Source of the DNA: Aureimonas fodinaquatilis
GTDB taxonomy: Bacteria > Pseudomonadota > Alphaproteobacteria > Rhizobiales > Rhizobiaceae
NCBI RefSeq assembly: GCF_008369445.1
Contig: NZ_VTWH01000003.1
Span: 248,001 to 312,000 of the forward strand
Direction: 5' to 3'
DNA: 64,000 nt
Below the pieces are notes generated by a model, which was given only the letters and a program-made list of their open reading frames with translations, had not been told where the DNA came from and did not search any database. Shown piece by piece: positions 1 through 64,000 of the stretch (position 1 is the first letter of the stretch; every line of letters begins with the position of its first letter). The position numbers and the translations under genes are program-made.

Positions 1-214
1 GGCCGCGTTCCATAACGGTGCCGACCAGGATGAACAAGGGCACGGCAACCAGCAGAAATGAATTCATGGAGGAAAACATGGTCTGCGACAAAAGGTCGAG
101 CGGCATTGAGGTGAAAAGCCACAGGGAAGCAACGCTGGCCAGCGCCAGCGCAACGGCCAGTGGAATGCCCAGCATGCTCAGTCCGAAAAAGGTGACGAGG
201 AGAAAGACCGACAT
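1..214 (-). CDS. dctM: TRAP transporter large permease (DctM), N-terminal part, cut by window edge
   Basis: This is the large membrane subunit of a tripartite ATP-independent periplasmic transporter, which carries a carboxylate-type solute through the inner membrane using an ion gradient. Only about 71 N-terminal codons are visible. They encode a hydrophobic start (MSVFLLVTFFGLSMLGIPLA) followed by the SMNSFLLVAVPLFILVG segment typical of the family. The ATG lies 3 bases after the stop of the small permease gene, so the two are translationally linked in a dctP-dctQ-dctM operon. The rest of the gene is outside the window. The solute cannot be read from the sequence. Confidence 0.88.
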   Translation of the reverse strand, partial: MSVFLLVTFFGLSMLGIPLAVALALASVASLWLFTSMPLDLLSQTMFSSMNSFLLVAVPLFILVGTVMERG

Positions 215-217
215 TGT

Positions 218-769
218 TCAATGTCCTGAGCTGATGGAAACATCGGCATGGGCAATTTCACCCGCCGGAATTCCAAGTTCGGGAAGAGCAATCAAATCAC
301 GGCGGGTTTGCAGCGAATCCAGAATTGCCAATATTGCAATCACGGCGGAAACCGGCATCACCATGCCAATCACCCACATGGGTATGGGCAGCGTGGCGGC
401 GGTTTCGTTCATCATCATCTGCTGGCGCATCAGGGTGAACCCGGTCCAGCCCATCAAGCCGAAGAAGAAGACAGATGAGCCGACATAGATCGGCACTGCG
501 AGATGCTGGAACAGCCGTCGCCCCATAACCAGAAAAATCACCACCCGGGCGCTTTCCACAGTTCTGAAACCTGCGGCCAGACCCAGAAAAACCATCCAGA
601 TGAACAGGAAGCGTGTGGCCTCTTCTGTCCAGGGCAATGGATGGCCACTCAGCCGACCAATCACCTGTAACAGAACGACGATCAGAACCCCGGCGCACGC
701 GATCCCGGCGGCCACATCCGCCACAATCCGAATAACCTTGTCCAGCATTGAACTGATTGAACGACGCAT
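218..769 (-). CDS. dctQ: TRAP transporter small permease (DctQ)
   Basis: A 183-residue protein with four hydrophobic segments, the size and layout of the small TRAP permease that bridges the binding protein and the large permease. The family motif around WTEEATRFLFIWMVFLG (roughly residues 45-61) is clear. The reading frame continues upstream to 964, but that extension overlaps dctP. I therefore start at the ATG at 769, which has a modest AAGG-type ribosome site and gives the usual N-terminus. It lies 79 bases after dctP and 3 bases before dctM. DctQ identity is secure; the substrate is not. Confidence 0.88.
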   Translation of the reverse strand: MRRSISSMLDKVIRIVADVAAGIACAGVLIVVLLQVIGRLSGHPLPWTEEATRFLFIWMVFLGLAAGFRTVESARVVIFLVMGRRLFQHLAVPIYVGSSVFFFGLMGWTGFTLMRQQMMMNETAATLPIPMWVIGMVMPVSAVIAILAILDSLQTRRDLIALPELGIPAGEIAHADVSISSGH

Positions 770-848
770 TTGATTGCCCTTTTTCGCAAAGCTGCGGGGA
801 CAGATGGAAGGCCGGTACTGTGCCAAAGGGCAAAGTACCGGCGAGGCA

Positions 849-1844
849 TCAGTTCGCGGTGACGAAAGCGCGTGTGCGATCGAAGAAAGCCTGATCTTTG
901 ACCAGTGCAGAGAATTCTGCATCCAGACTTGTGGCCACGTCGATGAACGCCTTGCGTTGCTCATCAGTCAATTCGTTGACCTCCATGCCATTGGCTTTCA
1001 GCGTTTCAATTGATTTCTCAATATCAGCCGCGTCATTTTCGGCCTTCCAGGCTTCCGTTTCCACGGCGGCCTCATTCAGCGCAGTCTTGAACTCGTCGCT
1101 CAGGCTTTCATAGCGCGCGGGATTCATGCCCAGCACCCATGCATCCGCAATGTGGTTGCTGATTGTCGCGTATTTCTGCACTTCATACAGTTTTGCGCTC
1201 ACAGGCACGTTGATCGGATTTTCCTGCCCATCCACGACTTTCAACTGCAAAGCGTTGTAAACCTCGGCAAACGCCATTGGCGTTGGCGCGGCGCCCATTG
1301 CCCCGAAAAACTCGACCCAGAGCGGGTTGTTCGGTACGCGCAGCTTCATGCCTTTGAGGTCGGCAGGCGAAGTGATGGGCAGTTTGGAATTGGTAATCTG
1401 GCGCAGCGGGCGGGACCAAAGGTCAATGCCCTGAATGCCGATTTTGCTGAGATCCGACTGAAGCTCCTGGCCCGGTTCGCCATCCAGATAGGCACGCAAC
1501 TGATCAATATCGCGGAACTGGTAAGGAATGGCGATCGCTGTGAATTTAGGGTTGAAGGTAGCGTAAAGCGATGTCGAATTGAGCAGCATGTCCAGCGAAC
1601 CGCCAGCCAACTGCTTGACCGCGGCCGACGGATCGCCGCCATACAATGTGCCGTTCGGGAAAACTTTGATGGTCAGTTCGCCGTTGGTCTTGGCAGACAC
1701 GAGTTCTGCAAACTTGTTCGCAGCCAGCGTGATCTCGGACGTATCGGGATCGGGCGTGGACAAGGTCAAGGTTTCCGCATGTGCAAATGTAGCGGACAAC
1801 ATTGCGGCTGCGGCAAACAGGCTGCGGATGGTCAGTTTTTTCAT
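849..1844 (-). CDS. dctP: TRAP transporter solute-binding protein (DctP)
   Basis: A 331-residue periplasmic binding protein with a Sec signal peptide (MKKLTIRSLFAAAAMLSATFAHA, cleavage after AHA). The mature part follows the DctP fold: FAELVSAKTNGELTIKVFPNG near the start, and KGMKLRVPNNPLWVEFFGAMGAAPTPMAF in the middle, where the conserved Arg (in LRVP) normally forms the salt bridge with the carboxylate of the ligand. A good GGAGG ribosome site precedes the ATG. It is the first TRAP gene and lies 216 bases after the ABM monooxygenase gene on the same strand, so the whole 3730-to-1 stretch may be one catabolic operon. Confidence 0.92.
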   Translation of the reverse strand: MKKLTIRSLFAAAAMLSATFAHAETLTLSTPDPDTSEITLAANKFAELVSAKTNGELTIKVFPNGTLYGGDPSAAVKQLAGGSLDMLLNSTSLYATFNPKFTAIAIPYQFRDIDQLRAYLDGEPGQELQSDLSKIGIQGIDLWSRPLRQITNSKLPITSPADLKGMKLRVPNNPLWVEFFGAMGAAPTPMAFAEVYNALQLKVVDGQENPINVPVSAKLYEVQKYATISNHIADAWVLGMNPARYESLSDEFKTALNEAAVETEAWKAENDAADIEKSIETLKANGMEVNELTDEQRKAFIDVATSLDAEFSALVKDQAFFDRTRAFVTAN

Positions 1845-2060
1845 GGTATTCCTCCCATTGGGTCGTCAGGCTGGCATGGTGTTGGCATGCTCGTTCGGTT
1901 TTATTCACCTGGCATTTTCCGGCACGCTGGACCGTTGCAGGCAATTTCACAACCACCAGAAACGCCCTAACTCTTTGTTTCTTATCATTTTACTCCCATT
2001 GAGCTGCGTTCGTTCAACGAGAAATTCTCAAAACGCGCCGGCAGTCACTCCGCTCAGTCT
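1845..2060. other. Intergenic spacer between ABM monooxygenase and dctP genes
   Basis: 216 bases without a convincing gene. The dctP ribosome site (GGAGG) lies at its left edge. I see no strong terminator, so transcription may run through from the dehydrogenase gene. An internal dctP promoter is possible, but no clear hexamer pair stands out. Confidence 0.4.
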
Positions 2061-2375
2061 TCACGGATAGTGCCGCGTGGCGAAGCGAACGGGCCGCTCC
2101 TCCACAATCAGCGGCGGAAAGGCACTCTGGAAACGCTTGAGGTGCGGCGTTTCCAGATGGGCATTGAAGGCGGCGCGGCTGTCATAGACCTCGTAAAAAA
2201 TGACGGTATCGCCCAGTCCGTCCGGGCAGATCACATCAAACTGCCGGCACGCAGGTTCATCGGCAAGCGAATGGCGGGCGTCATCCTGCGCAATTTCCAG
2301 AAAAGCCGAACGTTGGCCCGGCTTGACCTGAAATTCGGCAATAACCACAAATGCCGAAGCTTTCATCTCACTCAC
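2061..2375 (-). CDS. Antibiotic-biosynthesis-monooxygenase (ABM) domain protein
   Basis: A 104-residue single-domain protein of the dimeric alpha+beta barrel ABM/YgiN family. It shows the family pattern: a first strand FVVIAEFQVKPGQRSAFLEI, a central DVICPDG...TVIFYEVYDSRAAFNAHLETPHLK block, and a short C-terminal tail. Members are cofactor-free quinol oxygenases or act on small metabolites, often next to sugar-acid or quinone catabolic genes. Its ATG overlaps the stop of the upstream dehydrogenase gene by ATGA, so the two proteins are coupled. Whether it is an enzyme or a small-molecule-binding accessory protein cannot be decided here. Confidence 0.8.
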   Translation of the reverse strand: MSEMKASAFVVIAEFQVKPGQRSAFLEIAQDDARHSLADEPACRQFDVICPDGLGDTVIFYEVYDSRAAFNAHLETPHLKRFQSAFPPLIVEERPVRFATRHYP

Positions 2376-3730
2376 TCTGCTGCAAGCGTGGCGGGCCGAA
2401 AGCGATTTTCCATCTCCCGCCGCAGGTTGACCACGTCCAGATCCTTGACGATTTCAACATCATCAAAAGACACAATCTGGTCTTTCCGGATAGGGCGCTT
2501 GAGTTTGACATTGTGCGCAAGTCCAATCGGCAGCGCCTTCAGATCAAGGCTGCGGCTGGCCGGAATGGCGTTGGCCCAGACTGCATAGCCGCCTTCGCCA
2601 TCCAGCATCTCGCCGGGCTGCATGTCTTTTTTCGCGGTTGCAACCGCATCTCCGCGAAACTCCTTCGAGCAGCCGGTCGGCTCGTTGCGCAGGACTGCCG
2701 ACAGAACGCTGACGGATGTTTCAAGGCCAATGATGTGGAATGGCCGCCACATGGAGGCATACCAGCCTGACGGGTCCGTCAGCAGGCCATATTGTTTGAA
2801 GCAGGCACGTGCATATTCATTATGTGCCTTGAACGTGATGAAGACACCGTAACGAATATTGTTGAACACTTCGCGGCCATCCGGCTCCTGACTGGCGGCA
2901 ATGTCCACCAGGCCGGAACGAGCCATGCGGCCGCCATCGGCCGCCGGGCGAAACACGCGTGCCAGATCCTGCAAGCCTGCCGGCGGAAAAGCCAGACCGT
3001 CATCCGGACAATCCAGCCCGGTACCATTGGCCACGGCTGCCATTTCAATGGCGGCCTTTGTGCCATCAGTGAAGGAATTGTACATTTTAGGGTTGAAGTC
3101 GCCCTGCCTTACCTCTTCCTCGGTCCAGCCGAAAAAGCTCCAGACCGTATCCGGTGTCGAGTAGCGGTACCGTGGCTCGAAATTCATGCCTTTGCCGGCG
3201 GAAGTTACTTCAAAGCCCGTGGCGCGCGCCCAGTCCACCAGTTCGCAGATCAGCGCCGGCTGGTCGCCATAGGCCATGGAATAGATAACACCGGCTGCGC
3301 GGGCTTTTTCCGCCAGAATTGGCCCGACCATCACGTCGGCCTCAACATTGACCATGATGACATGCTTTTTGCTGTCAATCGCCCCCAGCGCATGGCGTGT
3401 TCCGGCTATAGGATGGCCCGTTGCTTCAATAACGCATTCTATTTCATCGCAATCAAAGATGTCGCCGGCATCGCTGGTTATGTAAGTTTTGCCGGTTTTG
3501 AGAGCATCGCCGCAGCTGCTGGCCTCGTAACGCTCTTCCGGCCAGCCGACACGCTGCAGGGATTCCCGCGCCTTGCCGACGTCCAGATCAGCAATGGCAA
3601 CCACATGAAGACCATCAATTCGCTGTGCCTGAGCCAGCACCATGGAGCCGAACTTGCCTGCACCAATCAGCGCAACCCGAACGGGCTTGCCGTCAGCCGC
3701 TCGCAACGAAAGAAGAGATGAGAGATTCAT
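2372..3730 (-). CDS. NAD(P)-dependent oxidoreductase with C-terminal SAF domain (COG4091-like)
   Basis: A 452-residue protein with an N-terminal Rossmann fold (VALIGAGKFGSMVLAQ, about residues 19-34), a middle region resembling homoserine dehydrogenase or Gfo/Idh-type enzymes (EATGHPIAGTRHALGAI), and a C-terminal SAF domain (about residues 390-440, with HNVKLKRPIRKDQIVSFDDV). This architecture matches the predicted homoserine dehydrogenase-SAF family, often mislabelled as flagellar protein FlgA because of the SAF domain. Family members occur with sugar-acid transporters, and this one leads an apparent operon with an ABM protein and a TRAP system. The substrate is unknown; a branched or acidic sugar derivative is an inference. 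Confidence 0.8.
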   Translation of the reverse strand: MNLSSLLSLRAADGKPVRVALIGAGKFGSMVLAQAQRIDGLHVVAIADLDVGKARESLQRVGWPEERYEASSCGDALKTGKTYITSDAGDIFDCDEIECVIEATGHPIAGTRHALGAIDSKKHVIMVNVEADVMVGPILAEKARAAGVIYSMAYGDQPALICELVDWARATGFEVTSAGKGMNFEPRYRYSTPDTVWSFFGWTEEEVRQGDFNPKMYNSFTDGTKAAIEMAAVANGTGLDCPDDGLAFPPAGLQDLARVFRPAADGGRMARSGLVDIAASQEPDGREVFNNIRYGVFITFKAHNEYARACFKQYGLLTDPSGWYASMWRPFHIIGLETSVSVLSAVLRNEPTGCSKEFRGDAVATAKKDMQPGEMLDGEGGYAVWANAIPASRSLDLKALPIGLAHNVKLKRPIRKDQIVSFDDVEIVKDLDVVNLRREMENRFRPATLAAE

Positions 3731-3999
3731 TAAACAACGTCCTCAAATAGGGAATGAGTGAGGAGTGTCCCTAATGATGTCCGCTTGAACTCTCCCGATG
3801 GCTGCCAAGCGCATTTCCGCCTCTTGATGGGCGCGATATGCGTAAAATTCCAACGGGGAAAGTGCGATATCAACCGTCACTCCCAGCTGCCTCCCGAGCA
3901 ACCTTGATCAAAGGTTAGGACGGTCGTGAAATTAGCTCAATTTAGAAATTTCGGATTAATGATTAGCTGTTCTAAACTTTTACCCGGGTGAGCCAGGGT
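3731..3999. other. Intergenic region upstream of the dehydrogenase-TRAP operon
   Basis: 269 bases without a gene. It must hold the promoter of the leftward dehydrogenase gene. The part near 3930-3975 is AT-rich and contains two direct copies of ATTAGCT (3931-3937 and 3962-3968) and an inverted pair TTAGAA (3942-3947) / TTCTAA (3970-3975). These may form a regulator site, but no factor can be named. Confidence 0.35.
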
Positions 4000-5550
4000 T
4001 CAGAGCATTGCCCGCAGCGTTTCCAACTTGTCTGCCTCACTGGCCGGTTTGTCCCAGCGTATGCGTGATATGCGCGGAAACCGCATGGCCAGGCCGGAGC
4101 GATGGCGGAGCGAAGCGTTCAACCCTTCAAATGCCACCTCGATGACAAGTTTGGGCGCCAGTTGACGCACAGGTCCAAAGCGCTGGGTTGTGTTCTTGCG
4201 CACAAAGCGGTCCAGTTCGCGCAGCTCTTCATCGGTGAAACCGAAATAGGCTTTGCCCACTGGTACAAGGTCTTCACCCTCCCAGAGACCAAAGGTGAAG
4301 TCGCTGTAAAAGCCGGAGCGCTTGCCGTGGCCGCTTTGGGCATAAAGCAACACGGCATCAATGATTTTAGGGTCTCGCTTCCACTTGAACCACGGGCCAC
4401 GCGGACGCCCGGCCAGATAGGGCGAGTCCCGCCGTTTGATCATCACGCCCTCGATGACCGGCGCATGGGGTGCGGCGCGCAGCCGTGCCAGATCATCCCA
4501 GGTGGTGAATGGCAAAAGCGGTGAAAGGTCGATCTGCGGGCTGTCGAAGTTCAGTTCTCCCAGTATTTCGCGCCTTTTGGCCAGTGGCAACGGCCGCAGG
4601 TCCTCTCCCTGCCAGAGCAAAACGTCGTAAAGCCGCAGCCCGGCAGGGTGGCTTTGCAGCATTGCACGGCTGACCGCTTTGCGGCCAAGCCGTTTTTGTA
4701 AGTCGGCAAAGGGTGCGACATCTTCCATTCGGCGGATCAGCAATTCGCCATCCACTGCGCCGTCAAAGTTCATGGCGTCGATAATGTCGGGAAAGGCCGC
4801 ACCAATCTCTTCGCCGGTGCGCGAATACAACCGCCGGAGACCGCCTTCGGAAACCGCCTGAACGCGGATGCCATCCCACTTCCATTCGGCAAAATGTTCC
4901 TCAGGGTCCAAACCCGCCAGTTCTTCCGGTGTGATGGGGGTGGAAAGCATGACCGGGCGGAAAGGCGCCTGCGCAGGGGCGGGCGGTTCCCCACCGGCCA
5001 GCCACTCGAACATTGGCAGAAAAGGCGGTTCCAACCCATGCCAGATTTCCTCAATCTCTTCCACGCTGCGGCAGCCTGTCTGCGCCAGCGCAACCCGCGC
5101 CAGCCTGGCAGAAACGCCGATGCGCAAATTGCCGGTGGCGAGCTTTAGAAAAGCCAGTCGCTCAGGCGGTGTCAGGCTGTCCAAAAGGTCGGCTACCAAA
5201 GCGGGAAGCGCCATTTTGCCCGTCTCACGCAGGAGAGTTACGGCCTGCGCCACGCTGACGTCTGTGCGTTGGGCAGGTTCTGTTGGCCAGATCAGCGAAA
5301 TTGTTTCTGCCAGATCTCCCACGTAATCGTAGGACAAGGCAAACAGCCGCTCATCAACCCGCTCGGCTGCCAGGCGTTTCAACAAGGATGGCGAAACCTG
5401 CCGCAAATTCAAAGTGCCGGTCAGCGCGGCCAAAGCCCAGCCGCGATCCGGATCGGGGGTATCGCGCAGATAGTGCGAAAGGATTGTCAGCTTGGCATTT
5501 CGCCCGGCTGTAAAAGCCAGCCGCTCCAGAAGTCGCGCAAAGGCTTTCAT
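4000..5550 (-). CDS. ATP-dependent DNA ligase, DNA-damage-response type
   Basis: A 516-residue ligase matching the family annotated as cisplatin damage response ATP-dependent DNA ligase (TIGR04120 type). An N-terminal helical DNA-binding domain (residues 1-190) is followed by the adenylation domain. The nucleotidyl-acceptor lysine is K224 in motif I (EWKWDGIRVQ), followed by SRTGEE, VDGELLI and KWKRDP (motifs III-V), then the OB domain with KVGKAYFGFTDEE-like residues and an RFPRISRIRWDK end. It seals nicked DNA. Its start overlaps the exonuclease stop by ATGA, a pairing conserved in this ligase-exonuclease system. It is the last gene of the repair operon starting at 9271. Confidence 0.93.
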   Translation of the reverse strand: MKAFARLLERLAFTAGRNAKLTILSHYLRDTPDPDRGWALAALTGTLNLRQVSPSLLKRLAAERVDERLFALSYDYVGDLAETISLIWPTEPAQRTDVSVAQAVTLLRETGKMALPALVADLLDSLTPPERLAFLKLATGNLRIGVSARLARVALAQTGCRSVEEIEEIWHGLEPPFLPMFEWLAGGEPPAPAQAPFRPVMLSTPITPEELAGLDPEEHFAEWKWDGIRVQAVSEGGLRRLYSRTGEEIGAAFPDIIDAMNFDGAVDGELLIRRMEDVAPFADLQKRLGRKAVSRAMLQSHPAGLRLYDVLLWQGEDLRPLPLAKRREILGELNFDSPQIDLSPLLPFTTWDDLARLRAAPHAPVIEGVMIKRRDSPYLAGRPRGPWFKWKRDPKIIDAVLLYAQSGHGKRSGFYSDFTFGLWEGEDLVPVGKAYFGFTDEELRELDRFVRKNTTQRFGPVRQLAPKLVIEVAFEGLNASLRHRSGLAMRFPRISRIRWDKPASEADKLETLRAML

Positions 5551-6566
5551 TCCGGCTCGTCCTCATAACCAACCAGACGCAATGGGCGAGCAGCTATGCC
5601 TGCCAGTTCGCACCATCGCAGCAGGCCATCTTCAGCGCCATGGGTGATCCACACTTCCTGCGGGGCAAGTTCGGTGATTGTCGAAGTCAATTGCGGCCAG
5701 TCCACATGGTCGCTGATAACCAGCGGCAGTTCCACCCCGCGTTGCCGCGCACGTGCCCGCACGGTCATCCAGCTGGAGGCATAGGAAAGAACCGGGTCGC
5801 GGAATCGCTGCACCCATGGTGAGGCAAAGGCAGAGGGGGGCGCAAGAATGAGCCTGGCGTCTCCCGGATCGCTTGCACTGACCAGCTCGCCCAAATCGAT
5901 GCCCTGCTCAATGTGGTAATCACACAAGCGCTTCAGGGCACCGTGTATGGCAATGGGCCCGGTATGTCCGGCAGCACGGGCCAAGGCTATGACCCTTTGT
6001 GCTTTGCCCAGCGCATAGGCACCGACAAGATGAGGGCGATCAGGAAATTCCGCCATGCTGGCCAGCAGACGCGAGGCCTCTCCCATCGGGTCCGGGTGGC
6101 GGAAAACCGGCAAGCCAAAGGTTGCCTCAGTGATGAACACATCACACGGAACCGGTTCCCAAGGTGCGCAAACCGGGTTTGGCGTGCGGCAATAATCACC
6201 TGAAACCAGAATACGGGGGCCGTTGTCGGGAGTTACAAGAATCTGCGCGGAGCCGAGCACGTGTCCCGCTGGGTAAAACTCGACCGTGACGCCGCCAATC
6301 CGAACTTTACCTTCGGCAACCTGCCTGGCTGCTGTAAAATCCTCGCCATAGCGAATTGCCATGATTTCGAGCGTTTGCCGGGTCGCAAGCACAGCTCCAT
6401 GGCCAGCCCGCGCATGATCGGCATGACCGTGGGTGATCAATGCCCGCGCAACTGGCACCAAAGGGTCGATGAAAAAATCCCCCGGCGCGCAATAAAGGCC
6501 GGCATCTGTCGGGTAGATGATGTCCTGTGCCTGCAAGCGCGCCAAACTCCAATGCTCCGTTTCCAT
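5547..6566 (-). CDS. Ligase-associated MBL-fold DNA exonuclease
   Basis: A 339-residue metallo-beta-lactamase/beta-CASP protein of the ligase-associated DNA damage response exonuclease family (TIGR04122 type), related to SNM1 and CPSF-73 nucleases. The metal motif HGHADHA is at residues 46-52, a second metal segment is AGHVLGSAQILV, and the beta-CASP part carries VGAYALGKAQRVI and VISDHVDWPQL with a late H-containing EVWITHG segment. The family probably trims damaged DNA ends before ligation. It ends in an ATGA overlap with the ligase gene and begins 36 bases after the UdgX-fusion gene, so all are likely on one transcript. Confidence 0.9.
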   Translation of the reverse strand: METEHWSLARLQAQDIIYPTDAGLYCAPGDFFIDPLVPVARALITHGHADHARAGHGAVLATRQTLEIMAIRYGEDFTAARQVAEGKVRIGGVTVEFYPAGHVLGSAQILVTPDNGPRILVSGDYCRTPNPVCAPWEPVPCDVFITEATFGLPVFRHPDPMGEASRLLASMAEFPDRPHLVGAYALGKAQRVIALARAAGHTGPIAIHGALKRLCDYHIEQGIDLGELVSASDPGDARLILAPPSAFASPWVQRFRDPVLSYASSWMTVRARARQRGVELPLVISDHVDWPQLTSTITELAPQEVWITHGAEDGLLRWCELAGIAARPLRLVGYEDEPE

Positions 6567-6602
6567 AAACCACCGCAGCGGTGAACCGGTTCCCCGGCAT
6601 GG

Positions 6603-8042
6603 CTAAGCCGAGGAAATTCTGCTTGCCTTCCAAGCCGTTCCAATGTCTTCAGTCAGTTCTGCCAGCGCTTTGGCGCGCTCGGCAGGATCTTTCACACGCA
6701 ATATGTAGGATGGGTGCCACGAAATCAGCACCGAACCGCCATGCATGGTGGATTCAACCTGCCCGCGGCGGCCGGCCATCGGTGCGGAATTGCCGGTGAG
6801 GGCATAAGCGGCTGAGGCGCCGAGTGCCAGCACCATGCGTGGTTGAATGAAGGCCAGTTCCAAACCCAGCCACCAGCGGCAATGCTGAATTTCCTGCCGG
6901 TTGGGGCTTTGATGCAGCCGCAATTTGCCGCGTGGGGTGAATTTGAAATGTTTCACCGCATTTGTCAGCCAGGTCTGCTCCGGGTCCACGCCTGCTTCTC
7001 GCGCCGCAGCGCGCAGAATTTGACCGGCAGGACCGACAAACGGGCGACCTTCCAGATCTTCCCGGTCACCCGGTTGTTCACCCACCATCATCAGGCTGGC
7101 TGTTGGCGGCCCTTCACCCCAAACTGTTTGCGTGGCTGGCTCGCACAGCCCGCAACGGCGGCATTGCAATGCGCCCTCACATGCCTCTTCCAAAGTCGCG
7201 GGCAGTTCAGGCGATTGTGGCATGGTTGCGCGGTAGCGGGTGGAAACGGCCGCAGCACCGGGGCGCGGCGCTGTTGCTGCGGCTTCCTGCATCCGCTCCA
7301 CTCGGGCTTGCGCATCGCGCAACATATCCGGGATCAATTGGGTTTCCGGAAGGTTTTTCCAATATTTTTTCGGCATTTCAGAGCGCATGGCATCCAGCTT
7401 GATGCGGGCCGGATTGAAGATATTGGCGAAATAGGTTGCCCAAAGTGTTTCCGATGCATCCTCGGGAAGATCCGGCCGCACCCCGCCAGGGCAAAAGCTT
7501 AGCCGCCCATTATCAAACCGCGCGGTCAGGCGCGGCGTGGCGATCATCCAGTCCATGTCTGCAAAGCGTTTCACAAAGAAGGAACTGCCCGGGATCAGCG
7601 TGGCATGTTCAGGCTCAAACCACGCAGCAAAACGGCGGCGGCCTTCCGCGGGCAATTCGCGAAAACGCACGAAGGCGTGCATTTTGTGAATGTCGCGGCG
7701 AACCGATTTCGCCATCAGGTTCAGCCTGTGGCCGAGCGGGTCAGCATGTGAAAGCGGATCGCCCTGACGCCGGTCAAGTTGCCAGAGTGCCTGATACAGA
7801 AGGCTCAGCCGCTCTGGCGCTGAATGCCAGATCACTGAACCGGCAAGTTTAATGAAAGCTGGCGGCACGTGGGCCTGATGCAGACCGGGTTCATCCGGCA
7901 AGGATTGTGCTTCAAACAGGCTGGCGCTGTTTCCAGTCCAGTCAATGTCAACCGGCGCGATGCGGTGGCCGATGGCGGTTCTTGCCGCAGCGCGCCAAGC
8001 TTCAAACATGCCAATATCGGGCAATGTTACGGAGTAAGTCAC
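6603..8042 (-). CDS. DUF4130-UdgX fusion: uracil-DNA glycosylase superfamily protein
   Basis: A 479-residue two-domain protein. Residues 1-250 are the DUF4130 domain usually found with the partner radical SAM protein. Residues 285-479 are a family-4-like uracil-DNA glycosylase domain with iron-sulfur cysteines C294, C297 and C388 (C300 lies nearby), the GEQPGD catalytic motif at 321-326, FVGPAG at 335-340 and the late HPSY motif at 443-446. The UdgX signature loop is present as KLRLH (373-377), keeping the His that in known UdgX forms a covalent bond to uracil-containing DNA. I start at the GTG at 8042, which overlaps the upstream stop (GTGA); longer starts run into the radical SAM gene. Confidence 0.92.
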   Translation of the reverse strand: MTYSVTLPDIGMFEAWRAAARTAIGHRIAPVDIDWTGNSASLFEAQSLPDEPGLHQAHVPPAFIKLAGSVIWHSAPERLSLLYQALWQLDRRQGDPLSHADPLGHRLNLMAKSVRRDIHKMHAFVRFRELPAEGRRRFAAWFEPEHATLIPGSSFFVKRFADMDWMIATPRLTARFDNGRLSFCPGGVRPDLPEDASETLWATYFANIFNPARIKLDAMRSEMPKKYWKNLPETQLIPDMLRDAQARVERMQEAAATAPRPGAAAVSTRYRATMPQSPELPATLEEACEGALQCRRCGLCEPATQTVWGEGPPTASLMMVGEQPGDREDLEGRPFVGPAGQILRAAAREAGVDPEQTWLTNAVKHFKFTPRGKLRLHQSPNRQEIQHCRWWLGLELAFIQPRMVLALGASAAYALTGNSAPMAGRRGQVESTMHGGSVLISWHPSYILRVKDPAERAKALAELTEDIGTAWKASRISSA

Positions 8043-9271
8043 AACAAGGACAATTGTTGAGGCTGGGGCGCAAAGCGCGCTCGCAGTTTGAGACTGTCGG
8101 TCAGCCCCCGTGGCGACCAACCGGGCAACGAAATGAAGCTGCGCGTTTTCTTCATCGAAACACCCAGCCGTGCCAGATCTTCATATCGCAGGGATCGGTT
8201 GCGACGTGCCGCCAGAATACGGTCGACAGTGCGAGTGCCAAAGCCGGGAACGCGCAGCAGCATATCGCGGCTGGCGCGGTTGACGTCCAACGGAAACAGG
8301 CCGCGATTTTGCAAAGCCCAAGCCAGTTTAGGGTCAAGGTCCAGATCGAGATGTCCGGCATTGGTGCCAGTTGCAATCTCGTCAGTACTGAAACCGTAAA
8401 ACCGCAAAAGCCAGTCCGCCTGATAGAGGCGGTGTTCACGCACAAGCGGGGGTTGTATCAGCGGCAGCGCACTGGAAGCATCGGGAATGGGCGAAAAGGC
8501 GGAATAGTATACCCGCCGCAGCTTGTAGCCATTGTACAATCGGACAGAGCTTTTCAGGATCGTCAGATCATCGGTGCCATCGGCACCGATGATCATCTGG
8601 GTGCTTTGGCCGGCGGGGGCAAAACGGCGGGCAGCGCGTCCCGTGTGCGTCTTTTCCTTGGCTGCCTCGCCCTCCAGTCGCACTTGCGCCATGGCAGTGC
8701 GAATGGTTTCCGGCCGTTTCTCCGGCGCAAATTTGCGCACGCTTTCATCCTGCGGCAATTCCACGTTGATGGACAGGCGGTCGGCATAGAGTCCCGCTTC
8801 GCGGATCAGGTCCGGGCTGGCATCGGGAATGGTCTTGAGGTGAATATAGCCCTTGAAGCCGTGTTCTTCACGCAGGGTGCGGGCAATGCGCACCATATCC
8901 GCCATGGTCTGGTCGGGAGAGCGGATAATGCCGGACGACAGAAACAAGCCTTCAATGTAGTTGCGCCGGTAAAATTCCAGCGTCAGAGTAACCACTTCCT
9001 CGACAGAAAAGCGTGCGCGCTCCACATTGGAAGACACGCGGTTGATGCAATATGCGCAGTCAAAGATGCAGAAATTTGTCATCAGAATCTTCAGGAGGCT
9101 GATACAGCGCCCATCAGGAGTATAGGCATGACAAATGCCGCTTCCACCTGATGACCCTATACCACCCTTTGTCGAATCCCGCTTTTCGCCGCCGGATGAT
9201 GCACACGAAGCATCATATTTCGCAGCATCCGAAAGAATGGCGAGCTTGTCTTGGAGGGTCATCTTTGTCAT
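8039..9271 (-). CDS. Radical SAM protein of the UdgX/DUF4130 DNA-repair group
   Basis: A 410-residue member of the putative DNA modification/repair radical SAM family (TIGR03916 type). The 4Fe-4S cluster motif CIFDCAYC gives cysteines C68, C72 and C75. The conserved N-terminus KLAILSDAAKYDASCASSGG and C-terminal helix-hairpin-helix elements (MLLRVPGFGTRTVDRIL) point to DNA contact. Its exact reaction is not established. It is the first gene of the repair operon and ends in a GTGA overlap with the UdgX fusion. The promoter is so close that the transcript start falls almost on the ATG; the Met codon at 9262 is an alternative start. Confidence 0.92.
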   Translation of the reverse strand: MTKMTLQDKLAILSDAAKYDASCASSGGEKRDSTKGGIGSSGGSGICHAYTPDGRCISLLKILMTNFCIFDCAYCINRVSSNVERARFSVEEVVTLTLEFYRRNYIEGLFLSSGIIRSPDQTMADMVRIARTLREEHGFKGYIHLKTIPDASPDLIREAGLYADRLSINVELPQDESVRKFAPEKRPETIRTAMAQVRLEGEAAKEKTHTGRAARRFAPAGQSTQMIIGADGTDDLTILKSSVRLYNGYKLRRVYYSAFSPIPDASSALPLIQPPLVREHRLYQADWLLRFYGFSTDEIATGTNAGHLDLDLDPKLAWALQNRGLFPLDVNRASRDMLLRVPGFGTRTVDRILAARRNRSLRYEDLARLGVSMKKTRSFISLPGWSPRGLTDSLKLRARFAPQPQQLSLL

Positions 9272-9278
9272 GACAGAA

Positions 9279-9307
9279 ACTATAAGTGTTCACGAAATGT
9301 TCGTCAA
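9279..9307 (-). promoter_or_regulatory. SOS-controlled promoter of the repair operon (LexA box in spacer)
   Basis: On the minus strand a -35 TTGACG (9307-9302) and a -10 TATAGT (9284-9279) are separated by exactly 17 bases. On the plus strand 9288-9302 reads GTTCACGAAATGTTC, a perfect GTTC-N7-GTTC direct repeat, the LexA box known for alphaproteobacteria. The box overlaps the -35 and fills the spacer, an ideal position for repression. The expected transcript start is about 9272, next to the ATG at 9271. Confidence 0.85.
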
Positions 9308-9332
9308 TTCGCACGCAATCAGAGGGTATGAT

Positions 9333-9725
9333 ATGGACATGGTAATTGGCGGCTGCCTGTGTGGTGACATCAGGTTCAAACTTGAGGGAAAGCCTTATCG
9401 CGTCGGCATTTGCCATTGCATGGATTGCCGAAAGCATCATGGCGCACCTTTCGCGGCTGCGGCAATTTTTCCCATTGAGGCAGTGTCGGTAGAGGGTGAA
9501 ACGCGAAACGTTGCAGGGCGGCATTTTTGCCCGCAATGCGGCTCTTCCTTGTTTGGTGTCACGGGTGATGAGGTGGAAATCAGCCTTGGTTCGCTGGATG
9601 CGCCAGACCAGTTTGTGCCAACCTATGAATTATGGACAGTGCGCCGTGAGAGCTGGCTGAAGCCATTTGCTGGCATGAAGCAATATGAACGCGACCGGGA
9701 CACATCTTCCCGCTCGGAAGTGTAA
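9333..9725 (+). CDS. GFA-family (glutathione-dependent formaldehyde-activating-like) zinc protein
   Basis: A 130-residue single-domain GFA/CENP-V family protein. The zinc cysteines are in CLCGD near the start, CHCMDCRKHHGAPF in the middle, and FCPQCGSSLF later. The family binds zinc through these Cys pairs; only a few members have a proven link to glutathione and formaldehyde, so the reaction is left open. The ATG at 9333 has an AGAGGG ribosome site six bases upstream; longer starts would run back through the promoter region and the divergent radical SAM gene. It faces the SOS promoter across about 60 bases, so LexA could also affect it. Confidence 0.88.
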   Translation: MDMVIGGCLCGDIRFKLEGKPYRVGICHCMDCRKHHGAPFAAAAIFPIEAVSVEGETRNVAGRHFCPQCGSSLFGVTGDEVEISLGSLDAPDQFVPTYELWTVRRESWLKPFAGMKQYERDRDTSSRSEV

Positions 9726-9765
9726 TTCGGCAGCCCACTATCCATTTCAAAGAGGACAATGAGCA

Positions 9766-10089
9766 ATGGCGCCATCACAGTTGGAAACTGCGCGCAAGCT
9801 GGCGGAAGAGGAGAGACCGCGCCGGGTTCGCGAGGGCAAGGACGCCATTTTGCCAGACCAGAACAGTATTGCTGTTCTGAAAACGCTGCGCCAGCAGATT
9901 GAGGCTATTGAAAAATGGTTGGGTGCGGCATGCACGGAAAGCGTGCCAATCCGGGCCTGTGCACTGATGGAAGCCGCCAACGCCGCGCAGTCGCTGCGCT
10001 TTGAGAGTGAAGAGCTGGTGCGCCGTATTGAGGTGTTTCGCAATGAAACAGACCCTTGGAGATTACCAGTCTCGCAAGTCCAGCACTAG
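9766..10089 (+). CDS. Hypothetical protein, helical, 107 residues
   Basis: I do not recognise this family. The product is charged and predicted helical throughout, with a Lys/Arg/Glu-rich N-terminal third (KLAEEERPRRVREGKDAI), a middle helix LKTLRQQIEAIEKWLG and a C-terminal helix AAQSLRFESEELVRRIEVF. No signal peptide or membrane segment is visible. An AGAGGA-type ribosome site lies about 9-14 bases upstream of the ATG. It sits 40 bases after the GFA gene on the same strand and faces another unknown gene. The reading frame is clean, but without homologues its reality is only likely. Confidence 0.5.
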   Translation: MAPSQLETARKLAEEERPRRVREGKDAILPDQNSIAVLKTLRQQIEAIEKWLGAACTESVPIRACALMEAANAAQSLRFESEELVRRIEVFRNETDPWRLPVSQVQH

Positions 10090-10148
10090 CGAGCAAGCAT
10101 CTGGATGTCCCAGGCTTCGCTGATTGGCATCAGGAAAATGACCATGCG

Positions 10149-10415
10149 TTAAGTCCGTTTTGGGCCAGACTTTGAAATACGAGCCATCTCTTCCGCAACA
10201 TTCATCCTGGGATATGTTTTTTGAATTTCATGTGCCCATGAGAATACGAGATTTGCGGCTTGATGTTCGGGATCGATTCCGTAGTCGATTTGGGCGATCT
10301 GCTTCGGGGTCATGTTCAGAACGTAGTAGAGAAAGCGGAACTGCTCGGCCCAGGCGTCAAAATCGCCATTGGTAAAAAGGTCCGGACGCGGAAATATCCC
10401 ATCAGTCTCATGCAT
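10149..10415 (-). CDS. Hypothetical protein, 88 residues
   Basis: Unrecognised small soluble protein. The start at 10415 is chosen because an AGGGAGG ribosome site lies about eight bases upstream; the ATG at 10421 would be too close to it, and longer versions have an unlikely Arg-rich leader. The sequence has aromatic-rich stretches (FDAWAEQFRFLYYVLNM) and a helix-turn-like TPKQIAQIDYGIDPEHQ segment, ending in a basic tail (SKSGPKRT). It lies alone between the unknown 9766 gene and the terminator at 10544-10572. No function is proposed. Confidence 0.6.
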   Translation of the reverse strand: MHETDGIFPRPDLFTNGDFDAWAEQFRFLYYVLNMTPKQIAQIDYGIDPEHQAANLVFSWAHEIQKTYPRMNVAEEMARISKSGPKRT

Positions 10416-10543
10416 GGTCATGACCTCCCTGCGCGGTCTTGCAGTTGTTTGTCCCATCAATCGGCCGGATGCAAATCTGCAAAAACGCGGCGCTCTGCCA
10501 TGCATCAGTACCACATATACATCAACAAAGCCTCGCACAGAAA

Positions 10544-10572
10544 AGCCCCCGGTTCGACTGCAACCGGGGGCT
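10544..10572 (-). terminator. Rho-independent terminator of the lysine-dehydrogenase-like gene
   Basis: A perfect 11-bp stem (AGCCCCCGGTT at 10544-10554 with AACCGGGGGCT at 10562-10572) around a 7-base loop. Read on the minus strand it is followed directly by TTTTC. It lies 30 bases past the stop of the leftward gene ending at 10603. Confidence 0.9.
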
Positions 10573-10602
10573 GATAGCTGGGCACTGGCGCATACGCCGC
10601 TG

Positions 10603-11706
10603 TCAGCCGGCTTGCTTCAGGCGCACGGCATCCGGGTTGTAGGCGTAGCCGAAGCGATTGTTCAGGAAGTCCGTCAATGCCACTTCTTCCTGACGCACAA
10701 AGCCCTTTTGCGGCAATTTGCCTTCCGCCAGCATATCCAGCACCGTGGTAATGCCTGCCGCCGTGGTGATCTGGATTGCGCTCATGCGCTTGCCCGCAAC
10801 AACGCCTGCATAGACTTTGTTCGCATAGGTTTCCTGCATGTAACGGCCATCTTTCCAGCCGCACACAGTTACGAATACGACAACCACATCCTGCATGGTT
10901 GCAGGCAAAGCGTTCTCGAACAGGTCTTTCAGCACATCTCGGCGGTTTTTCAGGTTCAGATCGTTCAACAGCGCCTTGATAATAGCCTGATGGCCCGGAT
11001 AGCGAATTGTCCGGTAGTTCATGGTGCGAACCCGGCCCTCAAGCGACTTGGCCAGAGTGCCCAGACCACCCGATGTGTTGAACGCTTCGTAAGTCACGCC
11101 ATCCAGCGAAAACTCCTCACGCTCCTCCATCGCCGGCACCGTGACCAGCTTGCCCTCAACCACGGCCTCACATGGCTCAATATACTCGTTGATCAGGCCA
11201 TCCGTGCTCCAGGTCAAATTGTAGTTCAACGCATTGGATGGATATTGCGGCAGTGCGCCAACCCGCATTCTGACGCTGTCCAGCGTGTCGAACCGCTTGG
11301 CAAGATCATTGGCCACAATGGAAATGAAGCCCGGCGCAAGACCGCACTGAGGAATGAACGCCGTTTGCGCACCTTCTGCCAGTTGCTCGACCATTTTGGT
11401 GGTTGCGACATCTTCTGTCAGGTCGAGATAGTGCACACCGGACTCGAGTGCGGCTTTGGCCACATTGCCTGTCAGATGAAATGGTGCGGCCGAAAGAACC
11501 GCAAACTTTCCGCGCAGGGTGGCAACCAAGGCTGCGTGGTCCGCGATGTCCACAGTTGCAACGGAAATCGCCGGATGCTGATCGACTTTTGCCAACTGGG
11601 CCGGATCACGATCGGTAACCACAACCTTATAGTCGCCCGTGTCGGCCAGCATAAGGGCAATTGCGCCACCGATTTTACCGGCGCCGATTACAACAATGTC
11701 TTTCAT
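10603..11706 (-). CDS. Saccharopine dehydrogenase-family protein, probable L-lysine 6-dehydrogenase
   Basis: A 367-residue oxidoreductase starting with a Rossmann motif (DIVVIGAGKIGGAIALML, residues 2-19). The rest follows the saccharopine dehydrogenase/lysine 6-dehydrogenase family, including LTEDVATTKMVEQLA and FIPQCGLAPGFISIVAND. Lysine 6-dehydrogenases oxidise the epsilon amino group of lysine with NAD(P). The start at 11706 has an AGGAAA ribosome site. The divergent Lrp/AsnC regulator 114 bases away supports an amino-acid substrate, but a related diaminoacid is equally possible. A strong terminator follows, so it is monocistronic. Confidence 0.8.
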   Translation of the reverse strand: MKDIVVIGAGKIGGAIALMLADTGDYKVVVTDRDPAQLAKVDQHPAISVATVDIADHAALVATLRGKFAVLSAAPFHLTGNVAKAALESGVHYLDLTEDVATTKMVEQLAEGAQTAFIPQCGLAPGFISIVANDLAKRFDTLDSVRMRVGALPQYPSNALNYNLTWSTDGLINEYIEPCEAVVEGKLVTVPAMEEREEFSLDGVTYEAFNTSGGLGTLAKSLEGRVRTMNYRTIRYPGHQAIIKALLNDLNLKNRRDVLKDLFENALPATMQDVVVVFVTVCGWKDGRYMQETYANKVYAGVVAGKRMSAIQITTAAGITTVLDMLAEGKLPQKGFVRQEEVALTDFLNNRFGYAYNPDAVRLKQAG

Positions 11707-11773
11707 CTTGATTTCCTGCCATAAGGGGTCGTAGGCAGACAATTCTACGTTCGTGCTGGTCAGATTGTAGCGG

Positions 11774-11789
11774 CATAATTAACATTATG
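11774..11789. promoter_or_regulatory. Candidate Lrp/AsnC operator between divergent genes
   Basis: A perfect inverted repeat CATAAT-TAAC-ATTATG lies in the 114-base space between the lysine-dehydrogenase-like gene and the lrp-type regulator. The position and AT-rich symmetry suit an AsnC/Lrp binding site. Binding is inferred. Confidence 0.5.
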
Positions 11790-11820
11790 ATGAATTTGTT
11801 TGTACGAAAGGACAAGATAA

Positions 11821-12270
11821 TTGGGCAACTCGCAAAGCATGGCACTTTCCGAAAAAGACCGCGAACTCCTGGCGCTGCTTTCCGAAAATGCGCGAATACC
11901 GGTGGCGGTTCTGGCCAAAAAGCTCGGTCTTTCGCGAACCACCGTTCAGGCGCGGCTGGAGCGGCTGGAGCGTGAAAAAATTATTGCCGGCTACACGGTG
12001 CGGCTGTCGGCTGAATATGTGTCGAGCCTCGTCCGCGCCCATATTCTGATCACCATCGCCCCTAAAGCTCTGGCGCAGGTGACAGCCTCCCTGGACAAGA
12101 TCAAGGCTGTTGTTGAACTGCATTCTGTCAGCGGCAACTTTGATCTGATTGCAATCATAGTTGCGCCGTCGATTGCGCAACTGGATCAGTTGATCGACGA
12201 AATCGGGATGATCGAAGGCGTTGAGCGAACCTTGTCCTCAATCATCCTTTCCACCCGCATTGCAAGGTGA
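11821..12270 (+). CDS. Lrp/AsnC family transcriptional regulator
   Basis: A 149-residue regulator with an N-terminal winged helix-turn-helix (LSENARIPVAVLAKKLGLSRTTVQARLERLE, about residues 20-50) and a C-terminal RAM ligand-binding domain (residues 65-145, VELHSVSGNFDLIAIIVAP). Such proteins form octamers and sense amino acids. I keep the TTG at 11821 as start because an AAGGA ribosome site lies eight bases before it; the ATG at 11839 lacks one. It is divergent from the lysine-dehydrogenase-like gene and probably controls it in response to the substrate. Confidence 0.88.
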   Translation: MGNSQSMALSEKDRELLALLSENARIPVAVLAKKLGLSRTTVQARLERLEREKIIAGYTVRLSAEYVSSLVRAHILITIAPKALAQVTASLDKIKAVVELHSVSGNFDLIAIIVAPSIAQLDQLIDEIGMIEGVERTLSSIILSTRIAR

Positions 12271-12282
12271 TGTGGCGATTGG

Positions 12283-12516
12283 TCAGGCGCGGTCTACCAG
12301 CTTCGTTGCGCCTTCCTCTTCCGCGCAGTGGGCGCAGCAGTAAATCACCTCGTCCTGTTCAACGCCGTGGCCGATGATGCGGCAGTTGCAGCAAGGGCAG
12401 GTCGGTGCAAGTTTTTGTATGGCGCATTCGAAGCTGTCGAAAGTATAAGTTTTTTCCGCCATTTTGACTTCAAAGGATTTGTCGTAAATATTTCCACACT
12501 GGTCGCAGCGGGCCAT
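12283..12516 (-). CDS. Cysteine-rich metal-binding protein, prokaryotic-metallothionein-like
   Basis: A 77-residue protein with ten cysteines. The N-terminal part has a CDQC pair and a TYTFDSFECAIQ segment resembling TRASH/YHS-type metal-sensing folds. The C-terminal part (CPCCNCRIIGHGV...YCCAHCA) resembles bacterial metallothioneins such as SmtA. The start at 12516 is fixed by an AGGAGA ribosome site. A role in binding zinc or a similar soft metal is inferred from the cysteines. It lies 31 bases after the MgtC-like gene on the same strand, so the two may be transcribed together. Confidence 0.75.
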   Translation of the reverse strand: MARCDQCGNIYDKSFEVKMAEKTYTFDSFECAIQKLAPTCPCCNCRIIGHGVEQDEVIYCCAHCAEEEGATKLVDRA

Positions 12517-12547
12517 GGATTTTCTCCTGTAACGCTCGTTTAGCTTG

Positions 12548-13126
12548 TCAAATCCCGGTTGTTGAATTTTGTTCCGAGCGGTCTGGTGTCTGGCCTTTCT
12601 TGCGATATCCATCCTTGTCGGTCACCGCCCGATTGGGCGCATTTGATCGACCCTCGACCTCCGGGACATCAGCGCTGTCATCTCCGCGCTTGAAATCGGG
12701 CAGATATTTTTCCAGCACCCGAATGCCGGTTATCAGCACAAGGCCCAGAGCCAATGCCGTGAAAAACAGAACGAACTGGCCTGCACCGGAGGTAATGCCA
12801 AGCGCTGCGGCCAGCCAGAGATTGGCGGCCGAGGTCAGGTTGTGCACATCGCCCCGCGCGAAAAATATCGCACCCGCGGCAATAAAGCCGATGGCCTGTG
12901 CCAGACCCTGCACGACCCGCAATGGGTCTATACTGTTATTGGGGTTTTGCGCCGAAAGTGTTTCATACAGCATCAAAGCGGAAACCGTGATGGCGGCGGA
13001 ACTGAGCGCTACTATACCATGGGTTCGAATGCCCGCGGAAATGCCGCGTAATTCACGGTCCAGACCCAGCAACAGCCCGCCTGCGACGGCCAGTGACAAG
13101 CGCATAATGACATCGGTTTCCAGCAT
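12548..13126 (-). CDS. MgtC/SapB family membrane protein
   Basis: A 192-residue inner-membrane protein. The N-terminal hydrophobic half carries the MgtC signature: LAVAGGLLLGLDRELRGISAGIRTHGIVAL, then GLAQAIGFIAAGAIFF, and LWLAAALGITSGAGQF. The C-terminal 40 residues are polar (KRGDDSADVPEVEGR...) and likely cytosolic. MgtC proteins are linked to growth at low magnesium and to ATP synthase control in pathogens; the role here is unknown. The ATG at 13126 has a GGGGAG ribosome site. Neighbours are a Cys-rich metal-binding protein downstream and an SLC13 carrier upstream. Confidence 0.85.
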   Translation of the reverse strand: MLETDVIMRLSLAVAGGLLLGLDRELRGISAGIRTHGIVALSSAAITVSALMLYETLSAQNPNNSIDPLRVVQGLAQAIGFIAAGAIFFARGDVHNLTSAANLWLAAALGITSGAGQFVLFFTALALGLVLITGIRVLEKYLPDFKRGDDSADVPEVEGRSNAPNRAVTDKDGYRKKGQTPDRSEQNSTTGI

Positions 13127-13160
13127 GCGAGCGCTCCCCTTTTTGCACAAAACGGCAGCG

Positions 13161-13178
13161 CCGGACCTTAGGTTCCGG
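13161..13178 (-). repeat. Near-perfect palindrome, possible weak terminator
   Basis: CCGGACCTTAGGTTCCGG at 13161-13178 is almost self-complementary (one mismatch and one G-T pair). It lies just past the stop of the leftward SLC13-type gene. On the minus strand a short T run (GTTTTG) follows only about eight bases later, so terminator function is uncertain. Confidence 0.4.
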
Positions 13179-13188
13179 GGTCAGAAGG

Positions 13189-14586
13189 CTAAATCCAGCC
13201 GAGGAACTTCCACCAGAAGTAATCCAGTGGCAGCAGCACCAGTATGGTGACAGCGGCCAGAGGCATAATCACACGCACAAGGTTGCCCAGCCGCTCTCCG
13301 GCCAGTTGCATGGCCACAATCAGCGGTGCGACTTGATACGGAAAAATGATGGTCGAAAAGCCGACAACCTGAGTCATCAGCACCGCTTGCAGATCGAAGC
13401 CGGTCTGGGCTGCAAGATCGGGCGCCATCGGCGTCAGCACCGCCGGCACGCCCGGCATTGTGGCAAACACCCCGATAATCGTGGTCATCAGTGACAGCGA
13501 CAGGAAATTCAGCATGTCTGCGCCGTGGCTCAATTGCAGAATGCGCGTCATGGCAGAGCCAAGCAGACTGCCAAGGCCGGTTGCGTTGACCAATGTGCCA
13601 ACGGCCAGTGCGCCAACCACAAACAGCAGCATGCCAAAATCAACCGAGGTTTTGAAGTTGGCCGGCGAGACAATGCCAATTCCCGGCAGCAGCAAAATGC
13701 AGGCTGTGGCCAGCCCTATCCACGCCGCATTGATGCCATGCACGCTGTCTGTCATCCAGAATGCCAACGTGATCAGCAAAATGATGGCCACGCGAAACTG
13801 CGCAGCGCTGGTTGTGCCCGTGTCTGCGCCGGATGCAGCGGTTTTGGCCACCGGGTCAATGGTTGCAGGAAATAGCCGCACCACCAGCATGACGGTGATG
13901 ATGGCCTTGAGAATGCCCAGAACCGGATAATGCAGCGCGAGATAGTCCATATAGCCGAAATGCACGCCGTGTATGGTTTCTGACGCGCCGACAAGCACCA
14001 TGTTGGGAATGTTGGAGGGCAGAATTGCAAAGCTTGGCATGTTGCAGGCAATCGTCAGAACAACCGCTATGCCCGCACGCCCGTTCGACCCTAGGGCAAA
14101 GCCGATGCGGTCGGCCAGCGCCATGCCGATGGGCACGAGCACCACGGCCCGCCCGATGGAAGATGGCATGAGAAAGCCAAGCAACATGGCAGCCAGCATC
14201 AGTCCGCCAATCAGCCGCGTGTAGCTGCTGGTCAGCATAGGGTCCAGAACAGCGGCCAGCCGGTTGCCCAGGCCCGAATTGCCAATGGCCGAGCCGATAA
14301 CAAAGCCGGAAACAATCAACCAGATGGCGGCAGAGGTGAAGCCGGAGAACACCAGATCCGGCGCGGCCAGACCAAAAATCAGGGTGATGGTGAAGAAGAT
14401 GAGGCTGGCCAGATAGCTTGGCACGACGCTGGTGGCCCACAGTGCCAGAGTTACCAGAATGATGCCCAGAACATGGGTCTGGTTGGGTGTCATGGATGCC
14501 GGCTGAGTGGCAATCAGCAACAGCGCAAGGCACATGACCATCGCGACAATGAGCTGCTTTGCAGGCAGTCGGGAAATCATTGTCAT
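13189..14586 (-). CDS. SLC13/DASS-type anion permease
   Basis: A 465-residue polytopic membrane protein with about 11-12 hydrophobic segments and the duplicated layout of the divalent anion:sodium symporter family. Visible family features are the SGFVIGSAIGNSGLGNRLA region and the two re-entrant substrate-loop areas MPSSIGRAVVLVPIG and MPGVPAVLTPMAPDL. Likely substrates are dicarboxylates, sulfate or related anions. The ATG at 14586 has GAGGGT six bases upstream. It diverges from the AraC regulator at 14674 with an 87-base control region, so AraC control is probable. Confidence 0.85.
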   Translation of the reverse strand: MTMISRLPAKQLIVAMVMCLALLLIATQPASMTPNQTHVLGIILVTLALWATSVVPSYLASLIFFTITLIFGLAAPDLVFSGFTSAAIWLIVSGFVIGSAIGNSGLGNRLAAVLDPMLTSSYTRLIGGLMLAAMLLGFLMPSSIGRAVVLVPIGMALADRIGFALGSNGRAGIAVVLTIACNMPSFAILPSNIPNMVLVGASETIHGVHFGYMDYLALHYPVLGILKAIITVMLVVRLFPATIDPVAKTAASGADTGTTSAAQFRVAIILLITLAFWMTDSVHGINAAWIGLATACILLLPGIGIVSPANFKTSVDFGMLLFVVGALAVGTLVNATGLGSLLGSAMTRILQLSHGADMLNFLSLSLMTTIIGVFATMPGVPAVLTPMAPDLAAQTGFDLQAVLMTQVVGFSTIIFPYQVAPLIVAMQLAGERLGNLVRVIMPLAAVTILVLLPLDYFWWKFLGWI

Positions 14587-14673
14587 TGGCGAACCCTCAA
14601 GAACACGCAATCAGGCAACAACACGTCGGGTGGCAAGCTAGCCGAAGTGCGCACATTGTGTTAGACCGACTTC

Positions 14674-15483
14674 ATGCCAACAGATGTCGCTGACACGACA
14701 ATTTTTGAGCCGAGTGGCACCGCGTTCATCCGCGATCCGCTGCGGCCGATCCTGACCTATCGCCGCATTTTACCTGCCGGCCGTTCGGTCCGCCCGCACA
14801 GCCACGCGCGCAGCCAGCTTCTTTGGTCCATGCGCGGCGTGTTGCGGCTGATCAGTGGTGCATCCGTCTGGGTGGTGCCCCCCAGTCATGCGGTATGGGT
14901 GCCCGGCGGCCTAGCCCATCAGGTGGCGACAGAAACCGAGGTGGAATTTCTCAATCTCTATGTCGATCCATCCCGCCCTCTGCGTGCGGGGTCAAGCGCG
15001 GAGGCATGCACGGTTCTCATGCTGACGCCACTGGCGCGCGAACTGATACGCAGGCTGGCAGAGAGCGATACGAGGCAGCCATTTGACGGCCGGCTGATGC
15101 GGTTGGTGGATGTGATCGCCGACGAAATTGAAGATCTGGCAGATGCCCGGCTGAGTCTGCCGGGTGGGCGGGATGCACGGCTGATCCGCGTAACCCGGCT
15201 TCTGGTGGAATTTCCGAACAGCCATCGCTCGCTGACAGAATTTGCTGCGCTGGCCGGAGCCAGCCCACGCACGCTGGAGCGGCTTTTTCGCAGTGAAACC
15301 GGCCTGACATTTCGCCAGTGGCGCAGCCGGGCCCGGCTGCTTGCCTCTGTCGATGCCCTGAACCGCGGCCAGAGCAGCGCGGCAATTGCGTGGTCTTTGG
15401 GCTACCGCAGCCCCAGTGCATTCATCGCCGCCTTTCGCGAACATTTTGGCACGACGCCGCAGCGATTTTTATTGGGTGACTAG
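14674..15483 (+). CDS. AraC family transcriptional regulator with cupin sensor domain
   Basis: A 269-residue regulator. The N-terminal 100 residues form a cupin-like sensor (RSVRPHSHARSQLLW, VVPPSHAVWVPGGLAHQV). The C-terminal 100 residues carry two helix-turn-helix motifs of the AraC type (TEFAALAGASPRTLERLFRSETG and AIAWSLGYRSPSAFIAAFREHFG). The layout resembles the AraC subgroup often found beside exporters or carriers. It diverges from the SLC13 permease gene and is followed 110 bases later by the amidohydrolase gene. The inducer cannot be predicted. Confidence 0.9.
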   Translation: MPTDVADTTIFEPSGTAFIRDPLRPILTYRRILPAGRSVRPHSHARSQLLWSMRGVLRLISGASVWVVPPSHAVWVPGGLAHQVATETEVEFLNLYVDPSRPLRAGSSAEACTVLMLTPLARELIRRLAESDTRQPFDGRLMRLVDVIADEIEDLADARLSLPGGRDARLIRVTRLLVEFPNSHRSLTEFAALAGASPRTLERLFRSETGLTFRQWRSRARLLASVDALNRGQSSAAIAWSLGYRSPSAFIAAFREHFGTTPQRFLLGD

Positions 15484-15593
15484 ACCATTCGGGCGGTTTT
15501 GCGCAGACTTGCAACAGAATTCGCGTAAGTTGGTCCCGATGTTGGTTGCAATCGGATAGCGGGTGTTTCCGAGGTTCCTTGAAAGGTGCACGC

Positions 15594-17027
15594 ATGCTTA
15601 GACTAGGCAGCAAATACCAGCACTTCGCAGCGGGATGCTCATGTTCCGCGCCGATTTTGCAACGCGTGTCGCAACGTCTGGCCGGTTTGTCGCGTCGCCA
15701 GTTTCTGGCAGGACTGACAGGGGCGGTCGTGGCAAGCACAATGCCGGGCAGGGCCTTGGCGCAGCCGCAGCCCGAAAAGATCCTGTTTCGCAATGTCCGC
15801 TTGTTCGATGGCAAGTCAGATTCCCTGCAATCGGGCGCACAGGTTCTGGTTTCGGGCAATCGCATTGCCGAGGTGGATTTTGCCAACAACGCACCGCCGG
15901 AAAATGCTGAAATCATCGATTGTGCCGACCGCGTGCTCATGCCGGGGCTGATCGATGCCCATTGGCACACGCTTTACGCTGCGGTTCCTATGCAGGTGCT
16001 GATGTCGGGCGATCTGGGGATGATTTTCACCATTTCGACAGCCGAGGCGCAACGGACCCTGATGCGGGGCTTTACCACCGTTCGCGATATGGGCGGGCCA
16101 GTGTTTTCCTTCGGTCAGGCCATTGACCGCGGCATCATCCCGGGGCCACGCATTTTTCCTTCCGGAACGATGATCACCACATCGGGCGGGCATGGCGATT
16201 TGCGCATGCCCTATGAAATTCCGCGCGACGGCGAAACCTTGAGCCTGAGCGAGTTGATGGGCGCATCGTCGATTGTTGATGATGTTGGCGACCTGAACCG
16301 CCGGGTGCGCGAACAATTGTTGCAGGGCGCATCGCAGGTCAAGCTGGTGGGGGGCGGAGGGGTTTCATCACCCCGCAGCCCGCTGGATATCTCAACCTTC
16401 AGTAGAGATGAAATCCGCTCTGCGGTGCAGGTGGCACGCGACTGGAACACCTATGTGACGGTGCACGCCTATGCTCCAATCACCGTGCAGCGCGCCATTG
16501 ATGCCGGAGCCAGTTGCGTTGAGCATGCGCATCTGATGGATGAGGAAACTGCGCAGATGATGGCGGAAAAGGATGTCTGGCTGAGCACCCAGCCATTTTT
16601 GACCATGGCGGATGCAGCATCGCAAACCGGGCCGGGAGCGGAGCGCGCCCAGCAGATTTTTGACCGCACGCCAACACTGTATGAATGGGTGCGCAAATAC
16701 GGCATCAAAACCGCGTGGGGGTCAGATATTCTGTTTTCTCAGGAACTGGCGCCGCGGCAAAGCAATATGCTGACCCATCTTGCAAACTGGTATTCCAATG
16801 CGCAGGCGCTGCGCATGGCCACGTCAACCAACGCAGAACTGCTGGCACTGTCCGGGCCCCGTTCGCCTTACATCGGCAAGCTGGGGGTGATCGAGCCGGA
16901 AGCTCTGGCCGATATACTGGTGGTGAACGGCAATCCGCTGGAAGATATCGCTCTATTGGAAAAACCCGATGAAAACCTTGCTATCATCATGAAGGACGGC
17001 AAGTTCGCCAAGCAGAGTTTGACGTAA
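15594..17027 (+). CDS. Tat-exported metal-dependent amidohydrolase
   Basis: A 477-residue amidohydrolase-superfamily enzyme. The N-terminus has a twin-arginine signal (LSRRQFLAGLTGAVVAS) ending near ALA, so the enzyme is probably folded with its metals and exported to the periplasm. Metal ligands are visible in DAHWHT, in VTVHAYA and CVEHAHL, and a late Asp in AWGSDILFS. This pattern fits imidazolonepropionase- or prolidase-like hydrolases that act on cyclic amides or peptides. The ATG at 15594 has a GAAAGG ribosome site; the longer frame from 15546 has none. Substrate unknown. Confidence 0.85.
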   Translation: MLRLGSKYQHFAAGCSCSAPILQRVSQRLAGLSRRQFLAGLTGAVVASTMPGRALAQPQPEKILFRNVRLFDGKSDSLQSGAQVLVSGNRIAEVDFANNAPPENAEIIDCADRVLMPGLIDAHWHTLYAAVPMQVLMSGDLGMIFTISTAEAQRTLMRGFTTVRDMGGPVFSFGQAIDRGIIPGPRIFPSGTMITTSGGHGDLRMPYEIPRDGETLSLSELMGASSIVDDVGDLNRRVREQLLQGASQVKLVGGGGVSSPRSPLDISTFSRDEIRSAVQVARDWNTYVTVHAYAPITVQRAIDAGASCVEHAHLMDEETAQMMAEKDVWLSTQPFLTMADAASQTGPGAERAQQIFDRTPTLYEWVRKYGIKTAWGSDILFSQELAPRQSNMLTHLANWYSNAQALRMATSTNAELLALSGPRSPYIGKLGVIEPEALADILVVNGNPLEDIALLEKPDENLAIIMKDGKFAKQSLT

Positions 17028-17059
17028 GGCATTTCTTTTCGGAACCGTCGAAGAAAAAG

Positions 17060-17081
17060 GGCCGCTGCTTTCGCAGCGGCC
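17060..17081 (-). terminator. Rho-independent terminator with GAAA tetraloop
   Basis: A 9-bp stem GGCCGCTGC (17060-17068) / GCAGCGGCC (17073-17081). On the minus strand the loop reads GAAA, a stable GNRA tetraloop, and the stem is followed by CTTTTTCTTC. It ends the leftward aminotransferase-SDR-hydrolase operon and may also slow plus-strand readthrough from the amidohydrolase gene. Confidence 0.88.
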
Positions 17082-17103
17082 AAAATACGGACGTCAGGAG
17101 GTG

Positions 17104-17985
17104 TCAGTCGGTCCGCATAATCTGTGCCGGATTGGCGCGTGGATCGCGCGCATCCCATTTGTTCAGTTCGACCTGTGCCAGAAACTCGGCCACCGTGCTG
17201 TTGAACAGCGCAGGCTCTTCGAGATTCAGTGTGTGGCCGGTTTTCGGAAACACCGAGAGGCCGCAGCGTGGTATTGTCCGCTTCAGAAAAATGCCGGGCT
17301 GCAGGCAATGGTCGTCTTCGTCGCCCACAATCACCAGTGTCGGGGCCTGCATTGCGGCAAGCTGCGCCTCCAGATCATACAGAGATGGACGGCGCACCTG
17401 AACGCCCCGCATGGTGTTTGCCGCGCCGACGGAGGAGTGTTTGGCCAGTCTTTCGGCAAACAACTGCCAGCCGCGTGGGTCCTTGTTCTGAAATTGCACA
17501 CGGGACGCGCCAGAGGCATAGGTCGGCGCAAATTTTTCAGCACCCATTTCAGAAAAGTTTTTCGCAACCAGTTCTGATACGCCCTGAAAATAGCTTTCCA
17601 GCTGCTTTTCAGCGCCATATCCGGCACCGGCGGCTACCACCGACAGAATGGCATCCGGGTGGCGCAGTCCAGCATGCAGACATGCGAAACCGCCCATGGA
17701 CAGGCCAACAATGTGGGCCTTGCTTTCGCCAAGACCCTTGATCACATCGGCAATATCGTCGGCAGCACGCGCCTGCGAATACAGTTCGACATCATCGGGT
17801 ATGTCGGACGGCGCATAGCCGCGCGCCGCGAAGGTAACGCAGCGATAGCGGCGGGAAAAGTAGTTGAGCTGCGGTTCCCAACTCCAGTGGCTGCCACCAA
17901 ACTCATGCACAAAAACCAGCAAGGGGCCGCTGCCAGCCTCTTCATAGTACAGCTTCACACCGTCGCTTGCCGTTATGTAACCCAT
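17104..17985 (-). CDS. Alpha/beta hydrolase
   Basis: A 293-residue alpha/beta hydrolase. The oxyanion region is VHEFGGSHWSW, the nucleophile elbow is GLSMGG (Ser about residue 97), the acid is likely the Asp in VIVGDEDD, and the catalytic His is in PKTGHTLNLEEP. The sequence is close to 3-oxoadipate enol-lactonase/esterase-like members. The ATG at 17985 gives the usual GYITASDGVKLYYEEAGSG start. It is the third gene of the aminotransferase-SDR-hydrolase operon (72 bases after the SDR) and precedes a strong terminator. Its role may be to cleave an ester, lactone or amide intermediate. Confidence 0.85.
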   Translation of the reverse strand: MGYITASDGVKLYYEEAGSGPLLVFVHEFGGSHWSWEPQLNYFSRRYRCVTFAARGYAPSDIPDDVELYSQARAADDIADVIKGLGESKAHIVGLSMGGFACLHAGLRHPDAILSVVAAGAGYGAEKQLESYFQGVSELVAKNFSEMGAEKFAPTYASGASRVQFQNKDPRGWQLFAERLAKHSSVGAANTMRGVQVRRPSLYDLEAQLAAMQAPTLVIVGDEDDHCLQPGIFLKRTIPRCGLSVFPKTGHTLNLEEPALFNSTVAEFLAQVELNKWDARDPRANPAQIMRTD

Positions 17986-18057
17986 CTGCTGCCCCTGATT
18001 GCGGTTTGCGTGGTTCAAGCCGTTCCCGGTTTGTGACAAGCGGGAACGGCGTTGTGC

Positions 18058-18840
18058 CTAGATGACGGAGCGGCGAGAGGTGATGCCGCCATCCACGGTG
18101 AAGATGGCGCCGGACGTGTAGCCCGAGCGGTATGATGCAAGAAACACGATCAGGTCGGTGATTTCATGCACGTGAGCAGGGCGCTTCAACGGATAGCGGT
18201 CCTGCAGTTCCTCATAGCGGCTCTCATCGCCATGCCATTCCTTGGCGCGCTTCTTCAACATGTTGTAGATGCGGTCTGTGTCCACCGGGCCGGGGTTGAC
18301 ACCCACAACGCGGATATTGTCGTCCAGGCTGCACCCGCCAATGGCGCGAGTGAATGCCATCAGGCTGGCATTGCCGGTCGTGCCAGCAACATAATTGGGG
18401 TCGAAAACCTCGCCGCCATTGCCGATATTGTTGATGATGACGCCGCCGCCCTGCGCCTTCATGCGCGGATAGATGGCACGGGTAAAGTTGATGTAGCCAT
18501 AAACCTTCAGGTCCCAGCCATCACGCCACTTCTTTTCATCGATATCCCAGAGATTGCCACTGGGAATGACACCGGCATTGTTGACCAGAATGTCCACCTG
18601 ACCTGCGGCATCCAGCACAGCGTCAACAGCGCCATCAGAGGTCAGGTCAATCGCCTGAATGGTGGCTTTCACATCGTAATTGTCGTGAATGTGCTTCTGA
18701 ATTTCTTCCAGCCGGTCTTTCGACCGGGCAACAAGATGGACGTCGCAGCCTTCTTCGGCAAAAGCCGTGCTCAAGCCGGCGCCAATACCCTGGGAAGCGC
18801 CAGTAATCAGCACTTTCTTTCCTTTGAGAGCCAGATCCAT
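18058..18840 (-). CDS. Short-chain dehydrogenase/reductase fold protein without the canonical YxxxK
   Basis: A 260-residue SDR-fold protein with a classic cofactor site (TGASQGIG at 13-20, NNAG at 87-90, NPGPVDTDRI near 182-191). The active-site region reads INNIGNGGEVFDPNY...GTTGNASLMAFTRA: aligned on the NASLMAFTRA helix, the catalytic Lys is Asn157, the Tyr position is Gly153 and the usual Ser is lost. The enzyme therefore cannot use the standard Ser-Tyr-Lys mechanism unless Tyr150 substitutes. It sits between the aminotransferase and the hydrolase genes in one operon. It may be a binding protein or catalyse a different step. Confidence 0.85.
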   Translation of the reverse strand: MDLALKGKKVLITGASQGIGAGLSTAFAEEGCDVHLVARSKDRLEEIQKHIHDNYDVKATIQAIDLTSDGAVDAVLDAAGQVDILVNNAGVIPSGNLWDIDEKKWRDGWDLKVYGYINFTRAIYPRMKAQGGGVIINNIGNGGEVFDPNYVAGTTGNASLMAFTRAIGGCSLDDNIRVVGVNPGPVDTDRIYNMLKKRAKEWHGDESRYEELQDRYPLKRPAHVHEITDLIVFLASYRSGYTSGAIFTVDGGITSRRSVI

Positions 18841-18891
18841 GTCAATTTCTCCTGAGCTGGTCGATGCTTTTCAATTCGGTTTCGTTGCCGT

Positions 18892-20025
18892 TCAGAACAG
18901 TTTGATCGTTTCATTGCGACCGCGCGCACGCTCGATCAGATCTGGCAGCAAATCGACAAACTCCTGCACCCACTCACGCGGGACACTGACGCTGACTTTG
19001 ATAAACCGGTCGCCAAAAGTGGCAGTGTGATATGAGCCTTGACGGATCATGATGTTGTGCTGCTGGTATTCAGCCGCCAGAGCTTCGGGTGTTACGCCGG
19101 CATTGCCGGTTTCAATCACCACAAAATTACCGTTGGAAGGATAAACCGGCATGTGCAGGCCTTCGATGCGGTCCACTGCTTCCTTGATAAGACGCTGGTT
19201 TTCGCGTTGATTGGCCAAGACATCCGGGAACCATTCAGACTTGACGCGCAGGCCCGCGACGGCTGCCCGCTGCGAGAAAATGCTGGAACCCAGATTGTTC
19301 GGTGGTGAACTCGCCAGCTTTTCAATGATATCGCCGTTCGCGACAATTGCCCCTACACGCAAACCTGCAAGGCCCAGCCACTTGGAAAAGCTGTAAACGG
19401 TCAGTGTCTTTTCGGGATATTGCTTGGCCGCCAAAGTGTGGTCATAGGCAAAATGCCGGTAGGTGCAGTCATGAATCAGATAGGCACCAGCCTCGCGGCA
19501 AATGTCGGCAATGGCTGAAATTTCTTCCGCTGTGCAGGCGGTGCCAAGCGGGTTGTTGGGATCCACAATGTAAACAACCTTGGTTTTCGGCGTAATCGCC
19601 GCTGCCAGCCGCTCGGGTGCCAGCCGGTAACCATGCTCTTCACCATAGATCGGAATCTGCTTCACCGTGGCTCCGACAGAGCGGGCAAACGCCATTGGCC
19701 AGTTCCAGGTCGGGTCAGTTGTGATGAACTCATCGCCCGGCTGCAGGAATGTGTGACAGACATGGTAAAGCGACGCCACAGCGCCGTCGGACACCAGTGC
19801 CGAGAGCTCGTTCAGGCCCAGATCATCCACGATGCCAGCGCGCAATTCTTCCAGACCTGCTGGCGGCGCGTAGATGTGAAATTCTTCATCCCGAATGCAC
19901 TTTTCCATCGCCTCGACAACGGCAGGATGCAGTTTGGCATGATTGGTATTCTGTCCCAGCCACTTCAGATCCGGCGTGTTCACGAGTCTGTCGAAATGGG
20001 CGTTTCTGAGCTCAAAGCTCCGCAT
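18892..20025 (-). CDS. PLP-dependent aminotransferase, class I/II
   Basis: A 377-residue fold-type-I PLP enzyme. The Schiff-base lysine is K215 in YSFSKWLGLAGLRVG; the PLP-ring Asp region is VDPNNPLGT (155-162) and HDCTYRHFAY. An Arg near the end (DRFIKVSVSVPREW) suits carboxylate binding. It begins the leftward aminotransferase-SDR-hydrolase operon. The ATG at 20025 has an AAGGAGCG ribosome site; the longer frame runs through the promoter. Transcription starts from the operator-bearing promoter at 20082-20109. The amino donor is unknown; the linked ThDP decarboxylase-like gene suggests that it makes a 2-oxo acid. Confidence 0.88.
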   Translation of the reverse strand: MRSFELRNAHFDRLVNTPDLKWLGQNTNHAKLHPAVVEAMEKCIRDEEFHIYAPPAGLEELRAGIVDDLGLNELSALVSDGAVASLYHVCHTFLQPGDEFITTDPTWNWPMAFARSVGATVKQIPIYGEEHGYRLAPERLAAAITPKTKVVYIVDPNNPLGTACTAEEISAIADICREAGAYLIHDCTYRHFAYDHTLAAKQYPEKTLTVYSFSKWLGLAGLRVGAIVANGDIIEKLASSPPNNLGSSIFSQRAAVAGLRVKSEWFPDVLANQRENQRLIKEAVDRIEGLHMPVYPSNGNFVVIETGNAGVTPEALAAEYQQHNIMIRQGSYHTATFGDRFIKVSVSVPREWVQEFVDLLPDLIERARGRNETIKLF

Positions 20026-20384
20026 GTCTCGCTCCTTTTGGCTTTGCCTCTGGCGATCTTTAGGGCTGATCAACAGCGTCGAATATACATATGCATGCAG
20101 AACTGTCAAACATGTATGCAAAAAATAATCGTTGGTATGTGTATAATCTGTAGACCCTGCCAGATCTTTGAGCGCTGGCGCCTGAAATAAGCTCATTTCT
20201 TCGGCGGTTCTGCATGCCGCGGTTGAAATAACGCTGGATAAGCCCTGCCATTCCGGGAATCTGAATGTGGAGCGGGGTTTGGTCTCTGGCTCTGAAATGC
20301 CGATGTGTGTATGTTTTTATAGCGCCTGTATTGGTATTTCGGTCAGGCAGTCAGATCAGATCCGACCAGTATCAGGAACAAGGC
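20026..20384. other. Divergent control region, aminotransferase operon / GntR regulator 1
   Basis: 359 bases without a gene. The left part holds the minus-strand promoter and the operator pair described separately. A further partial copy of the motif, TGCATGCC, is at 20211-20218. A TATAAT at 20142-20147 may serve the plus strand, but no good -35 partner is seen. The GntR gene would then have a long leader of more than 200 bases, or use a promoter nearer to 20385 that I cannot identify. Confidence 0.5.
20082..20120 (-). promoter_or_regulatory. Promoter of aminotransferase operon with two GntR-type operators
   Basis: Minus-strand -35 TTGACA (20109-20104) and -10 TATATT (20087-20082) are 16 bases apart. 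The palindrome TGCATGCA (20092-20099) sits inside the spacer and a second copy, TGTATGCA (20113-20120), lies just upstream of the -35. The two copies are 21 bases apart, two DNA turns, as expected for cooperative repression by a dimeric regulator. Confidence 0.7.
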
Positions 20385-21065
20385 ATGTCCCAGTCAGAGA
20401 GTGTTTCCCTTTCCGCGGAAGTTGCCACGCGACTGGAAGAAGAAATTCTGCATGCAAAACGCAAGCCCGGCGACCGTCTGGACGAGCGCCAGCTTGCCGA
20501 ACAATATGGCGTTTCGCGCACGCCAGTGCGTGAGGCCCTGCAGCGGCTTGCGGCCAGCGGCCTTGTTGTCTCGCGTGGGAAGCAGGGTTTGCAAGTGGCC
20601 AAGCTGGCGGTGGCAGACCTCCTGGACGCGTTCAGCGTGGTGGCCGAGCTTGAAGCACTTGCTGCTTCGCAAGCTGCCCGCCGCATAACGCCGGCGCAGA
20701 AGGAAGAGATGATCAAATGCCATCTGGCGTGTGAGGAAGCCGTCAAAAGCGGCGATGGTGACGCCTTTTTCACGGCCAATATTGCTTTCCACAACCTGAT
20801 TTCCGTTGCCAGCCACAATCGTGTTCTGCAGGAGCAATTGCGCCGCCTGACGGTGAAGACCTCCCCCTATCGTCGCATCATTACCTTTCAGGCCGACCGG
20901 ATGAACAAGTCCATTCCGGAACATACGGCGGTGATGGAAGCGATTTTCCGGGGCGATGGCCAGGCCGCAAGCGATGCGTTGCGTGCTCATGTCACCCTTC
21001 TGGGCGAAGGGCTTTCCGACCTGATCCATTTTCTCAGCATCGACACCGATATTGTGCAGCGGTAA
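20385..21065 (+). CDS. GntR (FadR-subfamily) transcriptional regulator 1
   Basis: A 226-residue regulator with an N-terminal winged helix (LDERQLAEQYGVSRTPVREALQRLAASGLV, about residues 30-60) and a helical FCD ligand domain with metal-type His/Asp positions (FFTANIAFHNLISVASHN, RVLQEQLRRL, IPEHTAVMEAI). It is strongly similar along its length to the second GntR protein at 30014-30748, with the same SRTPVRE recognition helix, so the two probably read the same operator. It is divergent from the aminotransferase operon and converges with the PotC-type permease gene. Confidence 0.9.
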   Translation: MSQSESVSLSAEVATRLEEEILHAKRKPGDRLDERQLAEQYGVSRTPVREALQRLAASGLVVSRGKQGLQVAKLAVADLLDAFSVVAELEALAASQAARRITPAQKEEMIKCHLACEEAVKSGDGDAFFTANIAFHNLISVASHNRVLQEQLRRLTVKTSPYRRIITFQADRMNKSIPEHTAVMEAIFRGDGQAASDALRAHVTLLGEGLSDLIHFLSIDTDIVQR

Positions 21066-21102
21066 CGCCTTGCCGCTGCGGCAATTGCCCACCCACATAC
21101 AG

Positions 21103-21930
21103 TTACGCTTCTGCTGACGCGGATTTAAGCCCGCTCAGTTGTCGCTGGCGAATGACCTGGCCGAACAACACCATGATCACCATCGCGGAAATGATCAGAA
21201 AGGTTGAAACGGCGGCAACGGTCGGATCGGCATTGTGCTGAATATGTTGCATCAGGCTGAGGGGCAGTGTGTTGCCGGCAGCGGTGAACAGCGACAGCGA
21301 CACATTGTCGAATGACATGAGAAACGCAAACACGCCGCCTGCAACAACGCCCGGCTTGATCAGCGGAAATGTGATCAGCCGAAATGTGCGATAGGCAGAC
21401 GCGCCAAGATTTCTGGAAGCCTGTTCCAATGTCAGATCGTAATTGGAAAGCGTGGCCAGAACCAGATAGGCAACATAGGGAATGCCGAGCACACAATGGG
21501 CAAGAATGGTGGCAACCACGCCCGGCGCCAATCCATAAGACGGCAGCACAAACATGACGCCAAGCCCTTTGACCACCGCGGGCAGGGCCAGCGGCATCAT
21601 CAGCACCAATTGCGCCGAGCTTCGGCCCAGAAAGCGATAATGGTTCAGCGCAATGGCGGCTGCGGTTCCGGCAATGGTGGACAGAACCGCGCAGACCGCA
21701 GCAATGACAAGGCTGTTCCACAAGCCCCGGCGAAAATGCTCATTGTTGATGGCCGCCTCATACCATTGCAGGCTGAAACCGGGCGGTGGAAACTCGATCC
21801 GCGCACTGCTGGAAAAGGAAATGACCATTGGCAGCAGAATTGGAATGATGAGAAATATGCAGACCCCGCCGACATAAATTGCCAGCATTCGGCGCGCAAA
21901 GCGGTCTTCGGATTGGCGATGGCTGGTCAT
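21103..21930 (-). CDS. ABC transporter permease, PotC-type
   Basis: A 275-residue inner-membrane permease with six membrane segments and the permease EAA loop (EQASRNLGASAYRTFRLITFPLIKPG), which docks on the ATPase. It belongs to the spermidine/putrescine/Fe3+ (PotC) group. The ATG at 21930 shares a base with the stop of the preceding permease gene (TGATG) and has a GAGGA ribosome site inside it; an in-frame ATG at 21948 is less likely. It is the last gene of the seven-gene M20-ALDH-ThDP-transporter operon. The solute is unknown. Confidence 0.88.
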   Translation of the reverse strand: MTSHRQSEDRFARRMLAIYVGGVCIFLIIPILLPMVISFSSSARIEFPPPGFSLQWYEAAINNEHFRRGLWNSLVIAAVCAVLSTIAGTAAAIALNHYRFLGRSSAQLVLMMPLALPAVVKGLGVMFVLPSYGLAPGVVATILAHCVLGIPYVAYLVLATLSNYDLTLEQASRNLGASAYRTFRLITFPLIKPGVVAGGVFAFLMSFDNVSLSLFTAAGNTLPLSLMQHIQHNADPTVAAVSTFLIISAMVIMVLFGQVIRQRQLSGLKSASAEA

Positions 21931-22844
21931 CAGAGTGTCCTCGCCCATGGAGCCAGACGCCGGAACGTGATGTTCGAAATCAACAGCATCAGCGAAACAA
22001 TTATCAGCATCACAATGGCCAGTGACGCGGCAGTGGCCCAGGCAACCTGAATGGCGGCTTCTTCATAAATCACCGGTGCAAGCAGGCGGAAGCGGGTGGA
22101 GCCAAGCAGGTTCGGAATGACGAAATCGCTGAGAACATTGGCAAAAACCAGCTGGCTGCCAGCCACAATGCCCGGCGCCGTCAGCGGAAAAATAACCCGG
22201 CGGAATGTTCGCAGACGCCCGGCACCCAGATTGGCGGAAGCGGAATAGAGCGTGTCGTCAATTTTGCCGATGGCGTTGATCAGGGGCAGCACCATCAGCG
22301 GCAGATAACGGTGGATCATGGCCGGAACCATGCTTTCCAGCTCGAACAGCATGATCAGCGGCTGTTTCAGAATGCCCAGCCCCAGCAGAACAGAGTTGAT
22401 CAGACCGGTATCGGCGGTGATGACAATCCAGCCAAAGGCCCGCACAATGACGCTGACCATAAGCGGCAGATACACCGCCCAGAGCAGAAAGCCGCGGGAC
22501 TTTCGGGCATAACGCACCAGGAAATAAGCAAACGGGTAACCCAGGGCCAACGTGCCAAGGGTAACTCCCAGGGACACCAGCACGCTGTTGGAAAACACTG
22601 TGAGATAATAGGTGTCTGTCAGAATATTGGCGTAATTTTCAAAGGTGAAATCGCTGACCATCAGCGCCATGGGGTCATCGCGGTTGAAGCTGTACCGAAA
22701 CACCACTGCCATTGGTATGATGAAGAACGGTACAAAAAGTGCGATTGCCGGCGCCAGCCACAACCATGGCGTTATTTTGCTGAAGTTGAAACGCCGTCTT
22801 GCTGCCGGGGGCGCAGACGCTGTCAGGGTCGCCTGATGGGTCAT
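21930..22844 (-). CDS. ABC transporter permease, PotB-type
   Basis: A 304-residue permease with an N-terminal cytosolic tail and six membrane segments. The EAA loop is SASANLGAGRLRTFRRVIFPLTAPG. Together with the following PotC-type protein it forms the heterodimeric channel of a type I importer of the spermidine/putrescine class. Its ATG overlaps the ATPase stop by ATGA and its stop overlaps the next ATG, so all three are translationally coupled. The substrate cannot be inferred from the permease alone. Confidence 0.88.
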   Translation of the reverse strand: MTHQATLTASAPPAARRRFNFSKITPWLWLAPAIALFVPFFIIPMAVVFRYSFNRDDPMALMVSDFTFENYANILTDTYYLTVFSNSVLVSLGVTLGTLALGYPFAYFLVRYARKSRGFLLWAVYLPLMVSVIVRAFGWIVITADTGLINSVLLGLGILKQPLIMLFELESMVPAMIHRYLPLMVLPLINAIGKIDDTLYSASANLGAGRLRTFRRVIFPLTAPGIVAGSQLVFANVLSDFVIPNLLGSTRFRLLAPVIYEEAAIQVAWATAASLAIVMLIIVSLMLLISNITFRRLAPWARTL

Positions 22845-23980
22845 CCGGCGGCTCCCGTCTGCATGACGCGGATATTGCCCGGAGCAACGTCCAGGTACAC
22901 CGCGTCGCCTACAGCAAGTGAGCGGAAGTCAGTTGGATAATCTGCCACGATCTGGATGCCGCTCAGGTCGATGACAAAGCGAGAAATTGACCCGAGAAAA
23001 GTGACCAGCGTTATCCTGCCCGGATTGCTTCGATGCAGTTCTGTCGGCTGGGCTGACAGGCGGATGTCTTCGCTGCGCAGAAAAATCGCGGTTGCATCTC
23101 CCGCTTTGCCACCGCCCTGTGCGCCGGTAACATAAAGGCCCGTTGGCGCAACAGCATCCAGCGAACTGCTGCCAGCGGCTTGCAGCAAAGCGGGAATTTC
23201 ATTGGCAGAGCCAAGAAATCGCAGCACAAAACTGGAGGCCGGGTTGCGATAAACATCCTCGGGCGTGCCAACCTGGACAATATGCCCTTGCTCCATAATG
23301 GCAATCCGGTCGCTGACGGCAAATGCTTCTGCCTGATCATGCGTGACCATGATGGTGGTGATCTGCAATTGGCGCAGCAACAGCGAAAGCTCGATCTGCA
23401 TTTCCTCGCGCAGATTTTTGTCCAGCGCGCTCAACGCTTCGTCCAGCAGCAACACTTTTGGCCTTGGAGCCAGAGCGCGCGCCACGGCCACACGCTGCCG
23501 TTGTCCGCCGCTCAGTTCTGCCGGGTAGCGATCGCCGAAACTGTCCAGCTTCAACAGGGAAAGCATGGTGGACACGCGTTCCTTGATCAACGCGGCGGGC
23601 TGGCCGCGTGCCTCCAGCCCATAAGCGATATTGGCTTTAACGGTCATGTGCGGAAACAGCGCATAGTGTTGAAACACCATGCCGGTCTCGCGCTTGTTGG
23701 GCGGCAGATCAACAATCGAGCGGCCTGCCAGCCGGATGTCGCCGGCATCTGGCTGGATAAAACCCGCAATCATGTTCAGCAGCGTGGATTTTCCGCAGCC
23801 GCTGGGGCCAAGAAACGAAATGATTTCGCCCTTGTGAATTGCCAGACTGCTGTTGTTGACAGCGTAAAGCGAGCCAAAGCGCTTGCTCACGCCTTGTATT
23901 TCCAGATCGAAATCCGGGCCGGCTCCGCTTTGGCTTCGTTGATCTGAGTTCAATTGAATGTCGTGATTCAAAATCGTCAT
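22841..23980 (-). CDS. ABC transporter ATP-binding protein, PotA-type
   Basis: A 379-residue ATPase with Walker A GPSGCGKST, signature LSGGQRQRV, Walker B VLLLDEALSALD and the switch His in VTHDQAEA. A C-terminal regulatory TOBE domain (from about residue 290) is typical of the PotA/MalK group. It energises the PotB/PotC channel. It lies 58 bases after the binding-protein gene and overlaps the PotB-type gene by four bases. Confidence 0.92.
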   Translation of the reverse strand: MTILNHDIQLNSDQRSQSGAGPDFDLEIQGVSKRFGSLYAVNNSSLAIHKGEIISFLGPSGCGKSTLLNMIAGFIQPDAGDIRLAGRSIVDLPPNKRETGMVFQHYALFPHMTVKANIAYGLEARGQPAALIKERVSTMLSLLKLDSFGDRYPAELSGGQRQRVAVARALAPRPKVLLLDEALSALDKNLREEMQIELSLLLRQLQITTIMVTHDQAEAFAVSDRIAIMEQGHIVQVGTPEDVYRNPASSFVLRFLGSANEIPALLQAAGSSSLDAVAPTGLYVTGAQGGGKAGDATAIFLRSEDIRLSAQPTELHRSNPGRITLVTFLGSISRFVIDLSGIQIVADYPTDFRSLAVGDAVYLDVAPGNIRVMQTGAAG

Positions 23981-24038
23981 GATGTTCGATGCTCACTTCC
24001 TGCTGTCCGGCCCGGAATGGTTTGTATGGAACTGGATA

Positions 24039-25109
24039 TCAGCCCGATTGCACGTTTCTTTCCCAGCGCGTGCGCCAGTCACGTTCAACGCTGGCCATGT
24101 AGGTGTCATCCCAGAAAATCAGCTTGCTGAAATCCGTCATGATCTTGTCCTTCAGATCATCCGGTACAACGACGTCACGGTTGACCGTGGTTGCCCACAG
24201 GCCGGTTGCCAGGTTTTCCTGGGCTTGCCTGCCGATGATGAAATTGATGTATTCATAGGCCAGGTCTTTGTTTGGCGACTCCGCCGGAATGGCAAGGTCA
24301 TATGGCCGGGCAGCCACGCCTTCCGAAGGGGCTGCGCGGGCAACATCCGGGTTGTTGCGGATAACGCTGCTGATGCGCACGCCAAATTGTGGGCAGGCCG
24401 CAATTTCACCCCGTTCCATCAGCGCCGATGCCTGTTCCGGATTTGTGGTGAAGGTGCGCACATGGCTTTTCAGCTCGATGATTTTTTCAAACGCCGCATC
24501 GATGGCTGCGGGGTCTTTTTCATCACCCCCCAAAGAGCGGGCGACAAGCGCCACAAAGTCAGGTGCAAAAACAACGCTGGTTGAGGGCAGGGCGATTTTG
24601 CCCTGCAGTTCCGGGCGCCAAAGGTCCAGCCACGAAGTTATGGGCGAACTGACCATCTTGGTGTTGTACATGATCTCGATCGTGTCGAGCACAAACGGAA
24701 TGCCAAAGCCCTCGGGGCTGAGCGAGCTTTGTTCAAGATTTGCCAGATTGGGCAGTTTTGATGTGTCGATTGTTTCCAGAAGACCGGCGCGGCCGGCGCG
24801 CACGGCTGCCGGGCGCGACAGCATGACAACATCGAAAGGCGGATTGGCGCGGCTGGCCTGCAACTGGCCAATCGTTGCCGGTGTCAGGCTGGCAGTATAT
24901 TCCACCCGCCCAAGCCCTGCTGCCTCAAACGGCGCACCCACCGCCTGATCAAGTATCTGATATGGCCCGCCGAAATGCGTTACACGCACCGGCCCGGCCT
25001 GCGCAAATGCCCCAGTTGAAAACAAGCCTGTGCCAGCAATGCCGGACAGCGCTGCCATGGCCGAAGCCTGTAAGAGAAATTCCCGCCTGCTGGTTTTTCT
25101 GCTCATCAT
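24039..25109 (-). CDS. ABC transporter solute-binding protein, PotD/family-1-like, Tat signal
   Basis: A 356-residue periplasmic binding protein. The N-terminus has a twin-arginine pattern (SRREFLLQASAMAALSG) ending at AFA-QA, so it may be exported folded by Tat, as some iron- or polyamine-class binding proteins are. The mature part shows the family-1 pattern VTHFGGPYQILDQAV..., GIPFVLDTIEIMYNTKMV and PAESPNKDLAYEYINFI. It is encoded between the ThDP-enzyme gene (86 bases away) and the ATPase gene. A cationic or metal-bound N-compound is a reasonable but unproven ligand. Confidence 0.88.
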   Translation of the reverse strand: MMSRKTSRREFLLQASAMAALSGIAGTGLFSTGAFAQAGPVRVTHFGGPYQILDQAVGAPFEAAGLGRVEYTASLTPATIGQLQASRANPPFDVVMLSRPAAVRAGRAGLLETIDTSKLPNLANLEQSSLSPEGFGIPFVLDTIEIMYNTKMVSSPITSWLDLWRPELQGKIALPSTSVVFAPDFVALVARSLGGDEKDPAAIDAAFEKIIELKSHVRTFTTNPEQASALMERGEIAACPQFGVRISSVIRNNPDVARAAPSEGVAARPYDLAIPAESPNKDLAYEYINFIIGRQAQENLATGLWATTVNRDVVVPDDLKDKIMTDFSKLIFWDDTYMASVERDWRTRWERNVQSG

Positions 25110-25195
25110 CTGCTCTCCGTAGGAGTGTGAGGGGTCTTTGATGCTGTGCTATGCGGCCTTGTTTTCTTATCGTGTGCTGAGGCTGTGCAGCCGGA

Positions 25196-26905
25196 TCAGT
25201 CTGTTACATGCGCGTTCACAACCACGCTGACGCCTTCGCGCACCTTGGCCAGCCCTTGGGCAATCGCCTCTCTGGCCTCATCAATCGTGGTTGCGGTCAG
25301 GCCGATGCCGCCTGCCGCTTCAATGGTGCGTGCCAGGTCCAGTGGCGCATCAAAGCGCCCTTCCTGAAAGCCTGCGCGGGCAGAATGCCCTTCAGGGTGC
25401 ATCATGGCGGTAGACCGCGCCACGGCGCGCCACCCGCCATTGTTGATGATCACAGTCAGAAACGGCGCGTTGTGGGCGCGTGCACCCCAGTGAACTGCGG
25501 AAGGTGAGCCGAAAACATAGCAGCCATCGCCCTGAAGGCAGACAACATCTGCGTCGGGGCGGGCCAGTTTTGCGCCAAAAGCTGCCGAAAGACCCAGGCC
25601 GAGGCCACTGCCTGCCTCTCCCATCAAGGTGCCAGCCTTGCTTTTGCGCAACTGCCGCAAAACCCGCGTGTCGTTGGTCACGGTTTCGTTGATGATCAAT
25701 GCATCCTGCCCGCAAACCTCTGCCACAAGCCCGGCCAGCCGCGAAACGGTCAATTGATCGGTGGCCAGCTCCTTGTCCCAGGTCGCAACCAGCGCATCAT
25801 GCGAGCGGGCAAGACTTGCGCGCCGTTCACTCAATGCTGCTTCGTCGGTTGCCGGCGTCTGGCGGCCAAGCCGGGTCAGCGCGTTCAGCGTCTCGCGTGA
25901 ATTGGCCTGAATGAATGTGTCGCCGCGCAGGCTGCGCATGGGAATGCGGCTGTCAATCGGATCCACGCCGATCCACACCACTTCGGCGTCGTCGGATGGT
26001 GTCTGGATAACCGGCACCCACGGTATCGGGCAATCGAGCGAAATGATCAGATCTGCCTGTGCCAGAAGGTCTATTTTCGCGTCGGTGAAATAGCCCTGAT
26101 GCAAGGGGTGGTCGGCTGGCATATTGACGTGGAACGGTCTGATTTCCACAACGGGAACCACAAAGGTCTCGGCAAAATTCACCAGGGCTTCCACCGTCCC
26201 GGCTTCGGCACCTGCCGATGTGGTCACCAGAAGCGGTGCCTTGGCCAGACGCAATTTCGCGACCAGATCCTGCAAGGTGTCTTCCGCCGGAACCGTTGGT
26301 GCAGGAGCCGGCATTGCCGGGTACTGGTAGCTTTCAATTGGGTCTTCCAGTGGCTCTCGGGCGGCTGTCATATAAACTGCGCCGGGAGGGTTGGAATGGG
26401 CAATCTGCAACCCGCGTGAAACCGCGGCGGGAAAAGCTGCACCGCTGCGCACTTCATACTCCCATTTGACGTAATTGCGCACGCTGCCACGCTGGTCGGC
26501 AACATCCTGCATCCAGTGCACATAATGGTCGCGGCCGCCAAAGCGCTCGCCATTTTCTGTCCAGGGTGAAATGCCGGCAAAAATCAGCACAGGCAGGCGG
26601 TTGCGCATGGAATTGTGCAGGCCAGCGCCCAGATTGAGAGTGCCAACGTCCACATGGGCAATTACCGCCTGTGCATGCCCGGCAAAATGCGCATAGCCCA
26701 AGGCACCGTTCATGGCCACGGCCTCATGCTGGCATATCACCAGCCGGGGTACTTCCGGCATGTTGTCGGAAGCATTGTGCTTTGCCCAGCTTTCAATCAA
26801 CCCGGCATGGTCTGTACCGAAAACCGAGAAAGCAACGTCCACGCCCCCCTTGCTGAGTGACTCCAGAAATACGTCGCTTGCGGTCTGGGTGGTGGAAGTG
26901 GACAT
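25196..26905 (-). CDS. Thiamine-diphosphate-dependent enzyme (2-oxo-acid decarboxylase/acetolactate synthase-like)
   Basis: A 569-residue ThDP enzyme with the three usual domains. The N-terminal PYR domain has the catalytic Glu in CQHEAVAMNGALGYAHF; the middle domain follows from about residue 200; the C-terminal PP domain binds the cofactor through GDGCYVFGSPSAVHWG...NN. The family covers acetolactate synthase, benzoylformate decarboxylase, phosphonopyruvate decarboxylase and related enzymes, and the sequence does not fix which. With an aminotransferase in the same regulon and an aldehyde dehydrogenase just upstream, decarboxylation of a 2-oxo acid to an aldehyde is the best inference. Confidence 0.85.
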   Translation of the reverse strand: MSTSTTQTASDVFLESLSKGGVDVAFSVFGTDHAGLIESWAKHNASDNMPEVPRLVICQHEAVAMNGALGYAHFAGHAQAVIAHVDVGTLNLGAGLHNSMRNRLPVLIFAGISPWTENGERFGGRDHYVHWMQDVADQRGSVRNYVKWEYEVRSGAAFPAAVSRGLQIAHSNPPGAVYMTAAREPLEDPIESYQYPAMPAPAPTVPAEDTLQDLVAKLRLAKAPLLVTTSAGAEAGTVEALVNFAETFVVPVVEIRPFHVNMPADHPLHQGYFTDAKIDLLAQADLIISLDCPIPWVPVIQTPSDDAEVVWIGVDPIDSRIPMRSLRGDTFIQANSRETLNALTRLGRQTPATDEAALSERRASLARSHDALVATWDKELATDQLTVSRLAGLVAEVCGQDALIINETVTNDTRVLRQLRKSKAGTLMGEAGSGLGLGLSAAFGAKLARPDADVVCLQGDGCYVFGSPSAVHWGARAHNAPFLTVIINNGGWRAVARSTAMMHPEGHSARAGFQEGRFDAPLDLARTIEAAGGIGLTATTIDEAREAIAQGLAKVREGVSVVVNAHVTD

Positions 26906-27048
26906 GTCAGATTCCCTGCTTGGAACAATTGCACGAGTTGTTGGCGCTCCATTGGTGCTGTGCCGGAGAGCTGCCTTGCGAATTCATTTCAACAGTCGAA
27001 ACACTCTTACCTTTTGTTTCGGCGCATTCGGCTTCAGCGGGAAGCGCT

Positions 27049-28566
27049 CTAGCTGTAGCGGTCTCCACCACCATACCAATCCGGGAAATCATCGGTCAGG
27101 CGCACCACAACATTCTGCTCCTTGGAATATTCGTGCAGAGCGTTCCAGCCATTTTCCTTGCCGTATCCACTGGAGCCAAAGCCGCCCCAGATCGATGCCG
27201 GATCGTTCTTGTGATGGTCATTAATCCAGACAATTCCCGCATTGAGGTTTTTAACCACGCGGTGAGCCCGCATGACGTTGCGGGTCCAGACGGAAGCGCC
27301 AAGACCAAATTCATGATCATTGGCCAGTTGCAATGCGTGCTTTTCATCAGTGAATGGCATGACGCAGATCACCGGGCCGAAAATTTCCTCGCGCACAATG
27401 CGGTGGCTCGGGTTCACATCAGCAAAAATGGTGGGTTCCACATAATAGCCGTCAGCCAGATCCCCCGACATTGCGGCGCGTGCGCCTCCGGTTACCAGCC
27501 GTGCGCCTTCGCTTTTGCCCGATTCAATATAGTCGAGCGTTGTTTCCATTTGTTTGCGGGAAATCACCGGGCCCATTTCGGTTGCGCGGTCCAGCGGGTC
27601 GCCAATCTTGAAACCCGCAACCTTGGCTGCCAGTTTTTCGATAAAGGCTTCGTAAATCGTGTCCTGAACAATAAATCTTGTGCCGGCAACGCAGGTCTGG
27701 CCAGAGGCAATAAACCCGGCAAAAGCGGCGCCATTAACGGCCTCTTCCAGCGGCGTATCATCGAACACCAGAACAGGGGCCTTGCCACCAAGCTCCATGG
27801 TGGCTGGAATAAGCCGCTGTGCCGCCATGCCCGCCACGCGGCGCCCGGTTTCCGTGCCGCCGGTCAGGTCAATACGCGCCATGCGTGGAGCGGAACACAT
27901 GGCAGGGCCAACGACGGAGCCTTCACCAGTTACAATATTCAGGATGCCGGCTGGCAGCCCGGCCTGCGTTGCCAGTTCGGCAAACAGCAGCGGTGTCAGC
28001 GGAGCAATTTCGGCCGGCTTGGCAACCACGGCATTGCCTGCGGCCAGTGCCGGAGCCAGTTTTTTCAGGAAAATCAGCAGCGGGTGGTTCCACGAGGTGA
28101 TGAGACCCACCACGCCCAAGGGACTGAACTGAGTGTAGTTGAGGTGCCCGCCCTTGAATGGCTTGACATGGCCTTCCATGCCGCGCGCAATGCCGCCAAA
28201 ATAGTAGAACCATTCGGGCAGGCGGCTCATCTGCGCGGTCATTTCGCGAATGGGACGGCCGGTCACCCGGGTCTCCAGCTCGGCAAATTCCGGCAGGCGG
28301 GCTTTCAATGCATCCCCGATAGCATGCAGGATGTGGCCGCGGTCCAGCGCGTCCAGGTCCGACCAAACGCCGCTGTCAAAAGCCTTGGCAGCGGTTTCTA
28401 CCGCAAGGCGCATGTCATCTGCCGTTCCTTTGGCCGCGCTGCCCACGTGCGCACCAGTGGCCGGGTTGTGAATTTGCGAACGGTCATGCGACGATGCCTT
28501 GCGAAATGCGCCGTCAATAAACAGGTCCAGCTCAAGATCTGATTGCTGGGATCGTGTGGCCGTCAT
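27049..28566 (-). CDS. Aldehyde dehydrogenase
   Basis: A 505-residue NAD(P)-dependent aldehyde dehydrogenase. The catalytic Cys is in ASGQTCVAGTRF, the general-base Glu in MELGGKAPVLVF, and the cofactor-binding segment is ITSWNHPLLIF...AKPAEIAPLTPLLFAE. The C-terminal EEIFGPVICV motif is present. It is the second gene of the M20 operon (15 bases after the hydrolase gene) and 143 bases before the ThDP gene, so it may oxidise the aldehyde made by the ThDP enzyme. The exact aldehyde is not known. Confidence 0.92.
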   Translation of the reverse strand: MTATRSQQSDLELDLFIDGAFRKASSHDRSQIHNPATGAHVGSAAKGTADDMRLAVETAAKAFDSGVWSDLDALDRGHILHAIGDALKARLPEFAELETRVTGRPIREMTAQMSRLPEWFYYFGGIARGMEGHVKPFKGGHLNYTQFSPLGVVGLITSWNHPLLIFLKKLAPALAAGNAVVAKPAEIAPLTPLLFAELATQAGLPAGILNIVTGEGSVVGPAMCSAPRMARIDLTGGTETGRRVAGMAAQRLIPATMELGGKAPVLVFDDTPLEEAVNGAAFAGFIASGQTCVAGTRFIVQDTIYEAFIEKLAAKVAGFKIGDPLDRATEMGPVISRKQMETTLDYIESGKSEGARLVTGGARAAMSGDLADGYYVEPTIFADVNPSHRIVREEIFGPVICVMPFTDEKHALQLANDHEFGLGASVWTRNVMRAHRVVKNLNAGIVWINDHHKNDPASIWGGFGSSGYGKENGWNALHEYSKEQNVVVRLTDDFPDWYGGGDRYS

Positions 28567-28581
28567 AGCCCGTTTCCTCTG

Positions 28582-29832
28582 TTATTCATTAGCAAGATGC
28601 CACAGGGCATCGGCCAGAATTTGCGTCCCCATAAGCAGATGTTCAGACTCTGCCCACTCATTCGGATTGTGGCTGATGCCGTCTTTGCACGGCACGAAGA
28701 TCATGCCTGTCGGGCAAAAATAATGAAGTTGACGGGCGTCATGGCCGGCTGCCGAGTAAATGTCGGTGGCAGCAATGCCAGCCTCCCGCGCTTTTTCATG
28801 CAGCAATATGCGAATATTGGCGTTGAACATCAGCGATGGCGCATGTGCAATCTGCGACAGCGCCACTTCACACGGACCTTTTTCCGCCTCAACGACCAGC
28901 CGGATAAAGCTGTCTATACGGTCAACTTCCTTGTTGTTCGGATGGCGCACATCAATCGAAAACATGACCTGTGCCGGAACGACGGAAGGTGCATTGGGCG
29001 TCACGGTCAACATGCCGACCGTGACCTTCAGGTCGTCAGGATGCATGGCTTCGCGGTCCAGGGCAGCTATCATGCGCACGGCTGCCATCAGCGCATCTTT
29101 GCGCTCGCTGCGATTGGCAGTCCCGGCATGCGCTGCCTCACCGGTTACCTGCACCCGATAGCGCCGGGTGCCCTGTATCCCGGTGACAATGCCAACGGGG
29201 ATGCCTTCCTTTTCCAGCACCGGTCCTTGCTCGATATGCGCCTCGATGAAGGCTGCAGCAGGCCGTCCGAACGGGCGCACCGGAACATTCACGTCGCGCG
29301 CAAGAACCTGTGCCACCGCTTCGCCCGCCGTTACGCCATCTGCATCCCTGACCGCAAGCAGCGCTTCGATCGGCTTTACACCGGTATAGGCTTCCGAACC
29401 GGCCATGCCGGGCGAAAAACGGGAACCTTCCTCGTTCATCCAGGCGACAACTTCAATCGGGCGGCGCGGCTTGGCTCCCATGGCAACAATTGCCTCAACC
29501 GCTTCCAGCGCAGCCAATACGCCAAACACGCCATCAAATTTTCCGCCAGTGGGCTGGGAGTCGATATGCGAGCCGGACAGGACGGGTGCAGCATCAGCCT
29601 CTTGCCCCTCCAGTCGCAAAAACAGGTTGGCGGCTTCGTCGGTGTAGGCGGTGAGGCCGATGCTCTTGCCCCAACCGATCAACTCTGCCCGGGCGGCGCT
29701 TTCTTCTGCCGACAAAGCGGGTCTGTCGACGCCGCCATCTTGCCGTGCACCATGGGCCGCAAGTTTGAAATGCCGATCCCAGAGGCGCTCACCATTGACG
29801 AATTCTGAAGGTGAGACACCACGTTGTTCCAT
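28582..29832 (-). CDS. Zn-dependent M20-family amidohydrolase (N-carbamoyl-amino-acid/allantoate amidase-like)
   Basis: A 416-residue M20/hydantoinase-carbamoylase protein. Metal-site motifs are GSHIDSQPTGGKFDG, NEEGSRFSPGMAGS, HIEQGPVLE and YSAAGHDARQL, the set typical of N-carbamoyl-L-amino-acid hydrolases, beta-ureidopropionases and allantoate amidohydrolases. It hydrolyses a carbamoyl or amide bond and would free an amino acid for the aminotransferase encoded at 18892-20025. It is the first gene of a seven-gene leftward operon, behind a promoter with a TGCATGCA operator. Confidence 0.9.
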   Translation of the reverse strand: MEQRGVSPSEFVNGERLWDRHFKLAAHGARQDGGVDRPALSAEESAARAELIGWGKSIGLTAYTDEAANLFLRLEGQEADAAPVLSGSHIDSQPTGGKFDGVFGVLAALEAVEAIVAMGAKPRRPIEVVAWMNEEGSRFSPGMAGSEAYTGVKPIEALLAVRDADGVTAGEAVAQVLARDVNVPVRPFGRPAAAFIEAHIEQGPVLEKEGIPVGIVTGIQGTRRYRVQVTGEAAHAGTANRSERKDALMAAVRMIAALDREAMHPDDLKVTVGMLTVTPNAPSVVPAQVMFSIDVRHPNNKEVDRIDSFIRLVVEAEKGPCEVALSQIAHAPSLMFNANIRILLHEKAREAGIAATDIYSAAGHDARQLHYFCPTGMIFVPCKDGISHNPNEWAESEHLLMGTQILADALWHLANE

Positions 29833-29910
29833 GGATCAATCCATTCTTGTGAACCGGCGAAAGCGCCTGTTTTCGGGATGTTTCATCGCCGCAAATAAGG
29901 TCTGATGGCA

Positions 29911-29956
29911 AATATAGACATCAATTTGGCATGCATGCAATAAAAATTTGTATAAT
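29911..29956. promoter_or_regulatory. Divergent promoters with GntR-type operator (M20 operon / GntR 2)
   Basis: TGCATGCA lies at 29932-29939. Leftward: -35 TTGCAT (29940-29935), 18 bases, -10 TATATT (29916-29911), the same -10 as the aminotransferase promoter, with the operator covering the -35. Rightward: TTGGCA (29926-29931), 19 bases, TATAAT (29951-29956), with the operator in the spacer. One bound dimer could control both directions. Confidence 0.6.
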
Positions 29957-30013
29957 TTGTTCTCGTTCTGGCGTACGCTGAATTGTCTGCGGGTGAAGGA
30001 CACGAGGTTAAGG

Positions 30014-30748
30014 ATGACGGTTTCATCAGCCGGTTTGCAAGTGGAAAACCTGGGCGATGTGGCGATGGATGGTTCGCTTTCCAGCCACGTTGTCAGTCGG
30101 CTTGAATATGAAATCCTGATGGGCCATCGCCGCCCGGGCGAGCATCTGGACGAGCGGCAACTGGCAGAGCGGTTCAAGATTTCCCGCACGCCGGTGAGAG
30201 AGTCGCTTCAGCGACTGGTTGCCAGTGGCCTGGCTGTCTCACGCGGGCGGCAGGGTCTGCGGGTGGCCCAACTGTCCATGGGCGAGATTCTGGATGCGTT
30301 CAGCGTTGTTGCGCAGTTGGAAGCACTTGCGGCACGCCTGGCTGCGCGCAGGGCGCGTCCTGAGCATGTTGAACGCATGCAGGCAGCCCATCAAATCTGC
30401 ATCAGCTCCATGCAGGCAAATGACGAGGTTAATTTTTATATCGGCAATCTAGCCTTTCACGAGGCGGTGGCGGCCGGAAGTCAGAATTTTATCCTGCAGG
30501 ATGAATTGCGGCGACTAACCCTGAAAATAGCTCCTTATCGGCGCACTATAACTGCACAGGCAGGGCGTATGCATGTTTCGGTGGAGCAGCATGGCGAGGT
30601 TCTGAATGCCATCATTCAGCGGGACAGCGAACTGGCATGCGACGCCATGAACCGGCACATCAGCATTCTTGCAGAAGGCTCCAGCGAGTTTCTGCATTTT
30701 TTGCGGGCGGCGCATGATGCATTTGGCAGGTCGGGTGACACTGCATGA
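30014..30748 (+). CDS. GntR (FadR-subfamily) transcriptional regulator 2
   Basis: A 244-residue regulator, paralogous to the one at 20385-21065. Both share LDERQLAE...SRTPVRE.LQRL.ASGL.VSRG.QGL.VA in the winged helix and ILDAFSVVAQLEALAA in the linker. The C-terminal FCD domain has LAFHEAVAAGSQN and VEQHGEVLNAI metal-type positions. Start ATG at 30014 follows GAGGTTAAGG; the Met at 30065 is an alternative. It is divergent from the M20 operon and 164 bases upstream of the dipeptide-type transporter operon, and it likely represses both through TGCATGCA sites. Confidence 0.9.
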   Translation: MTVSSAGLQVENLGDVAMDGSLSSHVVSRLEYEILMGHRRPGEHLDERQLAERFKISRTPVRESLQRLVASGLAVSRGRQGLRVAQLSMGEILDAFSVVAQLEALAARLAARRARPEHVERMQAAHQICISSMQANDEVNFYIGNLAFHEAVAAGSQNFILQDELRRLTLKIAPYRRTITAQAGRMHVSVEQHGEVLNAIIQRDSELACDAMNRHISILAEGSSEFLHFLRAAHDAFGRSGDTA

Positions 30749-30830
30749 GTTCCCCGGTTGTGGGCTATTTTTCCGCCACCCGACGCGATATGCGCAACCA
30801 ACAATCAATTTATTCCAAATATGCATGTTA

Positions 30831-30873
30831 TGCATGCATGAATGTTGACTTTGGTATGCAATCACTCTTAGCT
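30831..30873 (+). promoter_or_regulatory. Control region of the dipeptide-type ABC operon with GntR-type operators
   Basis: TGCATGCA at 30831-30838 (with an adjoining ATGCATG at 30821-30827) and GGTATGCA at 30853-30860 are 22 bases apart, nearly the spacing seen upstream of the aminotransferase gene. A -35 TTGACT (30845-30850) with a weak -10 TTAGCT (30868-30873) 17 bases later would place the second site in the spacer. The -10 is poor, so the exact promoter is uncertain. Confidence 0.5.
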
Positions 30874-30912
30874 TGAATAAATTATAAAACTGCCAACGAG
30901 AGCGGGAGGGAA

Positions 30913-32505
30913 ATGATGAACAAGATGTGGCTGAAAAGAACGGTAGCAGCGGCCGTTTTTGGCATTTTTGCAGCGCAGGCCATGACCGGCGACGCGCATG
31001 CGCAGACATTTCGCTGGGCCTTCCAGGGTGAAAACATCACCATGGACCCGCACAGCACGACGGAATTTACCACCGTTGGCTTTCTTTCAAACATTTATGA
31101 AGGTCTGGTCCGGCGTGATCGCGAAATGCAGATCGAGCCCGCGCTTGCTGCCGAGTGGACTTTGGAAAGCCCGACCGTCTGGCGTTTCAAGCTGCGTGAA
31201 AATGTGAAATTTCACGATGGCAGCCCGTTCACCGCCGACGATGTGATTTTCAGCTATGAACGTTCGTTGAAAGACGGTTCCGACGTCAAGCCGCGCATTC
31301 AGAGCATCAAGGAAATCCGCAAGATTGGCGACCACGAAATTGAAATCGAAACCAACGCGCCAAACCCGATCCTGTTGAGCGAGCTGGCTGACTGGTTCAT
31401 TCTGAGCAAGGTCTGGAGCGAGGCCAACAATGCGGATGCCCCGGCAGATGTGCGCAAGGGCGGCGAAAACGCAGCCACCCACAGCGCCAACGGCACAGGT
31501 CCTTTCAAGCTGACGCAGCGCCAGCGTGATGAACGGACGGTGTTGACCGCCAACGCGGATTGGTGGGACGAACCTGAGTTCAACATCCAGGAGGCCATCT
31601 TCTCGCCGGTTTCCAACAATGCCACACGTGTTGCCGCCCTGCTTTCGGGCAATGTGGACATGATTTATCCAGTGCCATCGCAGGATATTCCACGGCTTGA
31701 GCAGACACCGGATTTCGAGCTGCTGAAGGGCCCGGAAAGCCGGGTTGTTTTCCTGGGATTTGATGTTGCGCGCGATGAACTTCTGCACAGCAGCGTCAAG
31801 GGTGCAAACCCGTTCAAGGACCAGCGTGTCCGGCAGGCTGTCCATCACGCCATTGATGTTGAGGCAATCAAAAGCCGCATCATGCGCGACGCCTCATTTC
31901 CCACTGGCACCCTCATTGCGCCAAGCGTGACGGGCTATGATGAAAGCCTGAACCAGCGCCTGCCTTATGATCTGGAAAAGGCCAAGGCGCTGATGGCCGA
32001 AGCAGGTTATGCGGATGGCTTTTCGCTGACCATGGATTGCCCGAATGACCGTTATGTCAATGACGAGGCCATATGTCAGGCAGTGGCAGCGATGCTGGCG
32101 CGTCTGAACATCAAGGTGGATCTGCAGGCGCAGACACGCTCGCTGTTCTTCAAGAAAGTGCTGGAGCGTGACACGAGTTTCTACCTTCACGCCTGGGCTA
32201 CATCGACCAATGACGGCCACAACATTCTGTATGATTTGCTGAACACGCCTTCACCGGAAAAAGGAACGTGGAACCTGAACGGCTATTCCAACCCAAAGGT
32301 GGATGAGCTGACCGCTCAGGTTGCCGGCGAGATGGATGCTGAAGTCCGCAAAAAGCTGTTGGTCGAGGCTTTTGATCTGGTGCGGCAGGACGAAGCGCAT
32401 GTGCCGCTGCATCAGCAGATGCTGGTATGGGCCAAGCGCAAGAATATTGACCTGCACCAGCGCCCGGATGACCGGCTTGAGCTGCGCTACGTCAACGTCA
32501 ACTGA
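30913..32505 (+). CDS. ABC transporter substrate-binding protein, family 5 (dipeptide/oligopeptide type)
   Basis: A 530-residue periplasmic protein of the DppA/OppA/NikA class. A Sec signal peptide (KRTVAAAVFGIFAAQAMTGDAHA) precedes the mature chain. Family features: TMDPHSTTEFTTVGFLSNIYEGLV, VWRFKLRENVKFHDGSPFTADDVIFS, and FKDQRVRQAVHHAIDVEAI. A GGAGGG ribosome site precedes two adjacent ATG codons (30913, 30916). It starts the rightward transporter operon and is separated from the permease genes by 211 bases rich in hairpins, an arrangement that lets the binding protein be made in excess. Confidence 0.92.
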   Translation: MMNKMWLKRTVAAAVFGIFAAQAMTGDAHAQTFRWAFQGENITMDPHSTTEFTTVGFLSNIYEGLVRRDREMQIEPALAAEWTLESPTVWRFKLRENVKFHDGSPFTADDVIFSYERSLKDGSDVKPRIQSIKEIRKIGDHEIEIETNAPNPILLSELADWFILSKVWSEANNADAPADVRKGGENAATHSANGTGPFKLTQRQRDERTVLTANADWWDEPEFNIQEAIFSPVSNNATRVAALLSGNVDMIYPVPSQDIPRLEQTPDFELLKGPESRVVFLGFDVARDELLHSSVKGANPFKDQRVRQAVHHAIDVEAIKSRIMRDASFPTGTLIAPSVTGYDESLNQRLPYDLEKAKALMAEAGYADGFSLTMDCPNDRYVNDEAICQAVAAMLARLNIKVDLQAQTRSLFFKKVLERDTSFYLHAWATSTNDGHNILYDLLNTPSPEKGTWNLNGYSNPKVDELTAQVAGEMDAEVRKKLLVEAFDLVRQDEAHVPLHQQMLVWAKRKNIDLHQRPDDRLELRYVNVN

Positions 32506-32518
32506 TCTCAAGGATATG

Positions 32519-32693
32519 GTTCCGGGGGGCGTGCCTGCGACGGCGGGTCTTCCCGGAACAATCAGCTTGCAGAGATAGTGGCAGTTTCTCCTGTCAGATC
32601 ATTTTCCGTTGAAGCGGTTTTTCAACGGCAAGACAATGCAGCAAAACCAATAGTCAGACCATTCCGGCGCTCCTGAGATCGCCTGAAATGGTC
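32519..32693 (+). repeat. Three inverted repeats between binding-protein and permease genes
   Basis: GTTCCGGG (32519-32526) pairs with CCCGGAAC (32552-32559); CCGTTGAA (32606-32613) pairs with TTCAACGG (32621-32628) around a 7-base loop; GACCATT (32657-32663) pairs with AATGGTC (32687-32693). None is followed by a T run. They probably protect the 3' end of the binding-protein mRNA or attenuate downstream expression. Confidence 0.65.
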
Positions 32694-32716
32694 CATGCGA
32701 AGTTGCTGGAGGCCAG

Positions 32717-33682
32717 TTGTTACAGTTTCTTTTAAGACGAATTGGCCATTCAATATTTGTTCTGTTGGCCATTGCCTTCATGTCGTTTCTGATTTTCCAG
32801 TTTGTTGGTGATCCGATTTCCAACATGGTGGGGCAGGACACTTCGATGGCCGAGCGTGAGCGCCTGCGCACGGAGCTTGGCCTTGACCGCCCGGTGATTG
32901 TGCAATTTGGCGATTTCGTCATGCGCATTGCCAGCGGCGACCTTGGTGTGTCGTACCGCGATGGGCAAAAGGTTTCAGAAATGATTGCCCAGCGCATGCC
33001 TGCCACGCTGGAACTGGCCGCGGTGGCGGCTGTCTTTGCCCTGGCAATGGGCATCCCGATGGGAATTTATTGCGGCATAAGGCAGGACAGTTTTTCCAGC
33101 CGGGTGTTTCAGACCGTTTCTCTGCTGGGCGTCTCCCTGCCGCCGTTTGTTATTGGCATTCTGCTGATTTTCATTTTCGGCGTCACCCTTCGCATCCTGC
33201 CAACCTTTGGCCGCGGCGATGTGGTGGACCTGGGTTTCTGGCAAACGGGCCTCCTTACCAGTTCGGGCCTGAAGTCGCTCATCATGCCCGCCATGACGCT
33301 CGGTCTGTTTCAGATGACGCTGATCATGCGGCTGGTGCGCGCAGGCATGGCGGAGGTTCTTGGCACTGAATTCATCAAATTCGGCAGGGCGCGGGGCTTG
33401 AGCGACTGGTCGATCTATTTTCGCCACGGGCTGAAGAACACGCTGGTGCCGGTCATCACCGTTGTCGGCTTGCAGCTTGGCTCACTCATTGCGTTTTCGA
33501 TCATTGTGGAAACTGTTTTCCAATGGCCGGGCCTCGGGCTTCTGTTCATCCGTTCGGTCCAGTTTTCCGATGTGCCGGTCATGTCGGCCTATCTGCTGTT
33601 TGTGGGCGTTGTCTTCGTCACCATCAATTTCATTGTCGATATGCTCTATCTGGCAGTCGATCCGCGTCTGAGAACAAATTGA
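32717..33682 (+). CDS. ABC transporter permease, DppB-type
   Basis: A 321-residue permease with an N-terminal membrane segment (LRRIGHSIFVLLAIAFMSFLIF) typical of DppB, a periplasmic loop with RERLRTELGLDRPVIVQF, and an EAA loop FIKFGRARGLSDWSIYFRHGLKNTL. It starts at TTG (32717) behind a TGGAGG ribosome site; the residues read MLQFLLRRIG as in the family. It forms the channel together with the DppC-type protein that begins 14 bases later. Confidence 0.9.
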   Translation: MLQFLLRRIGHSIFVLLAIAFMSFLIFQFVGDPISNMVGQDTSMAERERLRTELGLDRPVIVQFGDFVMRIASGDLGVSYRDGQKVSEMIAQRMPATLELAAVAAVFALAMGIPMGIYCGIRQDSFSSRVFQTVSLLGVSLPPFVIGILLIFIFGVTLRILPTFGRGDVVDLGFWQTGLLTSSGLKSLIMPAMTLGLFQMTLIMRLVRAGMAEVLGTEFIKFGRARGLSDWSIYFRHGLKNTLVPVITVVGLQLGSLIAFSIIVETVFQWPGLGLLFIRSVQFSDVPVMSAYLLFVGVVFVTINFIVDMLYLAVDPRLRTN

Positions 33683-33695
33683 AAGGGGTGCGATC

Positions 33696-34616
33696 ATGAG
33701 TGCGTCTTTGCTTCGCATCCAGAGTTTTTTGGGAAGCGATCTTTTCTACAGCTTCAAAAAATCAAAACTGACGGTGGTTGCCACGCTGATCACCTTCATT
33801 TTTATTGTTGCGGCCTTTGGCGCGCCGTGGCTGGCACCGCATGACCCGTATGATCTGACAGCGCTGAACCTGATGGACGCGCTTCTGCCGCCGGCATGGG
33901 TGGAGGGCGGCACGTGGGTCTATCCGCTGGGGACCGACAATCAGGGCCGAGATGTTCTGTCCACCATCATGTACGGCATGCGCCTGTCCTTGATTGTCGG
34001 CATGTGCTCGGTTCTGCTGGCCATGGTGATCGGCATTATTCTCGGTTTGGTCAGTGGCTATTTTGGCGGCGTGGTGGATACGATCATCATGCGCATCGCC
34101 GATGTTCAGCTAACGTTTCCGGCCATTCTGGTGGCGCTGCTGGTTGACGGTGTCATCAAGGCGGCAGCAAAGGGCACCAGCGACAACCTGGCCATGGCGG
34201 CGGTGATTTTTGCCATCGGCCTGTCGTTCTGGGTGCAATATGCGCGCACGGTGCGGGGTTCCACCATGGTGGAACGCGGCAAGGAATATGTCATGGCCGC
34301 GCGGGTTCTGGGCCTGAGTGCGCCGCTGATCATGTGGCGGCATTTGCTGCGCAATATCATGACACCTGTTCTGGTTATCGGCACCATCAATCTGGCGCTG
34401 GCTATTGTGGCAGAAGCCACGCTGAGCTTTCTGGGTGTTGGCATTCCCAGCACGCAGCCTTCGCTTGGCACGCTGATCCGCATTGGCAATGACTACATCT
34501 TCTCCGGCGAATGGTGGATCACCCTGTTCCCGGCCATTGTGCTGGGGCTGCTTGTCCTTTCTGTCAATCTTCTGGGAGACTGGTTGCGCGATGCTCTCAA
34601 CCCACGCCTCAAGTAA
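33696..34616 (+). CDS. ABC transporter permease, DppC-type
   Basis: A 306-residue permease of the DppC/OppC type: a first membrane helix (VVATLITFIFIVAAFGAPWLAP), the conserved LGTDNQGRDVLSTIMYGMRLSL segment, an EAA loop YVMAARVLGLSAPLIMWRHLLRN and AEATLSFLGVGIPSTQPSLGTL. It pairs with the DppB-type protein. The start of the next gene (34591) lies inside its last 26 bases, so translation is coupled. Substrate specificity is set by the binding protein and remains open. Confidence 0.91.
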   Translation: MSASLLRIQSFLGSDLFYSFKKSKLTVVATLITFIFIVAAFGAPWLAPHDPYDLTALNLMDALLPPAWVEGGTWVYPLGTDNQGRDVLSTIMYGMRLSLIVGMCSVLLAMVIGIILGLVSGYFGGVVDTIIMRIADVQLTFPAILVALLVDGVIKAAAKGTSDNLAMAAVIFAIGLSFWVQYARTVRGSTMVERGKEYVMAARVLGLSAPLIMWRHLLRNIMTPVLVIGTINLALAIVAEATLSFLGVGIPSTQPSLGTLIRIGNDYIFSGEWWITLFPAIVLGLLVLSVNLLGDWLRDALNPRLK

Positions 34617-35625
34617 CTCCACGGGCAGCGTTCGGGCCGGGGCCGCCGAACCGCTGCTGGATGTCCGCAATATTGACGTTGCCTTTGCCACACGCCATGG
34701 CCCGCTTCTGGCCATTGATGATGTGTCGATGTCGATAGCCGCTGGCGAGATTGTCGGGGTTGTCGGTGAATCGGGCGCAGGCAAGTCGCTGACCGGTTCA
34801 GCAATTATCGGCTTGCTTGATCCGCCGGGATATCTGGCGGCCGGTGAGATTGTGTTTGATGGCCAGCGCATCGACAATTTGCCGGCAAATAAAATGCGCA
34901 GAATTCGTGGCCGGCATATCAGCATGATCTTTCAGGATCCGCTGACCAGCCTGGATCCGCTGTACAGTGTCGGCCATCAGCTTTGTGAAACCATTTGCAC
35001 GCATTTGCCGCTTTCCAGGCAGCAGGCGCGGGCCAAGGCCATCGCATTGCTGGACTCGGTGGGCGTTCCCGCCGCAGCGGAGCGGATTGATCATTATCCG
35101 CACCAGTTTTCCGGTGGCATGCGCCAGCGTGTTGTCATTGCGCTGGCCCTGTGCACAGAGCCACGCCTGATCATCGCAGATGAGCCAACCACCGCGCTGG
35201 ATGTTTCGGTACAGGCGCAGATCATCACTTTGCTCAAAACCATGTGCCACGAGCGCGGCACTGCCGTCATGCTGGTGACGCATGACATGGGCGTCATAGC
35301 CGAGGCGGCGGACCGGGTCATTGTCATGTATGCGGGCCGGGTTGTTGAAGATGGCCCGGTGGCTGAAGTCGTACACAATGCCTGCCACCCCTATACCAGG
35401 GGTTTGATGGGGGCCATTCCATCCATTGGCGATGATCTGGAGCGGCTGGCCCAGATCGATGGTTCCATGCCTCGCCTGTCTGAACGCACGAAAGCCTGCG
35501 CTTTTCATCCGCGCTGCCCACGGGCGATGGATATCTGCCGCCAGTCCCAGCCGCCACTGGTCCAGTTGAGTGACAGAAAGGTGGCCTGCTTTCTGTTCAC
35601 CGGAACCACCGGAGAGGCGCAATGA
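34591..35625 (+). CDS. ABC transporter ATP-binding protein, DppD-type
   Basis: A 344-residue ATPase. Walker A is GESGAGKSLTGSA, the signature FSGGMRQRV, Walker B LIIADEPTTALD and the switch His VTHDMG. The C-terminal oligopeptide-transporter domain has the Cys-rich segment KACAFHPRCPRAMDIC that can hold an iron-sulfur cluster in this family. The start at 34591 (MLSTHAS...) is inside the permease gene end; longer frames overlap it heavily. Its stop overlaps the next ATG by ATGA. Confidence 0.9.
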   Translation: MLSTHASSNSTGSVRAGAAEPLLDVRNIDVAFATRHGPLLAIDDVSMSIAAGEIVGVVGESGAGKSLTGSAIIGLLDPPGYLAAGEIVFDGQRIDNLPANKMRRIRGRHISMIFQDPLTSLDPLYSVGHQLCETICTHLPLSRQQARAKAIALLDSVGVPAAAERIDHYPHQFSGGMRQRVVIALALCTEPRLIIADEPTTALDVSVQAQIITLLKTMCHERGTAVMLVTHDMGVIAEAADRVIVMYAGRVVEDGPVAEVVHNACHPYTRGLMGAIPSIGDDLERLAQIDGSMPRLSERTKACAFHPRCPRAMDICRQSQPPLVQLSDRKVACFLFTGTTGEAQ

Positions 35626-36635
35626 GTGCTCAAGCCGGAAAAGCGGATGACGTATTGCTGAGCGCACGTGACCTGCAGCGCTATTTCAGCATGACGCCGG
35701 GGCTGATCGGCCGTGCGACCGGCAAAAAGCCCATTCATGTTCACGCGGTGGAAAATGTCAGCTTTGACATTCGGCGCGGCGAAACGTTCAGCCTGGTCGG
35801 GGAATCCGGCTGCGGAAAATCCACCGTGGCACGGTTGATTGTCGGACTCTATTCTTTGTCGGATGGGCGTTTGACGGTGGATGGCAAGGATTTGAGCACG
35901 CCGCAGGCGCGCAAGGCCAATGCACCGGAGCAGGCGCAACTTCAAATGATTTTTCAGGACCCCTATGCGTCTCTGAATCCCCGCATGCGTGTGCGCAACA
36001 TCATTGCCGAGCCGATCCGCTTTCTGAAGCTGGAAAATGATGAACGCGTGATCCAGAACCGTGTGCATGAATTGCTGCGGCAGGTGGGGCTTGCGCCGTC
36101 GGATGGAGAGCGCTTTCCGCATGAGTTTTCCGGCGGGCAGAGGCAGCGCCTTTCCATCGCGCGAGCGCTGGCCGGCAAACCCAGCTTTCTGATCTGCGAT
36201 GAGCCGACATCGGCGCTGGACGTTTCGGTGCAGGCGCAGATCCTCAACCTGATGAAGGACCTTCAGGACGAGATTGGTCTGACCTATCTGTTTATCAGCC
36301 ACAATCTTGCAGTGGTTTATCACATGTCGGCGCGGGTCGGCGTCATGTATCTGGGCCGCATTGTCGAGCAGGCGGCAACCGGCCAATTGTTTTCCGCACC
36401 ACGCCATCCCTATACACGCATGCTGCTGGATGCAGTGCCCGATCTGGCAATGACCGGGCGTCAGCGCACGCCGGTTGCCGGTGATGTGCCAAGTCCGATC
36501 AATCCACCCTCCGGCTGCACCTTTCATCCACGTTGCCCGGTGGCCAATGCCAGGTGCAAGGCAGAAGTGCCAATGCCAAAACAGCATGGCGGCACAATTG
36601 TTGCTTGCCACGCAGTCGAGGAAGGGCGTATCTGA
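35622..36635 (+). CDS. ABC transporter ATP-binding protein, DppF-type
   Basis: A 337-residue ATPase, partner of the DppD-type protein. Walker A is [13 protein letters not shown], the signature FSGGQRQRL, Walker [13 protein letters not shown] and the switch His FISHNLAVV. The C-terminus again has [14 protein letters not shown]. The two ATPases form the heterodimer driving a peptide-type importer. It is the fifth gene of the operon; an Fsr-type exporter gene follows 35 bases later and may be cotranscribed. Confidence 0.91.
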
Positions 36636-36670
36636 GCGTATTACGCGTAATCTATTGAAAAGCTGGATTT

Positions 36671-37891
36671 TTGTCAGTGACACAAGTGCCCGCAGCCGCC
36701 GATATTGCCTCGTCAACGCCGGATCCAGTCCAAAAAACCACTGTGGCTGTGCTGGTCGCCATCAGCATCAGCCACATGCTGAACGATCTGATGCAATCGG
36801 TGATTCCATCCATCTACCCGATTCTCAAGCAGGACTTCGCACTGAGTTTTGCGCAGATCGGGTTGATCCAACTGGCATTCCAGTTGACGGCGTCTATTTT
36901 GCAGCCGGTTGTCGGTATTTACACGGACAAGCATCCAAAGCCGTTTTCGCTGCCGATTGGCATGGGTTTCACGCTGATCGGATTGGTTATGCTGTCCATG
37001 TCGCACAGCTATGCCATGCTTTTGCTGTCAGTGTCCTTTGTGGGCATCGGCTCATCTATTTTCCACCCGGAAGCCTCACGCGTGGCGCGGCTGGCATCCG
37101 GCGGGCGGCATGGTCTGGCGCAATCACTGTTTCAGGTCGGCGGCAATTTTGGCGGCGCCATCGGCCCCTTGCTGGCGGCGCTGATCATTCTGGGGCGCGG
37201 GCAGGAGCAGGTGGCCTGGTTTGCACTGTTTGCATTGGCCGGCATGCTGTTGCTGACGCGCGTTGGCTTCTGGTACCGCGACCATGAGCGCAAGCCCAAA
37301 CCTGCCAGTGTTGCGCCGATTGTGCGGCTGCCACAGCACATCGTAACCCGGTCAATGTTCATTCTGGGCGCGTTGCTGTTTTCCAAGTTCTTCTATATGG
37401 CGGCGCTGACCAGCTACTACACCTTCTATCTGATCGAAACATTCAATGTTTCGATTCAGGATGCGCAGATCTATCTGTTTGTCTTTCTTGCTGCGGTGGC
37501 TGCCGGCACCATTGCAGGCGGGCCGATTGGCGACAGGTTCGGCCGCAAATTCGTGCTCTGGTTCTCCATTATCGGCGCTCTTCCATTCACGCTGGCCCTG
37601 CCTTACCTGGATCTGTTCTGGACAGTGGTGTTTTCAATCCTGATCGGACTGATCCTTTCCTCGGCATTCTCGGCCATTGTGGTGTTTGGACAGGAACTTG
37701 TGCCGGGTAAGGTCGGGTTGATTTCCGGTGTGTTCTTCGGCCTGTCGTTTGGGCTGGGCGGCATCGGAGCGGCGGTTCTGGGCGTGTTGATGGACTGGAC
37801 ATCCATCACGCTGGTCTACCGTCTGTGTGCCTTCCTGCCACTGATCGGCCTTTTGACGTTCTTTCTGCCCAATATACGGGATCGGCGCTAG
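36671..37891 (+). CDS. MFS transporter, Fsr (fosmidomycin resistance)-like
   Basis: A 406-residue 12-helix major facilitator protein close to the Fsr family: SHMLNDLMQSVIPSIYPILK in helix 1, GSSIFHPEASRVARLASGGRHGLAQSLFQVGGNFGGAIGPL in the helix 4-5 region, and GGPIGDRFGRKFVLW between halves. Fsr exports fosmidomycin and related compounds; the native substrate here is unknown. The start is TTG at 36671, with GTG at 36677 as alternative. It follows the dipeptide-type operon by 35 bases and overlaps the opposing SulP gene by the four bases CTAG. Confidence 0.85.
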   Translation: MSVTQVPAAADIASSTPDPVQKTTVAVLVAISISHMLNDLMQSVIPSIYPILKQDFALSFAQIGLIQLAFQLTASILQPVVGIYTDKHPKPFSLPIGMGFTLIGLVMLSMSHSYAMLLLSVSFVGIGSSIFHPEASRVARLASGGRHGLAQSLFQVGGNFGGAIGPLLAALIILGRGQEQVAWFALFALAGMLLLTRVGFWYRDHERKPKPASVAPIVRLPQHIVTRSMFILGALLFSKFFYMAALTSYYTFYLIETFNVSIQDAQIYLFVFLAAVAAGTIAGGPIGDRFGRKFVLWFSIIGALPFTLALPYLDLFWTVVFSILIGLILSSAFSAIVVFGQELVPGKVGLISGVFFGLSFGLGGIGAAVLGVLMDWTSITLVYRLCAFLPLIGLLTFFLPNIRDRR

Positions 37892-39648
37892 GTCGTTTCT
37901 TTGCTTAAACTCGCGACAGCCTCATACTGGCTCAGGAACACTTTGCCGCTCAGCCTCTGCAGGAAGCTGCTGCGATGCAGCTTGTCCATCACCGGCCCTT
38001 TCACCTCGGAAAGGTGAAAGGCAATGCCGGCTTCGGCGAGCCGGTGATTGATTTCTTCCAGACTTTCCAGCGCGCTGGCATCAATTGCGTTAACGGCAGG
38101 ACACATCAGCACCACGTGCCGAATGTCCGGTCTGCCGGCCACCAGAGCGGTTATGCGGTCTTCCAGATAGCGGCTATTGGCAAAATACAGGCTTTCATCC
38201 ACCCGGATGGACAGAATGGCAGGGTCGGTGGTGACAGTGTGCCGCTCGATATTGCGAAAATGCTCGCTGCCGGGAACCTGTCCGACAATGGCCATATGCG
38301 GTTTGCTGGTGCGGTACAGGTGCAGAAAAATTGACAGCGCCACCCCCGCAAGAATGCCGGTTTCCACCCCCCACAGCAGTGTCACGATGATGGTGGCCAT
38401 CATGGCGGAAAAATCCGCCCGGCAATATTGATAGACATGGCGGATAGCGCTGAAATTCATGAGAGACAGCACAGCCACAATGATGGTTGCAGCCAGCGTT
38501 GCCTGCGGCAGGCTGCCCAGAAGTGGCGTTAGAAACAAGGTTGCAAAGGCAATGCCAATGGCGGTGAAAACGCCAGCGGCCGGAGTTTGCGCCCCTGCAT
38601 CAAAATTAACGATGGACCGGGCAAACCCTCCTGTCACCGGATAGCCGGACGATATGGCCGAAGCGATGTTGGCGGCACCAAGGCCGATCAACTCCTGATC
38701 CGGCACGATGCGCTGGCGGCGTTTGGCCGCAAGTGTCCAGCCAACGGAAACCGACTCCACAAAGCCGATAATGCTGATCAGAAATGCCGGGACGGCCAGG
38801 CCGGTGATCAGCTCCCATGTCAGTGCCGGTATGGCCGGAGCAGGCAGACCCTGTGGAATGGCGCCAACCAGTGCGACACCCTTAGCCGCAAGATCCAGCC
38901 AGATTGCCAGCAAAATTGTGACGGCAACGGCAAAAATGGGGGCGGTGCGCGCCAGCATGTCGGCAGCGCGAATGGGCAAGCCAGACTTCACAGCCATGGG
39001 TTTTGCCCACCGGCGCGCAAAATAGAGGAAGCAGAGCGCGCCTGCGCCGATAGCCAGGGTGGCAGGGTTGATCTGGCGAATGCTGGCAGAAAGACCAGCC
39101 AGAATTTCCACCAGCGTGCTACCGCTACCTGGTACACCAAGAATGTGGCGAACCTGTCCCGCCGCAATCAGAATGGCCGAGGCGGTGATGAAGCCGGAGA
39201 TAACCGGGTGGCTGAGAAAATTGGCCAGAAAACCGAGGCGCAGGAACCCCATGATGAGCAGCATGACGCCGGACATCAGCGCAAGCGCAACGGCGGCTGT
39301 CCAGTAATCGGCAGTGCCCTGCGCCGCAATCTGCCCGATGGCAGAGGCTGTCATCAGTGACACCACCGCAACCGGCCCGACTGCCAGCGTTCGGCTTGTG
39401 CCAAAAAGCGCGTAAGCCAGAAGCGGCAGAATCGAAGCATAGAGCCCAACTTCCGGTGGCAATCCGGCCAGCATGGCATAGGCCAGAGATTGCGGGATCA
39501 GCATAATGGTCACGATCACCGCAGCGATACCATCGCTGAGGAGAATATCCCGGTTGTAACCCGCGGCCCATTGCAAGGCGGGAAGGTGACGGCGTAGCCG
39601 ATCAGTGGCGCGGCGCATGTTTTTAGCTTTCTCGAAATGCCGGTTCAT
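37888..39648 (-). CDS. SulP-family anion transporter with STAS domain
   Basis: A 586-residue inner-membrane transporter. The signature DGIAAVIVTIMLIPQSLAYAMLAGLPPEVGLYAS near the N-terminus and about 12-14 hydrophobic segments define the SulP family. The last 120 residues are a cytosolic STAS domain (DPAILSIRVDESLYFAN, CPAVNAIDASALESLEEI). Substrates in the family are sulfate, bicarbonate or dicarboxylates. I start at the ATG at 39648, overlapping the MFS stop by ATGA; the long frame upstream is out-of-frame MFS sequence. The end overlaps the Fsr gene in CTAG. Confidence 0.9.
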   Translation of the reverse strand: MNRHFEKAKNMRRATDRLRRHLPALQWAAGYNRDILLSDGIAAVIVTIMLIPQSLAYAMLAGLPPEVGLYASILPLLAYALFGTSRTLAVGPVAVVSLMTASAIGQIAAQGTADYWTAAVALALMSGVMLLIMGFLRLGFLANFLSHPVISGFITASAILIAAGQVRHILGVPGSGSTLVEILAGLSASIRQINPATLAIGAGALCFLYFARRWAKPMAVKSGLPIRAADMLARTAPIFAVAVTILLAIWLDLAAKGVALVGAIPQGLPAPAIPALTWELITGLAVPAFLISIIGFVESVSVGWTLAAKRRQRIVPDQELIGLGAANIASAISSGYPVTGGFARSIVNFDAGAQTPAAGVFTAIGIAFATLFLTPLLGSLPQATLAATIIVAVLSLMNFSAIRHVYQYCRADFSAMMATIIVTLLWGVETGILAGVALSIFLHLYRTSKPHMAIVGQVPGSEHFRNIERHTVTTDPAILSIRVDESLYFANSRYLEDRITALVAGRPDIRHVVLMCPAVNAIDASALESLEEINHRLAEAGIAFHLSEVKGPVMDKLHRSSFLQRLSGKVFLSQYEAVASLSKETT

Positions 39649-40886
39649 ACGGTTCGCGCCGGGCTGCCCGCCGTTCTGGCGCGCCACAACAGGGGCACCA
39701 GCACCAGTGCAACAGCGGGAAAAATCAGCCAGTTTATGGCTTGCCAGCCTGAGGCATGCAGCAATGTGCCGGAGAAAAACGACGCTGCCGCAACCACGCC
39801 AAACACCATGAAGTCGTTGGTGCCTTGTACCTTGCCGCGCTCTGCGGGTGTATGGCAGTCGGTTATCATGGCCGTTGCGCCGATAAAGCCGAAGTTCCAG
39901 CCGATACCCAGCAGGACCAGAGACGCCCAGAAGTTCATGAGCGCCATACCGGACAGGGCCCAGATGGCCGAAAAACCTATCAGCAACAGGCCCACGGCGG
40001 CGATTTTTTCCTTGCCAAACCGGGTGATCAGGTGACCGGTGAAGAAGCTGGGGGCAAACATGGCCAGCACGTGCCATTGAATGCCCAGTGCCGCGCTGCT
40101 GACAGAGTGGCCGTGCCCCACCATGGCGATGGGTGCCGCCGTCATGACAAACGTCATCAGTCCATAGGAAACGACGCCTGCGGCAACCGCCAGCATGAAG
40201 CGAGGCGACCGCATGATCTCAGTCAATGGCCGCCCGGTATCGGCTGCTGCCGTGGCAGCTTTTTCAGGGCGGGGCGCACGCAGCAGAAGCAGCACCGGCA
40301 AAGCCAGCATGGCCAGAAGCGCCTGTCCGGCAAAGCTGGCGGCAAATTCCGCGTTTGGAATAAGGTCTCGCGTCCAGATAACCATTTGCGGGCCGATGAT
40401 TGCGGCTATCAGCCCGCCGATCATGACCCAGGAGATGGCCTTTGCTTTCATTGGCCCTTCCGCACCGTCGGCGGCAGCAAAGCGATAACTCTGCACATAT
40501 GAGGCGTAAAAACCGGCCACGAAGGTGCCAAGGCAAAACAACTGGAAGCTGGCGGCAAATATGCCAGCCATGGCCACCACACCGCTGAGCGCACCCAGCA
40601 CGGCACCGAAAAGATAGGCATTGCGTCGGCCAATCTGCCGCATCAGGAAGGCGGCAGGCAAGGTACCGATAGCCAGGCCCAGATTGAAAAGGCTGACCGG
40701 CAAGGTAACCAGAGCCGGGTCTGACGTCAGCTTTTGCCCGACAAGCCCGCCTAGCGAAATGACAATTGGCGGGCTTGCGGCACCCAATGACTGCGCTGCG
40801 GTTAACACAACAATATTTCGGCGCACCAGCGACTCAGGCATCATGGCATCCGGCCCCAGACTGAACTGAGGCAGTTCTACATCCAC
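39645..40886 (-). CDS. MFS transporter
   Basis: A 413-residue major facilitator protein with 12 predicted helices. It starts with LVRRNIVVLTAAQSLGAASPPIVISLGG and carries FLMRQIGRRNAYLFGAVLGALSG between helices 2 and 3. The substrate is unknown. The ATG at 40886 has an overly close GAGG; an in-frame ATG at 40844 or 40841 (MMPESLVRR) is nearly as likely. It lies 50 bases after selO and overlaps sulP by four bases, so the three leftward genes could extend the cobalamin operon transcript. Confidence 0.82.
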   Translation of the reverse strand: MDVELPQFSLGPDAMMPESLVRRNIVVLTAAQSLGAASPPIVISLGGLVGQKLTSDPALVTLPVSLFNLGLAIGTLPAAFLMRQIGRRNAYLFGAVLGALSGVVAMAGIFAASFQLFCLGTFVAGFYASYVQSYRFAAADGAEGPMKAKAISWVMIGGLIAAIIGPQMVIWTRDLIPNAEFAASFAGQALLAMLALPVLLLLRAPRPEKAATAAADTGRPLTEIMRSPRFMLAVAAGVVSYGLMTFVMTAAPIAMVGHGHSVSSAALGIQWHVLAMFAPSFFTGHLITRFGKEKIAAVGLLLIGFSAIWALSGMALMNFWASLVLLGIGWNFGFIGATAMITDCHTPAERGKVQGTNDFMVFGVVAAASFFSGTLLHASGWQAINWLIFPAVALVLVPLLWRARTAGSPARTV

Positions 40887-40936
40887 ATCGCCTCATGCGC
40901 TACAGACACGCGCCTGTTTGATTTGCCGGCTAGTGA

Positions 40937-42409
40937 TCAGGTGCCGCAGAATGTTTGCAAAACCTGCTCATGCGGCTCAGGCGGGCGGGTGTAAATTTCC
41001 TTGCCCGGCTGTTCGGTAAAGGGCTGTGCAAGTACATCAACCAGTTCGTTGAACCGGTTGAAGTCGTTGTCTGTTGCCGCAGCGGTCAATGCCGCTTCCA
41101 CCAGATGGTTTCTGGCAATATAGAGCGGGTTTGTCAGCCGCATTGCCTCACCCCGGTGGGCAGGGGGCAAGGCATCGCGTTCCAATCGTTGCCGCCACTG
41201 TGCCAGCCAGATTTCCAGCGGCGCGGAATCAGAAAACAATTCCTTCAGCGATATTTCACCCGCGGGATTATCCAGACCTTCGCCAAGACGGCGAAATGTC
41301 AGGGTAAAATCTGCCTTGCCCTGATACATGGCAGCGAACAGCCCGTTCACCAGTTCCTTGTCTTCAGCCTCTTCGCTGGCAAGACCCAGTTTTTTCCGCA
41401 TTCCAGCCAGAAACGCGGTTTCAAACTCGCGGTCGAATTCTTCCAGCACTGCCTGTGCCAGGGGAACAGCCCTTTCGGTTTCATCCGCGATGAGTGGCAG
41501 AAGGCATTCCGCCAGTCGCACCAGATTCCAAAGGCCTATTGCCGGCTGGTTGCCATAGGCGTAGCGCCCTGCGTGATCAATCGAGCTGAACACGGTTGCC
41601 GGGTTAAACCGGTCCATGAATGCGCATGGCCCATAATCCAGCGTTTCACCTGAAATGGTCACGTTATCGGTGTTCATGACGCCGTGGATAAAGCCGATCA
41701 GCATCCATTGTGCGATCAACCGCGCCTGTGCTTTGGCCACCGCGCGTAGCAATTCCAGTTCCGGCGTATCAGACCGGGCAGCTTCGGGGTAATGCCGGGC
41801 AATGACATGATCGGTCAGAATGCGCAGCCCTTCCACATCGCCACGTGCGGCAAAAAACTGAAATGTGCCAATGCGCACGTGGCTTGCGGCAATGCGAGTC
41901 AGAACCGCGCCGGGCTGAACCGTTTCGCGCCACACCTTTTCCCCGGTACTGACGGCGGCCAGTGAGCGCGTGGTTGCTATGCCCAGTGCGGCCATGGCCT
42001 CGCTGACGATATATTCGCGCAGCACCGGCCCCAGCGCGGCACGCCCATCTCCCTGACGGGAAAAGGCGGTGCGCCCGGGACCTTTCAACTGGATATCGCG
42101 GCGCTGACCGTCTGCCGATACAAGCTCACCCAGAAGAATGGCCCGCCCATCGCCCAGTTGCGGCACGAAATTGCCGAATTGATGCCCGGCATAAGCAAGC
42201 GCAATCGGGTCTGAGCCCTCGGCAATCTGGTTGCCAGCCAGAATCTCCACACCGGCAGGGCTGCGCAGAAATTCCGGATCAAGGCCAAGCTCGCGCGCCA
42301 GGGGCTCGTTCAGCCTGATCAATTGCGGGCCGGACACGACAGTGGGTGCAATGCGCTGAAAGAAGCGGTCCGGCAGGCGGCTGTAACTGTTGTCGAATGG
42401 AAAGGTCAT
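40937..42409 (-). CDS. selO: SelO/YdiU protein adenylyltransferase
   Basis: A 490-residue pseudokinase of the SelO family, which transfers AMP from ATP to protein Ser/Thr/Tyr residues and is linked to redox stress. Clear family blocks are ALAYAGHQFGNFVPQLGDGRA, LKGPGRTAFSRQGDGRAALGPVLREYI and GVMNTDNVTISGETLDYGPCAFMD. The C-terminus ends in QTFCGT: a Cys stands where eukaryotic SelO has selenocysteine. It starts 31 bases after cobF on the same strand, so it may be expressed from the cobalamin operon. Confidence 0.93.
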   Translation of the reverse strand: MTFPFDNSYSRLPDRFFQRIAPTVVSGPQLIRLNEPLARELGLDPEFLRSPAGVEILAGNQIAEGSDPIALAYAGHQFGNFVPQLGDGRAILLGELVSADGQRRDIQLKGPGRTAFSRQGDGRAALGPVLREYIVSEAMAALGIATTRSLAAVSTGEKVWRETVQPGAVLTRIAASHVRIGTFQFFAARGDVEGLRILTDHVIARHYPEAARSDTPELELLRAVAKAQARLIAQWMLIGFIHGVMNTDNVTISGETLDYGPCAFMDRFNPATVFSSIDHAGRYAYGNQPAIGLWNLVRLAECLLPLIADETERAVPLAQAVLEEFDREFETAFLAGMRKKLGLASEEAEDKELVNGLFAAMYQGKADFTLTFRRLGEGLDNPAGEISLKELFSDSAPLEIWLAQWRQRLERDALPPAHRGEAMRLTNPLYIARNHLVEAALTAAATDNDFNRFNELVDVLAQPFTEQPGKEIYTRPPEPHEQVLQTFCGT

Positions 42410-42440
42410 GACAGATTTGACGCCAAACCGCCTGCCTTGG

Positions 42441-43196
42441 TCAAGCGATCTCTGGACCTGCGGTCCTGCGCATCAGGTAAATGTCCATAATCCAGCCATG
42501 TTGCGCACGGGCTGCCTGCCTTGTGGTCATAATGGTCGCAGCCATGGTGGCAAGCGGGCCGGAGAGGGTAATCTCCTGCTGCATGCCAACATAGGCCCCC
42601 CACCATATGCTGATGCCACCCGGCGCGATGTGTTGAAACGAACATTCGCCATCCAGCATCACAATCACCGTATCCACCCCTTGCGGCCAGCCATGGTCGC
42701 GCAACTGGCGGCCGGTGGTCACCAGAAACGGTGCGCCAACATCGTTGATGGGAATGCCATGCGCTGCGCCCAATGCCTGAAGCGAGGTAATGCCGGGGAT
42801 GACATTGATGCGGACATCAAGCTGAGCGGCAATACGCAGGCTGCTGTCATATAGGCCTGGGTCACCCCAGATCAGCAGGGCAACGCGGCCTTGCGCGCCA
42901 ACAGCCGTTTCAATCGTCTGCGCCCACAGAGCGGCAATTGCGGCATGCCACGCAGCTACCCGCTCCTGATAATCAGCAATGGCCGGATTGCGAACCGGCA
43001 TGTCGAACTCAACAATTCTTGTGCTGCCGCTCAGCACCGATGTGCAGATGTCCCGTCGAAGATCAGCCAGATCGGCCTTGTCATTGCCCTTGCGCGGTAT
43101 CACCACCACATCGGCAGCATTCAACGCCTTGATGGCCTGCAAGGTTAAATGGTCGGGGTTGCCTGTGCCAATGCCGATCAGGTCCAGCTCAATCAT
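42441..43196 (-). CDS. cobF: Precorrin-6A synthase (deacetylating) CobF
   Basis: A 251-residue SAM-dependent methyltransferase of the aerobic cobalamin pathway. CobF methylates C1 of precorrin-5 and removes the acetyl group. The start DLIGIGTGNPDHLTLQAIKALN shows the GxGxGxxxLLT-like SAM loop, and RVALLIWGDPGLYDSSLRI plus INVIPGITSLQALGAAHGIP are the typical CobF segments. It overlaps cobA by eight bases. CobF occurs only in the oxygen-dependent route, which supports an aerobic lifestyle. Confidence 0.93.
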   Translation of the reverse strand: MIELDLIGIGTGNPDHLTLQAIKALNAADVVVIPRKGNDKADLADLRRDICTSVLSGSTRIVEFDMPVRNPAIADYQERVAAWHAAIAALWAQTIETAVGAQGRVALLIWGDPGLYDSSLRIAAQLDVRINVIPGITSLQALGAAHGIPINDVGAPFLVTTGRQLRDHGWPQGVDTVIVMLDGECSFQHIAPGGISIWWGAYVGMQQEITLSGPLATMAATIMTTRQAARAQHGWIMDIYLMRRTAGPEIA

Positions 43197-43917
43197 CCTG
43201 CGCGTCCATTAACGGGCCATACACTATCAATGCCGGGTCGGCGTTGTTGGCCTGCGCCAGGTGAGTGGCCAAGCCGGATATCTGCCATCGGCTGATGTGC
43301 TGGTCGGGGCGGGAAATATTTTTGGCCAGCATGGCCGGGGTTTCCGGCGGCAAACCTGCAGCAACAAGCCGCTGCACAAATTGTGCAAATGTGCGCTGAC
43401 CCATGAAAACCACTGTGGTGGCGGTGGGGTCTGCCAGTGCCTGAATGTCCATGTCGTCCGGCAATGTGCCTTTGGTGTCGTGGCCGGTGACAAACTGTAC
43501 CCGCCGCGCGGTCATGCGCCTTGTCAGCGGAATTGCGGCTGCGGCTGCTGCAGCCAGTGCCGATGTAACACCCGGAATGATTTCAAATTCAATTCCGGCA
43601 GCGCGCAGTGCAATGATTTCTTCTTCCAGCCTGCCGAACAGCCCCGCATCGCCGGACTTAAGCCGCACTACTTTAGCGCCGGTGCGCGCATAATCCACCA
43701 GCAATTGGCTGACATGGCTTTGCCTGGGCGAAGGCTGACCCGCCCGCTTTCCCACGGCCACCAGATCAGCATCCTTGTGCGCATGCGCCAGAATAGGCCC
43801 GGAAGCAAGATCATCAAACAACACGGCATCTGCAGCCGCCAGACGCGCCACTGCCTTGAGCGTCAGCAATTCCGGATCACCCGGCCCTGCAGAAACAAAG
43901 CTGACAAATCCGCTCAT
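43189..43917 (-). CDS. cobA: Uroporphyrinogen-III C-methyltransferase CobA
   Basis: A 242-residue SUMT that makes precorrin-2 from uroporphyrinogen III by methylating C2 and C7, the entry step to the corrin ring. Motifs: GPGDPELLTLKAVARLAAAD near the start, VRLKSGDAGLFGRLEEEI, and EIIPGVTSALAAAAAAAIPLT. No CysG-type siroheme domains are fused, so it is the dedicated cobalamin form. It overlaps cobB by ATGA upstream and cobF by eight bases downstream. Confidence 0.94.
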   Translation of the reverse strand: MSGFVSFVSAGPGDPELLTLKAVARLAAADAVLFDDLASGPILAHAHKDADLVAVGKRAGQPSPRQSHVSQLLVDYARTGAKVVRLKSGDAGLFGRLEEEIIALRAAGIEFEIIPGVTSALAAAAAAAIPLTRRMTARRVQFVTGHDTKGTLPDDMDIQALADPTATTVVFMGQRTFAQFVQRLVAAGLPPETPAMLAKNISRPDQHISRWQISGLATHLAQANNADPALIVYGPLMDAQDD

Positions 43918-45233
43918 GACGCCTCGGCGATCAGGTGAAAAAACGTGCCGGATACATGCCCACGGCGTGAACCGGTTTCCGGTACGGCTGTGCCTTCAGC
44001 ATCCACCACATGCGCCAGCGGCAGATCCGGCTGTTCGATGATGGTGGAATAGTGAAATTCATGGCCGCGCAGCCGCGTTTCGGCGGCAAAACCCGGCATT
44101 GCTGCCAGCAATTGCGCAGAGCGGTAGCCAAGATGCATTTTGCGCTTTTCGTAGGATGTTACCAGCCCCAGAAGCCCCACCATTTCATGGCGTACGCCCT
44201 GTGCGTCAATCAAGCCCGCGCCCAGCACCATATAGCCTCCACATTCGCCATGCACGGGCCGGGTCTGGCCGAATTCATGCAAAGCACTGCGAAAAGCTGA
44301 GGCGCTGGCTAGTCTTTCTGCATGCAACTCCGGGTAACCACCGGGCAGCCAGCAGCAATCTGCGCTCGCGTCCGGGGCCTGATCGTTGAGGGGAGAGAAC
44401 GTCATAATCTCCGCCCCCTGCGCGCGCCAGTCTTCCAGAATATGCGGATAGGTGAAGGAAAATGCGGCATCACGGGCAAGTGCAATCCGCTGCCCCGGCG
44501 GCGGGCAGAGTTTTGTCTGTGAAACAACGTTGCCAAGGCTTTGCGCGGCTTGGCGAATGCCTTCCATATCCAGATGCGCCTCAACAAAATCCGCAGCCTC
44601 GTTGATCAGGGGCAAAAGCGCGGCGTGTTCTTCGGCCTGCACAAGGCCCAGATGCCGCTCCGGCACCTCAATGGAAGCGCGACGCGGCAATGCGCCGAAA
44701 ACATGGATGCCTGCCTCTGCCATACCGGCTCTGGCCAGCTTTTCATGGCGGGGGCTGGCGACCCGGTTCAAAACCACGCCTGCCAGTTTCACGCCGGGGC
44801 GAAACCCGGCAAAGCCGCGTGCAACCGCAGCGGCGGTTTGCGCCTGCCCGGAAACATCAACCACCAGAACCACCGGCCAGCCGGTCAGTGCGGCGATATC
44901 GGCACTGGCACCAACGCCTGTTTCTCCCGCTCGCGCCACACCGTCAAACAGGCCCATAGACCCCTCGGCCAGCACAATGTCTGCGCCTCCGGCGCGGGAT
45001 AACAAATGCGCCAGTCTGCCACTCTGCATGGCCCAACTGTCCAGATTGACCGAGGTTCGGCCATTGGAAACGGCGGCCGTGTGAAAAGCCGGGTCAATGT
45101 AATCCGGCCCGGATTTGAAGGGCTGCACAACCAGCCCCTGCCGGGTGAAAGCCCGTGCCAGACCCAGCATCAGGGTGGTTTTTCCCGTGCCGGAAGCGGG
45201 GGCGGATATCATCAGTCCGGGTGGCAACATCAC
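43914..45233 (-). CDS. cobB: Cobyrinate / hydrogenobyrinate a,c-diamide synthase CobB
   Basis: A 439-residue amidotransferase that amidates the a and c side chains of hydrogenobyrinate. The N-terminal half is an ATP-dependent synthetase with P-loop [17 protein letters not shown] and [10 protein letters not shown]. The C-terminal half is a class I glutamine amidotransferase with the nucleophile Cys in [14 protein letters not shown] and a late His in RGHEFHYS. It overlaps cobM (upstream) and cobA (downstream) by ATGA. Confidence 0.94.
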
Positions 45234-46012
45234 TCACCCTCCGGAAAACGCGGGCTGGTGCCAACCGGGCGAAAGCGCCGGTCATAATCTCCGGCATAAA
45301 GGCGGCTTTCGGCAAAGTCTTCCGCATCCAGCGTACGGCCAACCAGAATGAGCGCCGTGCGCTGCGCTGCCATGTCTGCATCCAGTTGCAGCGTTGCCAG
45401 CGTTGCCCGCACGATGCGCTGATCCGGCCAGCTTGCCCGCCAGACAATGGCCACCGGGCAGTCTGGTCCATAATGCGGCATCAGCTCGGCAATCACCTTG
45501 TCCAGCACGTGAACCGAAAGGTGAATGGCCAGCACAGCACCGGTTGCGGCAAAGGCGGCCAGGTTTTCGCCTTCCGGCATGGCGGAAGCGCGCCCGGAGG
45601 TGCGGGTCAGCACCACGCTCTGCGCAATGCCGGGCAGTGTCAGTTCTGCACCAAGCGCCGCAGCGGCAGCAGCAAAGGATGGCACCCCGGGCGTCACATC
45701 ATACGGAATGCCCATTGTGCGCAGGCGGCGCAATTGCTCGCCCATGGCCGACCATACGGAAAGGTCGCCCGAATGCAGCCTGGCAATGTCATGGCCATCG
45801 GCATGAGCGGCGGCAATTTCAAGGCAGATCTGGTCCAGATCCATAGAGGCGGTGTTGATGATTTTTGCGCCGGGCGGGCAATGTGCCAGCACGGCTTCCG
45901 GCACCAGCGAACCGGCATAAAGGCAAACCCGGCAAGCCGCTATCAGGTCGCGGCCCCGCAATGTCAGAAGATCGGGTGCGCCGGGGCCAGCGCCAATAAA
46001 ATGCACGGTCAT
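45230..46012 (-). CDS. cobM: Precorrin-4 C11-methyltransferase CobM
   Basis: A 260-residue SAM methyltransferase that converts precorrin-4 to precorrin-5. Motifs: [20 protein letters not shown] at the start, [20 protein letters not shown], and [16 protein letters not shown]. The ATG at 46012 overlaps the cobE stop by ATGA; the longer upstream frame is antisense shadow. It overlaps cobB by four bases. Methylation at C11 precedes CobF in the aerobic route. Confidence 0.94.
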
Positions 46013-46377
46013 GATGGGCTTTCCGCAATGGCGGCGGTTGCCATGCCGCTTGCAGCAACCACGCGCCTGACAATAAGTTTTGCGCCGGGGCCAGCCGCTG
46101 CAAGGGCTGCGGCTTCCGCAACGCTGCCAGTGTTGAACCTTTGCCGGACAAACGGCGATTGTGTTGGTGTGTTTTGTGCGCAAAGTTGCGCCTCGTCAAT
46201 TGCCAGAACGGGCAATTGCAGCCGGTTTGCCAGCGCCAGCAGTGCCGGCGCAGAAGCTTTGCTGGCAACAGTGGCCAAGGCGTCAGGCTGGCAACGGTTG
46301 GAAACGGCTGCTTCAAAGGCCGCCAACAGGGCGGTTTCATCCGCCTGACTGCGAAAACCCAGACCCAGCGCAATCAT
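46009..46377 (-). CDS. cobE: Cobalamin biosynthesis protein CobE
   Basis: A 122-residue protein of the CobE/GbiG C-terminal domain family, small alpha/beta proteins found in cobalamin clusters. The start [20 protein letters not shown] and the [21 protein letters not shown] and [21 protein letters not shown] segments fit the family. CobE has no proven catalytic step and may bind a corrin intermediate. It is fixed in frame by ATGA overlaps on both sides: with cobL upstream (start 46377) and cobM downstream. Confidence 0.88.
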
Positions 46378-47564
46378 CGAACCACAATCCATTGCGTAAT
46401 GGGACGTGCGGCCTTCCAGCCGCGCAGATTGCCCAGTGGTTCGGCGCTGGACATTGCAAACCGGCAGAGGCCGCCGCCGAACCTGCCTGCCTGTTGCGTC
46501 AACAGGGCGTCGCTTTCCAGTGTGACCGAATTGACAACTATTCGCGTGCCGGTGGACGTATTGGCCCACAAAAGCGCCAGCAGTTCTTCGCTTAACCCGC
46601 CGCCAACAAACACAGCGTCCGCAGGAGGTAAGGCTGTTAACATTAATGGGCTTGAACCGCTGTGGATGTGCAATCGCTCTTCCAGCGCGAAAGCGCGGGA
46701 ATTGGCGGCAATATTGACGATCCGCTCTGGCTTCAGCTCCACGGCGTGGGCGCGGTTGGCCTGGTGAGCAAGGCACCATTCCACTGAAATGGAGCCTGAG
46801 CCCGCGCCCAGATCCCACAGGACCTGTCCGGCACGTGGTGCCAGTGCGGCCAGCGTCACAGCGCGAATGGCGCTACGGGTGATCTGCCCGTCATGCGCAA
46901 ACTCGTCATCCGGCCTGCCGGGGGTAAGCAAAAATCCGTTCGCTCCATGCAGCTCAACGGCGACGCAGACCGGTGCGGAAACGTTTGAAACATCGAAACC
47001 GGCGGCCGTGCACCGGCTCATACGCTCATCTGGCCCGCCCAACCGTTCCAGAACATGCAGCGTGGAATTGCCAAACTGATGGTCCACCAACCATTGCGCC
47101 AGCGCCGCCGGGGCCGCACCATCGCGCACAAGGCAGATGAGGCGCTGCTTGTCGGCCAGATGCGGCACAAGTCGCTCAAAGGGCGCGGCGTGCAGCCCGA
47201 GGCAGCACACATCTTCCAGCCGCCAACCCAACCTCGCCGCCGCCAGTGAAAAGCTGGACGCGACTGGAAAGGCCCGCCATTCATGCGGTTGCAGATGTGC
47301 GGCAAGACTGCCACCTGCGCCATGCCAGAACGGGTCGCCGGAAACCAGCGCGGCAACCGGGCGACCGCGCAGCGCCAGCAGCGGCTCCAGCGCAAATGGC
47401 TCTGGCCAGGCCTGGCCACGCGCATCCGCTCCAATCAATGCCAGATGGCGGGGCGCGCCGAAAATCACCTCCGCCCCGGCAAGTGCCTTACGGCTTGCAT
47501 CATTCAGCCCATCCGGTCCATCTTCGCCAAGGCCGATTATGGCAAGCCAGGGATCAGTGGGCAT
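46374..47564 (-). CDS. cobL: Precorrin-6Y C5,15-methyltransferase (decarboxylating) CobL
   Basis: A 396-residue two-domain enzyme. The N-terminal part (residues 1-200) is a C5 methyltransferase starting PWLAIIGLGEDGPDGLNDASRKAL. The C-terminal part (about 225-390) is a Rossmann SAM domain for C15 methylation and decarboxylation (LWDLGAGSGSISVEWCLAHQANRAHAVEL). This fusion is usual in the aerobic pathway. It starts at 47564, almost exactly where the opposite-strand cobK begins, and ends in an ATGA overlap with cobE. Confidence 0.93.
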   Translation of the reverse strand: MPTDPWLAIIGLGEDGPDGLNDASRKALAGAEVIFGAPRHLALIGADARGQAWPEPFALEPLLALRGRPVAALVSGDPFWHGAGGSLAAHLQPHEWRAFPVASSFSLAAARLGWRLEDVCCLGLHAAPFERLVPHLADKQRLICLVRDGAAPAALAQWLVDHQFGNSTLHVLERLGGPDERMSRCTAAGFDVSNVSAPVCVAVELHGANGFLLTPGRPDDEFAHDGQITRSAIRAVTLAALAPRAGQVLWDLGAGSGSISVEWCLAHQANRAHAVELKPERIVNIAANSRAFALEERLHIHSGSSPLMLTALPPADAVFVGGGLSEELLALLWANTSTGTRIVVNSVTLESDALLTQQAGRFGGGLCRFAMSSAEPLGNLRGWKAARPITQWIVVR

Positions 47565-47565
47565 C

Positions 47566-48327
47566 GTGACCTCTTACAAACAGGCAGGCACGCTGGTGCT
47601 GGGCGGCACGGCAGAGGCGGCGGCTCTGGCCCGCGCCATGGCGGCAGCCGGTCTGCCGGGTATTTTTTCCTATGCCGGACGCACCGACGCTCCGGCCAGC
47701 CAGCCATTGCCAACCCGCATTGGCGGCTTTGGCGGCGTGGACGGGCTGGTCGAATTTCTGATTGAAAACAAAATTCGCGGCATTGTCGATGCCACTCACC
47801 CGTTTGCCGCTCAGATGAGCAGAAATGCCATTGCTGCGGCCAGGGTTACCGGGGTGCCATTGCTGGCGCTGGAACGGCCTGCGTGGGCGCCGGAGCTGGA
47901 AGATCAATGGCAGGTTGTGCAAGATGTGGCTGGTGCCGTTGCCGCCTTGAGTGGGCCGGCGGAACGGGTTTTCCTTGCCATCGGGCGGCAGAATCTGGCT
48001 GATTTCGCTGGTCGCCCGCAGCATCACTATCTTTTGCGGGTGGTTGACCCGTGGGCAGGCGAAATGCCCTTGGCAAATGCCCATGTGGTTGTGGCGCGTG
48101 GTCCGTTTGATGTGGAAGGCGATGCTGCGCTTCTGCGCAGCCACGGCATAACCCGCCTTGTCGCCAAAAATGCCGGGGGCGCGGGTGCTGTGGCAAAGGT
48201 TCTGGCGGCGCGCCAGTTGGCCCTGCCGGTCATCATGATCGCGCGACCCATTCTGCCGGACCGGGCCGTCGTCAATACTGTTGATGCGGCGTTGCAATGG
48301 CTTCATAGTGCAGATCTTGGCGTATAG
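47566..48327 (+). CDS. cobK: Precorrin-6A reductase CobK
   Basis: A 253-residue NADPH-dependent reductase that converts precorrin-6A to dihydroprecorrin-6. Motifs: TLVLGGTAEAAALARAM near the start, GIVDATHPFAAQMSRNA, and LVAKNAGGAGAVAKVLAARQLALPVIMIARP near the end. I choose GTG at 47566, which gives the usual short N-terminus. An in-frame ATG at 47539 with an AAGG site is possible and would overlap cobL. It is the only plus-strand gene inside the leftward cob operon and its 3' end overlaps cobJ by 25 bases. Confidence 0.9.
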   Translation: MTSYKQAGTLVLGGTAEAAALARAMAAAGLPGIFSYAGRTDAPASQPLPTRIGGFGGVDGLVEFLIENKIRGIVDATHPFAAQMSRNAIAAARVTGVPLLALERPAWAPELEDQWQVVQDVAGAVAALSGPAERVFLAIGRQNLADFAGRPQHHYLLRVVDPWAGEMPLANAHVVVARGPFDVEGDAALLRSHGITRLVAKNAGGAGAVAKVLAARQLALPVIMIARPILPDRAVVNTVDAALQWLHSADLGV

Positions 48328-49040
48328 ACCCAGCGACCAATGCGCCGGGTTGCAGAATTGCCAACCAGAACCACGGTGCGCATATCAGCCATATCGGGCG
48401 TGGCATCCGCCAGTGCCACCGTGGCAAGCCGCTCTTCCGGCGTGGTAACGGCGCGGGCAAAGCTGATCAGCCTTTCCGGCTCGCAGCATTCGCTCAACAG
48501 CTCAAGAATGCGGGCAAATTGATGCGGGCGTGATGCGGAGCGAGGATTGTAAAACGCCATGGCAAAATCCGCCTCGGCTGCAAGTCGCACCCGTCGTTCG
48601 ACCAGTTCCCACGGCTTGAGATTATCTGACAGGTTGATGGCGCAGAAATCATGTCCCAAAGGCGCGCCAAGACGTGCGGCAGCGGCCAGCATGGCGGTTA
48701 TGCCGGGCAGCACCTGCACATCCAGTTTCAGCCATTCCGCCGGACCATGCTCTAACGCTTCAAACACGGCAGATGCCATGGCAAAAACGCCCGGATCGCC
48801 CGATGACACCAGCACGGAATGCCCGCCACTGGCGGCGATCTGCAGCGCGTGGTTTGCCCGGTCAAGCTCCACCCGGTTGTCGGATGGATGCAACGTCAGG
48901 CCTGGCCTTGGGGCAACGCGCGCAACATAGGGCACATAGCCCAGAACATCGGTGGCATTGTCCACGGCGGCAACCACCTCCGGCGTCAGCAAATCGGCGC
49001 TGCCGGGGCCAAGGCCCACAATTTTCAAACTGCCGGTCAT
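48303..49040 (-). CDS. cobJ: Precorrin-3B C17-methyltransferase CobJ
   Basis: A 245-residue SAM methyltransferase that contracts the ring and methylates C17, giving precorrin-4. Motifs: KIVGLGPGSADLLTPEVV at the start, LVSSGDPGVFAMASAVFE, and VQVLPGITAMLAAAARLGAPLGHDFCAINLSD. It follows cobI by an ATGA overlap, and its tail overlaps the tail of the antisense cobK gene. Sequence and order match the aerobic pathway. Confidence 0.94.
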   Translation of the reverse strand: MTGSLKIVGLGPGSADLLTPEVVAAVDNATDVLGYVPYVARVAPRPGLTLHPSDNRVELDRANHALQIAASGGHSVLVSSGDPGVFAMASAVFEALEHGPAEWLKLDVQVLPGITAMLAAAARLGAPLGHDFCAINLSDNLKPWELVERRVRLAAEADFAMAFYNPRSASRPHQFARILELLSECCEPERLISFARAVTTPEERLATVALADATPDMADMRTVVLVGNSATRRIGRWVYTPRSAL

Positions 49041-49768
49041 GCCACAATTTCCGGTCGGCGGCCCTGCCCATGCACGATGATGATTGCGAAATACGGGCAG
49101 GCCTCGTCATCCACATCCACCAGCCGGGCAATTTTCTGGTTGGGCATTGTGCCGTGTTCTACCAGCCATGCCGCTTCTGCCCTGCCGCTTTCTGCCAACA
49201 CACGGCGAATTTTGGCAAGGTTTCGGCCAATTTTCATGAAAACCAGCGCATCATTGCCCATGGCGCGTTTGGCCAGTTCCTGCTCAGGCAGGGTGCCGGG
49301 CAGAACCGACAGAACATCATCACCCCAGACAACGGGCTGGCCGGTGGCCGTCCAGCAGCCGGACATGCCTGTAATTCCGGGCACAACTTCCACCGGCACA
49401 AGGCCCTGCAGGCGGCTGTGCAAATGCATGAACGAGCCGTAGAGAAACGGGTCACCCTCGCACAGCACGATCACGTCGCCATTTCTGGTCAGTTGCACCA
49501 GCTTCGTGGTCCACTCATCATAGAACCGCGCCAGGGCCGCATTATAGGCCGGGTCGGAAACATCCAGCTCGGTGGTGACGGGGTATTCCATCGGGAATTC
49601 CGCTGCTCCGGGGGCCAGCAACCCTTCCACAATCTGCCGGGCCTGACCGCGCCGCCCCGCCTTGCGAAAATAGGCCACTTGCACAACGCTGCCCAAAAGC
49701 CGCGCGGCCTTGACACTCATCAGGTCCGGATCGCCGGGGCCAAGCCCGACACAGATGATACGGCTCAT
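49037..49768 (-). CDS. cobI: Precorrin-2 C20-methyltransferase CobI
   Basis: A 243-residue SAM methyltransferase that methylates C20 of precorrin-2 to give precorrin-3A. Motifs: ICVGLGPGDPDLMSVKAARLL at the start, VIVLCEGDPFLYGSFMHLHSRL, and VVPGITGMSGCWTATGQP. Its ATG follows the cobH stop directly, and its stop overlaps cobJ by four bases. A tight order cobG-H-I-J is seen here. Confidence 0.94.
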   Translation of the reverse strand: MSRIICVGLGPGDPDLMSVKAARLLGSVVQVAYFRKAGRRGQARQIVEGLLAPGAAEFPMEYPVTTELDVSDPAYNAALARFYDEWTTKLVQLTRNGDVIVLCEGDPFLYGSFMHLHSRLQGLVPVEVVPGITGMSGCWTATGQPVVWGDDVLSVLPGTLPEQELAKRAMGNDALVFMKIGRNLAKIRRVLAESGRAEAAWLVEHGTMPNQKIARLVDVDDEACPYFAIIIVHGQGRRPEIVA

Positions 49769-50398
49769 CTATTCCTCCAGACTGGCAAGTGCGTTGACAG
49801 CGGCCACGGTAATAGCACTGCCGCCAAGCCGCCCGAGCACCACCAATGCCGGCACTGGCGGATTGGCCATAAGGGCTGCCTTGGATTCCGCCGCGCCGAC
49901 AAAGCCAACCGGACAGCCAATAATGGCGGCAGGGCGTGGACAGGCAGGGTCTTCCAGCATGTTAAGCAGATGAAACAGCGCGGTGGGCGCATTGCCAATC
50001 GCCACAACCGCGCCCGCAAGGTGCGGCCGCCATAGCTCCAGTGCTGCCGCGGACCGGGTGTTTGCCATCTGGCGCGCCAATTCCGGCACCTTGGCATCGC
50101 GCAAGGTGCAGATAACGGGGTTGCTGGCGGGCAGCCGGGTGCGGGTAATGCCCTCACTCACCATATGCGCGTCGCACAGAATGGGTGCGCCAGCCCGCAG
50201 CGCCGCGCGTGCGGCAACGGCCATTCCGCTGGTAAAGCGAATATCGGCTTCCAGCCCTACCAGGCCCGCTGCATGGATCATTCGCACCACCACCGGTTCT
50301 TCATCCGGGGTGAAGCCGGAAAGCTCCGCCTCACTGCGTATCGTGGCAAAGGACTGGCGGTAGATGGCCGCTCCGTCAGTTTCATAAATATGCGGCAT
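49769..50398 (-). CDS. cobH: Precorrin-8X methylmutase CobH
   Basis: A 209-residue mutase that moves a methyl group from C11 to C12, forming hydrogenobyrinate. The catalytic His is H42 in VVVRMIHAAGLVGLEADI, in line with the known CobH active site. Further family segments are RAGAPILCDAHMVSEGITR and PAIIGCPVGFVGAAESK. It shares one base with cobG (TAATG) and abuts cobI without a gap. Confidence 0.95.
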   Translation of the reverse strand: MPHIYETDGAAIYRQSFATIRSEAELSGFTPDEEPVVVRMIHAAGLVGLEADIRFTSGMAVAARAALRAGAPILCDAHMVSEGITRTRLPASNPVICTLRDAKVPELARQMANTRSAAALELWRPHLAGAVVAIGNAPTALFHLLNMLEDPACPRPAAIIGCPVGFVGAAESKAALMANPPVPALVVLGRLGGSAITVAAVNALASLEE

Positions 50399-51531
50399 TA
50401 GCGGTTCTCGAACAGGCGGGAGGGATTGGCAAGAATCTGCTGGCGGGTCAGCGTCCGGTCGGGAGGGGTGGAAAAGCCACGCCCGTCAAACAGCGCATAG
50501 CCGGAGTTTGTCGCCAGCAGCGTGTGTGCGGCATAACCGGTCTGCGCGCAACCTTTTGCGCAGCCGGAAACATGCAGACGCTGGCCTGCTGGCAGATAAG
50601 GCGCAAGCGCGCGGGCGAGTTGCCGGGTTTCGCCATTCGCCTGCTGGCATCCGGGTGCACCGACACACGCATCCACCCGCATCAACGGCTCATCCGCATT
50701 CAACACCGCGCCCGGAATGGCCAGCACGTTGCATGGCCCTTCCACCAGAACCATACGCCACGGTGTCGTGCGAATGGCGGTCTGGCAGGCAACAAGGGCG
50801 TTCAGCGCCGTCATGTCCATGACGCCAAAGGCAAAGCCGATCAGAAAGCCATTGCCAACGGGGCCGGGCTGCAACGCGGCAGCGCTGTTGACCGGCAATC
50901 GCTGCGGCGCAAATTCCTGTGGCAGCGCATGCCCTTCGGCAAGATGCTGCTTCATGCGCTTGCCGCCACTTTGCGCAAACCAGGCGGCCAATTGCACCGC
51001 CCTTTGCGCAGCATGCTCGGCAGCAACCGGAACGCCAAGGGCGCAACCATCCGCCCGCAACAGCAATTCACCGGTGTCTGCCCGTTCGAGCCTGATGTCC
51101 GCGCTGACATCTGCCAGCACCCGCACGTGCCCGGTGTCGATTGCAAAGCCGAATTTGCCCGGCAAGGCGGGTGCGTGCTGCAATTCCTGCTCAAGCTGCA
51201 AGGCCAGATCCGCTGCGCTGTCTTCAAAGGGTGTCACCACAATGTTGCGGCGTGCTTCCTGTTCGAGGTTCTGGTCCAGCAAACCGGCTGCGGCCAGTGC
51301 TGCCTGCACGGTGGCCACAGCCCCGTCGGCAATGCCGCGCAGTTGAATATTGCCGCGGTTGGAAAGTTCTGCCGTGCCATTGCCGCTGGTTTCAGCCAAA
51401 CGCGCAATCACCGCAAGCTGAGCTGCGGTTAATCTGCCAGCATTTGGGCGAATGCGCACAATTGCGCCATCGCCCGACAGCATGGGCCGCAAGGCACCGG
51501 GACACCAGCCCTTGATTTCGTAATTGCTCAT
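50398..51531 (-). CDS. cobG: Precorrin-3B synthase CobG
   Basis: A 377-residue oxygen-dependent monooxygenase of the nitrite/sulfite reductase fold that makes precorrin-3B from precorrin-3A. The start KGWCPGALRPMLSGDGAIVRIRP and LSNRGNIQLRG are typical. The 4Fe-4S cysteines are in CVGAPGCQQ and VSGCAKGCAQ. It uses molecular oxygen, so this cluster is the aerobic pathway. The ATG at 51531 overlaps the cobN stop by ATGA; the longer frame would enter cobN. Confidence 0.93.
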   Translation of the reverse strand: MSNYEIKGWCPGALRPMLSGDGAIVRIRPNAGRLTAAQLAVIARLAETSGNGTAELSNRGNIQLRGIADGAVATVQAALAAAGLLDQNLEQEARRNIVVTPFEDSAADLALQLEQELQHAPALPGKFGFAIDTGHVRVLADVSADIRLERADTGELLLRADGCALGVPVAAEHAAQRAVQLAAWFAQSGGKRMKQHLAEGHALPQEFAPQRLPVNSAAALQPGPVGNGFLIGFAFGVMDMTALNALVACQTAIRTTPWRMVLVEGPCNVLAIPGAVLNADEPLMRVDACVGAPGCQQANGETRQLARALAPYLPAGQRLHVSGCAKGCAQTGYAAHTLLATNSGYALFDGRGFSTPPDRTLTRQQILANPSRLFENR

Positions 51532-54500
51532 AGGCAATCCCGCATTTGCGACAGCCCTGCCAGAACCGAGTTGCGGCGGCTGTTCCACAATCCTGCCGCG
51601 ATCAGCCGTGTGAAGCAATCTTTCATCGCGTTCAGAGCTACAGGGTTTTCCTGCTCCATAAATGCATAAAGCTCGGCGCGGCCAAGCGTTGCATCATGGT
51701 AGATATCAAACAAATGCTCCGGCACCACACCGGCAAGATGCGCAAATGCTGCCAGATGCTCCAGTGTTGCAGCAATTTCCGCTGCGCCACGAAAGCCATG
51801 CCGCATCATGCCACTGGCCCATTCGGGGTTGGCGGCTCTGGCGCGCACGGTCCGGGCAATTTCTTCCGTAAGGGTGCGCGCGCGGGGTTTTTCCGGGTCG
51901 CGGCTGTCAAGGTGGTAGAGAGCGGGGGCATGTTTGCCAAGCGTCTGCATGGCTGCGGCAAAACCGGCTTCGTGCGCCGCATAGTCGGCGGCCAGCAGCA
52001 AATCACTTTCTGCAAGGTCCTGAACGTGCACAAAGCTGTCGGCACTGCGCATTTGTGCTTCAAGCGCGGCACGGTCCGGCTGCGCATCTGTCTGCCCAAC
52101 AGCCCATTGCGAATTGTTGATCCATGCCTCACCCGCCGCAAGGCGCGCTTGCGGTGAAAAATCGTCCAGATGAGCACCCATGCCAAGGCCATATTGCCCG
52201 GGGCGTGGACCAAACACCCGTGGCATGGCAGTGGAGTAGGGGTTTTCATCCGGTCCTTCATCTCGTGCCGCCAGCGCGGCAGCAACGGATTCAAACAATT
52301 GACCAAGGCCGGGAAACACATCGCGGAACAGGCCGGAAACCCGCAAAGTTACGGCTATGCGTGGCCGCCCCAGCAGGGCCAGCGGCAGAATTTCAAAGCC
52401 GCTCACCCGGCTGCTGGCTGTATCCCAGCGCGGCGCAGCCCCGGCCAGATGCAGGGCCATGGCAAATTCCTCACCAGCGGTGCGCATGGTGGCAGAGCCC
52501 CAAAGGTCGACCACCAGCCCGTGTGGCCAGTCGCCGTGGTCTTGCAAATGGCGGCGAAGCAGTTCTTCCGCCAGCTTGACACCTTGTGCATGCGCCGCGC
52601 GGGAGGGCACGGCGCGCGGGTCTGTGGTGTACAGGTTGCGCCCGGTTGGCAAAACGTCGCTTCGTCCACGATAGGGTGAGCCGGAAGGCCCGGCGGCAAC
52701 GCGCTTGCCGTCAAGCGCCTGAATCAGCCCTTCACGCTCCGCTTCACCGCAGTCGCCGCGCCCATAGACATGCAGGCCATCACCAAACTGGCTTTCCTTG
52801 ATATCGCAGACAAAGCGGTCAATGCGCACAATCGCTTCTGCCGCCGAGCTGTCCGGCGCAAGGCCAAGGTCGGCTTCCACGCCTTGCTCCGCCGCCTGCG
52901 CGCGAATATCCGCCACCAGCCGGTCGCGTCTGGCCGGGTCCAACCCGTCGGCGGTGGAATATTCATCCAGCAGGGTTTCCAACTGCTGCAGGCCATCCGG
53001 CACAGCAGAGTGGGTCATTGGCGGGGGCAGGTGGCCCAGTGTCACAGCGCCAATGCGCCGGCGTGCCTGTGCGGCCTCTCCCGGATCGTTGACGATAAAC
53101 GGATAGATCACCGGCATCGGGCCGGTCAGCGCCTGCGGCCAGCAATCGGGCGACAGGGCCACAGCTTTGCCGGGCAGCCACTCCAGCGTGCCATGTGCGC
53201 CAATGTGAACACAGGCATGGGTCTGGCGGGCGCGCAGCCACAGGTAAAACGCCACATAGGCATGGCGCGGCGTTCGTGAAAGGTCGTGATAGGTTGCATC
53301 ACGGCATGCAACCTCGCCGCGCTCCGGCTGCAGGGCTACAAGCGCATTGCCTTGCTGGCAGGCGTGGAAGTAAAGGCCGCCATCGGCACAATCTCGGTCG
53401 TTTTCGGGCGCTCCCCATGCCTGCTGCAAATCCTGCTGCAAGCTTTCCGGCAATGTCGCCAGCGCTGCCAGATACTGCTTCAACGGCCAGTGTATTTTTT
53501 TGGCTGACAGCGCGGCGGCCAGCTCCTCATATGGTTCTGTTGCGTAACCAGCATTCGACAGATCGCCCAGAATTGCATTGGCAGACGCCAGCGCATCCAG
53601 TCCTACGGCATGGGCAATCTGGTGCGCTTTTCCGGGATAGGTTGAAAGTATCAGTGCCAGACGTTTGTCGGCTGGTGGAGTGGACTGCAACTGATGCCAG
53701 GCAGCGACGCGTGTGGCCACATCGGCAATCTGCTGTGGGTCGGGCTGATGGATCTGGCGGCTGTACTGCAGATCATCGTCACGCGCGGTTTGCGCCTTAA
53801 AGCTGACAACGCCAGTGAACACACGTCCATCCACCTCCGGCAGCACCACATGCATGGCCAGATCCGCGGGCGAAAGTCCCCGCTCGGATCTGGCCCATTC
53901 CTGCCGACCAGCCGTGGAAAGAGCCACCTGAAACACCGGACACCCGGCGCTATCCAGCGGTGACGCGCCATTCTCCAAACGGGCGGAAAATGCTGTAGCG
54001 TTGACAATGGCGGCGCAGCCGGCATTTTTCAGCACAGCCGCAACTTCGCCAGACTGTGCAAATTTCAACGAGGGCGCAAAAAGTCCGGCACAGGCAAAGC
54101 CCCTTTGCCGCAAAGCCGCAATCAATGCATCTATCGGGGCCAGGTCAGCGGCGGTCAGGTAGGATCTGTAAAACACCACGGGAACGAAAGGCGCAGTGCT
54201 TTGTTGCGCTTGCGCCATAACACCCGCATCCGGATCGTACCAGCCCCAGTCGGGCATGGTCTTGGCCCCGGCAACCGGCTGCGCATAGAGGCCAGAGGCA
54301 AGTGCCATCTGCGCCAGTGCGGCCTGTGCCGCAACCGGGCCACCGGCATCACACAAGGCGGTCAGCCGCCGAAGTGTCGAGACTGGCAGCGTCGACAAAG
54401 CATCCAGTCGTGAATCGTCATTGCCACCGGCTGGCAAGCAGGCAAGCGCAATTTTCTTTTCACGCGCCAACGCATGCAGGCTGGCCAGCCCGTAAGACCA

Positions 54501-54776
54501 GTATTGCTCGCCGCCAATCACCCGCACCAACACGCCTTTGGCGCCGCGCAGTGTGCGCTCGACATAGGTGTCAACAGACAGGGGGTGACGCAGACTGGCC
54601 AGATTGGCCAGCCGCAAACTTGGCAGGCTACCCGCCGCCCGTTGCCAACCTGCCGCAAAAGCCCCCAGGTCGCTGTCGGAAAACGAAAGCACCACCAGAT
54701 CAGCGGCATCCTGCCCCAGATCCTGCGGTGTGTCGGCCTCTTCCAGTCCGTGGCTTTCGCGGAAAATGACGTGCAT
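51528..54776 (-). CDS. cobN: Cobaltochelatase subunit CobN
   Basis: A 1082-residue large subunit of the ATP-dependent cobalt chelatase that inserts cobalt into hydrogenobyrinate a,c-diamide. Family blocks include YIVNDPGEAAQARRRIGAVTLGHLPPPMT, ACVHIGAHGTLEWLPGKAVALS and SSRVSGFEILPLALLGRPRIAVTLRVSGLFRDVFPG. It is somewhat shorter than the roughly 1270-residue P. denitrificans protein. The AAA+ partners CobS and CobT, which it needs, are not in the window. It follows cobW by 11 bases and leads the cobG-J genes. Confidence 0.95.
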   Translation of the reverse strand: MHVIFRESHGLEEADTPQDLGQDAADLVVLSFSDSDLGAFAAGWQRAAGSLPSLRLANLASLRHPLSVDTYVERTLRGAKGVLVRVIGGEQYWSYGLASLHALAREKKIALACLPAGGNDDSRLDALSTLPVSTLRRLTALCDAGGPVAAQAALAQMALASGLYAQPVAGAKTMPDWGWYDPDAGVMAQAQQSTAPFVPVVFYRSYLTAADLAPIDALIAALRQRGFACAGLFAPSLKFAQSGEVAAVLKNAGCAAIVNATAFSARLENGASPLDSAGCPVFQVALSTAGRQEWARSERGLSPADLAMHVVLPEVDGRVFTGVVSFKAQTARDDDLQYSRQIHQPDPQQIADVATRVAAWHQLQSTPPADKRLALILSTYPGKAHQIAHAVGLDALASANAILGDLSNAGYATEPYEELAAALSAKKIHWPLKQYLAALATLPESLQQDLQQAWGAPENDRDCADGGLYFHACQQGNALVALQPERGEVACRDATYHDLSRTPRHAYVAFYLWLRARQTHACVHIGAHGTLEWLPGKAVALSPDCWPQALTGPMPVIYPFIVNDPGEAAQARRRIGAVTLGHLPPPMTHSAVPDGLQQLETLLDEYSTADGLDPARRDRLVADIRAQAAEQGVEADLGLAPDSSAAEAIVRIDRFVCDIKESQFGDGLHVYGRGDCGEAEREGLIQALDGKRVAAGPSGSPYRGRSDVLPTGRNLYTTDPRAVPSRAAHAQGVKLAEELLRRHLQDHGDWPHGLVVDLWGSATMRTAGEEFAMALHLAGAAPRWDTASSRVSGFEILPLALLGRPRIAVTLRVSGLFRDVFPGLGQLFESVAAALAARDEGPDENPYSTAMPRVFGPRPGQYGLGMGAHLDDFSPQARLAAGEAWINNSQWAVGQTDAQPDRAALEAQMRSADSFVHVQDLAESDLLLAADYAAHEAGFAAAMQTLGKHAPALYHLDSRDPEKPRARTLTEEIARTVRARAANPEWASGMMRHGFRGAAEIAATLEHLAAFAHLAGVVPEHLFDIYHDATLGRAELYAFMEQENPVALNAMKDCFTRLIAAGLWNSRRNSVLAGLSQMRDCL

Positions 54777-54787
54777 CGTTTTTCCTG

Positions 54788-55822
54788 TTACGCTCCCAGA
54801 GTGGCGCGAATTGCCTCCGGCTGAATGGCGTCATGCTCGGCAATCACCACAAGCCGGCTGGCGCGCGGTGTCTCTCCCCATGGCCGGTCAAACTGGGTGC
54901 GCACCCGGTCACCTACAGCCTGCACCAGAAGGCGCATGGGCTTTCCGGCAACCGCAATATACCCCTTTACCCGCAGAATATCCTGCTCGCGCGCCAGCCG
55001 TTCAATGGCGGCTTTCAAGGCTTCAACATCGGCAATTTCCGGCAGTTCCACGACCATCGAGTCAAAATCTTCATGCTCATGATCGTCGGCCCCGTCATGG
55101 TGCGAGGGGCGGGCCTCCAGGTCATCTTCGGCCGCTGCGTTCAGGCCAAGAATGACGCGTGGATCAATCTGCCCATCGGTTATTTCCAGAATTGGCAGTT
55201 TGCGCGGCGCTTCCGCCTCGATATAGGCACGGGCGCTTTCCATCTGCCCGACGTCAGCCAGGTCAGCCTTGGTCAAAAGCACAATGTCGGCGCAGCTTAT
55301 CTGGTCTTCAAACACCTCGGAAAGCGGGGTTTCGTGGTCAAGGCTTTCGTCTGCCGCACGCTGAGCATCCACCGCCGCAACATCTGGTGCAAACCGGCCA
55401 TTGGCCACGGCTTCGGCATCGGCCAGCGCAATCACCCCGTCCACGGTTATTCTGGAGCGTATTGCCGGCCAGTCAAAAGCTTTCAGCAGGGGCTTGGGCA
55501 GTGCCAGGCCAGAGGTTTCAATCAGGATATGATCCGGGCGCTGTGGCAAAGCCATCAATGCCTCGATTGTCGGAATAAAATCATCCGCCACTGTGCAGCA
55601 GATGCAGCCATTGGCCAGTTCAACAATGTTTTCCACCGGGCAGTTTTCATCGGCGCAGGATTTCAGAATATCGCCGTCCACGCCGACAGAGCCAAACTCA
55701 TTGACCAGCACCGCCAGTCTTTTGCCCTGTGGGTTAGCCATCAAGTGGCGGATCAGCGTGGTTTTGCCGGAGCCGAGAAAGCCGGTAATGACGGTGACGG
55801 GAATTTTGGACAGATCAGACAT
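54788..55822 (-). CDS. cobW: CobW GTPase, putative cobalt chaperone
   Basis: A 344-residue G3E-family GTPase. The P-loop GFLGSGKTTLIRHL is at residues 13-26; the metal motif GCICC is in ELANGCICCTV; the guanine motif is TKAD; a His/Asp-rich stretch SHHDGADDHEHED lies near residue 260. CobW is thought to deliver cobalt to the chelatase, and it sits directly before cobN. The ATG at 55822 has an AGGAG site, one base past the stop of the DUF1636 gene. Confidence 0.93.
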   Translation of the reverse strand: MSDLSKIPVTVITGFLGSGKTTLIRHLMANPQGKRLAVLVNEFGSVGVDGDILKSCADENCPVENIVELANGCICCTVADDFIPTIEALMALPQRPDHILIETSGLALPKPLLKAFDWPAIRSRITVDGVIALADAEAVANGRFAPDVAAVDAQRAADESLDHETPLSEVFEDQISCADIVLLTKADLADVGQMESARAYIEAEAPRKLPILEITDGQIDPRVILGLNAAAEDDLEARPSHHDGADDHEHEDFDSMVVELPEIADVEALKAAIERLAREQDILRVKGYIAVAGKPMRLLVQAVGDRVRTQFDRPWGETPRASRLVVIAEHDAIQPEAIRATLGA

Positions 55823-55823
55823 T

Positions 55824-56186
55824 TCAGGACTCCTGCGGGGGAATGCGGGCAACAGATTGTTTGCGAAAAATTTCCGGCCGTTCACGCCAGGGCACCAGCC
55901 CATCGTCCGTGGCACTGTAGCGGGCTGCGCCATCCAGAATGGCAGCAACGTGAATGTCCGGGTCAAGATCGCCGTAAACATAGGTCCAGCGGCCCGGCGC
56001 GGTCAGCGCGACAGAGCAGCTTCGGGAGCAGGCGGAAAGGCATTCGACGCCAACAAGCGCGACTCCCTCCGGCAATTGCTCCTCGGACAGACGCTCGTGC
56101 AGAATTTTGCCCGCGCGCGGCGAGTCGCCATAGCGCGGATTGCTTCGGCTGCATGTCGTGCAAACGTACAGCGTTACCCCGGACAT
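55824..56186 (-). CDS. DUF1636 domain protein
   Basis: A 120-residue protein of the DUF1636 family, which is common in riboswitch-linked cobalamin clusters with cobW and cobN. The fold is ferredoxin/thioredoxin-like with Cys in YVCTTCSR and ECLSACSRSCSVAL, suggesting metal or Fe-S binding, followed by WTYVYGDLDP. The ATG at 56186 has an AAAGG site. It is the first gene behind the cobalamin riboswitch. A role in cobalt handling is inferred from neighbours only. Confidence 0.85.
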   Translation of the reverse strand: MSGVTLYVCTTCSRSNPRYGDSPRAGKILHERLSEEQLPEGVALVGVECLSACSRSCSVALTAPGRWTYVYGDLDPDIHVAAILDGAARYSATDDGLVPWRERPEIFRKQSVARIPPQES

Positions 56187-56190
56187 TGAT

Positions 56191-56222
56191 GCGCCTTTCC
56201 AAACCATGCGGAGGGCAGGCGC
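56191..56222 (-). promoter_or_regulatory. Possible ribosome-site-sequestering helix below the riboswitch
   Basis: In the minus-strand RNA, GCGCCT (56222-56217) is complementary to AGGCGC (56196-56191), which adjoins the AAAGG ribosome site of the DUF1636 gene. This hairpin could block translation when the cobalamin riboswitch is ligand-bound. No structure prediction was run. Confidence 0.45.
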
Positions 56223-56276
56223 CAGAAGGGCAGATGTGTACCCGTTCCGGTCGCGGAGAACCCCGTCCGCCCGTAA

Positions 56277-56462
56277 TCATTGCACTGGCAGGTCTCCCGG
56301 CTTGCGGATTCAGGAAAAATGCTTTCCAACGGCGGGCCCACCTTCCCGGCATTATGCCAGTGGCTTGGGCTGCCTTTCCGGTCACGGTCGCGGGGGCGGC
56401 TGCGCTTTGAGGTTTCCCTCTGTCGCATTCCCTCTTAGCCTGTCAAAAACAGGAACCAATGT
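56277..56462 (-). ncRNA. Cobalamin riboswitch
   Basis: A classical B12 element on the minus strand: B12 box AAGCCGGGAGACCTGCC (56303-56287), CGGGAAGG (56348-56341), GCCACTG (56364-56358), CCCCCGCGACCGT (about 56397-56384) and the upstream AGAGGGAAT (about 56436-56428). Closing stem CATTG (56461-56457) / CAATG (56282-56278). It precedes the DUF1636-cobW-cobN operon and should shut it off when adenosylcobalamin is plentiful. A TTGACA (56496-56491) upstream may be its -35. Confidence 0.93.
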
Positions 56463-56523
56463 GCGATACCTCTGCCAGAAGGCGTTGTGTTGTCAAGCGC
56501 CACCACCAGCAATGGAGCAGTCA

Positions 56524-57153
56524 ATGTCCGGCAATCCGCCTGTTTCGGAAAGCGAAGCCGCCCGCCACACGGCAAAGATGATGAAAATCAAGGCGGCGCG
56601 TGACCGGATGATGGAAGGAAAATCCGGCGAAAAAGGCCTGATTATCGTGCACACAGGCAATGGCAAGGGCAAAAGCTCGTCGGCATTCGGTATGGTCATG
56701 CGGTGCATTGCGCATGAAATGCCCTGTGCGGTGGTGCAGTTTATCAAAGGCGCGTGGAGCACGGGCGAGCGCACTTTGCTGGAACAGAATTTCAGCCAGC
56801 TTTGCCGGTTTTATGCCATGGGCGAAGGTTTCACCTGGGAAACGCAGGACAAGGCACGGGACATTGCCGCGGCAAGAGCGGCCTGGGAAATGGCCAGGAC
56901 GATGATTCTGGATGAGCGCAACCGCATGGTTGTTCTGGACGAGATCAATATTGCGCTGCGTTACGACTATCTGAGTGTGGAGGAAGTGGTTGAATTTCTG
57001 GCGCAGGAAAAGCCGCCAATGACGCATGTTGTACTGACCGGGCGCAACGCAAAGCCGGAACTGTTGGAACTGGCCGATCTGGTAACGGAAATGACGCTGG
57101 TCAAACACCCGTTTCGCGCTGGCGTAAAAGCGCAAGCCGGTGTGGAGTTTTAA
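56524..57153 (+). CDS. cobO: Cob(I)yrinic acid a,c-diamide adenosyltransferase CobO
   Basis: A 209-residue corrinoid adenosyltransferase that attaches the 5'-deoxyadenosyl ligand to cobalt. The P-loop is VHTGNGKGKSSSAFG; further family blocks are VVQFIKGAWSTGERTLLE, MVVLDEINIALRYDYL and LTGRNAKPELLELADLVTEM. The ATG at 56524 has a GGAG ribosome site; the longer frame would overlap the riboswitch and the DUF1636 gene. It diverges from the riboswitch-controlled operon and is followed three bases later by cobQ. Confidence 0.95.
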   Translation: MSGNPPVSESEAARHTAKMMKIKAARDRMMEGKSGEKGLIIVHTGNGKGKSSSAFGMVMRCIAHEMPCAVVQFIKGAWSTGERTLLEQNFSQLCRFYAMGEGFTWETQDKARDIAAARAAWEMARTMILDERNRMVVLDEINIALRYDYLSVEEVVEFLAQEKPPMTHVVLTGRNAKPELLELADLVTEMTLVKHPFRAGVKAQAGVEF

Positions 57154-57156
57154 GCA

Positions 57157-58614
57157 TTGGCGCGGGCATTGATGGTTCAGGGCACAGGTTCGAATGTTGG
57201 CAAGTCCGTGCTGGTGGCCGGGCTGTGCCGCGCCGCGCGGCTGCGGGGCCTGCATGTTGTGCCGTTCAAGCCGCAGAACATGTCCAACAATGCCGCGGTG
57301 ACCGCGGATGGTGGGGAAATTGGCCGGGCACAGGCGCTACAGGCACTGGCCTGTGGTGTCTTGCCTTTGGTGGATATGAATCCGGTTTTGCTGAAGCCTG
57401 AAACCGACACTGGTTCGCAGGTGATCGTGCAAGGCAAACGGTTTGCCACCGTGCGGGCGCGTGAATATTCCACGCTCAAGCCGCAACTGATGCACTATGT
57501 GCAGCAGAGTTTCCATCGCCTGTCGCAAAAAGCCGATCTGGTTTTGGTTGAAGGCGCGGGAAGCCCGGCGGAAATTAACCTGCGTGCGGGTGATATTGCC
57601 AATATGGGCTTTGCGCGTGCTGCAAATGTGCCGGTGGTGCTGGTGGGCGACATTGACCGCGGTGGAGTCATTGCGCAGATGGTGGGCACACGCCATGTGC
57701 TGGACCCTGCCGATGAAGCAATGATCGGTGGCTTCATCGTCAACAAGTTCCGGGGGGATCCGGCCTTGTTTGATGATGGTTATCGAATGATCGAACAGCA
57801 AACCGGCTGGCGCGGCTTTGGCACCGTTCCGTTTTTTGCCGATGCGGCGCAGCTTCCGGCAGAGGATGCGCTGGATATTGCCGGAACACCGCGAAAATCC
57901 GGTTTCAAAATTGCCTGTCTTGTGCTGTCGCGCATTGCCAATTTTGACGATCTTGATCCGCTCAAGCTGGAAGACAATGTTGAACTGGTTATGGTGCGTC
58001 CCGGCATTGCGGTGCCCGGCGACGTCGATCTGATCATCCTTCCCGGCAGCAAGTCCACACGCGGCGATCTGGCGTTTTTGCGGGCACAGGGCTGGGACGT
58101 GGACATTGCCGCGCATGTGCGGCGCGGGGGCAAAGTGCTTGGCATTTGCGGCGGCTACCAGATGCTGGGCCGAGTGGTGCGCGACCCGTTGGGAATTGAG
58201 GGAGCAGCGGGCGAAACGCCGGGGCTGGGGCTTCTGGACGTTGAAACCATTATGAAACCGCAGAAGCGGCTGGGCCTTGTGCAGGCGCGGCATGCCGCCA
58301 GCGGTGCGAATATGCAAGCCTATGAAATTCATATTGGCCAGACACAGGGGCCGGATTGCGCACGGCCTTTTGCCAGTGTTGACGGGCGGGGTGAGGGAGC
58401 TATGTCAGCCAATGGGCTTGTCTTCGGCAGTTATCTGCACGGCATGTTTGCGAGCGATGCGTTTCGCGCCGCTTTTCTGTCTGGCTTTGGCGTGCAGGGT
58501 GGAACGCTATCCTATGCACTGGCAGTTGAGTCGGTGTTGGACCGGCTGGCCGCGCATCTGGAAAAGCATCTGAACATTGATGCACTGCTGGCGCTTGCTG
58601 CGAGCAGAAGTTAA
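57157..58614 (+). CDS. cobQ: Cobyric acid synthase CobQ
   Basis: A 485-residue amidotransferase that adds the b, d, e and g amides. The ATP-binding start [22 protein letters not shown] and [14 protein letters not shown] are typical, and the class I glutaminase domain has its nucleophile Cys in [13 protein letters not shown] accept TTG at 57157 (reads MARALMVQG) with a GGAG site nine bases before. It overlaps the opposing PLP-decarboxylase gene by four bases in TTAA. Confidence 0.95.
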
Positions 58615-59585
58615 AGCACCTTGAACGCACTTTCCACTCTTGCCCATTCGCCTTCGCATCCCGGCAGGCCCATGCGCAGCCATGTCTGGTTATAGGCAAA
58701 ACTGCGGGTCCAGATGTGTCGTCTCGCCAGGGAGGCTTTGGCCGCAGCGGCATCTGGCATCGTGTAAAGACGAAACAGCTCTGTGCCGCCGACAATCTGC
58801 CAGCCCGCTTGTGATGCAAGCCTGTCCAACCTTGCCGCATCCTCTTGCAGGCGCGAAATGGTGCGCGTGGCCCAATCTCTGTCGGCCAGCGCCTGTGTGC
58901 CGATTTCAATAGCCATGCCGGAAACCGGCCATGGACCAAGCATGCCGGCCAGGAGTTTGATGTCTGGTGGCGATGCTAGCACAAAGCCCAGCCTCACCCC
59001 TGCCAAGCCGTAAAATTTGCCGAAAGAGCGCAGAACAATCAGGTTGGGGCAGTCAACCATCTGCGCCAGCGAGTGCTCTAGCCGGGCATCGGCAAAGCTT
59101 TCATCGACCACCAGCAGGCCAACAGCATCGGCCAGTTGTGCAAGAACCGCCGCGCTGTGGCAGCGCCCGTCTGGATTGTTGGGGTTTACAACAATGGCCA
59201 GATCCGCTCCGGCCAGCGTTTCGAGGCTGGCAACGTCTTCAACCCTCCAGCCACCGGCCTGCAATGCCGCGGCATGTTCGTTATAGGTGGGGGCAAGCAC
59301 GCGCGCCGCGCCGGGCGCACGCAGGCGAGGTATCAGTTGAATTGCCGCCTGTGCACCGGCAACTGCCAGAATTCCGGTGCTTTCCGGCACCTGCCATGCG
59401 GTGCGGGCAGCCGCATGCAGGCCATTCATGGCTGTGCGGGCGGGCAAATCAGTCCATGCATGCGGAGATATGGTTGGTACAGGCCATGGCAGGCGGTTGA
59501 TTCCGGTGGAAAGGTCGATCCACTCCGACCGCTCGCCACCATACAACTCTGTTGCATGATCGATATTGCCGCCATGATCGCGCAT
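58611..59585 (-). CDS. cobD: L-threonine-O-3-phosphate decarboxylase CobD (CobC in P. denitrificans naming)
   Basis: A 324-residue PLP enzyme that makes aminopropanol phosphate for the nucleotide loop. The start [15 protein letters not shown] and the PLP-lysine segment [18 protein letters not shown] define the family; [11 protein letters not shown] binds the cofactor ring. The ATG at 59585 shares a base with the cobS stop (TAATG); the long upstream frame is shadow sequence. It is the last gene of the leftward cobU-cobS-cobD set. Nomenclature differs between organisms; the function is the firm part. Confidence 0.93.
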
Positions 59586-60346
59586 TATGCCGCCCAGATG
59601 CTGGCAAGCACCACCCAGAGAGAGGCCTCGCAAAGCTGCTGACTGGCACCGAGCGTATCGCCAGTGCGGCCTTTGATCTGCTGCCCGGACAGCAGGCTGA
59701 ACCCGACGGTGACCGCCAGAAGCACAAGAATAAGCAGCCATGTTGCGGGCAGCATCAACAATGCGATCAAGGCGGTCAGCGCAGCAAAGGCCACGGTGTT
59801 TCTGCCAATGCTTATTGCCGAGGCCAGGCCGTCGGCGCGGGCATTTGGCTGGGCATACAGCATCCACACCATGGGCGCGCGGCTGGCTGCAGCCAGGCAA
59901 ATCAACGCATAGACGCCTGTCTCTGCATCAGGCGCTGCGGCCGGCCCCGCAATGCGCAGCCCCGTTATGATGATCAGAGCCAGCACGCCATAGCTGCCAA
60001 TGCGGCTGTCATGCATGATGTCCAGCTTGGCCTCTGTGGTTTTGCCACCACCGAAACCGTCGGCTGTGTCGGCCAGCCCGTCTTCGTGCAATGCGCCCGT
60101 TACCGCCATAAACAGGCCTGTGGCCAGCAACCCTGCCAGCCACGGCGTGGCAAGATCATAAAACAGTGCAAAAATGGCGGCTGGCAGCAGCGCAATCAGA
60201 GCCCCGGCCAGCGGAAAAGCCCACAAAGTGGCGCCCAGGGGTGGCAGCGCGCCCGGTGCGGTGGAAAATCGCCCGACTGGCAGGCGGGATAGAAAGCCAA
60301 TCGCCAGCCTTATCTGCGTCAGCCGGTTTGCAAGCTGGTTCTGCAT
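59585..60346 (-). CDS. cobS: Adenosylcobinamide-GDP ribazoletransferase CobS (CobV)
   Basis: A 253-residue inner-membrane enzyme that joins adenosylcobinamide-GDP to alpha-ribazole phosphate. The signature HEDGLADTADGFGGGKTTEAKLDIMHDSRIGSYG carries the metal-binding acidic residues, and about six hydrophobic segments follow. It overlaps cobU upstream and cobD downstream by one base each (TAATG). The cobaltochelatase subunit also named CobS in P. denitrificans is a different protein. Confidence 0.94.
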   Translation of the reverse strand: MQNQLANRLTQIRLAIGFLSRLPVGRFSTAPGALPPLGATLWAFPLAGALIALLPAAIFALFYDLATPWLAGLLATGLFMAVTGALHEDGLADTADGFGGGKTTEAKLDIMHDSRIGSYGVLALIIITGLRIAGPAAAPDAETGVYALICLAAASRAPMVWMLYAQPNARADGLASAISIGRNTVAFAALTALIALLMLPATWLLILVLLAVTVGFSLLSGQQIKGRTGDTLGASQQLCEASLWVVLASIWAA

Positions 60347-60864
60347 TATTTCACTTTCAGTGGCAGTCCGGAAACCATCAGGTAAACTTCGTCGGCGGCA
60401 CTGGCAATCATCTGGTTCAGCGCACCGGCTGAATCACAGAAGCGGCGGGCCAGTGCGTTGTCCGGCACAATGCCAAGACCCACCTCATTGGTCACCAGAA
60501 CAACTGCTGACGTCTGATTTTTCAGGCAATCGGCCAAGTTTCGCCCCTCCTGCCGCCAATCGCGCTCCGCCTCCATCAGATTGGCCAGCCAAAGTGTCAG
60601 GCAATCGACCAGCCTTGCGCCTTCGCCATCGGTCTTTTGCAATATGCCGGTCAGGTCCAGCGGTTCTTCATAATTGCGCCACCGTGTGTCTCGCCGTGCC
60701 TGATGTGAGGCAATACGGGCAGACATTTCACTATCGCCCCAAGCCTCCGGAGGCTGCGCGGTGGCAATGTAGACCGGCGACCCGCTAGCGCCGCCAAGCG
60801 CCAGCTTTTCTGCATAAAGGCTTTTGCCGGAGCGTGCGCCGCCGGTAATCAGAGTAATTGCCAT
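60346..60864 (-). CDS. cobU: Adenosylcobinamide kinase / guanylyltransferase CobU (CobP)
   Basis: A 172-residue bifunctional enzyme. The P-loop is ITGGARSGKSLYAE (residues 6-19). The residue that becomes guanylylated should be H54 in RIASHQARRDTRW, and LVDCLTLWLANLM and VTNEVGLGIVPDN follow as in the family. The ATG at 60864 is the family start; the longer frame would extend into the divergent phosphatase gene. It leads the leftward cobU-cobS-cobD set. Confidence 0.94.
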   Translation of the reverse strand: MAITLITGGARSGKSLYAEKLALGGASGSPVYIATAQPPEAWGDSEMSARIASHQARRDTRWRNYEEPLDLTGILQKTDGEGARLVDCLTLWLANLMEAERDWRQEGRNLADCLKNQTSAVVLVTNEVGLGIVPDNALARRFCDSAGALNQMIASAADEVYLMVSGLPLKVK

Positions 60865-60941
60865 ATTGCGCCTTTTATCCCGGGCGGTTTTGGTACAGGA
60901 AGTTGTTCTGCCCTGAATTGAAACGCAAGGACAAGCGCCTG

Positions 60942-61532
60942 TTGCCCTCAACAACCGAAATTCTGCTCATTCGCCACGCGCCGGTGCAACAGGCCGGATT
61001 CGTGACCGGGCGTCTGGACAGTCCGGCGCAAATGCCGGATGCCGCCAGTCTGTTGCAACTTGCGCAGTTTATCGGCGACCCGCAACATCTCTTGGCAAGC
61101 CCGGCCTTGCGCTGCAGGCAAACAGCGGATGCGCTTTTTCCTGATCGCACTTATCAAACCGACGCGCGCCTGTGGGAACAAAGCTTTGGTGCCTGGGAGG
61201 GCATGGCCCTGTCGCAAATGCCGGATATCGGCGTGCGGTCATCGGCGGAACTGGCCAGTTTCTGCCCGCCGGCCGGGGAAAGCTTTGCTGACATGTGCTT
61301 GCGGGTGGAACCGGTGCTGCACGAGCATATCGGCAGAGCCACGGGCAGGCTGGTCATTGTTGCGCATGCCGGCACGGTGCGGGCGGCGTTGGCCGCGGCG
61401 CTTGGCGGACCCGCATTGGCCATGGGCTTTGAGGTTGCGCCTCTGTCCTGCACATTGCTGCGAGCCAGCCTTGATGCTGCGGGCCAGCCTGTCTGGTCCA
61501 TAGGCTATGTGAATCATGGTGGTGCGGCCTGA
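60942..61532 (+). CDS. Histidine phosphatase, probable alpha-ribazole phosphatase
   Basis: A 196-residue histidine-phosphatase-superfamily protein. The catalytic motif is LIRHAPV with the second His in VIVAHAGTVRAAL. Its place next to cbiB suggests alpha-ribazole-5'-phosphate phosphatase, called CobC in Salmonella. No ATG fits; a TTG at 60942 with AAGGA ten bases before gives MPSTTEILLIRHA. A TTG at 60918 is another option. It diverges from cobU and shares one base with cbiB (TGATG). Confidence 0.85.
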   Translation: MPSTTEILLIRHAPVQQAGFVTGRLDSPAQMPDAASLLQLAQFIGDPQHLLASPALRCRQTADALFPDRTYQTDARLWEQSFGAWEGMALSQMPDIGVRSSAELASFCPPAGESFADMCLRVEPVLHEHIGRATGRLVIVAHAGTVRAALAAALGGPALAMGFEVAPLSCTLLRASLDAAGQPVWSIGYVNHGGAA

Positions 61533-62473
61533 TGTTTGCTTTGTCGCTGCTGGTTGCCATGTTGGTGGATGCGCTGCTGGGTTGGCCAAACCGGCTGTTC
61601 GCCGCCATCGGCCATCCTGTCACATGGCTGGGGCGGGTTGTTACCCTGGCGGACAAACATATGAACCATGCGCGCCACGGACACTGGCGACGTCTGGCCG
61701 GGCTTGTTGCCACTATAGCCATTGTCGGTGCCAGCGCCGCCGCGGGGTTTTTGCTGCAGGAACTGCTGCCCGGTGGCTGGGCTGGCGTGTTGCTTCTGGG
61801 CATACTGGCATGGCCGCTTGTGGCGCTCCGCTCGCTCTACGAACATGTGGCGGCGGTGTGGCGTCCATTGGCGGTGGATGATCTGGGCGCGGCGCGCGGC
61901 ACTGTGGCAATGATTGTCGGGCGCGACCCATCCGGGCTGGATCAGGCGGGCATTGCCCGCGCGGCACTGGAAAGCCTTGCGGAAAACACCTCGGACGGCA
62001 TTGTTGCACCGGTGTTTTGGGGCGTATTGCTGGGGCTGCCGGGAATTGCCGCCTATAAGGCCATCAACACGCTGGATTCGATGATTGGCCACCGCACCCC
62101 ACGGCATGAGCAATTTGGCTGGGCGGCGGCGCGGCTGGATGATCTGGTGAATCTAATACCGGCTCGGCTGACGGGCCTTCTGTTCGCTGCCATGTCGCGC
62201 AGACCCGGCACCAGCCTGTCCGTTATGTGGCGCGATGCGCCGGGGCACCGCTCGCCCAATGCCGGTTGGCCGGAGGCTGCCATGGCGGGTGCGCTGAATG
62301 TGCGCCTGTCCGGGCCGCGTGTTTATGCCAGCCATCGGGTGGATGAACCATGGATTAACGAAAAAGCGCCAGATCCTGACGCTGCCGATCTGGCAGCAGG
62401 ACTGGCGCTGTTTGTGCGGGCGATGATCCTGTTTTCGGCCATTCTGGCGGTCATCGCCATCTTAATCAGATAG
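61532..62473 (+). CDS. cbiB: Adenosylcobinamide-phosphate synthase CbiB (CobD in P. denitrificans naming)
   Basis: A 313-residue inner-membrane protein that attaches aminopropanol phosphate to adenosylcobyric acid. Family blocks: ALLGWPNRLFAAIGHPVTWLGR near the start, ENTSDGIVAPVFWGVLLGLPGIAAYKAINTLDSMIGHR in the middle, and AMAGALNVRLSGPRVY late. Its start shares a base with the phosphatase stop, and it ends two bases from the opposing flavin-reductase-type gene. Confidence 0.94.
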   Translation: MFALSLLVAMLVDALLGWPNRLFAAIGHPVTWLGRVVTLADKHMNHARHGHWRRLAGLVATIAIVGASAAAGFLLQELLPGGWAGVLLLGILAWPLVALRSLYEHVAAVWRPLAVDDLGAARGTVAMIVGRDPSGLDQAGIARAALESLAENTSDGIVAPVFWGVLLGLPGIAAYKAINTLDSMIGHRTPRHEQFGWAAARLDDLVNLIPARLTGLLFAAMSRRPGTSLSVMWRDAPGHRSPNAGWPEAAMAGALNVRLSGPRVYASHRVDEPWINEKAPDPDAADLAAGLALFVRAMILFSAILAVIAILIR

Positions 62474-62475
62474 CA

Positions 62476-62943
62476 TCAGGCAACTTTGGCAAAATTGCCG
62501 GCATGGAACACAAGCGGTGTTGCTTCAGAACTGGTCATGCGCAGAATTTCACCGACAATAATTTCATGGTCGCCCCCGGGATAGCGGTGTGCCACCCGGC
62601 ATTCCAGATGTGCCATCGCGCCGGAAATCAGCGGCATGCCGTGGTCGCCATGAAGGGTATCCACCCCGGCAAATTTGTCTTCTGCTGGCCGGGCAAAGCT
62701 CATGGCTACGTCCTGTTGATGCTCTGCCAGTATGTTCACGCCGAAATGGTCACTCTGGCGAAACAGCGTCAGGCTCGGTGCCTTAAGCGCAAGGCTCCAC
62801 AAAATCAGCGGCGGGTCCAGCGAAACGGTGTTGAAGGAATTGGCCGTAACACCGGCGCGCTGGCCATCGGCTGTCTGCACCGTCATCACCGTGACACCCG
62901 TAACAAAACGGCCCAGAATTGAACGGTACTCACGCGCATCCAT
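62476..62943 (-). CDS. Flavin-reductase-fold protein, candidate corrin reductase CobR
   Basis: A 155-residue FMN-binding split-barrel protein of the flavin reductase family (YRSILGRFVTGVTVMTVQ, AGVTANSFNTVSLDPPLILWSL, FGVNILAEHQQDVAMSFA, GDHEIIVGEILRM). Relatives reduce flavin for monooxygenases; Brucella CobR, the cob(II)yrinic acid a,c-diamide reductase, has this fold. Lying tail-to-tail with cbiB at the end of the cob cluster, it is a good CobR candidate, but a LysR regulator just upstream leaves other roles open. The ATG at 62943 has GGAG eight bases before it. Confidence 0.82.
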   Translation of the reverse strand: MDAREYRSILGRFVTGVTVMTVQTADGQRAGVTANSFNTVSLDPPLILWSLALKAPSLTLFRQSDHFGVNILAEHQQDVAMSFARPAEDKFAGVDTLHGDHGMPLISGAMAHLECRVAHRYPGGDHEIIVGEILRMTSSEATPLVFHAGNFAKVA

Positions 62944-63047
62944 AGCCAAATCTCCGTACAGAATTTTCACTGTCTGGTGAAACGCAGTCGCGCTTCAGTC
63001 TACCTTGTAAAAAATAATAGCCTTCCGGGATATTCAGCGGTAACGAT

Positions 63048-63061
63048 AATATTTTAATATT
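63048..63061. promoter_or_regulatory. AT-rich inverted repeat upstream of the LysR gene
   Basis: AATATT-TT-AATATT lies 18 bases before the LysR start, in the 136-base space between the divergent LysR and flavin-reductase-fold genes. LysR proteins often bind AT-rich inverted repeats of the T-N11-A type in such places. Binding is inferred only. Confidence 0.35.
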
Positions 63062-63079
63062 GCGATCAGGTTTGCTGAT

Positions 63080-64000
63080 ATGATGAATTTGCGCCAGCTT
63101 ACCGCCTTTGTCGGCGTTTATGAAGAAGGCTCGTTCAACAAGGCAGGGCGGCGGCTGAATGCCACGCAGTCCGGCCTGTCGATGCAAATCCAGAACCTTG
63201 AAGATTCCGTGGGTATCAGTCTGTTTGATCGCTCGGTTCGCGGGGTTACGCCCACTCTGGCCGGCAGGCGGCTGTATGCACGGGCGGTCACCATTCTGCG
63301 GGATCTGGAAGAAGCCCGCTCCGAACTCAAGGCCATGGCAGGCGATATTGGCGGCCACATTCGCGTAGGGCTGATGCCAACATTCACACGCGGCATTCTG
63401 GCGCCCGTTCTGGCAGACTTCATGCGTTCCTTTCCCAATGTGGAAATGCAGGTGGTGGAATCCTACAGTGCGGTGTTGATGGAAGAAGTGGCCGCGGGCC
63501 ATGTGGATTTTGCCATTGTGCCTTGCTCTGCTCACCGGGAAGGGTTGCGGAGCAAGTATCTGGGCATCGAAACAGAGATGCTGGTCGCATCCGTATCGCA
63601 AGGCATGCCGCATCTCAGCCCGGCCGATTTTGCTGCGCTTGGGCCGCTGAAGCTGGCTTTGCCCGCACCGGGTAATGCCCGCCGCGACAGGTTTGAACAG
63701 TTTGCAGCGCTGCATGGTCTGAAAATCCAGACGATCATGGATATGGATGCGATGATCGCCACGCTGGAATTTACGGCCAATTCGGACTGGATGACCATTC
63801 TGCCGGCAACCATATGCCTGAACGATCTGGATGGTCAGTATCGAACCTTGCACCCCATTCTGAACCCGCCCTTGCGGGTGGAATATATGACGATTGAGCC
63901 GGCAAAAAGAGCACTGCCCCCGGCTGCGGCTTTGTTTCTGGAGCGGCTGGAAGAAGAGTTTCGCAAGGGGCAGGAGCTCTGGCGCCAGCACCTGGGTGAA
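63080..64000 (+). CDS. LysR family transcriptional regulator, 3' end beyond window
   Basis: At least 307 codons are open to the window edge, so the stop codon is not seen. The N-terminal winged helix reads LRQLTAFVGVYEEGSFNKAGRRLNATQSGLSMQIQNLE, a classic LysR helix-turn-helix, and the effector domain begins near residue 90 (GHIRVGLMPTFTRGILAPVLADF). Start ATG at 63080 or 63083. It diverges from the flavin-reductase-fold gene and may regulate it. The effector is unknown. Confidence 0.88.
   Translation, partial: MMNLRQLTAFVGVYEEGSFNKAGRRLNATQSGLSMQIQNLEDSVGISLFDRSVRGVTPTLAGRRLYARAVTILRDLEEARSELKAMAGDIGGHIRVGLMPTFTRGILAPVLADFMRSFPNVEMQVVESYSAVLMEEVAAGHVDFAIVPCSAHREGLRSKYLGIETEMLVASVSQGMPHLSPADFAALGPLKLALPAPGNARRDRFEQFAALHGLKIQTIMDMDAMIATLEFTANSDWMTILPATICLNDLDGQYRTLHPILNPPLRVEYMTIEPAKRALPPAAALFLERLEEEFRKGQELWRQHLGE

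Follow-up and report, generated by a model that had tools for sequence, protein, structure and literature searches.

A putative LexA operator welded to the promoter of a radical SAM/UdgX repair operon in Aureimonas fodinaquatilis

On the minus strand of the 64,000-nucleotide stretch of Aureimonas fodinaquatilis DNA that we analysed (hereafter, the window), four genes lie in the order radical SAM, DUF4130-UdgX fusion, exonuclease, and ligase, behind a promoter that carries a candidate SOS box. The features concerned are the following:

9333..9725, plus strand: GFA-family (PF04828) gene, divergent, its start lying 31 bases from the box
9302..9307, minus strand: -35 hexamer TTGACG, read directly; its final base also serves as base 1 of the box on the minus strand
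9288..9302: GTTC-N7-GTTC (GTTCACGAAATGTTC; on the minus strand GAACATTTCGTGAAC), putative alphaproteobacterial LexA (SOS) box, from direct reading and conservation
9279..9284, minus strand: -10 hexamer TATAGT, 7 bases upstream of the ATG
9271..9273, minus strand: predicted transcription start, at or adjoining the start codon, from the position of the -10
8039..9271, minus strand: radical SAM protein TIGR03916 (rSAM_link_UDG), 410 aa, from profile score and CX3CX2C
6603..8120, minus strand: TIGR03915 (DUF4130) domain fused to UdgX (TIGR03914), from profile scores and motifs
5547..6566, minus strand: ligase-associated exonuclease TIGR04122, from a profile match; begins 36 bases past the UdgX stop
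4000..5550, minus strand: ATP-dependent DNA ligase TIGR04120, from a profile match; overlaps the exonuclease gene by 4 bases

The radical SAM protein scored 586.5 bits against TIGR03916, above the curated cut-off of 343.5, contains CX3CX2C at C68/C72/C75, and is encoded beside a UdgX/DUF4130 gene, which features together place it in that family. Its C-terminus gave a weak helix-hairpin-helix match; we take COG4277 to be this same TIGR03916 family, that weak match being the one piece of backing for the equation. In the AlphaFold2 model (mean pLDDT 70.7, with residues 19–83 below 50) the reaction of the protein is not readable because the top Foldseek matches, with a query TM of at most 0.38 among the 50 matches listed, are to radical SAM folds of a general kind (LIAS, biotin synthase, viperin). 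We also observed that three cysteines outside CX3CX2C (C23, C47, and C56), together with H48, do not vary among 32 proteins, some of them from Bacillota and Bacteroidota; these residues possibly constitute a second metal or Fe-S site. The UdgX moiety, at 288.8 bits against TIGR03914 (cut-off 189.95), retains GEQPG, the KLRLH loop with the cross-linking histidine—aligning to KRRIH—and HPS, as expected of a UdgX (motif names as in PMC10359453). Going by the two translations, the true start of the fusion is probably the GTG at 8042, which codon would overlap, as GTGA, the stop codon of the radical SAM gene.

The original prediction had described a minus-strand TTGACG and TATAGT with an exact 17-base spacer and a GTTC-N7-GTTC at 9288–9302 between them. 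The hexamers, their spacing, and the box are all read directly in the sequence, and the box lies at that position; it is not, however, wholly between the hexamers, base 9302 being also the final G of TTGACG, so that TTGAC and GAAC are welded together. The TTGACG-17-TATAGT pair, which precedes the radical SAM ATG at 9271, agrees with the consensus at 10 of 12 positions and obtained the top score among the 7 sigma-70-like sites found in 4000–14000. The candidate operator overlaps the radical SAM promoter, as in an alphaproteobacterial LexA-type promoter. The divergent GFA-family gene may be a second target sharing the operator, though a GFA-family gene beside the radical SAM gene was not conserved in the loci compared.

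As a bare count the motif is uninformative: the window contains 1 match against 1.29 expected, at least one match occurring in 74 of 100 shuffles, and the whole genome contains 115 matches versus 98 for the reversed word. The significance of the box lies in its placement within the promoter and in its conservation in relatives. We examined 120 other alphaproteobacterial loci, comprising the best 80 of 592 relatives plus 40 further alphaproteobacteria (28 + 12 loci), these latter having been taken, along with 28 genomes of other classes, from a second set in which 84 of 398 genomes were above the cut-off. One of the loci, L033, whose frame is broken (235 aa), was excluded from the tree, its start being placed by hand for the counts of upstream boxes. 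A strict box was present near the radical SAM start (–200 to +30) in 118 of the 120 loci, which are not phylogenetically independent, and in 78 of the best 80 of the 592 relatives it lay no more than about 70 bases from that start; the two misses, L040 and L046, each retain 7 of the 8 box bases. The scan of relatives' promoters that had been put forward as a check on conservation was accordingly positive. By comparison, a strict box occurred at only 1 of the 317 flanking open reading frames of 250 aa or more from these loci, other spacings in at most 4 of 120, and the reversed letters in 4 of 120. That the box is a chance match within an ordinary promoter is compatible with a motif frequency near that of the controls in window and genome, but the contrast between 118/120 and 1/317, together with the rarity of the other spacings, leaves that explanation with next to no credibility.

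The genome encodes its own LexA (184.5 bits), whose gene has an alpha-type box in the promoter, and boxes are also found ahead of the divergent genes uvrA and ssb, of an ImuA-like gene (at 61.7 bits it falls short of the NCBIfam cut-off, 150), of dnaE (about 190 bases upstream), and of a PA0069-family radical SAM gene; a cognate LexA is thus accompanied by operators of one type at lexA itself and at other SOS genes. The recA gene has no strict box, there being only two 7-of-8 sites. Among the 115 genomic sites, 100 were listed, and we read 36 of these, whose spacers contain at least 4 A or T; most of those 36 fall within, or at a distance from, genes for which no SOS role is evident. By a spacer model derived from the relatives only, the window box ranked 2nd of the 100 listed sites, behind that of the ImuA-like gene and ahead of PA0069 (3rd), a prophage-like site (4th), uvrA/ssb (5th), dnaE (6th), and lexA (21st). 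Two of these sites deserve a separate description: at the PA0069-family radical SAM gene (L192, G000:C1:1053760-1055575) an SOS-type box is located 45 bases before the start, and the 4th-ranked box (L198, G000:C2:225165-226980) has an Xre/RstR-like repressor gene in its surroundings, which are perhaps a prophage under SOS control.

Outside the Alphaproteobacteria the word at the radical SAM gene is a different one. At the 28 loci that represent other classes of the phylum—genomes that we call gamma/beta-type from their boxes—the alpha box was found in none, while CTGT-N8-ACAG was found in 19 and a one-mismatch form in 5 more (24/28); this latter word occurred in 0 of the 120 alphaproteobacterial loci and in 1 of 59 flanking open reading frames of the 28. 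In parallel, lexA in G310 and G294 is preceded by CTGT-N8-ACAG and in the alphaproteobacteria G035 and G250 by the alpha word. The operator of the radical SAM gene thus changes along with the word of LexA, a correspondence for which it is difficult to find an explanation other than selection for LexA control; LexA control would appear, from these comparisons, to have been retained while the DNA word changed between classes.

The remaining four of the 28 loci (G302, G094, G393, and G360) lack CTGT-N8-ACAG also when one mismatch is allowed. In G302, G094, and G393, TTAGTAGTAATACTACTAA stands before lexA and is absent from the radical SAM upstream sequence shown, the place of the LexA box there being occupied by the inverted repeat GGTCTCATCCAATGAGACC. 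The loci L116, L117, and L118 carry GGTCTCATCCAATGAGACC upstream of the radical SAM gene, and the lexA box of these genomes is TTAGTA...TACTAA. The radical SAM upstream region of G360 contains TGAACGAACGTACA, by eye at best a one-base variant of the TGTACATTCGTACA of the lexA-like gene. In a 29th other-class genome, G074, outside the 28, no full-length LexA, UdgX neighbour, or box was found in the stretch shown. Other phyla were represented by nine loci of a plasmid collection (Bacillota, Bacteroidota, and Fusobacteriota), where the partner gene, if annotated, was a TIGR03915 without UDG. A clear box was present in only two of the nine, as GAAC-N4-GTTC in Lachnospira eligens, where it spans the start, and as two copies of that word in Pusillibacter; the Parabacteroides locus has the short 6-base Bacteroidetes word GGA-N5-TCC, and no box was found at the other six. 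A search of viral contigs with the Subdoligranulum radical SAM protein gave no relative.

A conserved GAAC-N7-GAAC might, alternatively, be an element of the core promoter or of a leaderless start instead of a LexA operator, for a -10-like hexamer is found inside the box in 44 of the 120 alphaproteobacterial loci, often 6 bases before the ATG. The box occurs, nevertheless, in both orientations (104 GAAC and 17 GTTC hits) and at positions from –97 to –16, which variability indicates that it is not merely a conserved promoter element; in the window it lies outside the -10, other classes carry their own LexA word instead, and the same box stands ahead of lexA, uvrA/ssb, and the ImuA-like gene. 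We consequently judge such an element to be highly improbable, though a shade less so than a chance match. The interpretation of LexA control advanced in the original prediction is, by the same comparisons, well sustained: a strict box in 118 of 120 alphaproteobacterial loci, the switch to CTGT-N8-ACAG in 19 of 28 others, and a boxed lexA in the genome itself all point in that direction.

Among 121 promoters, including that of the window, 42 had a hexamer pair of at least 8/12, and in 33 of these the -10 was 3–10 bases from the start codon, versus a mean of 2.9 and a largest value of 7 in the shuffle control. Shine-Dalgarno-like 4-mers, in turn, preceded 16 of 120 radical SAM starts versus 104 of 318 flanking open reading frames. 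We read these figures as leaderless transcription, in which LexA would cover the -10 or, in promoters of the window's type, the -35 and the spacer. A transcription start farther upstream, with the box inside a 5' leader, would be consistent with the 52 of 120 alphaproteobacterial loci in which a clear -10 could not be assigned, but is unlikely in view of both the 33 of 121 close-set -10 hexamers and the scarcity of Shine-Dalgarno-like 4-mers.

The welded form of the promoter has a distribution of its own. In a tree of 92 rows, the window protein belongs to a 10-row set (100/99) comprising Rhodobacterales, two Acetobacteraceae, and an Ensifer plasmid, and is separate from seven proteins of the family to which its host belongs; the word TTGA(C/G)GAAC-N7-GAAC, in which -35 and box are joined, was present in 10 of 10 of that set and in 0 of 114 other alphaproteobacterial loci. 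The gene and the promoter therefore travelled together, and the tree suggests that both belong to a horizontally spread subclade, the gene having come from outside the family of the host.

The exonuclease and the ligase, judging from the relatives seen, did not arrive with the radical SAM gene. In L016 and in Phaeobacter inhibens L184 the exonuclease-ligase pair lies upstream on the opposite strand, with no box upstream of the pair, and at 30 other alphaproteobacterial exonuclease loci, the best 30 of 53 over the cut-off, a ligase match follows in 29, with a strict box upstream in 3. Such pairs thus appear to be usually unboxed; here the pair stands behind the boxed one, in which position it would come under LexA control if read-through occurs. 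The same tandem order—radical SAM, UdgX fusion, exonuclease, and ligase—recurs behind a boxed promoter (GTTCCTGATATGTTC) in L153 (G214:C4:439642-448829), the only such case among the relatives seen, a few of whose contigs end too soon to tell. The claim that the entire four-gene operon is SOS-controlled must therefore be divided: the radical SAM and UdgX genes are boxed as claimed, but for the exonuclease and ligase, which have a box of their own at only 3 of 30 loci elsewhere, control would depend on read-through. That LexA governs the radical SAM and UdgX genes only, perhaps along with the GFA gene 31 bases from the box, leaving the exonuclease and ligase to a non-SOS expression as in most relatives, would accord with the separate and unboxed state of that pair in most alphaproteobacterial genomes (3/30 boxed; none at L016 and L184). 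So restricted a regulon seems rather unlikely, if less so than a leader-bearing mRNA, since the gap between UdgX and exonuclease measures only 36 bases, the exonuclease and ligase overlap by 4, the scan of 4000–14000 listed no minus-strand promoter-like site within that gap, and L153 has the same order behind a boxed promoter.

On the basis of these sequence comparisons, then, the site is very probably a LexA operator that represses the four-gene operon and is freed after DNA damage. In undamaged cells LexA bound at 9288–9302 would cover the -35 and the spacer and keep the radical SAM, UdgX-fusion, exonuclease, and ligase genes off; upon DNA damage, the RecA-stimulated self-cleavage of LexA would free the promoter, and an mRNA that is probably leaderless would be made, starting at or adjoining the ATG. 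Judging from the respective families, the radical SAM protein and the DUF4130 domain would act on a damaged or misincorporated base, UdgX would excise uracil and then cap the abasic site covalently, and the exonuclease and ligase would, in this genome, trim and seal.

Regulation of this kind has precedents. According to PMC8565304, a repair system based on uracil-DNA glycosylase has been reported to be under SOS regulation in Verrucomicrobia and Alphaproteobacteria; the paper names GTTC-N7-GTTC—the box of the window—for the latter class and predicts SOS control of a COG1573-COG4277 operon in Bacteroidetes. PMC3765255 links DUF4130, SplB-like radical SAM, and UDG to SOS neighbourhoods. The COG1573-COG4277 operon (UDG plus a helix-hairpin-helix protein, the alphaproteobacterial instance being Caulobacter) resembles that of the window in the type of regulator and in being a two-gene repair operon with a UDG (PMC8565304); unlike it, the window has an exonuclease and a ligase following, a welded -35/box, and a gene from outside the host family. 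The SOS-controlled radical SAM genes of the SplB/PA0069 type are likewise DNA-repair genes with a LexA box, but belong to NF033668 instead of TIGR03916 and lack the linkage to UdgX. The UdgX of Mycobacterium smegmatis (PDB 6ajo, 6io9, and others) aligns with residues 308–496, the UDG domain of the window protein, which retains the loop of the cross-linking histidine; the latter protein differs in the fusion to DUF4130 and in its location downstream of a radical SAM gene that carries the SOS-type box. The main text of a paper on the LexA of Dinoroseobacter shibae (PMC6473078) does not mention radical SAM, uracil, ligase, or exonuclease; our literature search for UdgX, radical SAM, and SOS together found nothing, and an earlier report of a gamma/beta-type box at the radical SAM gene may exist. 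The regulatory link that had been foreseen for this radical SAM family is thus supported by conservation, but is not new in kind, given PMC8565304. Because the SOS membership of the gene pair is already published, the site counts as well supported but not as surprising, and our additions to the known regulation are the class-wide switch of operator, the promoter that is welded and probably leaderless, and the capture of an exonuclease-ligase pair.

We tentatively propose, as a reading that we hold at somewhat below even confidence, that the radical SAM/DUF4130(-UdgX) pair is a standing member of the SOS response throughout the Pseudomonadota, its operator being rewritten with each change in the LexA word, and that here a horizontally spread copy, its promoter welded and leaderless, has captured the exonuclease-ligase pair to form a single damage-inducible line that would recognise or cap, trim, and seal a specific base lesion. 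SOS control across classes with different LexA words would imply a substrate that arises either from acute DNA damage or from synthesis during the SOS response, which consideration would narrow the assays to phenotypes of loss in SOS-proficient cells exposed to mitomycin C, UV, or cross-linkers. The window promoter, for its part, would furnish a ready regulated promoter for testing leaderless SOS expression.
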